Assembly (NCBI GenBank): GCA_005776475.1
Contig: SXPB01000231.1
Span: 1 to 50,102 of the forward strand
DNA length: 50,102 nucleotides
Direction: 5' to 3'
From: Planctomycetia bacterium
Lineage (GTDB): Bacteria; Planctomycetota; UBA1135; UBA2386
The position numbers were made by a program, and so were the translations under genes. A model generated the notes under the pieces. The model was not told the DNA's origin, did no database searches, and saw nothing but the letters and a program-made list of their open reading frames with translations. Below are positions 1-50,102 of this stretch, piece after piece (positions within the stretch are counted from its first letter, which is position 1; the number at the start of each line of letters is the position of its first letter).

Positions 1-491
1 CCGCCGGCACCACCGCCGCGGCCGCCAAAGCCGGCCGGCATCGCGCCGCCCGCGCCAGGCGCACCGCCTGGACGCGCCGCGCCCTCTTCGCCGGCGGCAC
101 CTTCGCGCGCCGGCGTCTCGCTCGCGGGCTTGGTGCCCTCCTTCGCCTTCTTGCGCAGGTCGTCGATCTTCTTGTTGCGCTCTTCGACCTTGCTCTTCCC
201 CTGCGTGAACACGACGAAGCGGCCGTCGGCGGTGAAACGCGGGCCGCTGGCGAAGTCATGGCGCCACACCTTGCTGCCGGTCGTTTCCTTGATCTCGAGC
301 ACGCCGTCGCCTTGCTGCGGTTCGATCTGGAACGCGACCCAGCGGCCGTCCTGGGTGTAGGTCGGCGCGCGCAGCGACTTCCACTGGTCGTAGTCGTCGT
401 GGGTTATCGGGCGACGGTCCTGCGCCGCGATGGCGGCAGCAAAGGCGAGGATGGCGGCGACGAACGGAGTGGCGCGGAGCAGTCGGGACAT
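1..491 (-). CDS. N-terminal part of a secreted S9-like (prolyl oligopeptidase/TolB-propeller) peptidase, truncated by the window edge
   Basis: Reverse complement from ATG at 491 reads MSRLLRATPFVAAILAFAAAIAAQDRRPITHDDYDQWKSLRAPTYTQDGRWVAFQIEPQQGDGVLEIKETTGSKVWRHDF...; signal peptide plus propeller-like repeat, no stop before base 1. Confidence 0.7.
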   Translation of the reverse strand, partial: MSRLLRATPFVAAILAFAAAIAAQDRRPITHDDYDQWKSLRAPTYTQDGRWVAFQIEPQQGDGVLEIKETTGSKVWRHDFASGPRFTADGRFVVFTQGKSKVEERNKKIDDLRKKAKEGTKPASETPAREGAAGEEGAARPGGAPGAGGAMPAGFGGRGGGAG

Positions 492-632
492 TGCGAACCT
501 CGGGAAGGGCCGCGGATCGTAGACAGGCAGGCGGCGTTCGTGCTCGCGTGCGGGGCGGGCGACCGTGTCGCGTCTCTGTCACGTTCGCGGTCGGTGGCGG
601 TGGGATCGACGGCATCGGTGGCCCGGCAATCA

Positions 633-1091
633 CTACGGGCCCGATCCGTGCAGCGAGAACCCCGTTTCCGGCGCCCAAACCAGCAGGTCCGGACCGCCGC
701 CCTCCCATCGCACCACCACGCGTCGCTGTAGCAGCTGGCCGAGCCGCTCCAGGAACGTACGCAGGGCGACAAACTCGGATTCGCCCGGCACCTCGGCCGG
801 GTCGAGGTCGAACTCCATTTCATCGACGCCGAAGAACCACAGATGCACGCGCAGGCAACCAACCTGGATGCGCATCGGCCCGCTCTGGGCATGGTCGAAC
901 GTCGCGGCAGCAGACTTCGGCAGCGCGGCGGCAGGGCCGTCTTTACACCACTCGGTTGCGTAGCCCCATTCCGGCAACGCGGCGAGTACCCGTTCCCAGT
1001 CGGCCAGGTTGGTGTCGGCGACGATGATGTCGAGCAGCGCGCCATCGGGCTCGAACGCGGACTGCACCTGGGCCCAATCGACCATGCTCAC
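633..1091 (-). CDS. hypothetical protein, about 152 aa
   Basis: MSMVDWAQVQSAFEPDGALLDIIVADTNLADWERVLAAL...; GTG start overlaps the TGA of the upstream frame (GTGA). Confidence 0.7.
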   Translation of the reverse strand: MSMVDWAQVQSAFEPDGALLDIIVADTNLADWERVLAALPEWGYATEWCKDGPAAALPKSAAATFDHAQSGPMRIQVGCLRVHLWFFGVDEMEFDLDPAEVPGESEFVALRTFLERLGQLLQRRVVVRWEGGGPDLLVWAPETGFSLHGSGP

Positions 1092-1607
1092 TTCCGCGGC
1101 GAGAGGCTGTGCGGATCGGAAGATGCGACGCCGCGTTCCAGCAGTTCGCCGTCGAGCACACGGTACACGTGTGCGAATGGAAGCTGCGGGACCAAGCGGT
1201 CAATCGATGAAGCAACGGTAGGCAACGAGTACGCGATCGTCGGCATCGACGAACACGATGTCGCACCAGCATCCGATGCCTCCGGGGATGGACGCGCCCG
1301 CGAACCGGTCCACAAGACCATGCCAGCAGTGGCTCGGCGCCTGCGGCAACTTCACCCGCGCCGCGGCGAGGGCGAGCTCGGCGAAGCCACTCGGAGCTGG
1401 CTCCGACAACGACCACCGCTCCCACGCGCCGAGACTGCCTTCCGGCAGCGCCCACAGTTGCCCGGCGGGGTAACGCGCGGCGAGCTCGGCGCGGTTGTCG
1501 ATCTCACTGCGGCGGAACCGCTCGGCCGAAGTCGTGCAGGCCGCGGCAACGACCAGGAACCACACCGCGATTCGCCGGCACAGTACTTCCGCAAGTCCGA
1601 TCCGCAT
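1088..1607 (-). CDS. hypothetical lipoprotein-like protein, apparently split over two frames (1200..1607, then 1088..about 1200 in the +1 frame)
   Basis: MRIGLAEVLCRRIAVWFLVVAAACTTSAERF...VLVAYRCFID* continues in the +1 frame as ...RLVPQLPFAHVYRVLDGELLERGVASSDPHSLSPRK*; coding-like GC3 switches frame at the TGA. Confidence 0.55.
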
Positions 1608-1622
1608 CGCTCAGCCTGACGT

Positions 1623-2606
1623 TCAGGCCCGCGCCCAGATCCCCGGCGCGCGCACCAGACACCGCCGTTCCTCGTCCCACAACCGCAGCGACAAGCACTG
1701 CGCGATGGCCCGCGGCCACAACGACGTCGTGCCCGGCTTCTGCAGACCGGGGATCGCCGCCATCGCTTCCGGCAGGCGATAGAACGGGATCTTCGGGTTC
1801 ACGTGGTGCACGTGGTGGTAGCCGATGTTGCCGGTGAACCAGTGCCCCAGCGGCCCCATCATGATGTAACTCGACGACTCGAGCGCCGACCCGACGAAGC
1901 TCCAGCTCTCGCCCGTCGACAGCTGCACGCCGGGGTAGTTGTGCTGCGCGTAGAACAGGTAGGCGCCGAGAGCGCACGCCACCGTCATCGGCACCAGCAC
2001 CAGGAACAGCAAAAGGTCGGGTGCGAACACCGCGAGCAGGGTCACCAGCGCCGCGTGCACCGCGAGAGCGAGCCCCGAATCCGCGTGCCGCTTCGGATCG
2101 ACGCGCAGCGACCGCACGCACATTCCATAGAGGAACACCGTCAGGTAGCCGGTCGCGATCGTCAGCGGGTGGCGCTGGAACACGTAGGCGAGGCGCGTGC
2201 CGGTGCCGGCCCGGGCCCAGGCCGCGCAGGTCATCACCGGGAACGAACCGATGCTGGCGCCGAGAATGCGGCCGACGTTGCGGTGATGGTGGTCGTGTGA
2301 GCGCCGCCAGATGCTGGGCGGGCTCAGCATCAGGACGCCGAACACGTTGGTGAACCAGCGCCACCGCCGCGCCCCGCGCAGGATCGTGCCGTGTTGCACG
2401 TCGTGGTAGACGATGAAGGCGCGCACCAACGTCAGGCCGAACACGATCGAGGCGGCAAGCCGCGCCGGCCACCACGGCATCTGCACGATGGCCGTGGCCA
2501 GGGCGACCAGCACCAGCAGCGTGCTGAGGACGTGCCATCGGGTCCGCCAGGGTTGCTCCTGCGCATAGACCTGGCTGTGGCGGAGAAGCTGTTCTGGGCT
2601 CTGCAT
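1623..2606 (-). CDS. membrane fatty acid desaturase family protein
   Basis: Histidine boxes HDVQH, HDHHHRN and HHVHHVNP with TM helices; start MQSPEQLLRHSQ at 2606. Confidence 0.85.
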   Translation of the reverse strand: MQSPEQLLRHSQVYAQEQPWRTRWHVLSTLLVLVALATAIVQMPWWPARLAASIVFGLTLVRAFIVYHDVQHGTILRGARRWRWFTNVFGVLMLSPPSIWRRSHDHHHRNVGRILGASIGSFPVMTCAAWARAGTGTRLAYVFQRHPLTIATGYLTVFLYGMCVRSLRVDPKRHADSGLALAVHAALVTLLAVFAPDLLLFLVLVPMTVACALGAYLFYAQHNYPGVQLSTGESWSFVGSALESSSYIMMGPLGHWFTGNIGYHHVHHVNPKIPFYRLPEAMAAIPGLQKPGTTSLWPRAIAQCLSLRLWDEERRCLVRAPGIWARA

Positions 2607-2834
2607 CGGCGTCCGTTCGAGGCCTCCAACCGCCAAGCCGAACGGCCCAGCCTGGGCCAAGTCCGCCCAGCCTACCGGTTCGTCGGCTGCAGTCCCACCA
2701 GTTGCTAGCCGGAGTTTGCCGGGGCGGCTGCTGGACTGGCTGCGCAAGAAACGCCGGGGCCGCACGTAGGGAGCACGGAACCTGACCCACACCGGCATCG
2801 GAAACGCCGTTCGTGGTCTCTTACTTCCTCACCG

Positions 2835-5408
2835 ATGGCACCCGAATCGACCGCGGAATTGCTCGCCGAGCTCGGCTGGTTGCGCACCCTGGCGCGCCGG
2901 CTGGTGCGCGACCCCGAGCACGCCGACGACCTCGTCCAGGACGCCTGTGGCCTCGCCCTGCGCCAGCCGGTGCCACCGCGCAGCTGGCGGGCCTGGCTCG
3001 CCACGGTCGTGCCGAACCTGGTGCACGGCCGCCGTCGACTCGACGGGGCGCGACGCCGACGGGAAGCCGCCGTCGCCAGCGCGGGCGGCGCCAGCGCCGA
3101 CACCGCCCACCTGGTCCAGCGCGCCGAACTGCAGCACACCCTCGCCGCCGCCGTGCTGCAGCTCGACGAGCCGTACCGCGCCACGTTGCTGCTGCGGTTC
3201 TTCGACGGCCTGCCGCCGCGTCGCATCGCGCAACGGCTGCAGGTTCCGGTCGCCACCGTGCACAGCCGCCTGCAGCGCGCGCTGCAGCAATTGCGCCAAC
3301 GACTCGATCGCGACTGCGACGGCCGCGAACGCTGGCTCGCCGCGTTCGCCCCCGGGCTCTGGCCCATCCCCACCGTGCCCACAACCCTCGGAATCCTCGC
3401 CATGCAAACGAAGTTGAAGATCCTCGCCGCGGCCGCCGTGGTGGCTTGTTCCGCCCCCTTGTGGTGGCCGGCTTCGTCGCCAGCCGACGATCTGCAGCCG
3501 ATCAGCAAGTCGAACGAACCGGCGCCAGCGGCGGCGCGCGGTGGCGCGGACGAATCGGACTCCGCGGGCATCGCCTCCGCCAACGCCGCGCGCACCGACC
3601 GCACCGGCACGGCTGCCACGCCACCACCGGCGAAGGACGACCTGGCGCTGCGCACCGTCACCGGACGCGTCTGCGACTGCCGCGGCACCCCGGTTGCCGA
3701 CGTTCCGATCGGGACCGCGGCGGCCAACGACAGCGCCGTGCGCAGCGATGCGGGTGGCAACTTCACGTTGGCCACGGCGGCCGACCACATCGACCTCGTT
3801 GCCCTCGGCGATCGCTTCGTCACCGTGCTCAGCGGCAACTGGACCACGACGGCCTCGATCCCACCGGTCGTCGTCGTCGCCGAAGCGATCGCCGTGGGCG
3901 GGCGCGTCGTCGATGCAAACGGCGCCCCGGTGCCCGGCGCGGGCGTGCTGATGCAATTGCCCGAGGACTTCGAGACCCTGTTCCCGCTGCCGCTCGATCG
4001 GTCCGGCCGGGAACGCCAGGCGACGCGGGCCGGCAGCGATGGCACCTTCGCGTTCGCCCGCCTGCCGCGCATCGAGGGCGCTTCGTTGTTGGCGACGGCG
4101 GATGCGTTCGCCCCCACCACGATCGCGCTGCCGATGGCGAACGATAGGAACCTCGCGATCGTGCTGCGCCGCTTCCACTTCGTCGATGGCGAACTGCGCG
4201 GCCGTGTCATCGATCCCGGCGGCGCCCCCGTGGCAGGAGCCCGCGTCGCGATGGGCGTCACTTCGGTTGCGAGCGCCAGTGACGGTACCTTTGCGATCAG
4301 CCTGGTGCGCGCCGGCTGGCCGACGGCGATCACGGCGGCCAAGGCCGGGCATCGGCCGGGGCGTCTCGAGATACCGGGCAATGGCGGCACTGCGCGCGAA
4401 CACTGGCCGGCCGAGATCGTGCTGCGGCTCGGACCGGCACCACGTTCGGTGCGTGGCCGCGTCAGCGACCAGAACGGGCGCGGCATCGCCAAGGCGGAGG
4501 TGTGGATCAGCGATCCGACGCCGCTCGGCATCGCCGCAGTGCTGCCGCTGCACACGGAGTACCTGATCGCCGGTGGCGAAGTGCCCCCGCAAGCGGCGCG
4601 CATGCGGGTGCCGGACGCGGACGAGCCGACGCGCGACGGCAACTTCATGGACCAGGCGAGCAGCAAGGTGACGCCGAGTGCGTGCTGGTTCTTCGTGACC
4701 ACCGACGACCAGGGCGCCTTCGAGCTCGGCGGCCTGCTCGACCGCAGCTACACGCTGAAGGCTCTCGATCCCAGCAGCGGCCTGTTCGGCGAAGTGACGA
4801 ACGTCGTCGGCGACACGTTCCGCGACATCACGATCGTGCGCGACGTGTGGCCGGTGCTGCGCGGCCGCATCGTGTCGCTGCGCGGTGAGCCGCTGGCCGG
4901 CGTGCGCGTGCAACAGCATGTGGTCGCGTTCAAGAACCGGGCCCGGGTGCCGGGCGGCGAGTTCGAAGGCACGGCGCTGCGCGAAGGAGCGACGGCGACC
5001 ACCGGCGCCGACGGCACGTTCGAGCTGCGCGACATCGGGCGCCAGCACGTTGCGTTCGCACTGTCTGGCGACACGATCCTGCCCACCAGCAAGCTGGGCA
5101 AGGACATCGCCGATCCCCTGCAGAGCACGTGGGTGGCGGAGGCGCGCTGCCACGTCGATGTCACGCTGGCCAATCCCGACGAAGGCGACGAAGTCGCCTG
5201 CTTCGATGCCGAGGGCAAGCAGCTCGACATCGCGGTGCTGCGGCGCAACAGCAACTCGTTCTTGACTGAACTCAAACTGCACGCCGGGCGCAGCGGCCTG
5301 TTCGTCGTCGGCGAACGCGCCGCGAAGCTGGTGCTGCTGCGCGGCGGGCAACCGGTGCGCACGATCCCGTTCACGCCGGATCCGAAGCAGGCGACGACGC
5401 TGCAGTGA
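2835..5408 (+). CDS. ECF-type RNA polymerase sigma factor fused to a TM segment and carboxypeptidase regulatory-like (CarboxypepD_reg) repeats
   Basis: N-term RLVRDPEHADDLVQDACGLAL... and LPPRRIAQRLQVPVATVHSRLQRALQQLRQRL (sigma-70 regions 2 and 4); hydrophobic MQTKLKILAAAAVVACSAPLWW; then repeats such as GRVVDANGAPVPGAGV, GRVIDPGGAPVAGARV, GRIVSLRGEPLAGVRV. Confidence 0.85.
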   Translation: MAPESTAELLAELGWLRTLARRLVRDPEHADDLVQDACGLALRQPVPPRSWRAWLATVVPNLVHGRRRLDGARRRREAAVASAGGASADTAHLVQRAELQHTLAAAVLQLDEPYRATLLLRFFDGLPPRRIAQRLQVPVATVHSRLQRALQQLRQRLDRDCDGRERWLAAFAPGLWPIPTVPTTLGILAMQTKLKILAAAAVVACSAPLWWPASSPADDLQPISKSNEPAPAAARGGADESDSAGIASANAARTDRTGTAATPPPAKDDLALRTVTGRVCDCRGTPVADVPIGTAAANDSAVRSDAGGNFTLATAADHIDLVALGDRFVTVLSGNWTTTASIPPVVVVAEAIAVGGRVVDANGAPVPGAGVLMQLPEDFETLFPLPLDRSGRERQATRAGSDGTFAFARLPRIEGASLLATADAFAPTTIALPMANDRNLAIVLRRFHFVDGELRGRVIDPGGAPVAGARVAMGVTSVASASDGTFAISLVRAGWPTAITAAKAGHRPGRLEIPGNGGTAREHWPAEIVLRLGPAPRSVRGRVSDQNGRGIAKAEVWISDPTPLGIAAVLPLHTEYLIAGGEVPPQAARMRVPDADEPTRDGNFMDQASSKVTPSACWFFVTTDDQGAFELGGLLDRSYTLKALDPSSGLFGEVTNVVGDTFRDITIVRDVWPVLRGRIVSLRGEPLAGVRVQQHVVAFKNRARVPGGEFEGTALREGATATTGADGTFELRDIGRQHVAFALSGDTILPTSKLGKDIADPLQSTWVAEARCHVDVTLANPDEGDEVACFDAEGKQLDIAVLRRNSNSFLTELKLHAGRSGLFVVGERAAKLVLLRGGQPVRTIPFTPDPKQATTLQ

Positions 5409-5434
5409 CGCAGCGCCAGCCGCGGCTCATTTCG

Positions 5435-5767
5435 TCACGGCTTCGGCGCGTCCACCGCCCGCAACAACTCCGCGTGCGAAGGCAGCCCCCACTTCGCGCG
5501 TTCGCTGTCCGTCGTCGCGGCTTCGCATTCCCACAGGACGCGGCGCCCTTCGCGCACGACGACCTGCGTGCCGAACTTCTGCGGGCGACCCGCCAGCATG
5601 CGCAACCGGTCGAACGCGCACGCTGCCAGCGGCCGCGCGGCCGGAGTGGTTGCCATCGCTGCCAACGCCAGCGTCTGCGCCCGCTCGACGTCGACCACCG
5701 ACTCGCTCGCGAGCAACGCCCGGATCGCCGCGAGACCGTCCGCGTTCGCATCGCCGTTCGCGCTCAT
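5435..5767 (-). CDS. hypothetical protein, 110 aa
   Basis: MSANGDANADGLAAIRALLASESVVDVERAQTLALAAM...; start overlaps upstream stop as ATGA (5764-5767). Confidence 0.65.
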   Translation of the reverse strand: MSANGDANADGLAAIRALLASESVVDVERAQTLALAAMATTPAARPLAACAFDRLRMLAGRPQKFGTQVVVREGRRVLWECEAATTDSERAKWGLPSHAELLRAVDAPKP

Positions 5768-7314
5768 GGCAGCGGCAGCAGCGTCTGCGCCAGTTTGGCG
5801 GCGACTGCGGCGGGCACGTCGCCTTCCGCGGCTGTGACCAGGGCGACGCCGGCCGTGGCAGCGGCCTGCACTTCGGCCAGCAACGGCGCCGCGAGCCCCT
5901 GCGCGCGGCCATACCGCGAATGCCTCGCGTCGACGAACAGCACGAGCTTCGTGCCGGCCTGCGCGCAGTGGGCCTTCGCCGCAGCCAGCGTCTCCCGCAG
6001 TCTCGCCGGCGTCGTCTGCTGCCGGTTTCCCGTGGCTGCACCGCCTTCGTCGGCAGCAATGCCGAGCACGATCGCTTCCGGCCGCCACGCGGTGTAGCAG
6101 GTCGAGAACAGCCGCCACTGCTGCACCACATCCGCGTCTTCCGTTTGCGGACACGGCACGCTCACCGGCCCTTTCGTCGCGGTGCGCAACTTCGATTCGA
6201 GCAACGGTTCTAGATGCGGCTCGCCCCACGCCGAGTTGTCGTAGAGGAACTTGCCGCCGAGCAGGAACACGCGCTTGCCGGCGGCGCCGATGTCGTGCAG
6301 CCCGCGCGGTCCACCGACCAGTTGGCCGTACGCCTCGCTGATCTGCTTGCCGGCCTTGGTTCCGAACAAGGCATCGACGACCGGGTCGTCGCGTTGGAGC
6401 GTTCGTTGGGCGGGACTGACCAGCAAGGCGACACCGAACAGGAGGAGCAGCAGCCGCCACGACGTGCAGTAGGAAAAGCCCAGTGCGACCAGGGCGGCGA
6501 GCAGGGCCGCCAACGCCGCCGGATCCGGAAAGCCGAGTTCGCCGTCGTACTCGCGCACGATCAGCCACGTCATCAGCGGCACCACGAACCCACGTGGCCA
6601 ATGCCCGAAGGCGCGGGCCGCAGCCAGCACCACCAGCGCGAACACGACGCCGAGCGAACTCCAGAAAGCGCGCGACCAGCGCCACGCCTGCGCCAGTCCA
6701 CGATGCTTCACATCCAACGAGTAGACGACCGCCTTGCCGCCCTTCACGACCAGCGTCGTCGAGCCGTAGACATCGTCAGTGCGGAACCACTGCGTCGTGC
6801 GGCCGGCCACGTTGGCGCGCACCAGGTTGCCGCGCGCTTCGATCCAGACCGTCGCGCGCAACCCCGGCGCCAACGACAACCCGCCGCCGCGCGGGGCGAC
6901 CAACGCCTCGTCGCGCGAACGCCACGCCGGCCCGTCGTGGGCGGTGGTCATGCGCAACACGCTGAAGCGCCCCTGGAACTGCAGCAACTGCTGGTCCACC
7001 AGCCGCGGCTCGACCTGGCGCACCAGCACGTCGAGATCGGTGCCTTCGCCGAGTTCGACTTCCATCGACAGATCGAAGTCGCCGTAGAGCTCGAGCAGCT
7101 TGCACCACTTCGCCTCGCGCACTTCGAGCGGCTTGTCGACGGGGCGCGCCAGATGGAAGTCGCCCTGGTGCAGCGCCAGCGACCGCAACCCGGGTGGCAC
7201 CATGCCACCGACAAGCCAGCCGGCAACGGCACCGCAGAACAAGAACCAGGCGATCGCAAGCGTGGACAGTCGCATCGGCAGCGGGATCCTATGCCTTCGC
7301 ATCGCCGCGGTCAC
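5764..7314 (-). CDS. multi-TM membrane protein with C-terminal SGNH-hydrolase-like region
   Basis: Hydrophobic N-term and central TM helices; C-term GKRVFLLGGKFLYDNSAWGEPHLEPLLES...VLFVDARHSRYGRAQGL; true start may be MRLSTLAIAWFLF. Confidence 0.7.
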   Translation of the reverse strand: MTAAMRRHRIPLPMRLSTLAIAWFLFCGAVAGWLVGGMVPPGLRSLALHQGDFHLARPVDKPLEVREAKWCKLLELYGDFDLSMEVELGEGTDLDVLVRQVEPRLVDQQLLQFQGRFSVLRMTTAHDGPAWRSRDEALVAPRGGGLSLAPGLRATVWIEARGNLVRANVAGRTTQWFRTDDVYGSTTLVVKGGKAVVYSLDVKHRGLAQAWRWSRAFWSSLGVVFALVVLAAARAFGHWPRGFVVPLMTWLIVREYDGELGFPDPAALAALLAALVALGFSYCTSWRLLLLLFGVALLVSPAQRTLQRDDPVVDALFGTKAGKQISEAYGQLVGGPRGLHDIGAAGKRVFLLGGKFLYDNSAWGEPHLEPLLESKLRTATKGPVSVPCPQTEDADVVQQWRLFSTCYTAWRPEAIVLGIAADEGGAATGNRQQTTPARLRETLAAAKAHCAQAGTKLVLFVDARHSRYGRAQGLAAPLLAEVQAAATAGVALVTAAEGDVPAAVAAKLAQTLLPLP

Positions 7315-7358
7315 CGTGACGCTGGCGCGCGCGCCGCCAGGAACCTACCGTTCGCAAC

Positions 7359-8474
7359 GTGACTGCCCGTGAGTGGATCGTCGATCGTGCCGTCGTGCCG
7401 GACACCGTTCTGGCCGGAACGCGCATCGCTGCGAGCGACGGCCGCATCACCGCGATCGATCGCCAGGCCGCGGCGCCGGCTGCCGTGCGGCTGCGCGGCA
7501 CCTTGCTGCCGGGTTTCGTCGACCTGCAGGTGAACGGCGCGGGCGGTCGCAGCGTCGATGAAGGCACCGACGACGCGCTCGACACCGTGGCGGCGGCGGT
7601 CGCGAAGGGTGGCGCGGTCGCGTTCCTGCCGACGCTGATCACCGCACCGTGGGATCGGCTGCTGGCCCAGGTCGAAACGGTTGCGAAGTGGATCGAACGT
7701 TGGCGCGGGCAGGGCGCCGAGCCGCTGGGCCTGCATCTCGAGGGCCCGTTCCTGCAGGCGCCAGGCGCGCACGACGCGAACTGCTTCGTCGATGCGACGC
7801 CGGCCCGACTCGAGGCCCTGCTGGCCGCGGCGCGCGGCAAGCTGAAGCTCGTCACGCTGGCCCATGCCCGCCCCGGCGCTGCCGCGGCTACCGTGAAACT
7901 GGTGGCGGCCGGCGTCACCGTCGCCCTCGGGCACTGCGATCGCAGCGAAGGCTTCTCCGCGTGCGTCGATGCCGGCGCGCGCGCCGTGACGCACCTGTTC
8001 AACGTGATGGGCCCGCTGCACCACCGCGACGTCGGCACGGCGGGATTGGCGCTCGACGACGCACGCGTGGCGTGCCCGCTGATCGTCGATGGCGTGCACG
8101 TCGCTCCGGCGATGGTGCGCAACGCGTTCCGCATCCTCGGTCCGGATCGCTGCGTGCTCGTCAGCGACGCCGTCGGTGCCGCCGGCATGCCGGACGGCGA
8201 CTACACGTTGAGCGGCATCCGTGTGGCGGCGAAGGACGGCGTCGTGCGCGACAGCAAGGGCTCGCTGGCGGGCTCGGCGCTGACGATGGCGCTGGCCGCG
8301 CGCAACTTCCTGCAGTTCGTGCCGCAGGCGGGGCCGTGGACGCTGGCGCGCGCGGCCGCGACCAATCCGGCGGGCCTGGTCGGGGCGGCGCACCTGGGGA
8401 CCCTGGCCATCGGCAAGCGCGCGGCGTTCACGCTGCTCGGCGACGACGGTTCGATCACGGCGATCCTGCCCTGA
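7359..8474 (+). CDS. nagA: N-acetylglucosamine-6-phosphate deacetylase
   Basis: LLPGFVDLQVNGAGG, GLHLEGPFLQAPGAH, ALGHCDRSE, THLFNVMGPLHHRDVG, VLVSDAVGAAGMPDGDY. Confidence 0.9.
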   Translation: MTAREWIVDRAVVPDTVLAGTRIAASDGRITAIDRQAAAPAAVRLRGTLLPGFVDLQVNGAGGRSVDEGTDDALDTVAAAVAKGGAVAFLPTLITAPWDRLLAQVETVAKWIERWRGQGAEPLGLHLEGPFLQAPGAHDANCFVDATPARLEALLAAARGKLKLVTLAHARPGAAAATVKLVAAGVTVALGHCDRSEGFSACVDAGARAVTHLFNVMGPLHHRDVGTAGLALDDARVACPLIVDGVHVAPAMVRNAFRILGPDRCVLVSDAVGAAGMPDGDYTLSGIRVAAKDGVVRDSKGSLAGSALTMALAARNFLQFVPQAGPWTLARAAATNPAGLVGAAHLGTLAIGKRAAFTLLGDDGSITAILP

Positions 8475-10002
8475 TCCCGCCGCAGAGCACATCGACTTCG
8501 GCAACGAGCGCAGCGATCGTCGCCTCCACGTCGTCGTCGACCGGCCAGCGGCGGGCGCGCAGGAAGTGGGCGTGGGCGGCGCGCAGGCACGCCGGCTGCA
8601 GGCACGGGCCGCGCACATCACACAGCCGGCGCAGCATCACGTCGGCGAACGTGCACGCCGCTTCGTGTTCGATCGCCGTGTGCACCTCGGCCGCCAGGAA
8701 CGGCCGGTGCGGGCACAACGGCGCCGCCAGTTCAGGGTGGGCGCGGATCACCTCGCGCACGAGCCCGATGCGACCGCCGTGCCGCCACCACAACGGTTCG
8801 GTGACTTCGCGCGGCCCATCGCCGCCGGGCAACGCCAGCGTGCGCGACGGTGACGGCGACGTGTGGCGGAACAGCGCGTTGACGACGCGTTCGCCGAGCG
8901 CGCGATGCGTCGTCAGCTTGCCGCCGACCACCGTGTGCAGCGACATGCCATCGATCGCGAGCCGTTCCTCGACCACGAACGCTTCGCGGTTCGCCTTGCC
9001 GGGCGGCCCCTGCCCAGCCGGAAGCGCCCGCCAGCCCGTGTAGCCGAACTGCACGTCGTCGCGCGTCGGCGCCGGATCGAGCAGATGGCGCAGCGCGCCG
9101 AGCAGGTAATCGACATCGGCCGCCGGCGGCCCCGTCTCGGTGCCAGCGAGCGCATCGTCGACGTCGGTGGTGCCGCACAGGGTTCCGCCGTCGTGCGGAA
9201 TCACGAACTGGATGCGCTGGTCGGGCAGGAACGCCGCCAGGGCGAGTTCGCCGCGGCGCGCCCGCAACACGAGGTGACTGCCGCGCGTCGTGCGCACGAG
9301 CGGAACCGCCGCGATGCCGAGCGCCGTGCGCACGGCATCGACGGCCGGACCGGCCGCGTTGACGACCTTCGCCGCCTGCACGACCACGTCGACGCCGGTG
9401 AGAGCATCGACGAGCCGCACGCCGCCGCCGGCGATGCCCGCGACGCGACAGTGCGTGACCACCATCGCCCCGGCCGCGAGCGCGCCGAGCACGTTGGCCA
9501 CCGTGAGCCGCGCATCCTGCGTCGCCGCATCGAAGAACAGCAGCCCCGACTGCAGGCCCGCGGCACGCAGCCCCGGGAATGCCCGCAACGACGCGTCGGC
9601 GGACAACGCCCGCGGCCGCGGCAACGTGCTGCGGCCGGCGAGCCACGAATACAGCCAGGTCCCCAGCCGCATCGCCCAGGGCCCCGGCGTGCCGCCGCGG
9701 AAGAACGGCATCAGCATCGGCAACGGTCGCACCAGGTGCGGCACCGTGCGCAGCAGCCGTTCGCGTTCGTGCAACGCTTCGCGCACCAGGTGGAAGTGGC
9801 GATTCTGCAGATAGCGCAAGCCGCCGTGCACCAGCTGCGAACTGCGCGAGCTGGTGCCCGCGGCGATGTCGCGCGCCTCGACGAGCAACACCGCATGGCC
9901 GCGCAGGGCCGCTTCGCGAGCGATCGCCGCCCCCTGGATGCCGGCCCCGACCACGACGAGGTCGAAGCGAGCTCCCTGCAGCGTCGTTGGATCCGTTCGC
10001 AC
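8455..10002 (-). CDS. glpD: glycerol-3-phosphate dehydrogenase/oxidase
   Basis: DLVVVGAGIQGAAIAREAALRGHAVLLVEARDIAAGTSSRSSQLVHGGLRYLQ, VVGGKLTTHRALGERVV. Confidence 0.9.
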   Translation of the reverse strand: MRTDPTTLQGARFDLVVVGAGIQGAAIAREAALRGHAVLLVEARDIAAGTSSRSSQLVHGGLRYLQNRHFHLVREALHERERLLRTVPHLVRPLPMLMPFFRGGTPGPWAMRLGTWLYSWLAGRSTLPRPRALSADASLRAFPGLRAAGLQSGLLFFDAATQDARLTVANVLGALAAGAMVVTHCRVAGIAGGGVRLVDALTGVDVVVQAAKVVNAAGPAVDAVRTALGIAAVPLVRTTRGSHLVLRARRGELALAAFLPDQRIQFVIPHDGGTLCGTTDVDDALAGTETGPPAADVDYLLGALRHLLDPAPTRDDVQFGYTGWRALPAGQGPPGKANREAFVVEERLAIDGMSLHTVVGGKLTTHRALGERVVNALFRHTSPSPSRTLALPGGDGPREVTEPLWWRHGGRIGLVREVIRAHPELAAPLCPHRPFLAAEVHTAIEHEAACTFADVMLRRLCDVRGPCLQPACLRAAHAHFLRARRWPVDDDVEATIAALVAEVDVLCGGIRAGSP

Positions 10003-10061
10003 CGGCCACGATCATGACAAGCAGCCCGAACCGGCGGAAGCGACACGCTACGCTTCCGGCC

Positions 10062-10751
10062 ATGTCGGCCACCGGTCCGAGTCCCTGGGTGCACGCTGCG
10101 ATCGGCTTGCTCGACGTGCGCCGCAACGACCGCCTGTGCGTGTGCGACGTCGATCTCGGCACTGTACGCGACCTCGCGACCCGCGTCGGCCGCGACGGCG
10201 AACTGCTCGCGGTGCTGCGCAGCGCCGAGCAGGCCCGCGAGTTGGCGGCGCTCGACCTGCCCCAGGTCACGGTGCTGGCCCATCCGGTGCTCGGCGGCGA
10301 GCGCTTCGGCACCTTCGACGCGCTGTTGTTCGCGCCGCGCTGCGGACCGCTGCCGACGGTCGGCGCGCTGGTCGATCTCGCCCGCGCCAACCTGCGCCCA
10401 GGCGGCCGCATCGTCTTCGACGTTCCTGGTTCGCGCATGGTGCCGGATCTCCTGGCCGCGCTGCCGGAAGCGGGGCTCGACCCCGAACGCGGCGCACCGT
10501 GGTGCGGCATCGCCGACGACACGCTGGCGGAAGCGCTGCGCAACGGTGGCCTGCGCAACGTGAACTCGGTGTTGGGTGCGCACCTGGTCCACGCGGCGTG
10601 TGCCGCCGATCTGGTCGCGCAATTTGCGGTGGAACTCGCGCTCGGCGACGACGAACTGCGCCAGATGGCCCATGCCCTGGTGCGCCAGAAGGGCACCACC
10701 GAAGCCATCGATGCGCTGGTGCATCGGACCCGCGTGCTGGCGCTGCGCTGA
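10062..10751 (+). CDS. SAM-dependent methyltransferase-like protein
   Basis: MSATGPSPWVHAAIGLLDVRRNDRLCVCDVDLGTVRDLATRVG... LARANLRPGGRIVFDVPG; Rossmann-like. Confidence 0.6.
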   Translation: MSATGPSPWVHAAIGLLDVRRNDRLCVCDVDLGTVRDLATRVGRDGELLAVLRSAEQARELAALDLPQVTVLAHPVLGGERFGTFDALLFAPRCGPLPTVGALVDLARANLRPGGRIVFDVPGSRMVPDLLAALPEAGLDPERGAPWCGIADDTLAEALRNGGLRNVNSVLGAHLVHAACAADLVAQFAVELALGDDELRQMAHALVRQKGTTEAIDALVHRTRVLALR

Positions 10752-10914
10752 CTTTTCCCGGAATTGCCGCCGGGAGTGGGCGCCGCGATGCCACTGAGGA
10801 TGGCGACGGTCCGCGCGAGAGTGGTCATCGACGAGCGACCGGAACACGCGTGGCAGCCGGGGAACGTGGACCGTCGCCGATTCTCCTCGCCTGCTGCAGC
10901 GATAGGCTGCCGGA

Positions 10915-12168
10915 ATGCTGCCGCGCACCCTGACGTCGACCCTCGTGCTGGCGGCGATCGGCATCGCCCAGGACTCCCGCCTGCACGGCGCCGAGCACGC
11001 ACGGCGTGGACTGCCCAACGACCCCGCCGCGTTCGCCCCCTACCACGCCGACAGCGACCACCCGGCCAACCGCCTGTTCCGGCTGACGTGGTTGCGCCGC
11101 CTGCAACCTGCCGAAGTCGCTGCCCCCGCCTTCGGCACCGCGATGGAATGGACGAGCGGTTGGGTGCATCGCAAACGCGTCGGCACGGCAACCGACACGC
11201 ACTGGTTTGGCGGGGATGGTCGCCTGCTGCCGCTCGAGTTCCTGGACGCGAGCGAGACGAAGGAACTGCGAGCGCTGCTCACCGCCCTGCGCGACAGCAA
11301 GTTCGACAGTCCAACGCTGCAGGTGTTGCTGCAGCACGACCTGCTGCGCATCGCGGAGCGGGTGCACGACGTCGGCCGCGACGGGGACCTGCTGCCCGAA
11401 CTGCTGGCCACGGTGCGCGCGCTCGCGCTGCCTGCCCACGAACTCGACCGCCTGCCCGATCCGCTGGCGACGGCGACCACCGCCGAGCCGAAGCTGGCAG
11501 CGGCGCTGCCAAAGGCCCTCGGCGGCACGGACACGCAACTGCGCGAAGTGCTGCGCAAGTCGACGCGCTTGTTCGACGCCGGGAAATCACTGCTGTGGTC
11601 CCGCGTGTTCCTCGCCCACCCGAACGGCGAACCGGCGCTGGCGGCCCTGCTGCCCGCGGCGCGTCCCGACCAGAAGGAAGGCCCCGAAGTGCCGATCGGC
11701 ATGCGGGCCGTGCTGGTGCAAGGCATCGTCGCCCTCGACCGCGACGGCAAGCCGCGCTCGACGCCACTGGTGTTCGACGTGCGCACGCAGCGCCTCGCCA
11801 ACCGCGATGGCCTGTCCGCCGACAACGCGACCTTCACGCACGACGGCATCGACTTCGGCATCTGGCAGCTGCAGCGCGAGGGCGTTCGCCGCGGCGAGTC
11901 CGGCGCCCTGTTCCGTCGCATCGAGGCCGACGACCACGACCTGTTTCGCGACTACGGCACCGCCAAGCACACGACCTACCGCGGCCAGTGCGCGTTGTGC
12001 CACCGGGTGACCGACACCCCCGAACCCCACCTCGGCGGTTTCCCGGTGCTGCGTCCGCACGCGCTGGCGACGTTCGCGACGACGGGCGCCGAACGGTTTC
12101 GCCTCGCTGAGGAACAGGTGCAGAAGCTGCTCGACAAGTTCGCCACGCCCGCACCGGCGTCGCGCTGA
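10915..12168 (+). CDS. secreted protein with a single c-type haem motif (CxxCH)
   Basis: Signal-like MLPRTLTSTLVLAAIGIAQ and C-terminal YRGQCALCHRVTDTPEPHLGGFP. Confidence 0.75.
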   Translation: MLPRTLTSTLVLAAIGIAQDSRLHGAEHARRGLPNDPAAFAPYHADSDHPANRLFRLTWLRRLQPAEVAAPAFGTAMEWTSGWVHRKRVGTATDTHWFGGDGRLLPLEFLDASETKELRALLTALRDSKFDSPTLQVLLQHDLLRIAERVHDVGRDGDLLPELLATVRALALPAHELDRLPDPLATATTAEPKLAAALPKALGGTDTQLREVLRKSTRLFDAGKSLLWSRVFLAHPNGEPALAALLPAARPDQKEGPEVPIGMRAVLVQGIVALDRDGKPRSTPLVFDVRTQRLANRDGLSADNATFTHDGIDFGIWQLQREGVRRGESGALFRRIEADDHDLFRDYGTAKHTTYRGQCALCHRVTDTPEPHLGGFPVLRPHALATFATTGAERFRLAEEQVQKLLDKFATPAPASR

Positions 12169-12190
12169 CGCCGCGCCACCGCGAACCGGC

Positions 12191-13909
12191 TCAGAGGTTC
12201 GTGTAGTTCGGCCCGCCGCCGCCTTCCGGCGTGACCCAGTTGATGACCTGGTACGGGTCCATGATGTCGCACGTCTTGCAGTGCACGCAGTTGCTGGCGT
12301 TGATCTTCAACTCGACGCCGTGCCTGGTGCCGGCCTTCTCTTCCATCTCGTAGACGGCGGCGGGGCAGAAGTGCTGGCACGGGTTGCCGAACTCTTCGAC
12401 GCAGCGCGTCGAGCAGAGATCCGGCTGCGTAACCACCAGGTGGCACGGCTGGTCCTCTTCGTGCAGCGTGCCCGACGAGTAGACCGACGTCAGCTTGTCG
12501 AACGTCAGCACGCCGTCCTCGGCCAGCTTGTCGACCTTCGGCTTGCCCTTGCCGCCGAAGTACGGACCGACCTTCTGCATGTAGGTGTGGCCGGCGTTGC
12601 TCTTCAACTCGTCCGACCAGAACGTGCCCTTGCCGCCGAACATCGTCGCGAAGCCGGCGTTGACCAATCCCGCGAGCCGGCCCTTGTGGAAGCCCTGGTG
12701 GAAGTTGCGGCACTTCCACAGTTCGTCGTGGATCCAGTCAGCCTTGATCTTCTGGTCGTAGGCGACCGTCGTCGCCATCGAACTGTCGCCCTTCTGCAAG
12801 CACGCGAGTGCGGTCTCGGCCGCGAGCATGCCGCTGCGCAGCGCCAGGTGGATGCCCTTCAGCCGCATGCTGTTCATCAGGCCGGCAGCGTCACCGACGA
12901 GCAGGAAGCCGTCGCCGTAGACGCGCGGCATCGAGTAGAGGCCGCCTTCGGGCAGCGACTTGGCGCCGTAGTGCAGCAGCTTGCCGCCCTTCAGGAAGGG
13001 AGCGACCTTGGGATGCAGCTTCATGCGCTGCAGCTGGCGATGCACGTCCATCGTCGGGTCGCGGTAGTCGAGACCGACCACGAGACCGATCGACACGAGG
13101 TTCTTGTCGCCCTCGCTCTTGCCCATGCCGTAGACCCAGCCGCCGCCGAAGGTGTGGCTGTCGAGCGGGTAACCCATCGTGTGCACGACGAGACCCGGCG
13201 CGCACTGGCCGGCCGGCACTTCCCACACTTCCTTGGCGCCAACGCCGTAGACCTGCGGGTTCTTGCCCTCGAGATTGAGGTCGGCGACCAGTTGCTTGGT
13301 CAACGAACCGCGGCTGCCTTCGGCGAGCACCACGAGCTTGCCGGCGAGGATGCCACCCGCCTGGTAGTTGCCCTTCTGCTGGCCGTGCTTGTCGATGCCC
13401 GAATCGCCGAGCTGCACGCCGGTGACGCGGTTGCCGTCCCGCACCAGCTGCGCGGCTGGGAAGCCCGGGAAGATCTGGATGCCCTTCTGCTCGGCGATCG
13501 CGCCCAGCCACTTCACCATCTTGTTGAGGCTGACGACGAAGTTGCCGTGGTTCTTCAGCGGCGGCGGCGTAATCGGGAACTTGAAGCCCCCCTTCGCCGT
13601 CAGCCACAGCGCATAGTCATCGTGCACTTCGGCTTCGACCGGTGCCTTGGGCTCCATCGTGCGCCAACCGGGCAGCAGCTGGTCCAGGCCCTTGGGATCC
13701 ATGACCCCGCCCGAAATCGAGTGGTTGCCGATTTCGGCGGCCTTCTCGATCAAGCAGATCTGCGGCTCCAGCTTGTCGCCCTTGCCTGCCTTCTCGACGT
13801 CCTGGTTGTGCCGTTCGACCAGGTTGGCCAGATGGATTGCGGTGGCCAGACCCGCCGGTCCAGCCCCGACAACCACCACGTCGAAGTCCATCACATCGCG
13901 TTCGGTCAT
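12191..13909 (-). CDS. electron transfer flavoprotein-ubiquinone oxidoreductase
   Basis: MTERDVMDFDVVVVGAGPAGLATAIHLANL..., C-terminal ferredoxin-like C-x-HCKTCDIMDPYQVINWVTPEGGGGPNYTNL. Confidence 0.95.
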   Translation of the reverse strand: MTERDVMDFDVVVVGAGPAGLATAIHLANLVERHNQDVEKAGKGDKLEPQICLIEKAAEIGNHSISGGVMDPKGLDQLLPGWRTMEPKAPVEAEVHDDYALWLTAKGGFKFPITPPPLKNHGNFVVSLNKMVKWLGAIAEQKGIQIFPGFPAAQLVRDGNRVTGVQLGDSGIDKHGQQKGNYQAGGILAGKLVVLAEGSRGSLTKQLVADLNLEGKNPQVYGVGAKEVWEVPAGQCAPGLVVHTMGYPLDSHTFGGGWVYGMGKSEGDKNLVSIGLVVGLDYRDPTMDVHRQLQRMKLHPKVAPFLKGGKLLHYGAKSLPEGGLYSMPRVYGDGFLLVGDAAGLMNSMRLKGIHLALRSGMLAAETALACLQKGDSSMATTVAYDQKIKADWIHDELWKCRNFHQGFHKGRLAGLVNAGFATMFGGKGTFWSDELKSNAGHTYMQKVGPYFGGKGKPKVDKLAEDGVLTFDKLTSVYSSGTLHEEDQPCHLVVTQPDLCSTRCVEEFGNPCQHFCPAAVYEMEEKAGTRHGVELKINASNCVHCKTCDIMDPYQVINWVTPEGGGGPNYTNL

Positions 13910-14053
13910 GTTTCGTTCATGCGCAGCTTGGTAACCGCGGCGCTTCGTCACACTACAGAGCAGCGAGGTCGGGCTGCAACGACGACTCGGACTCACCGTT
14001 GGGCAGGACCTCGCCGATGACCGGTGCCCCCACACCGGAAAGGAACACCCCCC

Positions 14054-14458
14054 ATGAAACGCTCCTACACCCTGCCCGAGGCCAACCAGGTCTTGAAGCT
14101 GGTGCGGGCCATTGCCGCCGAATTGCTCGAACGCCGCACCGCGCGGCGCACGCTGGCAAAGCAGCGCGAGCAGTTGGAGGCAGCGGAGACCCCCGAAGGC
14201 CTGCGCGGTGAGCTGGCCGAGCTCGATGCCCGCATTTTCGAGCACGACGAAGGGCTGAGCCGCTGCCGGCTGGAGTTGGAGGACCTGGGCATGACGGTCC
14301 TGCGCACGAACCCCCTGACCGTGCACATTCCGGGCACGAGCCGCTCCGGTCCGGTCGTGTTCTGTTGGCAGGAAGGGGAATCGTCGGTGTGCTTCGGGCA
14401 CCCGCCCGGCCAGGAAGAACACCAGCGACGGCCGCTGCGCGTCGCCAAGGGCGCCTGA
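14054..14458 (+). CDS. DUF2203-like protein
   Basis: MKRSYTLPEANQVLKLVRAIAAELLERR...VLRTNPLTVHIPGTSRSGPVVFCWQEGESSVCFGHPPGQ. Confidence 0.8.
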   Translation: MKRSYTLPEANQVLKLVRAIAAELLERRTARRTLAKQREQLEAAETPEGLRGELAELDARIFEHDEGLSRCRLELEDLGMTVLRTNPLTVHIPGTSRSGPVVFCWQEGESSVCFGHPPGQEEHQRRPLRVAKGA

Positions 14459-14926
14459 CGGAAACCGCGCAATCCGTTCCGCTTCCACGTCGATCCCGTG
14501 ACCGGCGCCAACCGCACGCCGGCCAACCCGACGTGGCCCTTCGGCAGCACCTACGAAGGCGATTACTTCTACACCGACCACTTCACCGGCCGCATTGGGC
14601 GACTGCGCAACCAAGGTGCGACGTGGGGTGAAGCGCCGCCGGTGCCCGGCCAGTATTCGAGCACGCTGTGCGGCGCGGGCGTGTTCTGGATCGTCGACGC
14701 GAAGTTCGGCCCTGACGGCGCGCTCTACTTCTGCGAACGCGTCGCCAGCACCGGAGGCAGCGTGCGGCGCATTCGCCCCAACGCGGCGACGGCGGTTCCG
14801 TACGGCCAAGGTTGTGGTGGCAGCTTCGGCACGGCGACGTTCGCTCCGGCCGCGGGCGTGCTCGATCTGGGCTGGAACGCGTTCGGCGGCGGCGTCAGCA
14901 ACGGCGTCGAATGCGTCATCCGCTGA
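14459..14926 (+). pseudogene. remnant of a PQQ-dependent sugar dehydrogenase-like secreted protein
   Basis: Open frame directly after the DUF2203 stop reads RKPRNPFRFHVDPVTGANRT...FGSTYEGDYFYTDHFTGRIGRLRN...FGPDGALYFCERV...; N-terminus missing, the two family-like blocks abnormally close, C-terminal module truncated. Confidence 0.6.
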
Positions 14927-14992
14927 GACCCTGAGGCACTGAGGCAAGCTGGCACATGACAGGACCGGGGGCAGGAAGGACAATCGCGCCCG

Positions 14993-16162
14993 ATGCCTAG
15001 CCACCTCGCCGCGCTGTTCGCCGTGCCGTTCTTTGGCGCAGTTCTCGCCGCCCAAACCACCTGGGTTGTTACCGGTGGCCTCTCCGGCCTTCAGACTGCG
15101 ATCAACAACGCAGCGCCGGGCGACATCCTCGACGTGATGCCAGGCTTCTACTGGAGTGTCACGTGCACCAAGGGCATCCGCATCGCGCTGCGTCCTGGCG
15201 CGGAAGTCGGGTCGCTATCCAGTCCTACCGTGTCGATGCAGATCGCATCGGTCCCTGCCCAGGCAACGTGTGTGGTCACAGGCGGCAAAGTCTTCGGCAT
15301 ATCCATCAGCCAATGTGCCGGCACCGTCGTCGTCGATGGCGTGATCGTGGAGTACTTCACCGCGAACACACCGATGGCGATCCAAGGGTGTTCGGGCCCT
15401 GTCGTGTTCGACGGAGTGAATCACCACTCCGGCGGCGGAGCCTTGGCCCGAGGCCACATCCAGATTGCGAACTGCGCGCAGGTGTCGTTCACGACCTGCC
15501 AGCCGGCGTACATGACGGTGGCCAACTCCTCCGTCAGTTTGACGGACTCGTTTCTGTCGCCGTTCGGTGTTGGCATGGGCCTTCATCAGCAGTCCGGCAA
15601 TGTGACGGTGAACGGCGGCAGAATCACCGGTGCTCCGGTCCCTTGGTTCGTACCGATGGCTCCCGGCATTCGACTGGACCAGGGAACGTTGACGCTTGCC
15701 GGCGGTGCAATCATCGAACCATCGCCAGTCCCGGGAGGCCCCATCGCTCAGGCGCCGGGCATCCTGACGACCGGCGGAGCGATCCGCCGCGACCCTTCCG
15801 TTGTCGTCCTGAGCCTCGGAATTACCGGACCGGCATCAATCAACACGACCCCGGTGCCGAGCCTCGCGGTCACGCACGCAGCAACGACCATGAACGTCAC
15901 GGTGCGCGGCGAACCCGGCAGTGCGGTGGTCACGTTCGCGGGCCTGCCCATCCCCGCCTACGCGACGCCGTGGGGTGAAGCGTGGCTGTTGCCGACCGAT
16001 CCGATCCTCAACGTGACGCTGATGCCCCTGACCTGGACCTCGACCTTCACGCACAGTTTCGCTGCGGTGCCACCGTTCTTCGCTCTCGTTCTGCAGCCGG
16101 TTGCGCTGCGGCCGAACGGGAACCTCGTGGTCGGCGCGCCGGTCCGCTTCGCCTGGAACTGA
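14993..16162 (+). CDS. secreted right-handed beta-helix-like protein, copy 1
   Basis: MPSHLAALFAVPFFGAVLAAQTTWVVTGGLSGLQTAINNAAPGDILDVMPGFYW...; paralogous to 16208..17371. Confidence 0.8.
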   Translation: MPSHLAALFAVPFFGAVLAAQTTWVVTGGLSGLQTAINNAAPGDILDVMPGFYWSVTCTKGIRIALRPGAEVGSLSSPTVSMQIASVPAQATCVVTGGKVFGISISQCAGTVVVDGVIVEYFTANTPMAIQGCSGPVVFDGVNHHSGGGALARGHIQIANCAQVSFTTCQPAYMTVANSSVSLTDSFLSPFGVGMGLHQQSGNVTVNGGRITGAPVPWFVPMAPGIRLDQGTLTLAGGAIIEPSPVPGGPIAQAPGILTTGGAIRRDPSVVVLSLGITGPASINTTPVPSLAVTHAATTMNVTVRGEPGSAVVTFAGLPIPAYATPWGEAWLLPTDPILNVTLMPLTWTSTFTHSFAAVPPFFALVLQPVALRPNGNLVVGAPVRFAWN

Positions 16163-16207
16163 CGGCAACCGAGACGGAACGCGGGGCGTGTGCGACAATC
16201 GCGCCCC

Positions 16208-17371
16208 ATGCGAAGCCACCTCGCCGCGCTGTTCGCAGTGCCTTGCCTCGCGACGACTCTCGCCGCCCAGGCCACCTTCGTGGTCGCCGGTGGCGGCACC
16301 TCTCTGCAGACCGCGATCAACACCGCGGCACCCGGTGACATCCTCGACGTCATGCCCGGCAGCTACGTCGCGGCGACGTGCAGCAAGGGCATCCACATCG
16401 CGCTGCGCCCCGGCGCCGAAGTCGGCCCAGCGCTCAGCACGACGATTTCGCTTCTCGTCTCGGCACTGCCGGCGAACGAAACCTGCATCGTCTCCGGCGG
16501 CAAGGTCGCCGGCCTGTCCATCAGCCAGTGTGCCGGCACCGTCGTCGTCGATGGCGTCGCCATCTACTTCGTCAACCAGACCACGCCGCAGCTGGTCGCC
16601 AATTGCACCGGCCCCGTGGTCTTCGACAGCGTCGACCACACTGGCTACCCGAACCTCTCCTATGGACTGCTGCAGATCACGAACTGCCCGCAGGTGACGT
16701 TCACGAACTGCAAGCCCGCAGCGATGACGGTGCTGAACTCAGCGGTCTGCCTCGCCCACTCGACCCTCACGCCGTACGGCTTTGGCACCGGCGTGCATCT
16801 GCAGTCCGGCAGCGTGACCGTGCACGGTGGACGCATCACCGGCGCGTTGACGGCGTCGTGGCCGGTCGCGCAACCGGGAATCCGCTTGGACCAGGGCACC
16901 CTGACCCTGACCGGGAACGCGAGCATCGAGCCGTCGCCGGCCGGACTCGTAGCGATTCCGACGCCGGGCATCGCAACCACCGGCGGCGCGATCCGCCGCG
17001 ATCCTGGCGTCGTCGTGCTCGGGCTGCCGATCTCGGGCCCCGCCTCGATCGATCCGACGCCGATTCCGAGCCTCGCGATCACGGCGACGGCGAGCACGAT
17101 GAACGTCAGCCTGCGCGGCGAACCCGGCAGTGCCGTGTTCACGTTCGCGGGCCTGCCTTTCCCCGCCTACGCGACACCGTGGGGCGAAGCGTGGCTATTG
17201 CCGACCGACCCGATCCTGGATGTTGCGATCCTGCCCGCGACCGGCACCGCGGCGTTCACCCACAGCTTCGCGGTCGTGCCGCCCTGGTTCGTGCTCGTGG
17301 TGCAATCGGTGGCGCTGCGGCCAAACGGCGACCTCGTCGTCGGCGCCCCGTTCCGCTTCGCCTGGAACTGA
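16208..17371 (+). CDS. secreted right-handed beta-helix-like protein, copy 2
   Basis: MRSHLAALFAVPCLATTLAAQATFVVAGGGTSLQTAINTAAPGDILDVMPGSYV...; paralogous over its whole length to copy 1. Confidence 0.8.
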   Translation: MRSHLAALFAVPCLATTLAAQATFVVAGGGTSLQTAINTAAPGDILDVMPGSYVAATCSKGIHIALRPGAEVGPALSTTISLLVSALPANETCIVSGGKVAGLSISQCAGTVVVDGVAIYFVNQTTPQLVANCTGPVVFDSVDHTGYPNLSYGLLQITNCPQVTFTNCKPAAMTVLNSAVCLAHSTLTPYGFGTGVHLQSGSVTVHGGRITGALTASWPVAQPGIRLDQGTLTLTGNASIEPSPAGLVAIPTPGIATTGGAIRRDPGVVVLGLPISGPASIDPTPIPSLAITATASTMNVSLRGEPGSAVFTFAGLPFPAYATPWGEAWLLPTDPILDVAILPATGTAAFTHSFAVVPPWFVLVVQSVALRPNGDLVVGAPFRFAWN

Positions 17372-17418
17372 CCGCGCCGTTGCCCTACCCCCGGTCCCGC
17401 GCGACGATCCGGCGGCCG

Positions 17419-17721
17419 ATGTTCCACTGCACCATCCTGTTCGCCTTGAAGCCCGGCATCGCCCTTGACCGCGTCCGGGAAGCTCGCGAAGCGCTGCAGG
17501 AACTCATCGAGCGCATGCCCGGGGTCGCCTATCTGAGCGTGCTGCACAACCTCGCGCCCGACCGCCAGGGCTTCAACCTGGCCCTGTATTCCGCGTTCGA
17601 GTCCCGCACCGCCAGCGAGATCTTCTTCCGCCATCCCGACTACCAACACGCCTGGAACGAACTGCTGGCGCCGCTGGTCGACCGCCACGTCGTCGCCCAG
17701 GGCGACGACCAGGCGCCGTGA
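17419..17721 (+). CDS. Dabb (stress-responsive alpha/beta barrel) family protein
   Basis: MFHCTILFALKPGIALDRVREAREALQELIERMPGVAYLSVLHNLAPDRQGFNLALYSAFESRTASEIFFRHPDYQHAWNELL. Confidence 0.7.
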   Translation: MFHCTILFALKPGIALDRVREAREALQELIERMPGVAYLSVLHNLAPDRQGFNLALYSAFESRTASEIFFRHPDYQHAWNELLAPLVDRHVVAQGDDQAP

Positions 17722-17785
17722 CGCCGATCGACGCGAACGCGCTGCGCGTGCTTGAAAGCGGCAGCCGTCCCGATGGAATGGCCGG

Positions 17786-18772
17786 ATGAGCAATGTGAAG
17801 CGTGTGGCGGTCACTGGCGCCGCCGGTCAGATCGGTTACTCCCTGCTGCCGCTGATCGCCAACGGCAGCATCTTCGGCCCCGGCCAAAAGGTCGCCCTGC
17901 AGCTCCTCGAAGTGACGCCGGTCCTCGGCGCGCTCAACGGCGTGCGCATGGAACTCGAGGACTGTGCCTTCCCGCTGCTGACCGAGATCGTCTGCAGCGA
18001 CGACCCGAAGGTCGCGTTCAAGAACGCCGACCTGTGCCTGCTCGTCGGCAGCAAGCCGCGTGGGCCGGGCCAGGAGCGCAAGGACCTGCTGCAGGACAAC
18101 GGCAAGATCTTCATCGGCCAGGGCCGCGCCATCGCCGAGGTCGCCGGGCCGGACGTGCGCGTCGTCGTGGTCGGCAACCCGTGCAACACGAACTGCCTGA
18201 TCGCGATGAAGAACGCCAAGGGCGTGCCGGCGAATCGCTTCTCGGCGATGACCCGTCTCGACCAGAACCGCGCCAAGTCGCAGCTCGCGCTGAAGGCGAA
18301 GAAGCACTGGAGCGAGGTCAAGAACGTCATCATCTGGGGCAACCACAGCAACACGCAGTACCCCGACTGGCACCACGCGACGATCGGCGGCCAGCCGGCG
18401 GCGAAGGTGATCGCCGACGATCCGTGGCTGCAGGGCGCCTTCATGAAGACGGTGCAGGAGCGCGGCAAGGCGATCATCGAGGCGCGCGGCAAGTCGTCGG
18501 CGCTGTCGGCGGCGCAGGCGGCGTGCGACCACGCGCGCAGCCTCTACACGGTGAACACCAAGGACGACAGCGTCGCCCTGTGCGTGATCAGCGACGGCAG
18601 CTACGGCACGCCCGAGGGCATCATCAGCGGCTTCCCGTGCACGACCGACGGCAAGGGCAACTGGCAGATCGTGCCGGGCCTCGCGATGAACGACTTCAGC
18701 AAGCAGAAGGCCGCGATCACCTGGAAGGAACTGACCGACGAGCGCGAGATGGTGAAGGACCTGCTCGGCTGA
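17786..18772 (+). CDS. mdh: malate dehydrogenase
   Basis: [91 protein letters not shown]. Confidence 0.95.
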
Positions 18773-18785
18773 TCGGCCGATCGAC

Positions 18786-19571
18786 GTGGACACAGCCGCC
18801 ATCCTGATCACGTTCGTCGCCGGCCTCGGCATGGGCGCGATCAACAACGTCGCCGGCGGCGCCGGGATCTTCGCGCTGTGGGCGTTCCAGTACGCCTGCG
18901 GCCTGCCGCTCGCGGTCGCCAACCCGTCGTCGCGACTCGGCGCCATCGGCGTCGGCCTGTTCGCGTGGCTCGGCTTCCTGCGCAACGGCGTGCGCCCACC
19001 GGCCCGCGTCTGGCGCCTCGCGCTGTACGCGATCCCCGGCGCGCTGGTCGGCAACCTGCTCGCCCTCAAAGCCAACGACCTGATGTTCCGCAGCTACCTG
19101 GCCGCCGTGCTGCTGCTGCTGCTCGCGCAGCAGTGGCGCCACGCAGCGAACGGTGGTGCCCGCCCGCCGCGCACGTCGCCGTGGCTCGGCCCGATCGGCT
19201 GCGCGCTGATCGGCCTGCACATGGGGTTCGCGCAGATCGGCACCGGCTTCGTGGCGACCCTGGTGTTGGTGACGACCTACGAACGCGACCTGCTCGCCGT
19301 CAACGCCGCGAAGGGCGTCGTAGTGATCACGTCGTCGGTGGCGAGCCTCATCGGCTTCGTGCTGGCGCCGCACGTGCTCGAGGGGCAGGCGCCGGTCCTG
19401 GCCTGGGGCCCGGCCGCATGCCTCCTGGCCGGCACCGCGATCGGCAGCTATTCCGCCAGCAAGTGGACGGTGGCGAAGGGTTCGGCGTCGGTGCGCCGCG
19501 TGGTCGTCGTCATCGCGATGCTGTCGCTGTTGGAGCAAGTGGCGCAGATCGGGCTGCTGTTGCGCCACTGA
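18786..19571 (+). CDS. TauE/SafE family sulfite exporter-like permease
   Basis: VAGLGMGAINNVAGGAGIFALWAF..., repeated TM helices, YERDLLAVNAAKGVVVI. Confidence 0.8.
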   Translation: MDTAAILITFVAGLGMGAINNVAGGAGIFALWAFQYACGLPLAVANPSSRLGAIGVGLFAWLGFLRNGVRPPARVWRLALYAIPGALVGNLLALKANDLMFRSYLAAVLLLLLAQQWRHAANGGARPPRTSPWLGPIGCALIGLHMGFAQIGTGFVATLVLVTTYERDLLAVNAAKGVVVITSSVASLIGFVLAPHVLEGQAPVLAWGPAACLLAGTAIGSYSASKWTVAKGSASVRRVVVVIAMLSLLEQVAQIGLLLRH

Positions 19572-20532
19572 CGACCGGCGTCCGGCTCGGCAACACGATC
19601 GGCGACTCGACCCGCTGCCAGATGCGCAACACGCGGCGTGGATCGTAAGGACACGGCAACGCCAACAGCGGCCCGCCGGTCGTCTGCGCGCGGCGGAACG
19701 ATCCTTCCATCTGCCGGTCCCACCACGACAGCGGTCGCAGCGTGATGTGGCCATGGTGTTCGATCTCGGAGTGCACGACGTGCACGGCGAGGTGGCGCAC
19801 GCCGAGGCGCGCGAACTCGGCGACCATCGCCTGCACGCGATCTTCGGGCACGTGTTCGAACACGTCGATGCAGACCAGCGTGTCGAAGCCGTCCTCGCGC
19901 GCGAACGGAATCGCATTCATGCCACCGCGGCGCAGGAACGGCGCCACCTCCGGCAGCGCGATGCGCAGAAGGTCCGGGCAATGGTCGAACCCGTGGGCAT
20001 CGACGCCGCGCCGCCGCAGTTCCCGCACCAGGATGCCGGCGGCACAACCGGCATCGAGGACCTTCTTCGGCTGCAGGGTGCGCAACACCATGTCGGCGAT
20101 CGCAGCCTTGAACTCGAGTTCCATCGCGTTCGGCTCGGTCGCGGTGTAGCCAGAGCCTTCGTGGTAGGTCCCGGGATACAGCGCCGCCAACTGCTCGTCG
20201 GTCCAGTGCGCATAGCTGCCGGTGAAGAACGGCCGCAGGATCTCGCTGACCGCGCGCAGCGCCGCTTGCACCAACGGCGAGTTCGCGTCGCCCTGGTCGA
20301 GCGTGAAGCGCGGGCCGGTGCGGCGCCAATCGCATTCGATGCGTCCCGACAGCCCGAAGTGCGGGAAGCTGAAGTCGTAGAGGAACGTGTCGCCGTGCCA
20401 CAGCCCGCCGGACAGGTACATCGGGTGCACAGCCCCGGACGCTCCATCGCGAATGTCACAGACAAGCCGATAGCTCATGGCCATGCCATCGACGGTTCCG
20501 ATCCAAAGGCTGTAACAGGAGCCGCATCGCAC
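19510..20532 (-). CDS. class I SAM-dependent methyltransferase
   Basis: KKVLDAGCAAGILVRELRRRGVDAHGFDHCPDLL, FDTLVCIDVFEHVPEDRVQAMVAEF; start could be further 3' (MAMSYRL); 3' end overlaps the TauE gene. Confidence 0.8.
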   Translation of the reverse strand: MRCGSCYSLWIGTVDGMAMSYRLVCDIRDGASGAVHPMYLSGGLWHGDTFLYDFSFPHFGLSGRIECDWRRTGPRFTLDQGDANSPLVQAALRAVSEILRPFFTGSYAHWTDEQLAALYPGTYHEGSGYTATEPNAMELEFKAAIADMVLRTLQPKKVLDAGCAAGILVRELRRRGVDAHGFDHCPDLLRIALPEVAPFLRRGGMNAIPFAREDGFDTLVCIDVFEHVPEDRVQAMVAEFARLGVRHLAVHVVHSEIEHHGHITLRPLSWWDRQMEGSFRRAQTTGGPLLALPCPYDPRRVLRIWQRVESPIVLPSRTPVVSGATAARSAPLAPTATASR

Positions 20533-20561
20533 GGTGGCCTGCTGCCCTCTATGGTGGCGCC

Positions 20562-21302
20562 ATGAACCGCCACGTCGTGATCACCGGCGCGAGTTCGGGC
20601 ATCGGCGCCGCCTGTGCCCACGCCTTCGCCAAAGCCGGCGACCGCCTTTCCCTAGGCGCCCGCCGCGAAGAGCGCCTGGCCGGCGTCGTCGCCACAGCGT
20701 TCCACCATCCGCTCGACGTCACCGCAGCGCGCAGCGTCGAACGCTTCCTCGCCGCCGCGATCGAACGGCACGGCCCGATCGACATCCTGGTCAACAATGC
20801 GGGGCTCGCGCGCGGCGTCGAGAAGATCGCCGAGGGCACCGGCGAGGCGTGGCGCGAGATGATCGAAACCAACGTGCTCGGCCTGCTCGAAGTGACGCGG
20901 CGCGTGCTGCCGCACATGGTGCAGAACAAGAACGGGCACGTCGTCGTGATCGGCTCGATCGCCGGCCACAAGGCCTACGTCGGCGGCGGCGTCTACTGCG
21001 CCAGCAAACGCGCGCTGCAACCGATCTGCGAAGCGATCCGGATGGAGACGCTCGGCACCGGCATCCGCGTCACCAGCGTCGATCCGGGCCTGTGCGAGAC
21101 CGAGTTCTCGGTGGTGCGTTTTCGCGGTGACGAGGAACGCGCCACGAAGGTCTACCAGGACACGCGCGCGCTGCGCGCCGAGGACGTCGCCGACTGCGTG
21201 CTGTTCGCCGTGGACCGCCCGGCCCACGTCAACCTCGACACGATCGTGGTGATGCCGACCGACCAGGCCAGCCCGCAGATGGTGCACCGCGGCGGACGCT
21301 GA
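20562..21302 (+). CDS. short-chain dehydrogenase/reductase (SDR, NAD(P)-dependent)
   Basis: VVITGASSGIGAACAHAFAKAG, ILVNNAGLARG, GSIAGHKAYVGGGVYCASKRALQ. Confidence 0.93.
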   Translation: MNRHVVITGASSGIGAACAHAFAKAGDRLSLGARREERLAGVVATAFHHPLDVTAARSVERFLAAAIERHGPIDILVNNAGLARGVEKIAEGTGEAWREMIETNVLGLLEVTRRVLPHMVQNKNGHVVVIGSIAGHKAYVGGGVYCASKRALQPICEAIRMETLGTGIRVTSVDPGLCETEFSVVRFRGDEERATKVYQDTRALRAEDVADCVLFAVDRPAHVNLDTIVVMPTDQASPQMVHRGGR

Positions 21303-21321
21303 TCGGCACGGCGCGCGGCGA

Positions 21322-22575
21322 TCACTTCTTCGCGGCGGTGGCCGTCCACGCCGACGGCTTCGGCAACTGCGGCATGTGCATCGCCAACAACGCCAGCGCC
21401 GTGCCATAGCCGCCCGAGCAGTCGAACTGCCGATCGTTCCACGCACCATCGGCCTCGCGGCACTTCGCCAGCATGGCCCGCATCTTGCCGCGCAGCTTGT
21501 CGCGTTTGGCCGCGTCGGGAATCTGCTCGATCGCCTGCGCCGCGTAGACGTGACCGAACAGGAAGTAGTACGGCGCGATGCCGTACGGCTCGATGTGCGT
21601 CCCGGTCTGGCTCTTGCGCACGGCGAGGTCGTCCCAGTGCGCGAAGAACAGATCGACGGACCGCTCCAGCCGGCCCATGTCGCCGCGCCCCGCCAGCAGC
21701 AGCGTGGTCTCGCAAACGGCCGCGCGCGCCGCCGAGCTCGGCGTCTTGTCCATCATCGTCAGCTTGTCTTCGTCGACGTCGGCCTGGCTCGTTCCCGACG
21801 CGCCGTAGGCGTAGCCGCCCGGCTTCGCGCGCGAGCGTTCGAGCGCGTCGAGGGCCAGCGTCACGACCTCGTCGGGAACGGCATGGCCACGCGCCTTCGC
21901 GTGGAACAGGGCCTGCAACGCGGGCGCCGTCATGAACGTCGAGGCGCGGTTCTTCGGGCTGCGGTAGCCCTGCGGTCGCGAGTAGTTCCAACCGCCGCGC
22001 TCGGGGATCGCCGAAGCGACCAGCGTCTGCACCAGCCAGTTCACTTTGGTGTCGATCGTGGCGCCCTGGTCCTTCGGCGCCACGTTCGCGTCCTGCACGG
22101 CGAGCAGGAACTCCAGCGCGTAGATGTGGCCCCAGCCGCGCACATCGTAGTTCTTGATGAAGTCCTCCTGCATGCGCGGCGCTTCCAGCGTCGCCAGCAC
22201 GAACGCGAGTCCACGCTGCAGTGCTTCCTGCCGTTGGGTGTCCGTGCGAAAGCCCGGCGCCGCGAGCAGGCCGAGGCATGCGATCGAGGTGCCGCCGACG
22301 CGATACCCGACCGGCGACGGGTTCTGGTCCTCGCGGTAGACGCCGCGGTAGGGCCACTGGTCGTTGCCTTCCCCTTCCTGCAGCAGCAGCATCGCGTCGA
22401 TCGCTGCGCGGCTGGCCGCGGTGAGGTCGAGCGGCGCTGCATCGGGCACCGGGAACTCGGTGAACTTGCGCGGGGCCGGCTTCTTGGCCGGTTCGGCAGG
22501 CGCCTTCTTCGACGGTGTATCCTGAGCAGCCAACGCACACGCACAAGCCAGCGACACGAGCCACGAGATCCGCAT
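21322..22575 (-). CDS. secreted prenyltransferase/squalene-oxidase-repeat (terpenoid cyclase fold) protein
   Basis: MRISWLVSLACACALAAQ signal; GGTSIACLGLLAAPGF, ERGGWNYSRPQ, STFMTAPALQAL, SGGYGTALALLAMH alpha/alpha-barrel repeats. Confidence 0.75.
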   Translation of the reverse strand: MRISWLVSLACACALAAQDTPSKKAPAEPAKKPAPRKFTEFPVPDAAPLDLTAASRAAIDAMLLLQEGEGNDQWPYRGVYREDQNPSPVGYRVGGTSIACLGLLAAPGFRTDTQRQEALQRGLAFVLATLEAPRMQEDFIKNYDVRGWGHIYALEFLLAVQDANVAPKDQGATIDTKVNWLVQTLVASAIPERGGWNYSRPQGYRSPKNRASTFMTAPALQALFHAKARGHAVPDEVVTLALDALERSRAKPGGYAYGASGTSQADVDEDKLTMMDKTPSSAARAAVCETTLLLAGRGDMGRLERSVDLFFAHWDDLAVRKSQTGTHIEPYGIAPYYFLFGHVYAAQAIEQIPDAAKRDKLRGKMRAMLAKCREADGAWNDRQFDCSGGYGTALALLAMHMPQLPKPSAWTATAAKK

Positions 22576-22695
22576 GAGTCCTCCGGGGAAGGCCGGCATC
22601 GGACGCGACCGCGCTGGCAGGCGCAAGCAGCACGCTGGTCGCAGGCATGTCTCCTCACCCTCGACCCACGCCTGCATCGCGCGTAGCTTCTGCGC

Positions 22696-23358
22696 ATGAA
22701 CGTGCGACTCGTGCTCGTTCCCGCCATCGCCCTGATCGCCGCGGGCATCGTCTGGTACTCGCAAACTGACGCCGTGCCGGCGGCGACGTGGCGCACCGGC
22801 ACCGGCGCCGACGTCAAACAGGGCCGCAACTGGGACGAACTCCCGGCCGAAACGAAGGTCCGCCTGTCGTTCCGCTGCGACTCCAGCCGCTACGTCTATG
22901 TGTTCAGCCACAGCCAGACCGACGGCACGCTGCTGCTGTTCCCGTCCCCCGAAGTGATGAGCGACCTGACGCAGCCGCTCGCCGCTGGCCACTCGGTGCT
23001 GCCCGGTGCCAGGGACGGCAACGAACTGGCGTGGACGACGCGCGCCGAAGTACTGCCGTCGACGACGTTCCTCGTGGTCGCTGCCAAGGAACGGGTGCCC
23101 GAACTCGAAGCGTTGCTGCCGAAGCTGCGGCGCTGGTCGAATCGCGCGCTGACTTCGGGGCTGATGGCGGTGACGGCCATCAAGGACGCCGAGGTCGTCT
23201 CCGGTCCGGGCCAACCGCTGCCCGACGCGCTGCTGCAGCGCGCCGCCGAGTTGTCGCTGCGCACCGACCTGGTCAACGGGCCGTTGACGCCCGACACCGC
23301 ACGCCCCGACACCTGGCTCGGCAGCTGGCGCATCAAGGAACTCGCGACGCCGAAGTGA
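22696..23358 (+). CDS. membrane-anchored/secreted DUF4384-like protein
   Basis: MNVRLVLVPAIALIAAGIVWYSQ; VRLSFRCDSSRYVYVFSHSQTDGTLLLFPSPEV. Confidence 0.6.
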   Translation: MNVRLVLVPAIALIAAGIVWYSQTDAVPAATWRTGTGADVKQGRNWDELPAETKVRLSFRCDSSRYVYVFSHSQTDGTLLLFPSPEVMSDLTQPLAAGHSVLPGARDGNELAWTTRAEVLPSTTFLVVAAKERVPELEALLPKLRRWSNRALTSGLMAVTAIKDAEVVSGPGQPLPDALLQRAAELSLRTDLVNGPLTPDTARPDTWLGSWRIKELATPK

Positions 23359-23367
23359 GCGACCGCG

Positions 23368-23940
23368 TCAGGCGAGTGCTTCTTCGACCGCGGCGCAGAC
23401 GATGTGCACGCAGACGAGGTGGCTCTCCTGGATGCGCGCCGTGTTGCCCGACGGCACCATCACCGCGACGTCGGCGAGATCGACGGCCGCCCCGCGCTTC
23501 TCGCCGCACAACACCGCCGTGCGCAAGCCCATCGCCCGCGCCTTCTGCAGCGCCGCGACGACGTTCTTGCTGCCGCCCGACGTCGTGATGCCGACCAGCA
23601 GGTCACCGCTGCGGCCCAGCGCTTCGACTTCGCGCGCGAACACGTGCTCGTAGCCGGCGTCGTTGCCGATCGCGGTCAGCGACGGCACCGAGTGGCCGAG
23701 CGCGATCGCCGCGTACCCCGGCCGCTGCTTCTGTTCGAACCAACCGACCAATTCGCCAGCGGCATGGGCCGCGTCGCACGAACTGCCGCCGTTGCCACAC
23801 AGCAGGATCTTGCCACCACCCCGCAGGGCCGTGATCGCCAGGTCGCAGAGCTTCTGGATCGAGGGGATGCAGCTTTGCAGCAGCCGCTGCTTCGTCGCGA
23901 TGCTGGCTTCAACCGTGGCGCGGATCTTCGCTTCGTTCAT
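23368..23940 (-). CDS. gmhA: D-sedoheptulose-7-phosphate isomerase (phosphoheptose isomerase, SIS domain)
   Basis: GGGKILLCGNGGSSCDAAHAAGELVGWFEQKQRPGYAAIAL, GITTSGGSKNVVAALQKARAMG, IQESHLVCVHIVCAAVE. Confidence 0.88.
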   Translation of the reverse strand: MNEAKIRATVEASIATKQRLLQSCIPSIQKLCDLAITALRGGGKILLCGNGGSSCDAAHAAGELVGWFEQKQRPGYAAIALGHSVPSLTAIGNDAGYEHVFAREVEALGRSGDLLVGITTSGGSKNVVAALQKARAMGLRTAVLCGEKRGAAVDLADVAVMVPSGNTARIQESHLVCVHIVCAAVEEALA

Positions 23941-23986
23941 GGTGGCGCGGCCACGATACGGCGGCGGCGACGTCGACGCGAGCAGC

Positions 23987-25138
23987 TCAGTCGTTGCCGG
24001 CTGCGGCGAGCGCCGCGCTGACGTCGGGCCGTTGCCCGGCCGCGCGCAAGGCGTCGCCGAACGCGGCCAACGCCCGCAGCACATTCTCGCGGCGCGCACC
24101 GTGGCCCATCAAACCGACGCGGAACACCTTGCCGGCCAGCGGGCCGAGGCCGCCGCCGACCTCGATGCCGTGGCGCTGGCGCAGGAAGGCGCGGAAGGCC
24201 TTGTCGTCGACGCCGTGCGCGTGCCGGATCGCCGTCAGCATCGGCGTCGCATCTTCGGCCTTGACCAGCGGCTCGAGGCCGAGCGGCTGCAGCCCCCGGC
24301 GCAGCGCCGCCGCCGCTTCGCGATGCCGCGCCGCGCGCGCCGGCATGCCTTCGGCAACAACTTCGTCGAGCGCCGCCGCGATCGCATAGAGCATCGTGAT
24401 CGGCGCCGTGTAGTGGTAGGCGCGGTCGGGGCCGAAGTAGCCGGTCAGCAGCCTGGTGTCGAAGTAGAACGGCACCGGCTCGGGGTTGCTGTGCGCCTTC
24501 GCCAGCGCACGCGGCGAGAACGTGACCGGCGACAAGCCCGGCGGCGCCGACAGGCATTTCTGGGTGCCGCTGAACGCCGCATCGACGCCGATGCGATCGA
24601 ACTCGAGTTCGATCCCACCGAGGCTCGTCACGCAATCCACGACGAACAGGGCGCCGGCCGCGCGCGCGCTGGCAGCGATCGGTTCGAGCCGGGTCAGCAC
24701 GCCGGTGCTGGTCTCGGCATGGACGACGCAACACAGGCGCGTGGGTCCCGCAGCAATCGCCGCCGTCATCGCCTCGAGCGCGAGCGGCTGGCCGAACTCG
24801 GCCGCCACCACCACCACGTCGCCGCCGCGCCGCCGCACCGCTTCCGCGAAGCGTTGGCCGAACACGCCGTGCACGCCGACGACGACACGATCGCCGCGCG
24901 CGACGAGGTTGGCGACGACCGCTTCCATGCCTGCCGTGCCGGTGCCGGCAATCGGCAACGTCAGTGCGTTCGTGGTTCCGAACAGCGAACGGAGCCGCGC
25001 CTGCACTTCGTCGAGCAGCGGCAGGAACGCCGGGTCGAGATGGCCGAGCTGCGGCATCGCCTGCGCCCGCTGCACTGCCGTGCTGGTCGGCGAGGGGCCG
25101 GGGCCGAGCAGCAGGACTTCGGGTGGGACGAACGGCAT
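23987..25138 (-). CDS. class V aminotransferase, alanine-glyoxylate aminotransferase-like
   Basis: LLLGPGPSPTSTAVQRAQ, GTGTAGMEAVVANLV, VDCVTSLGGIELEFDRIGVDAAFSGTQKCLSAPPGLSPVTFS. Confidence 0.88.
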   Translation of the reverse strand: MPFVPPEVLLLGPGPSPTSTAVQRAQAMPQLGHLDPAFLPLLDEVQARLRSLFGTTNALTLPIAGTGTAGMEAVVANLVARGDRVVVGVHGVFGQRFAEAVRRRGGDVVVVAAEFGQPLALEAMTAAIAAGPTRLCCVVHAETSTGVLTRLEPIAASARAAGALFVVDCVTSLGGIELEFDRIGVDAAFSGTQKCLSAPPGLSPVTFSPRALAKAHSNPEPVPFYFDTRLLTGYFGPDRAYHYTAPITMLYAIAAALDEVVAEGMPARAARHREAAAALRRGLQPLGLEPLVKAEDATPMLTAIRHAHGVDDKAFRAFLRQRHGIEVGGGLGPLAGKVFRVGLMGHGARRENVLRALAAFGDALRAAGQRPDVSAALAAAGND

Positions 25139-25151
25139 GGACGAGCCGCGG

Positions 25152-25517
25152 TCAGAAGGGCTTCGGGTTCGCGAGCCCGAGGTAGGCAGCGCCAGTCGCC
25201 AACGCAAGCGCCAGCATCAGGGCGAGGAAGCGCGTCAGTACGCCGCGCTTCACCAACACCGGCAACGCCCCGAGCAACACCCAGCCGCCGATCTTGGCGA
25301 ACACCCACGGCTGCCATTCCATCGCCGGCACGCTCTTGTGCATCAAGCCCACACCGCAGACGAGCATGCCCAACAGGCCGATGCCGTGCATGGCCCCGAA
25401 CAGCTTGGGCGCCTTGCCGACTTCGTGTGCGAGCATGCCGCCAAGACCCAGGAACGTCACCAACAGCGAGACCACGTGCAGCAGTCGATAGAGCTCGGGC
25501 GTCATGCCGACGATCAT
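25152..25517 (-). CDS. small integral membrane protein, 121 aa
   Basis: MIVGMTPELYRLLHVVSLLVTFLGLGGMLAHEVG... several hydrophobic helices. Confidence 0.7.
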   Translation of the reverse strand: MIVGMTPELYRLLHVVSLLVTFLGLGGMLAHEVGKAPKLFGAMHGIGLLGMLVCGVGLMHKSVPAMEWQPWVFAKIGGWVLLGALPVLVKRGVLTRFLALMLALALATGAAYLGLANPKPF

Positions 25518-25557
25518 GGCATGCTGCCAGCGCCGACGCACTTCCTCTCCGAGCCCG

Positions 25558-26376
25558 ATGCCCACCGACCACGCCGTCTTCGCCCGCCTGTCGAAGGACC
25601 TCGACCATGGCCCGCTCGTCGTCGCGCATCGCGGCGACAGCAGGAACCACCCCGAGAACACGCTCGCGGCGTTCCGGGCCGCAGCGGCGCTCGGCGTGCC
25701 GATGCAGGAGTTCGACGTGCAGGCCACGCGCGACGGTGCACTGGTGTGCCTGCACGATGCGGCGTTCGACCGCACCACCGACAGCGCTGCACGCATCGGC
25801 CCAGGTGCGCTGGTCGCCCACTGCACGCTGGCGGAGGCACAGGCGTTGGACGCCGGCAGCTGGTTCGACGCGGCGCACCGCGGCGAACGCGTGCCCACGC
25901 TTGCGAACGCCCTCCGCGTCATGCTGCCTGGCGGCGTGCCACTGATCGAACACAAGGGTGGCGATCCGGCCGCCTACGTCGAGTGCCTGCGGGGGCTCGG
26001 AGTCGCCACGGACTGCATCCTGCAGTCGTTCGACTGGGCCTTCGTGCGCCGCGCCCACGAACTCGCGCCCGAACTCGGTCTCGCGGTACTGGGCCCGACG
26101 CCGGCCTTCCCGCACCCGGTTGCCGCCGCACTCGCCAAGGCGATCGAATGCGGCGCTCGCATGCTGCACTGGCACGCCAAGGCGCTCGGGCGCGCCGATG
26201 TCGCTCGCATCCACGCCGCCGGCCTGCTCGTGTGCAGCTACACGACCGACGACGAACTGGGTTGGACCGGCGGCGCCGGGCTCGGCATCGATGCGATGTG
26301 CACCAACGATCCAGCCGGGATGTTGCGCGTGCGCGCCAGTGGCGTCTGGCGCCACCTGCGACCTGGCAATCCCTGA
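25558..26376 (+). CDS. glycerophosphodiester phosphodiesterase family protein
   Basis: LVVAHRGDSRNHPENTLAAFRAAAALGVPMQEFDVQATRDGALVCLHDAAFDRTTD (GDPD signature). Confidence 0.9.
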   Translation: MPTDHAVFARLSKDLDHGPLVVAHRGDSRNHPENTLAAFRAAAALGVPMQEFDVQATRDGALVCLHDAAFDRTTDSAARIGPGALVAHCTLAEAQALDAGSWFDAAHRGERVPTLANALRVMLPGGVPLIEHKGGDPAAYVECLRGLGVATDCILQSFDWAFVRRAHELAPELGLAVLGPTPAFPHPVAAALAKAIECGARMLHWHAKALGRADVARIHAAGLLVCSYTTDDELGWTGGAGLGIDAMCTNDPAGMLRVRASGVWRHLRPGNP

Positions 26377-26419
26377 TCGGCTCGCCGCGAGCAGCGGCCG
26401 AGCGATCAGGAGACGGCGA

Positions 26420-26860
26420 TCAGAAGACCTGGATCGTCGCGGTGCCGGCGATCGGATCGACGCTGATGCGGATCAGGTAGCCCAGCTGCGTCGCATCGGC
26501 GATCGTGATGTAAGCAGTCTTCGTCGACATCGTGCCGAGCATCTGCAACAGGCTCGCCGACACCCGAACCACTCGACCCTGCACCTGCAGAGCGACCGGC
26601 GATCCAGACACCTGGTCGACGAACGTCGCACTGACGCTGCCGAGGTCGGTGTGGACCTCCATCAGGACGTCCTGCGACAGTCCCACCGTGCGCACATCGC
26701 GCGGCGCCGCGGCGCCGCCGTTCATGGTGAGGAAGTTGGCGCGCGGCAGAATCCAGATGCCGGTGCCGCCACCGTTCTCACCACCCTCGCCACCCAACAC
26801 CGGCAACGCCATGCAGATCGCCAAGGCGAACGCGACGAGCCAACGAAGGGTGTTCTTCAT
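26420..26860 (-). CDS. small secreted protein of unknown function
   Basis: MKNTLRWLVAFALAICMALPVLGGEGGENGGGTGIWILPRANFL...; clear signal peptide. Confidence 0.7.
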   Translation of the reverse strand: MKNTLRWLVAFALAICMALPVLGGEGGENGGGTGIWILPRANFLTMNGGAAAPRDVRTVGLSQDVLMEVHTDLGSVSATFVDQVSGSPVALQVQGRVVRVSASLLQMLGTMSTKTAYITIADATQLGYLIRISVDPIAGTATIQVF

Positions 26861-26906
26861 GGGATGGGATGGAGAGAGGACCGCGGGAGTCTACTTCACA
26901 GCCGCC

Positions 26907-26932
26907 AAAACGCCAGGGGAGAGGCCCCGGCG
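26907..26932 (-). terminator. candidate intrinsic terminator/attenuator between the zf-TPR gene and the small secreted protein gene
   Basis: On the minus strand CGCCGGGGCCTCTCCCCTGGCGTTTT: 8-bp GC stem (one bulged base) followed by TTTT, about 37 nt after the TPR gene stop. Confidence 0.5.
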
Positions 26933-26969
26933 ACTGCACGTGTATCTCGGCAACCGGGCGAGGCAACCA

Positions 26970-28007
26970 TCAGCCGACTTCGGCCAATTGGGGAAAAAGG
27001 GAGGTCAGGGCCTGCGACAGGGGCCGGGCGTCCGGGTGGTTGCGGACCAGGTGCAGGAAGTGGCTGCGGCGGGCGAGCTCGCGCCCGACCAGATTGCGTT
27101 TGTGCGGAAGCTCCGAATGGAGCCGGGTGAACCAGTGCAAACTGTCCTGGAACTGGCCCTTGAGACCGTAGGCGATGGCCAGGTTGAAGAAGGCCGTGCT
27201 CATGCGTGGCTGCTCCCCCATGACCCCCGACTCGACCAGTTGCTGGAGCAGGCGAACGGCGCCGTCCCAGTCCCCTTCGTCGAGGTGGATGTTACCGAGG
27301 TTCGACAACGCATAGCCCCGCATCAGGCGGTCGTCGCTGTTTTCGAGCACGTGCAGGAACTGCTTCCGGGCGAGGGCGCGCTGGCCGCGCACGTGATGCA
27401 CGAGACCCAGGTAGATCCGGGATTCGTGCAGGGTGGGCTCGAGACTCACGCATTCCGACAGCAGCCGTTGGCCGCGCGCGAGGCTCTCTTCGGGGGTGCG
27501 CAATTTGCCGTCGAACAGTTCCTTGGCGACGACCCAGGCCGCTTCAGGCCCTGGATTGCCCGAGCGCGCCACTTCGTCGAGCAGGTTGCGCCCCTTCATC
27601 GCCATGTCGGGCACCGGCACCGGCTCCTTGGCGACTTCGCGTGAGAAGTCGGCGGACAGGCCCATCAGGACAAAGCCGCGCCCCAACTCGTAGAGCACAC
27701 GCGCCAGCTTCTTCCGATTCGCCGTCAACTGGCCGCGCAGCTGGGCGAGCACCGTCGGCTCGGGGGCGGTCGAATCCGCGTCCGCCGTGCCCATCGCCAC
27801 GGCGAGCTGCTTGTGCATTCGCACCTGCGAACGAATGCCGTCGAGAAACTCGCGGCAGTGTCCGCACAGGTCCGAGTGGACCATCACGCGCCGAACGCCG
27901 GCCGGATCGAGTTCCCCATCGAGCATCGCCGACAGATCCACCTGGATCTGCAAGCATGGGTCGTAACCGCGATCCGCAGAGGCCGGGGGCAACATGACGG
28001 CCACCAC
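26970..28007 (-). CDS. putative zinc-finger (anti-sigma-like) protein with TPR repeats
   Basis: N-term LSAMLDGELDPAGVRRVMVHSDLCGHCREFLDG (H-x3-C-x2-C zinc-finger anti-sigma signature) followed by TPR-like ...ALSNLGNIHLDEGDWDGAVRLLQQL...; GTG start overlaps the sigma stop (TAGTG). Confidence 0.75.
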   Translation of the reverse strand: MVAVMLPPASADRGYDPCLQIQVDLSAMLDGELDPAGVRRVMVHSDLCGHCREFLDGIRSQVRMHKQLAVAMGTADADSTAPEPTVLAQLRGQLTANRKKLARVLYELGRGFVLMGLSADFSREVAKEPVPVPDMAMKGRNLLDEVARSGNPGPEAAWVVAKELFDGKLRTPEESLARGQRLLSECVSLEPTLHESRIYLGLVHHVRGQRALARKQFLHVLENSDDRLMRGYALSNLGNIHLDEGDWDGAVRLLQQLVESGVMGEQPRMSTAFFNLAIAYGLKGQFQDSLHWFTRLHSELPHKRNLVGRELARRSHFLHLVRNHPDARPLSQALTSLFPQLAEVG

Positions 28008-28936
28008 TAGACGGTAGTGGTTCCCTGGTCACGCACTTGCCGCCGCGAACCGACACATCCGCCCAAAATGCGACGATCGCCCCGGGCCCTTGTGGCCGGC
28101 CCCGAAATGCCGCGGGCGCATTTCGCCGGCCCGAGTCCGGCCTTGGCTTCGGCAGCCAGCGAGCTCGGCTGGTCAAACAGGGCGAGCGACGTTTCCATGC
28201 CGCGGAAGATCTTTCGGCGACCCCGGAAGATGACCATCTTCAGGTTCTCCAGGCGGATCTCGAGCGCTGCCGCGGCATCGCGGTACGAGACGCCCTCGAC
28301 TTCAACCATCGTCAGCGCGCGCTGCTCCTTCGGCGACAAGCGGCCGAAGTGCAGCAGGTACAGCTGCAGCCACATCAAGTACGCGTGGTTGACGGCGGTG
28401 GCACTCTCTGCCTCCGAGGCCGCGCGGTCGGGCGACCGCACGTGGGTGTCCACCGGCTGCAGTACCTCTTCGTCCATTTCGAGGAAGCGCGCGAGGCGCG
28501 ACTGCCCCTTCAGGAACTTCAGCAGCGTGTTGCGGGCGATGCGGTGCCCCCAGCCGCGAAACGCATCCGCCTTGTCGGCATGGAACCGGTGCGGGTAGCG
28601 ATAGATGTTGAGGAACACCTCTTGCACGACGTCTTGCGCATCGACGTGGTGGTACGAACGGCGCAGTCCACTCTGGATCGCCTGCAGGAACGAACCGCGG
28701 TTGAGTTCGAACAGCAGCGCGAACACTGCGGAATCGCCGGTGTCCTTGAAGACATCCATCAGGCTGGTGCTGACCCAGTCCTGGTAGTCCTGCTCCGATC
28801 CGAACTCGACGCCATCGCGCGGCGGCTTGTGGTCGGCGAGCCGTTGCAGCGACGCCGCGCCCGTGCCTTCCCACAGTTCGAGCAGCCGGCGCCGGAGCGT
28901 CGGGGCATCGAGGTACATGTGAGCTGCGTGCAACAT
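28007..28936 (-). CDS. ECF-like RNA polymerase sigma factor with long N-terminal and low-complexity C-terminal extensions
   Basis: HHVDAQDVVQEVFLNIYRYPHRFHADKADAFRGWGHRIARNTLLKFLK and LSPKEQRALTMVEVEGVSYRDAAAALEIRLENLKMVIFRGRRKI. Confidence 0.82.
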   Translation of the reverse strand: MLHAAHMYLDAPTLRRRLLELWEGTGAASLQRLADHKPPRDGVEFGSEQDYQDWVSTSLMDVFKDTGDSAVFALLFELNRGSFLQAIQSGLRRSYHHVDAQDVVQEVFLNIYRYPHRFHADKADAFRGWGHRIARNTLLKFLKGQSRLARFLEMDEEVLQPVDTHVRSPDRAASEAESATAVNHAYLMWLQLYLLHFGRLSPKEQRALTMVEVEGVSYRDAAAALEIRLENLKMVIFRGRRKIFRGMETSLALFDQPSSLAAEAKAGLGPAKCARGISGPATRARGDRRILGGCVGSRRQVRDQGTTTV

Positions 28937-28997
28937 GGCAAGACGGCGGGGGGACCAGTCGCTCCACGGACCGGTGGTTCACCGGTCATCTTGCCAT
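28935..28997 (-). promoter_or_regulatory. nested inverted repeats over the sigma gene 5' UTR/start codon
   Basis: Outer arms ATGGCAAGA (28935-28943) and TCTTGCCAT (28989-28997) are exact reverse complements; inner dyad GACCGGTG-GTT-CACCGGTC at 28969-28987. Confidence 0.5.
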
Positions 28998-29086
28998 AGC
29001 CGAGTGTGTCTTGGAAGTAACAGAGAAGGATCGGTGGTAACCGAAATTTCTCCCCTCTGCGCCCCCCGGCCCCTACGCCCGAGGCA

Positions 29087-29821
29087 CTACGACGCGGTCG
29101 GCAGCAAAATCACCATGCCGAGCCCGCCCGGACCCATCGCATCGGGCCGCACGATCGCTCCGATCTCCTGGACCGCACGGCGGAAGCGCTCGATCGACTG
29201 ACCATCCACCTGGTCGGCAGGCTCGCCCACCCCACGCAGCCAGATCTGCACGCCGCCTTCGGTGGCAGCGATTTCGACGTGGCGCGCACCGATGCCTTGG
29301 GCGCGCTCCGCGAGCAGGTCGAGGCCGTGCCGGATGGCTTCCGCGAGGTTTGGAGCCGAACCCCACCAGGCGGGCGCCGAGCCCTGCACGAACACCGGCT
29401 GTTCCTGTGTCTGCCGCTGCCGGGCCACCATCGTGACCACGTCGGCGACGTCGACCGGCTCGGCGCCGGATGCAGCGAGGCGACCCTCGCGCACGGCGTC
29501 CTGCTGGACGGTGTCGCACCAGTCGAGCACGGCGAGCACTTCGCGCACCGAGCCCTTGAGCTGGGCGCGCGAATCCTCGGCGATGGCCTGGTCCAGCTTG
29601 TGCAGCCGTTGCCGCAGTTCTTCGGCGAACATCTGCTGGCTCTCGGCCAAGGCCAGGAAGCGGTCACCGAGCACGCGCGCCACATCGCTGCCGCGGCGCA
29701 AGTTGCTGCCGACATCGCGCTGGCTCGCGACGACGACCACTTCCCCCACCTTCGGTGGCGGCACCGGTAGCACATACTCGGACGACTCGGGAACGGCAAC
29801 GCCGGGTTGGTTCAGGGACAT
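29087..29821 (-). CDS. degenerate histidine-kinase-like/HATPase-like protein
   Basis: Coiled-coil-like FAEELRQRLHKLDQAIAEDSRAQLKGSVREVLAVLDW, then PNLAEAIRHGLDLLAERA...ARHVEIAATEGGVQIWLRG...GPGGLGMVILLP in HATPase-like order. Confidence 0.5.
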   Translation of the reverse strand: MSLNQPGVAVPESSEYVLPVPPPKVGEVVVVASQRDVGSNLRRGSDVARVLGDRFLALAESQQMFAEELRQRLHKLDQAIAEDSRAQLKGSVREVLAVLDWCDTVQQDAVREGRLAASGAEPVDVADVVTMVARQRQTQEQPVFVQGSAPAWWGSAPNLAEAIRHGLDLLAERAQGIGARHVEIAATEGGVQIWLRGVGEPADQVDGQSIERFRRAVQEIGAIVRPDAMGPGGLGMVILLPTAS

Positions 29822-29941
29822 CGTAGACCTCGCCGTCATCAGCCAACGGGCGATCCCGCTGCCAACGGCACCTCCCGCATCGGTCACCCCGAACGGCGTT
29901 CTTGAGCCCGGACGCCTGGCGCGAAGCGGTCGTCGCGTAGA

Positions 29942-31150
29942 TTGCGGCGATGCCATTGTCGGCAAATGCGACAGTGGACCCAGGCGAAGGCCGGCTTGCC
30001 CCCGGTGGACCTCGACGACCGTGACGTGACCCACCTCGCTCCCGACACCATCCGCTCCATCGCCCACGAAGTCGGCTTCGACCTCGTGCGCTTCGGCCCC
30101 GCCGAACCCGGCGAGCACGGCGAGCACTTCCTGCGTTGGCTGGAACAAGGCCGCCACGGCGAGATGCAGTACCTCGCCGACAACCGCGACCGCATTCTCG
30201 CGCCGGATCGTTGGCGTCCCGGCGTGCGGTCGGCCATCACACTCGCCGCCGACTACGGCGGCCCAGCCGGCGAGTTGCCCGGCGGCGGCCGCATCGCGCG
30301 CTACGCGGTCGGCCGCGACTACCACCGCTGGCTGCGCGATCGGGTGTTCGGCCTGCGCAAACGGCTCGAACGCGCCGGTCTGCCGTTCGGCTCGATGAAC
30401 GGTGGCGCCGACGCGGTGCCGGTGCTCGAACGCGCGCTGGCGGTGCGTTCGGGCATCGGCTTCCTGGCGAAGAGTGCGATGGTGATCTCGCCGGTGCAGG
30501 GGCCCTACCTGCAGCTCGCCGAACTGCTCACCGCCGAAGAACTGCCGTTCGACGCACCGGCGAGCGGCACCTGCGGCAGTTGCACCGCGTGCCTGCAGGC
30601 CTGCCCGACCGGCGCGATCACGGCCCCGTTCGAAGTCGATGCCCGGCGTTGCCTGAGCTACACGACGATCGAGCAGCGCGGCTTCATCGCCCCCGAATTG
30701 CGCGCCGCGCAGGGCGAGTGGCTGTTCGGCTGCGATGTGTGCCTCGAGGTGTGTCCGTTCACCAGGAAGAGCCCGTTGCTCGGCGTCGCCGGCAGCGCAC
30801 GCCCGAAGGACCTGCAGCCGCACCGCATCGTGCAGACGTGGACGCTGGTCGACGTGCTGACGATGGACGCCGCGCGCTACGACAACGAGTTCGTCGGCAC
30901 CGCGATGCGGCGCGCGACCCGTTCGGGGCTGCGGCGCAATGCCGCCATCGTGCTCGGCAACCGCGGCGACGAAGCGGCGCTGCCGACGCTGGTCGAGGCG
31001 CTGCGCGACGAGGACCCGGTGGTGCGTGGCCACGCCGCGTGGGCGATCGGCGCGATCGATGCGCACCGTCCCGAACTCGAAGCGGCGCGCGCGCGCGAAC
31101 CGCACGCGCAAGCCTTGGCCGAGATCGAAGCCGCGCTGTCGCGGCGTTGA
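29942..31150 (+). CDS. queG: epoxyqueuosine reductase
   Basis: GGADAVPVLERALAVRSGIGFLAKSAMVISP, CGSCTACLQACPTGAI, CDVCLEVCPF, C-terminal HEAT-like repeats; start probably downstream of 29942. Confidence 0.9.
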   Translation: MRRCHCRQMRQWTQAKAGLPPVDLDDRDVTHLAPDTIRSIAHEVGFDLVRFGPAEPGEHGEHFLRWLEQGRHGEMQYLADNRDRILAPDRWRPGVRSAITLAADYGGPAGELPGGGRIARYAVGRDYHRWLRDRVFGLRKRLERAGLPFGSMNGGADAVPVLERALAVRSGIGFLAKSAMVISPVQGPYLQLAELLTAEELPFDAPASGTCGSCTACLQACPTGAITAPFEVDARRCLSYTTIEQRGFIAPELRAAQGEWLFGCDVCLEVCPFTRKSPLLGVAGSARPKDLQPHRIVQTWTLVDVLTMDAARYDNEFVGTAMRRATRSGLRRNAAIVLGNRGDEAALPTLVEALRDEDPVVRGHAAWAIGAIDAHRPELEAARAREPHAQALAEIEAALSRR

Positions 31151-31154
31151 CCGC

Positions 31155-31604
31155 CTACTTGCCGAGCAGACCCTTCACCTGTTCGAGCACGGGCCCGATC
31201 GCCTTCTGCACGTCCGGGTTCGACGACAGCTTGGTCACCTGATCGAGCAGCGCCTTGGTCAGGCCGTCGCCGGTGCTGCCGAGGGTCGACGTCCACTTCG
31301 CGAGCGTGCCACCGGCACCGAGCTGGGTCTGCAACTGCGCCACGCATTCGGCGAGCTTGGCCTTTGCCTGCGTCGCGGTGGCGCCGTCCGTCACGCCCTG
31401 CAGCGACTGCGTCAGGTTCGTGAACGTCGCCTTCACCTGGTTCAAGTCGGTGACCTGCTTCAGCGCATCGCCAGCCTTGCCCATCAGGTCGGCGGCCGTC
31501 TTCAGCGCACCGGGAGCTTCGGCAGTGCCGGCGTTGGCATTACCACCGCAGGCGGCGACCAGGAACAACAACGGAACGACGGCGAGAACAGTGAGCGTAC
31601 GCAT
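31155..31604 (-). CDS. putative small lipoprotein
   Basis: MRTLTVLAVVPLLFLVAACGGNANAG: lipobox-like LVAAC; helical, low-complexity remainder. Confidence 0.75.
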   Translation of the reverse strand: MRTLTVLAVVPLLFLVAACGGNANAGTAEAPGALKTAADLMGKAGDALKQVTDLNQVKATFTNLTQSLQGVTDGATATQAKAKLAECVAQLQTQLGAGGTLAKWTSTLGSTGDGLTKALLDQVTKLSSNPDVQKAIGPVLEQVKGLLGK

Positions 31605-31882
31605 GCCGCGATGGTGGCGCCAAGCGGCCCCGCCTGCAACCGTCGCGTCCACACGACCGTCGCCGACTCGCGACGCCCGGGTGGATCCGCCACGCCATCG
31701 ACGCTGCGCGCAACGCCTGCGCACCGCGGCGTCGCCACCGTCGCAGGATCGCGACTTCGCGCCCGCGACGACCGCAACGAGCCGGAGGGCAGCAGCACGG
31801 CGGCAACAGCCATAGCATCGAAGCTGCGCACTTCCTGGCGCGTGGATACGGCGCTTGGCAAGCCGATTGCTTCTAGACGTTC

Positions 31883-32104
31883 GTGACCAACGCACGCAAC
31901 ACGACGAACCTCTCCACGATGGGCAACACCGAGTTCTACAACGAGTCGAAGTGGTGCGATGGCTGCAAGGGCTACGTGCGCTTCCTGATGAGTGTGAACC
32001 ACAGCTTCTGCGTGCAGTGCGGTGGCCGCGTCCGCCTCTTCAACCGCGACGACAGCTCGCGCTTCACCGAGACGGTGCAGCGCCACAAGTGGCAGGCCTC
32101 CTGA
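31883..32104 (+). CDS. small zinc-ribbon protein, 73 aa
   Basis: WCDGCKGYVRFLMSVNHSFCVQCGGRVRLF: two CxxC pairs. Confidence 0.7.
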   Translation: MTNARNTTNLSTMGNTEFYNESKWCDGCKGYVRFLMSVNHSFCVQCGGRVRLFNRDDSSRFTETVQRHKWQAS

Positions 32105-32205
32105 TCCTGATCCTCCCCCTCCCCTGAAACGCCGCCTGCCCGACTCCCCGACTGCGACTGCGACAACTCTCTCCTCTCCCTGAAACGCGACCGAATCCCT
32201 GATCC

Positions 32206-32251
32206 CGCAAGCGGCCTGCCGGTCACCCCCGGCAGGTCGCTTGCGTATTTT
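32206..32251 (+). terminator. strong intrinsic-terminator-like hairpin downstream of the zinc-ribbon gene
   Basis: CGCAAGCGGCCTGCCGG-TCACCC-CCGGCAGGTCGCTTGCG: 17-bp stem with one G-U pair, followed by TATTTT. Confidence 0.75.
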
Positions 32252-32312
32252 CCGGCCCCTCCGCATCCTCTGGGCCTTCTCCGCTTCCCCGATCCCATCG
32301 CGAGGATGGCCC

Positions 32313-33869
32313 GTGCAGTTGCCTGAATTCACGAACGAACCCTTCACCGATTTCACCGACCCGAAGAACCAGCAGGCCTTCCAGCAGGCGCTGCAGAAGA
32401 TCCAGAAGGAAGTGCTCGGCCGCACCTGGAACTGCTGGATCGGTGGCGAAGAAGTCCGCGGCAAGGAGACCTTCGAGGTCTTCGATCCGGCGGACACGAC
32501 GCGGCGCATCGGCAAGTACCAGAAGCTGACCTCGGTCGAAGGCAACCTCGCCGTCGAGAAGGCGCACGCTGCGTTCCCGGCCTGGGCGGCGACCCCGGTC
32601 GAACAGCGCGTCGGCATCTTCTTCAAGGCCGCCCAGCGCATGCGCGAGCGCAAGCACGAGTTCTCGGCGCTGCTGTGCCATGAAGTCGGCAAGTCGTGGG
32701 CCGAAGCCGATGCCGACACCGCCGAAGCGATCGACTTCCTCGAGTACTACGCCGGCCAGATGCTGCGCATGGCGCAGCCGCAGCCGATCGTGCCGGTGAA
32801 GGGCGAGCGCAACCAGATGATCTACATCCCGCTCGGCGTGGGCGCGATCATCCCGCCGTGGAACTTCCCGCTGGCGATCATGGCGGGCATGGCATCGGCG
32901 GCCATGGTCGCGGGCAACACCGTGGTGGTGAAGCCGGCGAGCCAGTCGCCGGCGGTCGCCGCCATGTGGGTCGAGCTGATGTACGAATGCGGGCTGCCCA
33001 AGGGCGTGCTCAACTTCCTGACCGGCCCCGGCAGCGACGTCGGCGGCGCGCTGGTGCAGCACAAGCTGACGCGTTTCATCTCGTTCACCGGCAGCCGCGA
33101 CGTCGGCCTGTGGATCTTCGAGAAGTCGAGCAAGACGCAGACCGGCCAGATCTGGATGAAGCGCCTCGTCGCGGAAATGGGCGGCAAGGACAGCATCCTG
33201 GTCGACAAGGACTGCGACCTCGACAAGGCGGTCGACGCCGTCGTCGCGTCGGCGTTCGGCTACCAGGGCCAGAAGTGTTCGGCGTGCAGCCGCGCGATCG
33301 TGCACCAGAACGTCTACGACGAGTTCTGCAAGCGCATCGTGCCGAAGGTCGAGGCGATCAAGATGGGCCACCCGAGCGATCGCACGATCGGCTTTGGCCC
33401 GATGGTCGATGCCGCGGCCAAGAAGAAGACGCTCGAGTACATCGCGACCGGCAAGAAGGAGAGCAAACTGCTGGTCGGCGGCGGCGAAGGCCCGAAGGGC
33501 GGCCACTTCGTGCAGCCGACCGTGTTCGCCGACGTCAAGCCGACGGCGAAGATCGCGCTGGAAGAGATCTTCGGGCCGGTGCTCGCGATCATCCGCGTGA
33601 AGGACTTCGACGAAGGCCTCGCCGTCGCCAACAACACCGAGTACGGCCTCACCGGCTCCGTGTTCACCAAGAACGAGCAGCACAAGGAACGCTGCCGTCG
33701 CGACTTCCACGTCGGCAACTTCTACATCAACCGCAAGTGCACGGGGGCCCTGGTCGGCGCCCATCCGTTCGGCGGCTTCAACATGTCGGGCACCGACAGC
33801 AAGGCCGGCGGCCCGGACTACCTGCTGCAGTTCCTGCAGGCGAAGACGATCAGCGAGAAGATCGGCTAG
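32313..33869 (+). CDS. pruA: L-glutamate gamma-semialdehyde/aldehyde dehydrogenase (1-pyrroline-5-carboxylate dehydrogenase-like)
   Basis: GAIIPPWNFPLAIMAGM, FTGSRDVGLWIFEKSSK, LVAEMGGKDSILVD, FGYQGQKCSACSRAIVH; GTG start at 32313 likely. Confidence 0.88.
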   Translation: MQLPEFTNEPFTDFTDPKNQQAFQQALQKIQKEVLGRTWNCWIGGEEVRGKETFEVFDPADTTRRIGKYQKLTSVEGNLAVEKAHAAFPAWAATPVEQRVGIFFKAAQRMRERKHEFSALLCHEVGKSWAEADADTAEAIDFLEYYAGQMLRMAQPQPIVPVKGERNQMIYIPLGVGAIIPPWNFPLAIMAGMASAAMVAGNTVVVKPASQSPAVAAMWVELMYECGLPKGVLNFLTGPGSDVGGALVQHKLTRFISFTGSRDVGLWIFEKSSKTQTGQIWMKRLVAEMGGKDSILVDKDCDLDKAVDAVVASAFGYQGQKCSACSRAIVHQNVYDEFCKRIVPKVEAIKMGHPSDRTIGFGPMVDAAAKKKTLEYIATGKKESKLLVGGGEGPKGGHFVQPTVFADVKPTAKIALEEIFGPVLAIIRVKDFDEGLAVANNTEYGLTGSVFTKNEQHKERCRRDFHVGNFYINRKCTGALVGAHPFGGFNMSGTDSKAGGPDYLLQFLQAKTISEKIG

Positions 33870-33879
33870 AGCCGACCCC

Positions 33880-35775
33880 GTGGACCGACGCCACTTCGCG
33901 CAGCAGCACGCGCGCCTGCTGCAGCTCGAGCGCGACGCCGAGATCCATGAGGCCGAGCGGTTGCTGCACGCGCGCAGCGATGCCGAACTGCAGGCGCGCG
34001 GCACCACGCTGCTGCGCCTCGAAGTCGTCGATCTCGAGCCCGGCTTTGGCGGCCGCCTGCACGTCGTGCTGCGGCCGAGCCGGCTCGACAGCCTGCCAGC
34101 GCACCGCTTCGGGCCCGGCGACGTCGTCGCGATCCGCGCCAACCGCGACGACAAGCCCGTGTGCACCGGCGTGTTCGTGCGCGCGCGCAGCGACCAGGTG
34201 ACCGTCGCGATCGACGACGACGAAGTGGACCTGCCGTCGCTGGTGCGGCTCGACCAGATCGCCACCGACGTGACGTTCCGCCGGCTCGACGCGGCGTTGC
34301 GCGAACTGCAGCGCGATCGCAAGGGCGACGAAGCCCGCTTCTACGACGCGATGTTCGGCGAACGCGATCCCGAGTTCGCGCCGCGTCCCGAAACGGCGGC
34401 GATCCGCTGGTTCGACGCCACGCTCGACGCCTCGCAGCGCGACGCCATCGCCAACGCGCTGCGCGCCGAACACGTGGCGCTGATCCACGGCCCGCCCGGC
34501 ACCGGCAAGACGACCGCCGTGGTCGAGCTGATCCGCCAGTGCGTCGCCAACGGCGAACGCATCCTGGCCTGCGCTGCGTCGAACGTCGCCGTCGACAACC
34601 TCGCCGAGCGGCTGCTGCGCGCGGGTTTGCGCATCGTGCGGCTGGGTCACCCGGCCCGCGTGCAGGCGAACGTGCGCGACGTGTCGTTGGCGTCGCTGGT
34701 CGCCGACGCACCGGAGCAGAAACTCCTGCGCGACTGCCGCCGCGAAGTCGATGCCGGCCTGCGCCTGGTGCACAAGGCGAAGTCGCGGCAGGATCGCTGG
34801 GCTGCGCGCAACGCCGTGCGCGCGCTGCGCGCCGAACTGCGCCAGCTCGAGAGCGCCGTGACCAAGGGCATCGTCGACGGCGCCGAAGTCGTGCTCGCCA
34901 CCAACGTCGGTGCGGCCAGCGACCTGCTGACGACACGCCCGTTCCACCGCGTCGTGATCGACGAAGCGGCCCAGGCGCTCGAAGCGGCGTGCTGGATCCC
35001 GCTGCCGCTCGGCAAGCGCGTGGTGCTGGCCGGCGACCACCGCCAACTGCCGCCGACGATCCACTCGCAGGAAGCGGCGGCGGGCGGCCTTTCGTGCACG
35101 CTGTTCGAACGCCTGATGGACGGCGCGTACGGCCCGACGATCGGTCGCATGCTGAACGTGCAGTACCGCATGCACGAACGCATCATGGGCTGGTCGTCGC
35201 AGCGCCTCTACGGCGGCAAGCTGCACGCCGCCGAGTCGGTGCGCACGCACCTGCTCACCGGACTGGCCGACGTCGCCACCACCGAATGGACGAGCGAGCC
35301 GCTGTGCTTCATCGACACCGCCGGGTGCGGCCACGACGAAAGCCAGGGCGACGACGAAGGCAGCAAGAGCAATCCCGGCGAAGCGGAACTGGTCGTGCGC
35401 ATCGTCACCGCGTTGCGCGATGCCGGCGTTCCTGCCGCCGCGATCGCGGTGATCACGCCGTACAACGCGCAGGTGCAACTGCTGCGCACGCGGCTCGGCG
35501 GCGAGGCCGACCTCGAGATCGGCACCGTCGACGGCCTGCAGGGCCGCGAGAAGGAAGCGGTCGTCGTGTCGCTGGTGCGCAGCAACGAGCAGGGCGAAGT
35601 CGGCTTCCTCGCCGAACTGCGCCGACTCAACGTCGCGTTGACGCGCGCGCGGCGGCATCTGACCGTGGTCGGCGACAGCGCGACCCTGGCGCACGACCGC
35701 GATCTCTGCCAGTTGGTCGAGCACCTGCAACAGCACGCGTGCTACCGCAGTGCGTTCGAACTCGGCGACGCCTGA
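33880..35775 (+). CDS. UPF1/DNA2-like superfamily 1 helicase
   Basis: ALIHGPPGTGKTTAVVEL (Walker A), VVIDEAAQALEAACWIPL, VVLAGDHRQLPPTI, IGTVDGLQGREKEAVVVSLVRSN, RLNVALTRARRHLTVVGD. Confidence 0.92.
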   Translation: MDRRHFAQQHARLLQLERDAEIHEAERLLHARSDAELQARGTTLLRLEVVDLEPGFGGRLHVVLRPSRLDSLPAHRFGPGDVVAIRANRDDKPVCTGVFVRARSDQVTVAIDDDEVDLPSLVRLDQIATDVTFRRLDAALRELQRDRKGDEARFYDAMFGERDPEFAPRPETAAIRWFDATLDASQRDAIANALRAEHVALIHGPPGTGKTTAVVELIRQCVANGERILACAASNVAVDNLAERLLRAGLRIVRLGHPARVQANVRDVSLASLVADAPEQKLLRDCRREVDAGLRLVHKAKSRQDRWAARNAVRALRAELRQLESAVTKGIVDGAEVVLATNVGAASDLLTTRPFHRVVIDEAAQALEAACWIPLPLGKRVVLAGDHRQLPPTIHSQEAAAGGLSCTLFERLMDGAYGPTIGRMLNVQYRMHERIMGWSSQRLYGGKLHAAESVRTHLLTGLADVATTEWTSEPLCFIDTAGCGHDESQGDDEGSKSNPGEAELVVRIVTALRDAGVPAAAIAVITPYNAQVQLLRTRLGGEADLEIGTVDGLQGREKEAVVVSLVRSNEQGEVGFLAELRRLNVALTRARRHLTVVGDSATLAHDRDLCQLVEHLQQHACYRSAFELGDA

Positions 35776-37167
35776 TCAGTAGGGCGCCGCAAACACGGCT
35801 TCGAACTTCGCGCGCAACTCGGTAACCGCGTAGTCGAGCGGCACTTTGCCTTCGCGGTCCTTCTTGGTGCGGTCGGCGCCGGCGCGCAGCATGCGCGCCG
35901 CCTGGTCTGGATGGCTGCAGCGAACGGCCTCGTGCAGGGGAGTGAGCCCGTTCTTCGCCGACGGTGACACCGGCGCCCCGCGCGCGAGCAGCAACTCCAC
36001 GCACTCCGGAGCGTTCCAGAACACGGCCCAGTGCAACGCGGTGTAGCCATCGTCCCCGGTCACGGCGATATCGGCACCGGCATCGAGCAGGAGTCGCAAC
36101 GCGACAACGTCGGTGCACATCGCCGCCCGCACCAACAGTGGCTCCTTGCGCGGCGCCTTCGCCAACTGGGGATCGGCAGTGAGAAAGCGCGCGAGCTCCT
36201 CGTGCATGCCGAGCGTCAGCGCCGCGAACGCATCCAACGGCACGCCGTGCTGCAGCAGCAGTTTCGCGGCGCGCTGCCGCTGCCGGCGCACCAGCTCCTC
36301 CGTTCCTCGCGCCAGATACTCACAGGTGAATTGCAGCAATGTGGGTCCCTTGGCGAGAGACGCCCCTTTGCCGAGCAGCGTCGCCATCGCCTGCACACTC
36401 GCGCCCGCCGCCGCCGCCTGCAGGGCGGTGCCCCCATGTTGGTCGGGCTCGTCGACGTTCATGCCGCGCGCCAACAACACGTCGATGCTGGCACCCGCAT
36501 CGCGCTGCGCCGCCGCGTGCAGCAGCGTCGAACCGGTGAAACCCCATTTGCCCTCGAACCGCTGGTCGATCGGTTCGCCGGCGTCGAGCAGCATCGCCAA
36601 CGTTGCGGGGTGAGCCACCGCGAAGAAGGCCAGGCTCGGCATCGCGCCACCTAGCTCGACCTGGGGACGCGGCGCCGCGCGCGGCAGCGCGAGACGCAAC
36701 GTCGCCGTGGCCCCAGCTTGCGCCGCGCGCATCTGGGTCGGCCACGGCACTTCGTCGGTGTTGTCGGCGAGCCAGCGCCGCACCCAGGTCTCGTCGTCGG
36801 CAACCATCGCCGTCAGGAGGTCGAGCGGCGCGCCGTAGTCGCGCAACAAGCGAACGACCGCACCGTGGCCCCCGTCGGCTGCGCGCTGGATCGCAGTGCG
36901 CGCGTTCGCATCCGTTGCATCGATCGGCGCCTTCGCTGCGAGCAACTCACGAACGCAAGCGATCGAGCCACGCGCCGCTGCGACATTCAACGGCGGCCAG
37001 CCACCTTCGATCTTGCCGTCGCGCATCGCCGGCCGTTCACGCAGCAACGTCGCCAGCGCCACGCCGTCGTCGCGCACGAGGATCGTGGTCAACTCGGCTT
37101 CCTGAGCCCGCAATGCAACGAGCGCGAGCGACCACACCACCGCCGACACGGCCAGGCGAGCGTTCAC
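35776..37167 (-). CDS. secreted ankyrin-repeat protein
   Basis: GTG start overlapping upstream stop (GTGA); signal-like VNARLAVSAVVWSLALVALRAQ; repeats GGWPPLNVAAARGSIACVRELLAAKAPID, GYTALHWAVFWNAPECVELLLARGAPV, GLTPLHEAVRCSHPDQAARMLRAGAD. Confidence 0.85.
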   Translation of the reverse strand: MNARLAVSAVVWSLALVALRAQEAELTTILVRDDGVALATLLRERPAMRDGKIEGGWPPLNVAAARGSIACVRELLAAKAPIDATDANARTAIQRAADGGHGAVVRLLRDYGAPLDLLTAMVADDETWVRRWLADNTDEVPWPTQMRAAQAGATATLRLALPRAAPRPQVELGGAMPSLAFFAVAHPATLAMLLDAGEPIDQRFEGKWGFTGSTLLHAAAQRDAGASIDVLLARGMNVDEPDQHGGTALQAAAAGASVQAMATLLGKGASLAKGPTLLQFTCEYLARGTEELVRRQRQRAAKLLLQHGVPLDAFAALTLGMHEELARFLTADPQLAKAPRKEPLLVRAAMCTDVVALRLLLDAGADIAVTGDDGYTALHWAVFWNAPECVELLLARGAPVSPSAKNGLTPLHEAVRCSHPDQAARMLRAGADRTKKDREGKVPLDYAVTELRAKFEAVFAAPY

Positions 37168-38084
37168 TTGCCCGTCCCAGCCGGCGCGGGTGCAACCGCC
37201 TTCACCGGCACACCGAACAACGCCACTTCGCACTGCGGATGCGCGAACATCTTCTCGTGGTCGTGCTCGACCCCCACCGCTTCGACGAGCCGCCAATTGC
37301 ACTTCCAGCCGCGCGCCGCGGCCAAGGCCTGCGCGTGCCACCACAACGCCAGCCCACGCTGGTGCCGTCCGCTGCCCTGCCGCATCGCATCGGGGCTCTT
37401 GTCGAACCACTCGTCGTCGTGGTCGTCGCCGGTGCCCAGATACAGCGTCAGCGGAGCTTCGAGGTAGGCCCGCAACCGGTCGTCGTTCGCCAACGTCGCC
37501 GGCAACCCGCCAAAGCCGTAGCCAAACGGCACTGCCAGCGTCGGCAGCAGCACGCTGCCAGGGTTCGCCGCCACCAACCGTTCCGCACCGACGTCCTGGA
37601 ACGCACTCATGCGCACGACGAACTGGCCGCCGGCCGAGTGGCCGATCACCCAGAGCTTGCTGTCCTTGCCGGTGCGCGCGCGGATCGCCGCGGCGAGCTC
37701 CGGAATGCGCGCGTAGGTCCACTCCGCCGCGGGCGCCGCACTGCCGTCCTCGCGCAGGAGCCCGCCACGCTGGTAGGCGCGGCTCGGGAACCGCTCGGCG
37801 TCGAACTTCGGCGCCACCACCAGCATGCCGAAGCGCTCGCCCATCGAAACCGCGTGGTCGCGATACTCGTCGGCGTTGCGCAACACCCCGTGCATCACGA
37901 ACAGCATGCGCTCACCGTTCCACTGCGGCGGGCGGAACGTGAACACCGGCAACTCCACCGGGCCTGCCTGCACCTTGAGTTCAGCCTTGCCCTCGGGCAC
38001 GTCGGCCAGCGCCGTCTTCGCTTGCGCAACCAAACCAGCGGCAGCCAGCCCGCACAGCGACAACGTCCGGAGGAATCTCAGCAT
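37164..38084 (-). CDS. secreted alpha/beta hydrolase (PHB depolymerase/esterase-like)
   Basis: MLRFLRTLSLCGLAAAGLVAQAK signal; MLFVMHGVLRNADEYRDHA, LWVIGHSAGGQFVVRMSAF (GxSxG), HDHEKMF. Confidence 0.8.
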   Translation of the reverse strand: MLRFLRTLSLCGLAAAGLVAQAKTALADVPEGKAELKVQAGPVELPVFTFRPPQWNGERMLFVMHGVLRNADEYRDHAVSMGERFGMLVVAPKFDAERFPSRAYQRGGLLREDGSAAPAAEWTYARIPELAAAIRARTGKDSKLWVIGHSAGGQFVVRMSAFQDVGAERLVAANPGSVLLPTLAVPFGYGFGGLPATLANDDRLRAYLEAPLTLYLGTGDDHDDEWFDKSPDAMRQGSGRHQRGLALWWHAQALAAARGWKCNWRLVEAVGVEHDHEKMFAHPQCEVALFGVPVKAVAPAPAGTGK

Positions 38085-38674
38085 CGTTCGTACTTCCAGT
38101 TGCGGCGTTTGCCTTCGGCGATCCATACGACGGCCTGCTCGATGCGGCGGGCTCGGGTGTCGTCTTTCCTGGCGTCGACGATCCACTCGTGGTACTCGCG
38201 CTGCGCCCCTGGCGGGAACGCCTCGAAACACCGCAGGGCCTTAGGGTTCGCGGCCAACGCGCGCAAGAAGTCGGGGTTCCTGGCGAGCGGCGGCTTCGTT
38301 CCCGACCGTCGACGCGGCACGGCGACACCGGCCTCGTTCAACGCCATCGCCTTCGCCAGCACCTGCGCGAAGGCCCGCTTCGTCGGCAGGTCCGCACGTG
38401 TGGTCATGCGCCCGACAGCGTCGATCGCCGCCGCCAGGCCGGGCTCCTTCTTCAGCAGGGTCTCCTTCCAGAAACCGAAGGTGCAGTAGGCCTTGAACGC
38501 CGCCATGCCGCCCAGCAAGCCGTGGTGCTCGAAGGACGGCGTACGCCACTTGAGGGTCTCTTTGACCTCAGGACACGCCGCGTGCACACGCGCGCGCAAT
38601 TCGACGAGCACGGGTCGGGCATATTCGGGAGCCTTCTCGATGTAGGCGTCGATGCGAGGATCGCGAGTGGCCAT
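38078..38674 (-). CDS. YdeI/OmpD-associated DUF1801-like protein
   Basis: MATRDPRIDAYIEKAPEYARPVLVELRARVHAACPEVKETLKWRTPSFEHHGLLGGMAAFKAYCTFGFWK. Confidence 0.8.
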   Translation of the reverse strand: MATRDPRIDAYIEKAPEYARPVLVELRARVHAACPEVKETLKWRTPSFEHHGLLGGMAAFKAYCTFGFWKETLLKKEPGLAAAIDAVGRMTTRADLPTKRAFAQVLAKAMALNEAGVAVPRRRSGTKPPLARNPDFLRALAANPKALRCFEAFPPGAQREYHEWIVDARKDDTRARRIEQAVVWIAEGKRRNWKYERC

Positions 38675-38786
38675 GGGAACGGGTGGGCGCGGCCCAAAGT
38701 GCATTGGACCGCGAATCAGGGGATTGACGCAGGCGGGGAGCCCGATGACAAGGTTCCGTCGTCTCTGCCCTTCTCCACCGAGGACC

Positions 38787-41162
38787 ATGCCCAGGATCAC
38801 CGCGTCCGCGTTCCTTCCCGCGCTCGTTTTGGCAGCTCCCATTCTGGCCCAGAACGAACCGAGCCCACAGCTGCGACTGCATTACGCCAGTTTCGATCCG
38901 GTGACTGTAGCACCGCCCGTGCCGGCCGACCTGATGGCAGCAGCGACCAACCGCCTGCGCGTAGTGCAGTTCGCCAGTGCACCGACGCCGGCCGATCGCC
39001 GCGCGCTGGAAGACCACGGCGTCAGCATCCACGCCTACGCACCGACGAACGCCTTCGTCGTGCGCGCCGATGCCGCCCAGAGTGCCGCCATCGCGAAGCT
39101 GCCGCGCACGCGCTGGGTCGGCCCCTTCGAACCCGCCTGGAAGCTCGAGCCCGCGCTGTTCGCCGACCTGCAACGCGGCACCGTCGCCGCCGACCGCTAC
39201 GTCGTGGTCCTGGTCGAACCTCGCACCGACGAAGCCGCAACGGTCGCGGAGATCGAACGCCTCGGCGGTTCGATGTGGCGCTACGCCGCTGGCAACCTGC
39301 TCGTCGAAGCCGACCTGACCGCAGCCCAGGTCCGCGACCTCGCCCACGCCGACACCGTGCTGTGGATCCAGCGCGCCACGCCGATCGAACTCGACATGGA
39401 CCAGGCGCGCATCCAAGGCGGCGGCAACTACGTCGAGGCGATGGGCGGCCACACTGGCAAGGGTGTGCGCGGCCACATCATGGAAGGCATCTACCCGACG
39501 CATCCGGAGTTCGCCGCGAACGCCTGGCGCACCGCTCCGCTGCAGGTGTTCAGCGGTGTGGGCACCACGCACGGCAACTCGACCTTCGGCGAGGTGTTCT
39601 CCGCCGGCGTCGATCCGCTGGCGCGTGGCATGTGCCCGGATGGCCAGGGCTACTTCACCGACTACAACTTCATCATCAACACCCCGGCGATGAGCACGGG
39701 GCAGAACAGTCGCTACGGCGTCATCCAGGAGATCACGAACCCGGCCAACCCGTGGAAGGTGATGTTCCAGACGGCATCGTGGGGCAACACGCAGATCATG
39801 CTCTACGACGCGCGCTCGGCGGAGATGGACTGGATCATCCACCAGTTCGACATCCCGATCTGCCAGAGCCAGTCGAACACCAGCAACATGAACTCGCGCC
39901 CGCAAGCCTGGGCGAAGAACATCATTTCCGTCGGCGCGATCCGTCACAACAACACCGCGAACCCCAACGACGACACGCAGAGCGGCACCAGCATGGGCCC
40001 GGCCGCCGACGGCCGCATCAAGCCCGAGATGTGCGGCTACTACGACTCGATCTACACCACCAACGGGGCGACGACCTACACCACCGGCTTCGGCGGCACG
40101 TCCGGTGCCACGCCGATGGTCGCCGGACACCTCGGTCTCGTGATCGAGATGTTCACCGATGGTTACTTCGGACACGCCGCCGCGCCGACCTGGCAGGATC
40201 GCTTCGCCTACAAGCCGCACTTCTCGACGGCGAAGGCGCTGCTCATCAACACCGCGCGCCAGTACGACCCCGCGATCGTCGGCACCGGCACCGCGAACCG
40301 GTTCCGCCAGGGCTGGGGCTTCCCGGCCCTGCACGACCTGTTCGACCTGCGCCGCAACATGCTGGTCATCGACGAACTCGAAGTGCTGCAGCAGGGCGGC
40401 GCGCGCACCTACTGGGTGCACGTGAAGCCGGGCACGCCGCAGTTCCGCTCGACGATGGTCTACGCCGATCTGCCGGCCGCGGCACCGTTCGGCAACCCGC
40501 ACCGCGTGAACGACGTGAACCTGCAGGTCACGGCGCCGGATGGCACGATCTACCACGGCAACACGGGCATGGCCACTGCGACGACGGCGCTCTACACGGC
40601 CCCGGGCGGCACGCCCAATGCGGTCGACACCGTCGAAAACGTCTACGTGCAGAACCCGGCGACGGGCCTGTGGCGCGTCGACGTCTCGGCGCCGCTGGTG
40701 GCACTCGACCAGCACGTGGAGACGGCCGCGGTCGACACTGACTTCGCGCTGGTGTCGAGTGGGATCGGCGGTGGCCGTGACGTCTCGGGTCCGGTGCTCG
40801 ACCTGGCCTCGAACGCACCCGGCAACCTGACGTTGAGCATCACCAACCTGCCCGCCGGCTACGTCGAAGGCCACGTGCTGTTCTCGTTCGCCACGTCGCG
40901 GCCGCTGGCGATGGGCAACTTCCTCGGCCTCGAACTCGACTCGCTGTCGTTCCTCAGCCTGACGGCGCCGCTGACGCTGGGCGACCCGCTGCACTTCCCG
41001 GCCACGCCGAGCCTGTCGGCCTTCCCGAACGCCCCGTTCGTGTTCCCGGCCTGGATCCCGGCAGCACTGCAGGGCTGGTCGCTGGACGCCGTCGCGTTCT
41101 TCTTCGATGCGTCGGGCGCAATCCACGCCGCCTCGAACGTCGATCGCGTCATCGTGCAATGA
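38787..41162 (+). CDS. secreted S8 (subtilisin-like) serine peptidase family protein
   Basis: TGKGVRGHIMEGIYPTHPEF, TTHGNSTFGEVF, TSMGPAADGRIKPEM, GFGGTSGATPMVAGHLGL; signal peptide MPRITASAFLPALVLAAPILAQ. Confidence 0.82.
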   Translation: MPRITASAFLPALVLAAPILAQNEPSPQLRLHYASFDPVTVAPPVPADLMAAATNRLRVVQFASAPTPADRRALEDHGVSIHAYAPTNAFVVRADAAQSAAIAKLPRTRWVGPFEPAWKLEPALFADLQRGTVAADRYVVVLVEPRTDEAATVAEIERLGGSMWRYAAGNLLVEADLTAAQVRDLAHADTVLWIQRATPIELDMDQARIQGGGNYVEAMGGHTGKGVRGHIMEGIYPTHPEFAANAWRTAPLQVFSGVGTTHGNSTFGEVFSAGVDPLARGMCPDGQGYFTDYNFIINTPAMSTGQNSRYGVIQEITNPANPWKVMFQTASWGNTQIMLYDARSAEMDWIIHQFDIPICQSQSNTSNMNSRPQAWAKNIISVGAIRHNNTANPNDDTQSGTSMGPAADGRIKPEMCGYYDSIYTTNGATTYTTGFGGTSGATPMVAGHLGLVIEMFTDGYFGHAAAPTWQDRFAYKPHFSTAKALLINTARQYDPAIVGTGTANRFRQGWGFPALHDLFDLRRNMLVIDELEVLQQGGARTYWVHVKPGTPQFRSTMVYADLPAAAPFGNPHRVNDVNLQVTAPDGTIYHGNTGMATATTALYTAPGGTPNAVDTVENVYVQNPATGLWRVDVSAPLVALDQHVETAAVDTDFALVSSGIGGGRDVSGPVLDLASNAPGNLTLSITNLPAGYVEGHVLFSFATSRPLAMGNFLGLELDSLSFLSLTAPLTLGDPLHFPATPSLSAFPNAPFVFPAWIPAALQGWSLDAVAFFFDASGAIHAASNVDRVIVQ

Positions 41163-41165
41163 CCC

Positions 41166-41183
41166 GCGGCGCTGGAGCGCCGC
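41166..41183. repeat. perfect inverted repeat just after the S8 peptidase stop
   Basis: GCGGCGCT-GG-AGCGCCGC. Confidence 0.75.
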
Positions 41184-41196
41184 CCGCAGGGCCCGC

Positions 41197-41222
41197 GGCG
41201 AGGACTTGCTGAAGTCCTCGCC
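41197..41222. repeat. perfect 11-bp stem-loop related to the following 72-bp units
   Basis: GGCGAGGACTT-GCTG-AAGTCCTCGCC. Confidence 0.75.
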
Positions 41223-41452
41223 CTAGGCGGGCCGAGGTCAGGACCGCGGCGTCGCGCCTTCGACGCGAGGCAAGGACTTGGTCGAGTCCTCGCCCCGGCG
41301 AGGCCGAGGTCAGGACCGCCGCGTCGCGCCTTCGGCGCGAGGCAAGGACTTGGTCGAGTCCTCGCCCCGGCGAGGCCGAGGTCAGGACCGCGGCGTCGCG
41401 CCTTCGGCGCGAGGCAAGGACTTGGTCGAGTCCTCGCCGAAGGCGAGGCCTC
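41220..41452. repeat. tandem 72-bp intergenic repeat, three full units plus a partial fourth
   Basis: Units at 41220-41291, 41292-41363, 41364-41435: GCCCCGGCGAGGCCGAGGTCAGGACCGCGGCGTCGCGCCTTCGGCGCGAGGCAAGGACTTGGTCGAGTCCTC; the last two differ at one position. Confidence 0.93.
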
Positions 41453-41454
41453 GA

Positions 41455-43086
41455 TCAAAACATCCGGATCTCGCCGCCGCGGCTGGTGGCCAGTCCCGCC
41501 GGCACACCGGCGTCGTAGACGAACCACTGGCCGTAGAGCGTGAGGCCGGCGAGACCAGGCTCGGTCGGCATCGGCACCTTGATCGTTCCGTAGCCCGCAC
41601 CGGCGACGCCCGCGTTGCCGCTCAGCACCGTCGGCACCAGCACGTGGCTGCCGCCGAAGCCGACGTTCACGTTGACGCCGCCGAGCATCGTGGCCGCCGG
41701 CGCCAGCGCCAGCACGAACGTCGCCGCCGCCCCACCGCGCGCATTGCTGACGCCGAGCTTGAAGTCGACGTTGCCGAGGTTCGCGGGCACTTCCGCCATC
41801 ATCAGCGGAATGCGCGCCCCGGTGCCGGCCGAGCCCGCGCCGTAGAGTGCACCACCTTCCGGCAGCAGCTGGCTGCGCAAGGTCGGACGGGTGAACGGCG
41901 CCACACCCGCCGCGAGGCGCGGATCGGTGAGACCGTTCTGCAGGAAGTTGATCAGGTCGTTCGCATTCTGCGGCGGCACCCCGTTCGGCGGCGGTCCGCC
42001 CAACGGCTGCAGCAGCGGGTCCTTGTTCTGCAGGTTCGGACCACCACCGTTCAGGTAGAAGGTGAACACCTGCGCCAGGGTGGTGAACTGGCCGTTGTGC
42101 ATGAAGCTCGTGCGCAGCCCGACGTTGCGCAGACTCGGCACCTTGAACTTGCCGCCATCCTGAACGAGCCCGGTGACCGATTGGCGGCCGTTGTCGAACG
42201 CGATCGGTTGCAGACCGAGGTTGCGGAACTGGCGATCGCTGAACAGACCCGGAGTGTGGCAGAGGTTGCAGCGGGCCGCCCCGATGAACGTGTTGAGGCC
42301 GTTCACCTGCTGCGGGGTGAGCGCAGCGTTGTTGCCGGCGATGAACAGGTCGTACGGCGTCTGGTTCGGCACCAGCGTACGTTGGTAGGTCGCGAGCGCG
42401 TACGCGATGCGGGTCGCGGTGATCTCCGGCGACCCGAACGCCGCCTGGAACAGTTGCGGGTAGGTCACCCCGCCCGCGATCGCCGCTGCCATGTCCACCG
42501 GCAGGTTGGTGGCCAGCGCCATCGGCTTCGCCGAGAGCAGCTTCTGGGTGACGTTGGCGAAGGTGCGCGCGTCGTGCGCCATCTCGTCCGCGGCGAGCAA
42601 CGGAGCGAGCGCCTGGTTCTCGAGCGCGCCACCGACGGGGATCAGCGTGGCATTGGTGACGGGATCGACGAAGTTGCCGCGAGCGCGACCGTCCCAGAAC
42701 AACTCGGGGAACCAGGCGGCGGTCAAGAAGCTCGGCGAGGCGCGCTTGGTGACCTGGCGCGCGAGACCGAACCTGGCGTCCGGCAGGTAGAGGTTGCCGG
42801 TATCACTGCGGATCAGGCCGGGCGAACCGAAGCTGTCGTCGGCCGACGGCGTCACGCCATCGTTGCCGGGGTGCACGGTGCGACGCAGGTCGCCGCCGCC
42901 GTTGCCAAAGGTGTGGCAGGTGCCACACGCAACCCGGTTGTTGGTCGACATCTGCTCTTCCCAGAACAGCAGCTTGCCGAGGATCGTCTTCTGCGGGGTG
43001 ATCGGATTCTGGGGCGGGACGGGCTGCGGCGGCAGCGCTTGGGCTACCAAAGAAGTGGCAAAGCCCAGGAAGGCGAGGGTTCGCAT
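41455..43086 (-). CDS. di-haem cytochrome c peroxidase/MauG-like protein with an extra C-terminal domain
   Basis: Signal MRTLAFLGFATSLVAQA; CGTCH and CNLCH haem motifs; ASPSFLTAAWFPELFWDGRA, VPSLRNVGLRTSFMHNGQFTTLAQV; about 125 aa C-terminal extension. Confidence 0.88.
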   Translation of the reverse strand: MRTLAFLGFATSLVAQALPPQPVPPQNPITPQKTILGKLLFWEEQMSTNNRVACGTCHTFGNGGGDLRRTVHPGNDGVTPSADDSFGSPGLIRSDTGNLYLPDARFGLARQVTKRASPSFLTAAWFPELFWDGRARGNFVDPVTNATLIPVGGALENQALAPLLAADEMAHDARTFANVTQKLLSAKPMALATNLPVDMAAAIAGGVTYPQLFQAAFGSPEITATRIAYALATYQRTLVPNQTPYDLFIAGNNAALTPQQVNGLNTFIGAARCNLCHTPGLFSDRQFRNLGLQPIAFDNGRQSVTGLVQDGGKFKVPSLRNVGLRTSFMHNGQFTTLAQVFTFYLNGGGPNLQNKDPLLQPLGGPPPNGVPPQNANDLINFLQNGLTDPRLAAGVAPFTRPTLRSQLLPEGGALYGAGSAGTGARIPLMMAEVPANLGNVDFKLGVSNARGGAAATFVLALAPAATMLGGVNVNVGFGGSHVLVPTVLSGNAGVAGAGYGTIKVPMPTEPGLAGLTLYGQWFVYDAGVPAGLATSRGGEIRMF

Positions 43087-43214
43087 GAGCGTCGGTGGAA
43101 GGTACGGGTTCAAGTCGCAGGCACCCGCCGTGTGGCAGGTGTGTCCCAGCAACGTCACCCGCGCTTCCCGCCACACCGCTACGCCGAGAAAACGCCGTGC
43201 TAGCATCCCGCCCC

Positions 43215-45986
43215 ATGCTCCGGATCGCGTCGGCCCTCGTGATCGTCGCAGTTCTCGCCGTCGCATGGGCCGTGTGGAACCCGGCCGACCCCGAACTAGG
43301 ATCAGATCCAGCGACCGTCGCCGGTCCCAACCCGGCCACGCCGACGACGACGCCGAGCGTCGCCGAGCCCGCGCCGACCGTCCCGAAAGAAGAACGAACC
43401 AGCAGCCAGGAACGGCAATGGTGGGCCGATGCGCTCACCGCCGACGAACCGGTCCCGGCCACCGACGAGACGGACCCCAGCCGGGCCGTCGTCCTGCGCG
43501 GCCGGCTGACCGTGCGGCAGCAACCGTGGCTGCATCCCGCCAACGTCGAAGTCCGGGTCACGCGCAGCTGGCTCGACAGCGTGGTGCCGATCGAGACCGA
43601 CGCTGGCAATCGCACGCCGCAGCGCGACGAGCCGCGCACCCGCACCGACAAGGATGGCCGGTTCGCGTTCCGGTTCGTGCCCGGCGGCGCCGAGTTGTTC
43701 TTCCTGATCGGCCACGACACCGAGTGGCTCGACTTCCAGAAGATCGCGAAGTTGCCGCGCGCCGGCCAGGAACTCGATCTCGGCGACGTTTTCCTCGACC
43801 AACGCGGCAGCATCGTCGGGCGCGTCGATGCCTACCACGGGAACGAGCTGGTCGCGCGCGCGGTCGACGATCCGCTGCTCGACGGCAAGGCCGGCTTTGC
43901 CGACGTGTCCACCTCGCGCCTCGAAGGCGCCGAGTTCTTTCGCACTCCCGGTACGATGCGCGGCGGGCCGGTGCCCGATTGGGTCGTCTACCGCGACCGC
44001 TTCCTGCCGTTCCCCAAGGGTGCGGTCGACAAGACCGGCCGGTTCCGCATCGACGGCGTGCGGCCCGGCAACCACGACGTGTTCCTCGGCGACAGCCAAA
44101 GCAGCGGGCGCAGTTCGGGCGTGCTCGTGGCCGCGGGGCGCACGACCGACATCGGCACCGTGTCGATGCGACAGTCCGACTTCGTCCATCTGCGCTTCGT
44201 CGACGACGAGAAGAAGCCCTGGGCCTTCGCCAACGTCGCGTTCGTGCACAGCAGCGGTGGCTTTGGCAGCGCCCCGGTGCGCACCGACCGCGACGGCTGG
44301 ATCCGGGACTACGTGCCGGACCTCGACTCGCGTTCCATGATGATGTCGCTGCCCGGTGGCGGCCCCTGGTTCGAACTGCGACTGCCGCCGAAGGCCGAGC
44401 GAGATGGCAACCAGATCGTGGTGGCGCGCCCCAAGGAACTGATCATCGTCCTGGAAGACGAACGCGGCCACGCGCTGTCGAAGGGCACGGTGCGCACCTA
44501 CGCAGATGCGCAGCTGTTCCGCGCCACCGACCGCCGGCTGCCGCTGACCTGGCAACCGCACGAGGAACGTCCCGGGCGCTACGTCGGCAAGACCCAGTTT
44601 CCGGTGGTCGTCGTCGCCAGCGTGCCTGGCCATGCACCCGCGCTCGCCGAGGTGAAGCCCGGCACCTCAACGGTGCTGAAGCTGCTGTCTCTGCAACGCA
44701 TGACGGTGCGCACGATCGGGCTCGATCGGCAACCGATCGCCGGTGCCATGGTGCGCGTGCAGGTGCACGAGAATCCCGACCTGGTGTTTCCCGGCTCGAC
44801 CTGGAACGCGCTCGCCAACGACCGCGTCACGTTGGGGCTCACCGACGAACGCGGCGAACTGTTGGTGCCGGTTTGGCCCACGTTCTTCTCGTTCCGCGCG
44901 TCGCATCGCGACTACGCGCCGAGCACCGGCGGCAAGGTGTTCGGCAACGCGGGCAGCACCCACGAGATCGTGCTGCGCGGCGGCGGCGACATCCACGGCA
45001 CGCTGACGGTGGAGATGCGGCCGGCCCCGCGTGGGCTGCGCGTGCGCGCGCGGCAGCGGCCGCCCGATGGCCATACCGAAGCGGGCAGCGGCTTTCTCGA
45101 CGAACGCCTGGCGGTCACCGGCGACGGCGGCACGTTTGCACTGCGCGACCTGATCGCCGGCAACTGGGAACTCGAGCCGGAGCTGCCGATGTTGCCGTCG
45201 GCGAACGGCGCGCGCCGCAACCCGATGGGCGCCCCCATCCTGCCGGTGCAGATCGACGCGGGACAGGAACTGCACGTGACGTTGGCGCTGCAGCCGGGCC
45301 ACTTCGCCGCCGCCAGCATCACCGGCGTGCTGAAACAGAACGGTGGCGCGGTCGCTGGCGCCTTGGTGCGGCTGCGCGAACTCGAGTCGCCGGCGATGCG
45401 GCAACGCAACGCGCAGCGCGCCGACATGCAACGCATCACCGGCGACGACTCGTCGCACGGGCTCGGCCCGATGGAGACGACGGGGTGGCTCGCGCGCTGC
45501 GAGACCGACGCCTACGGCGACTTCCGCTTCCGCGATCTGCGCGAAGGGTCCGAGTATGAACTGCGCTTCGACCTGCCGGTGCTCGGTCGCTTGCAGTTCC
45601 TCGAACGACGCATCGTGCGCGCCGGCTCGACCCTGAGCCCGTTGCGCATCGACACCGCGTTCGTCACGGCACCCATCCAGCTGACGTGTTCGACCCCCAC
45701 CGGGGCCTACGCCAACCGCATGGTGCGGCTGCGGCAGATCGTCGAGGGCGACCAGGAAGGCACCTGCTTCGAGTTGCTGCTCGACAGCAACGGCATCCTG
45801 CTGCTCGAAGCGCTGCCGGTCGGCAAGTGGACGATCGAACCGATGCACGGTGGCCGCTGCGAACCGGGCGAGTTCGAACTGCTGGCGGGTCAGGCGCCGG
45901 GCTTCGCGTTCCAGGTCAAGGGCACCGCCATGCGCTCGCCGACTAAGACGCGCGACGATCGCGGCAGTGCTGCAAAACGTCGCTGA
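43215..45986 (+). CDS. large membrane-anchored/secreted carboxypeptidase regulatory-like domain protein
   Basis: MLRIASALVIVAVLAVAWAVWNP TM/signal; repeats such as DKDGRFAFRFVPGGAELFF, TDAYGDFRFRDLREGSEYELRF, GVLKQNGGAVAGALVRLREL. Confidence 0.75.
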   Translation: MLRIASALVIVAVLAVAWAVWNPADPELGSDPATVAGPNPATPTTTPSVAEPAPTVPKEERTSSQERQWWADALTADEPVPATDETDPSRAVVLRGRLTVRQQPWLHPANVEVRVTRSWLDSVVPIETDAGNRTPQRDEPRTRTDKDGRFAFRFVPGGAELFFLIGHDTEWLDFQKIAKLPRAGQELDLGDVFLDQRGSIVGRVDAYHGNELVARAVDDPLLDGKAGFADVSTSRLEGAEFFRTPGTMRGGPVPDWVVYRDRFLPFPKGAVDKTGRFRIDGVRPGNHDVFLGDSQSSGRSSGVLVAAGRTTDIGTVSMRQSDFVHLRFVDDEKKPWAFANVAFVHSSGGFGSAPVRTDRDGWIRDYVPDLDSRSMMMSLPGGGPWFELRLPPKAERDGNQIVVARPKELIIVLEDERGHALSKGTVRTYADAQLFRATDRRLPLTWQPHEERPGRYVGKTQFPVVVVASVPGHAPALAEVKPGTSTVLKLLSLQRMTVRTIGLDRQPIAGAMVRVQVHENPDLVFPGSTWNALANDRVTLGLTDERGELLVPVWPTFFSFRASHRDYAPSTGGKVFGNAGSTHEIVLRGGGDIHGTLTVEMRPAPRGLRVRARQRPPDGHTEAGSGFLDERLAVTGDGGTFALRDLIAGNWELEPELPMLPSANGARRNPMGAPILPVQIDAGQELHVTLALQPGHFAAASITGVLKQNGGAVAGALVRLRELESPAMRQRNAQRADMQRITGDDSSHGLGPMETTGWLARCETDAYGDFRFRDLREGSEYELRFDLPVLGRLQFLERRIVRAGSTLSPLRIDTAFVTAPIQLTCSTPTGAYANRMVRLRQIVEGDQEGTCFELLLDSNGILLLEALPVGKWTIEPMHGGRCEPGEFELLAGQAPGFAFQVKGTAMRSPTKTRDDRGSAAKRR

Positions 45987-46473
45987 ACGCCCGTTGCGTG
46001 TCGACGGCGCGCGCCCGGCGATAGCAACCGCGCGCGCGCTTGCCCTGGCCGGAATGGCCGAGCACGTCGCCGAGCGCGATCCAGGCCGCCGTGTCCCACG
46101 GATCGGTGCGCACGAGCCGGGTGAAGGTCGCGCGCGCCGCCGGATAGTCGCCGCGCAGGTACTGCGCCATGCCCACAGCGAAGCGCTCCGTGCGTTGGCC
46201 GGCGGCGGCAGACCAGCGCCGCCGCCACAGCGCGAACGCCAAGGCGCCGACGATCAGGGCCGACACCAGCTGCAGTGACGCGGCGAGCAAACGCAACTCC
46301 TCGGGAGACGCCGCGTAGACGAACCGCGCGACGAGCCAGGCATCGAGCAGCAGCCAGGTCGCCACGACACCGGCGAGACCCAACCCGGTGCGGCCGCTGC
46401 GCAGATAGAACAGTGCCGCACCTTGGCCGACGAGGAAGGCGAGCAGGTTCAGGAGCAACGAGGCCGCGAACAC
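45943..46473 (-). CDS. membrane protein with C-terminal TPR-like region
   Basis: MFAASLLLNLLAFLVGQGAALFYLRSG...; AQYLRGDYPAARATFTRLVRTDPWDTAAWIALGDVLGHSGQGKRARGCYRRA. Confidence 0.7.
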   Translation of the reverse strand: MFAASLLLNLLAFLVGQGAALFYLRSGRTGLGLAGVVATWLLLDAWLVARFVYAASPEELRLLAASLQLVSALIVGALAFALWRRRWSAAAGQRTERFAVGMAQYLRGDYPAARATFTRLVRTDPWDTAAWIALGDVLGHSGQGKRARGCYRRARAVDTQRAFSDVLQHCRDRRAS

Positions 46474-46551
46474 CCGGGCAGCCTACGGCGACGGTGCATC
46501 GACGACCACATGGCGCTGTCCGCCCCTTCATCGGGTAGCGTGTTCGCCCCG

Positions 46552-47157
46552 ATGCCCTCCCTCGGCCGCCTCTACCTGCTGTTCACCCCGACAGCCTGCC
46601 GGCAGGACCCGTTCACCACCTTGACGGCCGCCCTCGATGGCGGCGTCGATCTCGTGCAATGGCGCAGCAAGGTCGAGGACCTCGACGGATTCCGGCGTTG
46701 CCGCGAACTCTGCCGCAGCCGCAACGTGCCGCTGGTCGTCAACGACGACGTGATGCTGGCCAAGCGCAGCCACGTCGCGGGCGTCCATGTCGGCCAGACC
46801 GACATGCCGGCCGAGGTCGCGCGCAAACTGGTGGTCAACGAGTGGATCGGGGTCAGCACCCACACGCCGGAGCAGATCACCGCGGCGGCCGCGGCCGGCG
46901 CCGACTACGTCGGCTTCGGACCGTGCTTCCCGACGGCGACGAAGGGCTACACGACCGGCAAGACCGCGGCCGAAGTCGAAGCGGCGGTCGAGCGGGCCGC
47001 CAAGGTGCGGTTGCCGCTGTTCGCCATCGGCGGCATCACGACGGCGAACCTGGTGCCGCTGCGCGTGCTGGGCGTCGACCGCATCGCGGTCAGCAGTGCG
47101 ATCCTGCAGGCGGACGATCCGCGCGCGGCGGCGGTGGCGTTGCGGCGCATGCTGTGA
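46552..47157 (+). CDS. thiE: thiamine phosphate synthase
   Basis: LVQWRSKVEDLDGFRRCRELC, PLVVNDDVMLA, GVHVGQTDMP, IGVSTHTPEQ, GADYVGFGPCFPTATKG, FAIGGITTANL. Confidence 0.9.
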   Translation: MPSLGRLYLLFTPTACRQDPFTTLTAALDGGVDLVQWRSKVEDLDGFRRCRELCRSRNVPLVVNDDVMLAKRSHVAGVHVGQTDMPAEVARKLVVNEWIGVSTHTPEQITAAAAAGADYVGFGPCFPTATKGYTTGKTAAEVEAAVERAAKVRLPLFAIGGITTANLVPLRVLGVDRIAVSSAILQADDPRAAAVALRRML

Positions 47158-47172
47158 ACGGCGGACCCGGCC

Positions 47173-48210
47173 TCACGTGATCAGCATCGCGTCGCCGAAC
47201 GAATAGAACCGGTAGCCGCGCTCGATCGCATCGCGGTAGACGGCGAGGATCGGTTCGCGGCCCGCGAACGCAGCGACCAGCATCAGCAACGTCGACTGCG
47301 GCAGATGGAAGTTGGTCAGCAGCGCATCGACCACGCGAAAGCGGCGACCCGGATACAGGAACAGGTCCGACGCGCCGCTGCCGGCCCGGATCGTGCCGTC
47401 GTCGGCGGCGCAGGTCTCCAGCGTGCGGCAACTGGTCGTGCCGACCGCCACCACCCGCCCGCCGCGTGCCTTGGTCGACGCGACCGCCGCAGCCGTCGCC
47501 GCCGGCAGTTCGTAGCGTTCGGCATGCATGCGATGCTCTTCGACCACGGTTGCCCGCAGCGGGGCGAACGTTCCCTCGCCGACGTGCAGCGTGACCCACG
47601 CCAACTCGACGCCGCCTGCCTGCAGTGCCGCGAGCAACTCCGGCGTGAAGTGCAGCCCCGCCGTGGGTGCCGCGATCGCCCCGGGCGTGCGCGCGAACAC
47701 CGTCTGGTAGCGGGCGCGGTCCTTGTGGACGTCTTCGTCGCCGTCGCGGTCGATGTACGGCGGCAGCGGCGCGCGCCCGCACCGTTCCAGCGCCTGCGCC
47801 ACCGTCCCTTCGCGGGCCAGAAGCGCCACCGACCACCGGCCGCCGCCGAGCGATTCGCGCAGCGCGAGTCCGATCGCGCCACCTTCCATCGGCACCACGT
47901 CGCCCACGCGCAGCTTCTTGCTCGGCTTCACGAACGCTTCGCCGACGTCGCCATCGAGCCGCACCAGCAAGCACTCGACGCCACCGCCGGTCGCGCGCCG
48001 CCCGCGCAACCGCCACGGCAGCACGCGCGTGTCGTTGAGCACGAGCAGATCGCCGGCGCGCAGGAACCGGCCGAGGTCCTTCACCTGCACGTGTTCCTGC
48101 GTCCCATGGCGCCGGTCGTGCACCAGCAAGCGGGCGTGGTCGCGCGGCTCCGCCGCGGCAGTGGCGATGCGCTCGGGCGGCAGCACGAAGTCGAACTCGG
48201 AGACGAGCAC
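47173..48210 (-). CDS. queA: S-adenosylmethionine:tRNA ribosyltransferase-isomerase
   Basis: SEFDFVLPPERIATAAAEPRDHARLLVHDR, LLVLNDTRVLPWRLRGRR, APTAGLHFTPELLAAL, HVGEGTFAPLR, HMHAERYELP-like, LLTNFHLPQSTLLMLVAAFAG; GTG start at 48210. Confidence 0.93.
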   Translation of the reverse strand: MLVSEFDFVLPPERIATAAAEPRDHARLLVHDRRHGTQEHVQVKDLGRFLRAGDLLVLNDTRVLPWRLRGRRATGGGVECLLVRLDGDVGEAFVKPSKKLRVGDVVPMEGGAIGLALRESLGGGRWSVALLAREGTVAQALERCGRAPLPPYIDRDGDEDVHKDRARYQTVFARTPGAIAAPTAGLHFTPELLAALQAGGVELAWVTLHVGEGTFAPLRATVVEEHRMHAERYELPAATAAAVASTKARGGRVVAVGTTSCRTLETCAADDGTIRAGSGASDLFLYPGRRFRVVDALLTNFHLPQSTLLMLVAAFAGREPILAVYRDAIERGYRFYSFGDAMLIT

Positions 48211-48331
48211 CGTCGCGTCATACCCGGCGATTCGCCTTGCACCAATGCGCGAAATGCCGCCGCGCGCACGAACGTGGAACGCAGCAACGCCAGGGATTGC
48301 CGCCATCGCACCGCGCCGCCACCATGCGTAC

Positions 48332-49795
48332 ATGCGCGGCCGCCCGTTCCTCACCCTCCCGATCGCCGGCCTCGTCGCGGCCTGTGGTGGCGGCACCGGC
48401 AGCAACCCGATCGGTGGCGCCGAAGTGCCGCCGCAGCTGCTCGCCTGCCGCGCCCGCGTCGACCAACCGTTCCAGTTCGCCGAGATCGCGCTGCGCGACG
48501 AACGCAACCTCGGCACGCGCCGGGTCGGCGAGCGCAGCGGCCAGGAACGCCACGCGCGGCTGCACCCCGACGGCAACACCGTGGTGTTCGCGCGCGAACG
48601 CGACCCGGACGACCCGGGCAGCCGCGAGATCTTCGTGTCGACGCTCGATGGCTCGCGCGGCGAAGTGCGGCTGACGCAGAACACCGGGCTCGACGACGAG
48701 CCGTGCTGGTCGCCGGACGGCAGCCTGATCCTGTTCACCAGCGACCGCTCGGGAACGGCAGCGTTGTGGCAGATGGCCGCGGATGGCGGCACTCCGGTCG
48801 CGTTCGCGGCGCCGTTGACCGGCGGCGCCGACGGCGAAGCGGACTGGCACCGCGGCAGCGACCGCATCGTGTGGAGTCGCGCCGATGCGAGCGGTCGCCG
48901 CACACTGTGGCAGACGACGGGCAACGCGGCGGCACTCCTGCCGCTGACCGACGGCGGTGCCGCGATCGGCGCCGGCTTTGGCGATCGCTCGCCCGCCTTC
49001 ACTCCGGACGGGGCTGCGGTGGTGTTCGTGCGGCGCCTCGCGCCCGGCACCTCGGTGCTGGCACGCGCCGAACTCAGCACCGGCGCTGTGACCGTGCTGC
49101 TGGCACCGGCCGGCGAAGTCGACACCCCGCGCGTCGCCCCCGCTGCCGACCAGGTCTGGTTCGGCTTGTCCGAACCCGGCGCCGGCCGTTCCGCCTTCCG
49201 CCTCGCGTCGATGCCGATCGCCGGCGGCACGCCCACGGCAGCGTGGCCCGACGAACGCTGGACGCTCAACGGACTGGATCTGTTGCCCACGATGCCGGCG
49301 GCCCCGACTGCCGCCGCACCGACGCAGCTCGACGTCGGACAAGCCCAGGTGCAGATCGCGTCCGCGAGCAGCGTGTTCGGCGCGCGCAGCCAGCTCACCG
49401 CCGAGGACGGCCAGGAATACGCGCTGACGACGACGACGATCGACGGCCGCGAGATCGCGGCGATCAACGTGCGCTTCGACCTGCCGGTCACCGCCGCCAC
49501 CGACGTGCTCGAACTGCGCGTGCGCTTGCTGGCGCGCGCCAGCCGCATCGACGGCGACAGCGTGCTGCGTTCGTCGATCTACAACCCGGTCGACGAACGC
49601 TTCGACACCGCGGTCGAACTCGAACCGAGCGGGATCAACCTGCAGACGCTGGCGTTCCGCACCAGCAGCCTGCGGCACGTGACGAAGGAAAAACAGCTGC
49701 GCCTCACCGTCGTCGCCGACCTGGCGCCCGGCGCGCGCGCCAACCTGCTCATCGACCTGGTCGAAGTCGTGCTGGTGGCGAAGGCCGCGAACTGA
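48332..49795 (+). CDS. lipoprotein with TolB-like (PD40/WD40-like) beta-propeller repeats
   Basis: LPIAGLVAACGGG lipobox; RLHPDGNTVVFARERDPDDPGSREIFVSTLDG, DDEPCWSPDGSLILFTSDRSGTAALWQMAADGG, RSPAFTPDGAAVVFVRRL. Confidence 0.85.
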   Translation: MRGRPFLTLPIAGLVAACGGGTGSNPIGGAEVPPQLLACRARVDQPFQFAEIALRDERNLGTRRVGERSGQERHARLHPDGNTVVFARERDPDDPGSREIFVSTLDGSRGEVRLTQNTGLDDEPCWSPDGSLILFTSDRSGTAALWQMAADGGTPVAFAAPLTGGADGEADWHRGSDRIVWSRADASGRRTLWQTTGNAAALLPLTDGGAAIGAGFGDRSPAFTPDGAAVVFVRRLAPGTSVLARAELSTGAVTVLLAPAGEVDTPRVAPAADQVWFGLSEPGAGRSAFRLASMPIAGGTPTAAWPDERWTLNGLDLLPTMPAAPTAAAPTQLDVGQAQVQIASASSVFGARSQLTAEDGQEYALTTTTIDGREIAAINVRFDLPVTAATDVLELRVRLLARASRIDGDSVLRSSIYNPVDERFDTAVELEPSGINLQTLAFRTSSLRHVTKEKQLRLTVVADLAPGARANLLIDLVEVVLVAKAAN

Positions 49796-49804
49796 TCGCG
49801 GGGC

Positions 49805-50102
49805 TCAGCGCCACAGACGATTGAGATCGAGCAGGAGCCCGATGCCGCCACCGAGCCAGGCGCCGCGATGGTGATGGTGCCGGCGATGGCCGTGGTGGTG
49901 GTGATGGTCGAACGCGGCCCCGATGCCGACGCCGACCAGCGTGTTGATCGGAAACAGCACTTCGCGGTCGCGGTAGCGGCGGTAGCGCGGTTCGTAGCCG
50001 TACAGCTCGGGCGACTCGTACGAGTACGCATGCGGCGGCGGCGACGCCTCGACGGCCACCGGCGCACTCGGCACCTCGACCGTCTCCGTCACGGTGCGAT
50101 AC
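49805..50102 (-). CDS. C-terminal part of a His-rich protein, probably continuing past the window edge
   Basis: ...TETVEVPSAPVAVEASPPPHAYSYESPELYGYEPRYRRYRDREVLFPINTLVGVGIGAAFDHHHHHGHRRHHHHRGAWLGGGIGLLLDLNRLWR. Confidence 0.6.
   Translation of the reverse strand, partial: YRTVTETVEVPSAPVAVEASPPPHAYSYESPELYGYEPRYRRYRDREVLFPINTLVGVGIGAAFDHHHHHGHRRHHHHRGAWLGGGIGLLLDLNRLWR

Follow-up and report, generated by a model that had tools for sequence, protein, structure and literature searches.

A three-gene unit that appears ancient, judged by its conservation across at least eleven families, encodes an ECF-type sigma factor (gene B), a candidate soluble anti-sigma factor with a zinc domain and TPRs (gene C) and a small exported protein of no known family (gene D). 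In one clade, a fourth gene (A), predicted to encode a pseudo-histidine kinase, lies directly upstream of B. The locus analysed is on contig C213 of a draft genome (5.2 Mb, 75.65% complete), and all four open reading frames are present on the minus strand of the window (the whole stretch of DNA analysed, 50,102 nucleotides) at the positions listed in Table 1. A sequence-only reading of the window had described a degenerate HATPase protein, an ECF sigma factor, a zinc-finger/TPR protein acting as a possible anti-sigma factor and a secreted protein of unrecognised family, and each of these descriptions is supported. Its proposal that the four genes form one signalling set stands with respect to genes, families and neighbourhood, but the conserved core is the sigma factor, the anti-sigma factor and the secreted protein, and A is a later insertion. 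No description of the locus was found in the open-licence literature searched. The genomes compared are drafts, mostly of uncultured organisms, and the gene calls are home-made with uncertain starts.

Table 1. Positions in the window of the four genes and of features within and between them
Feature	Position	Strand	Basis or remarks
Gene A: predicted pseudo-histidine kinase, 244 aa	29087..29821	(-)	AlphaFold2, Foldseek, profile match to own-genome kinases
A residues 37-117: DHp-like two-helix hairpin without acceptor His	29471..29713	(-)	Glu68, Trp101 invariant
A residues 121-240: CA/HATPase-like domain	29102..29461	(-)	without N-box Asn, G1 Asp, F and G2 boxes, ATP lid
Promoter-like element upstream of B: GTTACTTCC-N11-GGCTATGGCAAGATG	28987..29021	(-)	conserved in f1, constant gap
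Gene B: ECF-type sigma factor, 309 aa	28007..28936	(-)	sigma2 near 28496-28654, sigma4 near 28208-28342
TAGTG, overlap of B stop and C start	28005..28009	(-)	sequence; overlaps in many other order genomes
Gene C: candidate soluble anti-sigma factor, 345 aa, zinc domain and TPR	26970..28007	(-)	
C residues 18-52: zf-HC2-type domain	27852..27956	(-)	ligands C18, H44, C48, C51, invariant or nearly so
C residues 232-295: best-scoring TPR stretch	27123..27314	(-)	TPR_12 E 1.5e-12
TAGACT, possible -10 box of D's own promoter	26888..26893	(-)	TAnA[CG]T counts in family genomes
Gene D: small exported protein, 146 aa, beta-sandwich model, no known family	26420..26860	(-)	
D residues 34-39, GIWILP, motif near mature N-terminus	26744..26761	(-)	G34, L38, P39 invariant

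Conservation of the B-C-D unit

With each protein as a single query against 61 genomes, A was detected in 31, B in all 61, C in 59 and D in 25, at neighbouring places and in constant order, and about 30 related genomes repeat the same genes, order and orientation, which is more than chance. In loci of family f1, the strands are identical and the block is bounded by the same flanks (queG-like / A B C D / GDPD-like, flank names being read from translations); the neighbourhood, on whose conservation the sequence-only reading had been staked, is thus kept across relatives. A profile of C searched over 392 genomes of the phylum matched 41/41 sampled genomes of the order as well as families f27, f47 and f71, where the best matches range from E 1e-31 to 2e-71, and B adjoins C in all 12 loci fetched from these families. 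An open reading frame with a strong hydrophobic leader lies directly after C in 68 of 70 loci from the order and three sister families. The frames of B and C overlap or abut, as do those of C and D in several other genomes. At TAGTG, the predicted overlap is exact, the stop codon of B (TAG, 28009-28007) and the start codon of C (GTG, 28007-28005) having one base in common, and a 4-nt overlap takes its place in many genomes of the order.

The arrangement could reflect mere neighbourhood, with a whole chromosomal region conserved and A or D functionally unlinked to B and C, and the flanking queG-like and GDPD-like genes are indeed also conserved within the family. This is improbable, as the flank changes in the sister families, where a UvrD-like helicase gene follows, yet B-C-D is kept; D diverges strongly, yet its position, leader and motif are retained; and strong matches to A never occur away from B.

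Beyond the block, a small zinc-ribbon-like protein with two CxxC pairs is encoded at 31883-32104 (+) of the window, and elsewhere in the order, e.g. in G037 and G058, a relative is found close to the queG-like gene.

Sigma factor B and its promoter-like element

B possesses Sigma70_r2 (E 2.2e-11) and Sigma70_r4_2 (E 8e-8), both above the Pfam cut-off, and matches TIGR02937 above cut-off; no sigma3 was matched in Pfam or NCBIfam searches, and sigma2 and sigma4 without sigma3 constitute the ECF arrangement. It also has a conserved N-terminal extension. Pfam matched no TPR in B, setting it apart from ECF42, and the TPRs sit in C. The same draft genome (G000) contains 80 Sigma70_r2 matches and 43 HisKA matches, and many of the other Sigma70_r2 matches fall in open frames of 700-1,130 codons. 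One 899-codon frame in the window, at 2709-5405 (+), encodes an ECF-type sigma factor (Sigma70_r2 at 2871-3032) apparently fused via a hydrophobic segment to a long, repeat-rich, carboxypeptidase-regulatory-like part.

Upstream of B, the boxes of GTTACTTCC-N11-GGCTATGGCAAGATG recur far above shuffles, and the pair with a gap of 11 is found in 22/28 scored family loci. The boxes are hexamer-like and non-sigma70-like, have a spacing of 17 nt and lie about 45-54 nt upstream of B, and GTTACTT shares five of seven bases with the ECF/RpoE -35 box GGAACTT (box from PMC8103513). The specificity of the element was judged by a whole-genome backwards control in 34 family genomes. Its 14-base core is exact in 16 of these 34 whole genomes, each time before B and nowhere else, which suggests, as the simplest reading, that B may regulate itself via its own element. 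A wider regulon was rejected, with five one-mismatch sites away from B versus five in the backwards control over the 34 genomes. GTTAC boxes were seen by eye at similar places before B in f3, f4 and most of f5, and some f1 genomes are without the element, e.g. G001, G006 and G022.

Alternatively, the GTTAC element may be bound by a different regulator or serve as promoter for a different sigma factor, in which case B would not be self-regulating and would have its targets elsewhere. With 24 conserved bases, the element extends beyond its -35 and -10 boxes, which gives this alternative some weight, although it remains doubtful in view of the hexamer-like boxes with their spacing and position before B, the retention of GTTAC boxes before B in f3, f4 and f5, and the resemblance to the ECF -35 box.

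Candidate anti-sigma factor C

The zf-HC2 domain is matched by 21 of 24 members of C, and the copy at this locus (P0003) scores 20.6 bits against a cut-off of 22.2, just below. An Hx3Cx2C motif lies in the N-terminal helical domain, with H44, C48, C51 and C18 each conserved at 90% or more and H44 not present in every member. C is encoded beside its sigma factor, as is characteristic of class I zinc anti-sigma factors, and no transmembrane segment was noticed in it by eye. C is likely to be a soluble zinc-type anti-sigma factor with TPRs, and would control B. In its Hx3Cx2C motif, in the position of its gene beside the sigma gene and in having no membrane segment seen, C resembles the ASDI-type soluble zinc class I anti-sigma factors RsrA and ChrR (PMC7406223). 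It differs from them in that it carries TPRs, which are not mentioned in the text on ASDI anti-sigma factors (PMC7406223), and in that an exported protein belongs to the unit.

Exported protein D

As had been described from the sequence, D is small, carries an export leader (a signal peptide judged by eye) and is unlike known families: it gave no Pfam match, no NCBIfam match above cut-off and no PDB sequence match. It is modelled as a beta-sandwich (pLDDT 90) with no significant fold match in the PDB (best E 0.02). A CBM46-like identity was considered and is not claimed, the TM-score being 0.58 on target but the E-value 0.05. The mature protein starts with GGENGGGTG[VI]W[IV]LPR in most of f1, GDNPVVGSLP in f5, GDPDDDWGLP in f47 and GGGGDEGIDILP in f71. 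Leader and loose motif together are present in 55/58 loci of the order versus 45/947 other ORF ends; these counts rest on the leader and the loose motif, the strict motif, written after viewing the sequences, being left out. A sigma70-like -10 box (TAnA[CG]T) precedes D in eight of the 20 family genomes in which a long gap separates C from D, where 0.7 are expected, so that D may be made without B there.

Fold and catalytic residues of A

The AlphaFold2 model of A, built from 31 sequences (pLDDT 86, pTM 0.74), consists of a two-helix hairpin at residues 37-79 and 85-117 followed by the strand-helix order of a CA domain, and is preceded by a low-confidence N-terminal tail of 36 residues with a YVLPxPP-like motif in most of f1. 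Foldseek matched the model to 218 PDB entries at E 0.001 or better, and the matches listed are histidine kinases, including HK853 (E 4e-9) and DivL (4q20, E 1.8e-7). Over the whole chain, TM-scores against kinases reach only about 0.4 and the rmsd is high, which would be expected were the two domains of A set at a different angle. A profile comparison of the A family with 14 kinases of its own genome gave E 3e-9, and the kinase-like layout read from the sequence was accordingly recovered, by model and by profile, as a DHp and CA fold. A single Pfam hint of GGDEF (E 0.096) was not found in the 30 relatives of A and was rejected.

The absences that had been read in A also hold across the family: His reaches at most 4 of 31 sequences in any column of the hairpin, Asn occurs in at most 1/31 within the N-box helix, and DxGxG is missing, the G1 Asp being gone. 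GPGGLGMVILLP, however, had been cited as ATPase-like and is not the ATP-binding box; its counterpart in ordinary kinases is the last strand of the CA domain ('GSTFTLRLP'), and the profile alignment rules it out as a G2 box (GTGLGL). The same alignment with own-genome kinases shows the F-box, G2 box and ATP lid of A to be deleted. The kinase H-box SHE[LI]RTPL aligns with EELRQRL of A, in which Glu68 is invariant and His is absent; this alignment needs a four-residue gap in the helix, and the exact position of the His is therefore uncertain. Given the lack of a conserved hairpin His, N-box Asn and G1 Asp and the deletion of the F-box, G2 box and lid, A is strongly predicted to be inactive as a kinase or phosphotransferase, and an active enzyme of either kind was rejected on conserved residues. 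A is thus, on its modelled fold and aligned residues, a pseudo-histidine kinase in which the DHp and CA fold is kept and the catalytic residues are lost throughout the family. That A is instead an atypical enzyme or phosphotransferase, binding nucleotide or phosphate in an unusual way, is very improbable: Glu68, which is invariant and follows the position of the acceptor His, and the invariant or near-invariant W101, R173, G178 and R214 would fit such an enzyme, but no His is conserved anywhere and the ATP-binding box and lid are absent.

The hairpin and the absent ATP boxes separate A from anti-sigma kinases of the RsbW/SpoIIAB type. ChpT/Spo0B-type phosphotransferases combine a DHp hairpin with a degenerate CA domain and keep the phospho-acceptor His. 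A resembles them in its hairpin and degenerate CA domain but, unlike them, has no conserved His in the hairpin. Caulobacter DivL likewise has a DHp and CA fold without the acceptor His (PMC4211667), and is the nearest known pseudo-histidine kinase to A by fold and His loss, not by architecture. In contrast to DivL, A is soluble and short and has lost the lid, and it is an ECF sigma factor, not CckA/DivK, to which it is linked; Pfam matched no PAS domain in A, and with the lid deleted A does not qualify as a DivL orthologue. A could nevertheless be a DivL-like sensor whose dead DHp/CA core binds a phosphorylated receiver encoded elsewhere and relays that receiver's state, either to the sigma circuit or into a different pathway. 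The shared fold and the fact that DivL, also without the His, senses DivK~P (PMC4211667) speak for such a role, which is nonetheless unlikely, as no response regulator was detected by Pfam among the four genes, A lacks a sensor domain as well as the lid that DivL keeps, and the linkage is to a sigma gene and not to a receiver gene.

Distribution and history of A

The profile of A was searched over 154 genomes of the order, with E 1e-50 or better taken as a strong match. The strong matches (n = 32) come from 29/34 genomes of family f1 and three of family f6, and all 32 adjoin B. Seven weak matches lie away from B (E 3e-8 to 9e-4). Of these, three were read: one is a further degenerate protein resembling kinases, one looks like a transporter and has a domain that is similar in part, and one is yet another degenerate domain. 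L196 (G026:C272:655-1029) and L198 (G074:C102:8227-8514) are degenerate kinase-like domains unlinked to the A-B-C-D locus, and L197 (G013:C242) is a transporter-like membrane protein whose C-terminal part weakly resembles the ATPase-like domain of A; stripped histidine-kinase folds may be common in the order.

Between the queG-like gene and B there are mostly 80-470 nt in loci without A and mostly 970-1,390 nt in loci with A. Overlooked copies of A in other families were rejected as an explanation, the gap after the queG-like gene being mostly too short and the profile having found none in the 154 genomes. On a tree of B and C, f1 and f6 share one clade with f3, and the presence of A requires at least five changes. 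This distribution fits one gain followed by several losses, e.g. in the G013/G019/G021 clade, an order of events that is itself tentative. By its distribution, A appears as a later, clade-specific addition between the queG-like gene and B, and its absence from most families with B-C-D indicates that it is not needed for the core.

A proposed ECF sigma circuit

We consider it about evenly balanced whether these genes form a conserved ECF sigma circuit in which C holds B, B drives its own promoter, D is the output and A tunes the whole. C would keep B inactive in the cytoplasm until displaced via its TPR surface or zinc site, releasing B onto its own GTTAC-type promoter. Active B would then yield more B and C, and more D at least where D is coupled to C, with D as the exported output. 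A, added upstream in one clade, would bind B or C and so tune the circuit as an adaptor without catalytic activity, probably in dimeric form. Control of B by C and A, and the role of D as output, are what we infer from this arrangement, and it is from strict linkage that A is suggested to act on B.

The circuit is favoured by the recurrence of B-C-D in 68/70 loci and at least 11 families, the conserved zinc ligands of C and the overlapping or abutting frames; by the adjacency of every strong A match to B, with the fold of A kept and its catalysis lost; and by an element before B that is single-copy per genome and non-sigma70-like. Counted against it are the absence of A from most B-C-D families, the separate -10 box of D, the f1 genomes without the element and the variability of H44. 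In a more specific version, which we think distinctly unlikely, B is essentially private to its own promoter, D is the output, and the TPR groove of C reads the conserved N-terminal G-x-x-x-L-P of D before export, so that export sets sigma activity; A of the one clade, with Y-V-L-P in its tail, would compete for or tune that site.

Comparison with known modes of ECF control

Five mechanisms of ECF control have been listed, soluble anti-sigma factors included and none with a pseudo-histidine kinase (PMC8103513), and both TPRs fused to the sigma factor (ECF42) and partner switching with an active kinase have been described (PMC8999054). The locus resembles ECF42 in that an ECF sigma factor is controlled through TPRs (PMC8999054, PMC8103513), a control that is putative here, but the TPRs lie on a separate protein with an anti-sigma domain and are not fused to the sigma factor. 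It resembles the alphaproteobacterial EcfG-NepR-PhyR system in combining an ECF sigma factor, a soluble anti-sigma factor and a histidine-kinase-type protein (PMC8999054), but the sigma-mimic response regulator is absent and the kinase-like protein is predicted to be catalytically dead. The pairing of an ECF sigma factor with a soluble zinc anti-sigma factor is known; here it comes with TPRs on the anti-sigma factor, a new secreted family (D) and, in one clade, the unusual pseudokinase A.

Significance

Planctomycetota possess very many ECF sigma factors, few of which are understood, and the locus would provide a deeply conserved circuit with defined parts, offering a once-per-genome promoter element and, in D, an exported partner that is conserved and belongs to no known family. 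A would be a naturally occurring histidine-kinase fold that has been stripped of catalysis and is tied to a sigma factor instead of a phosphorelay, so that the control of sigma factors by dead kinase folds becomes directly testable.
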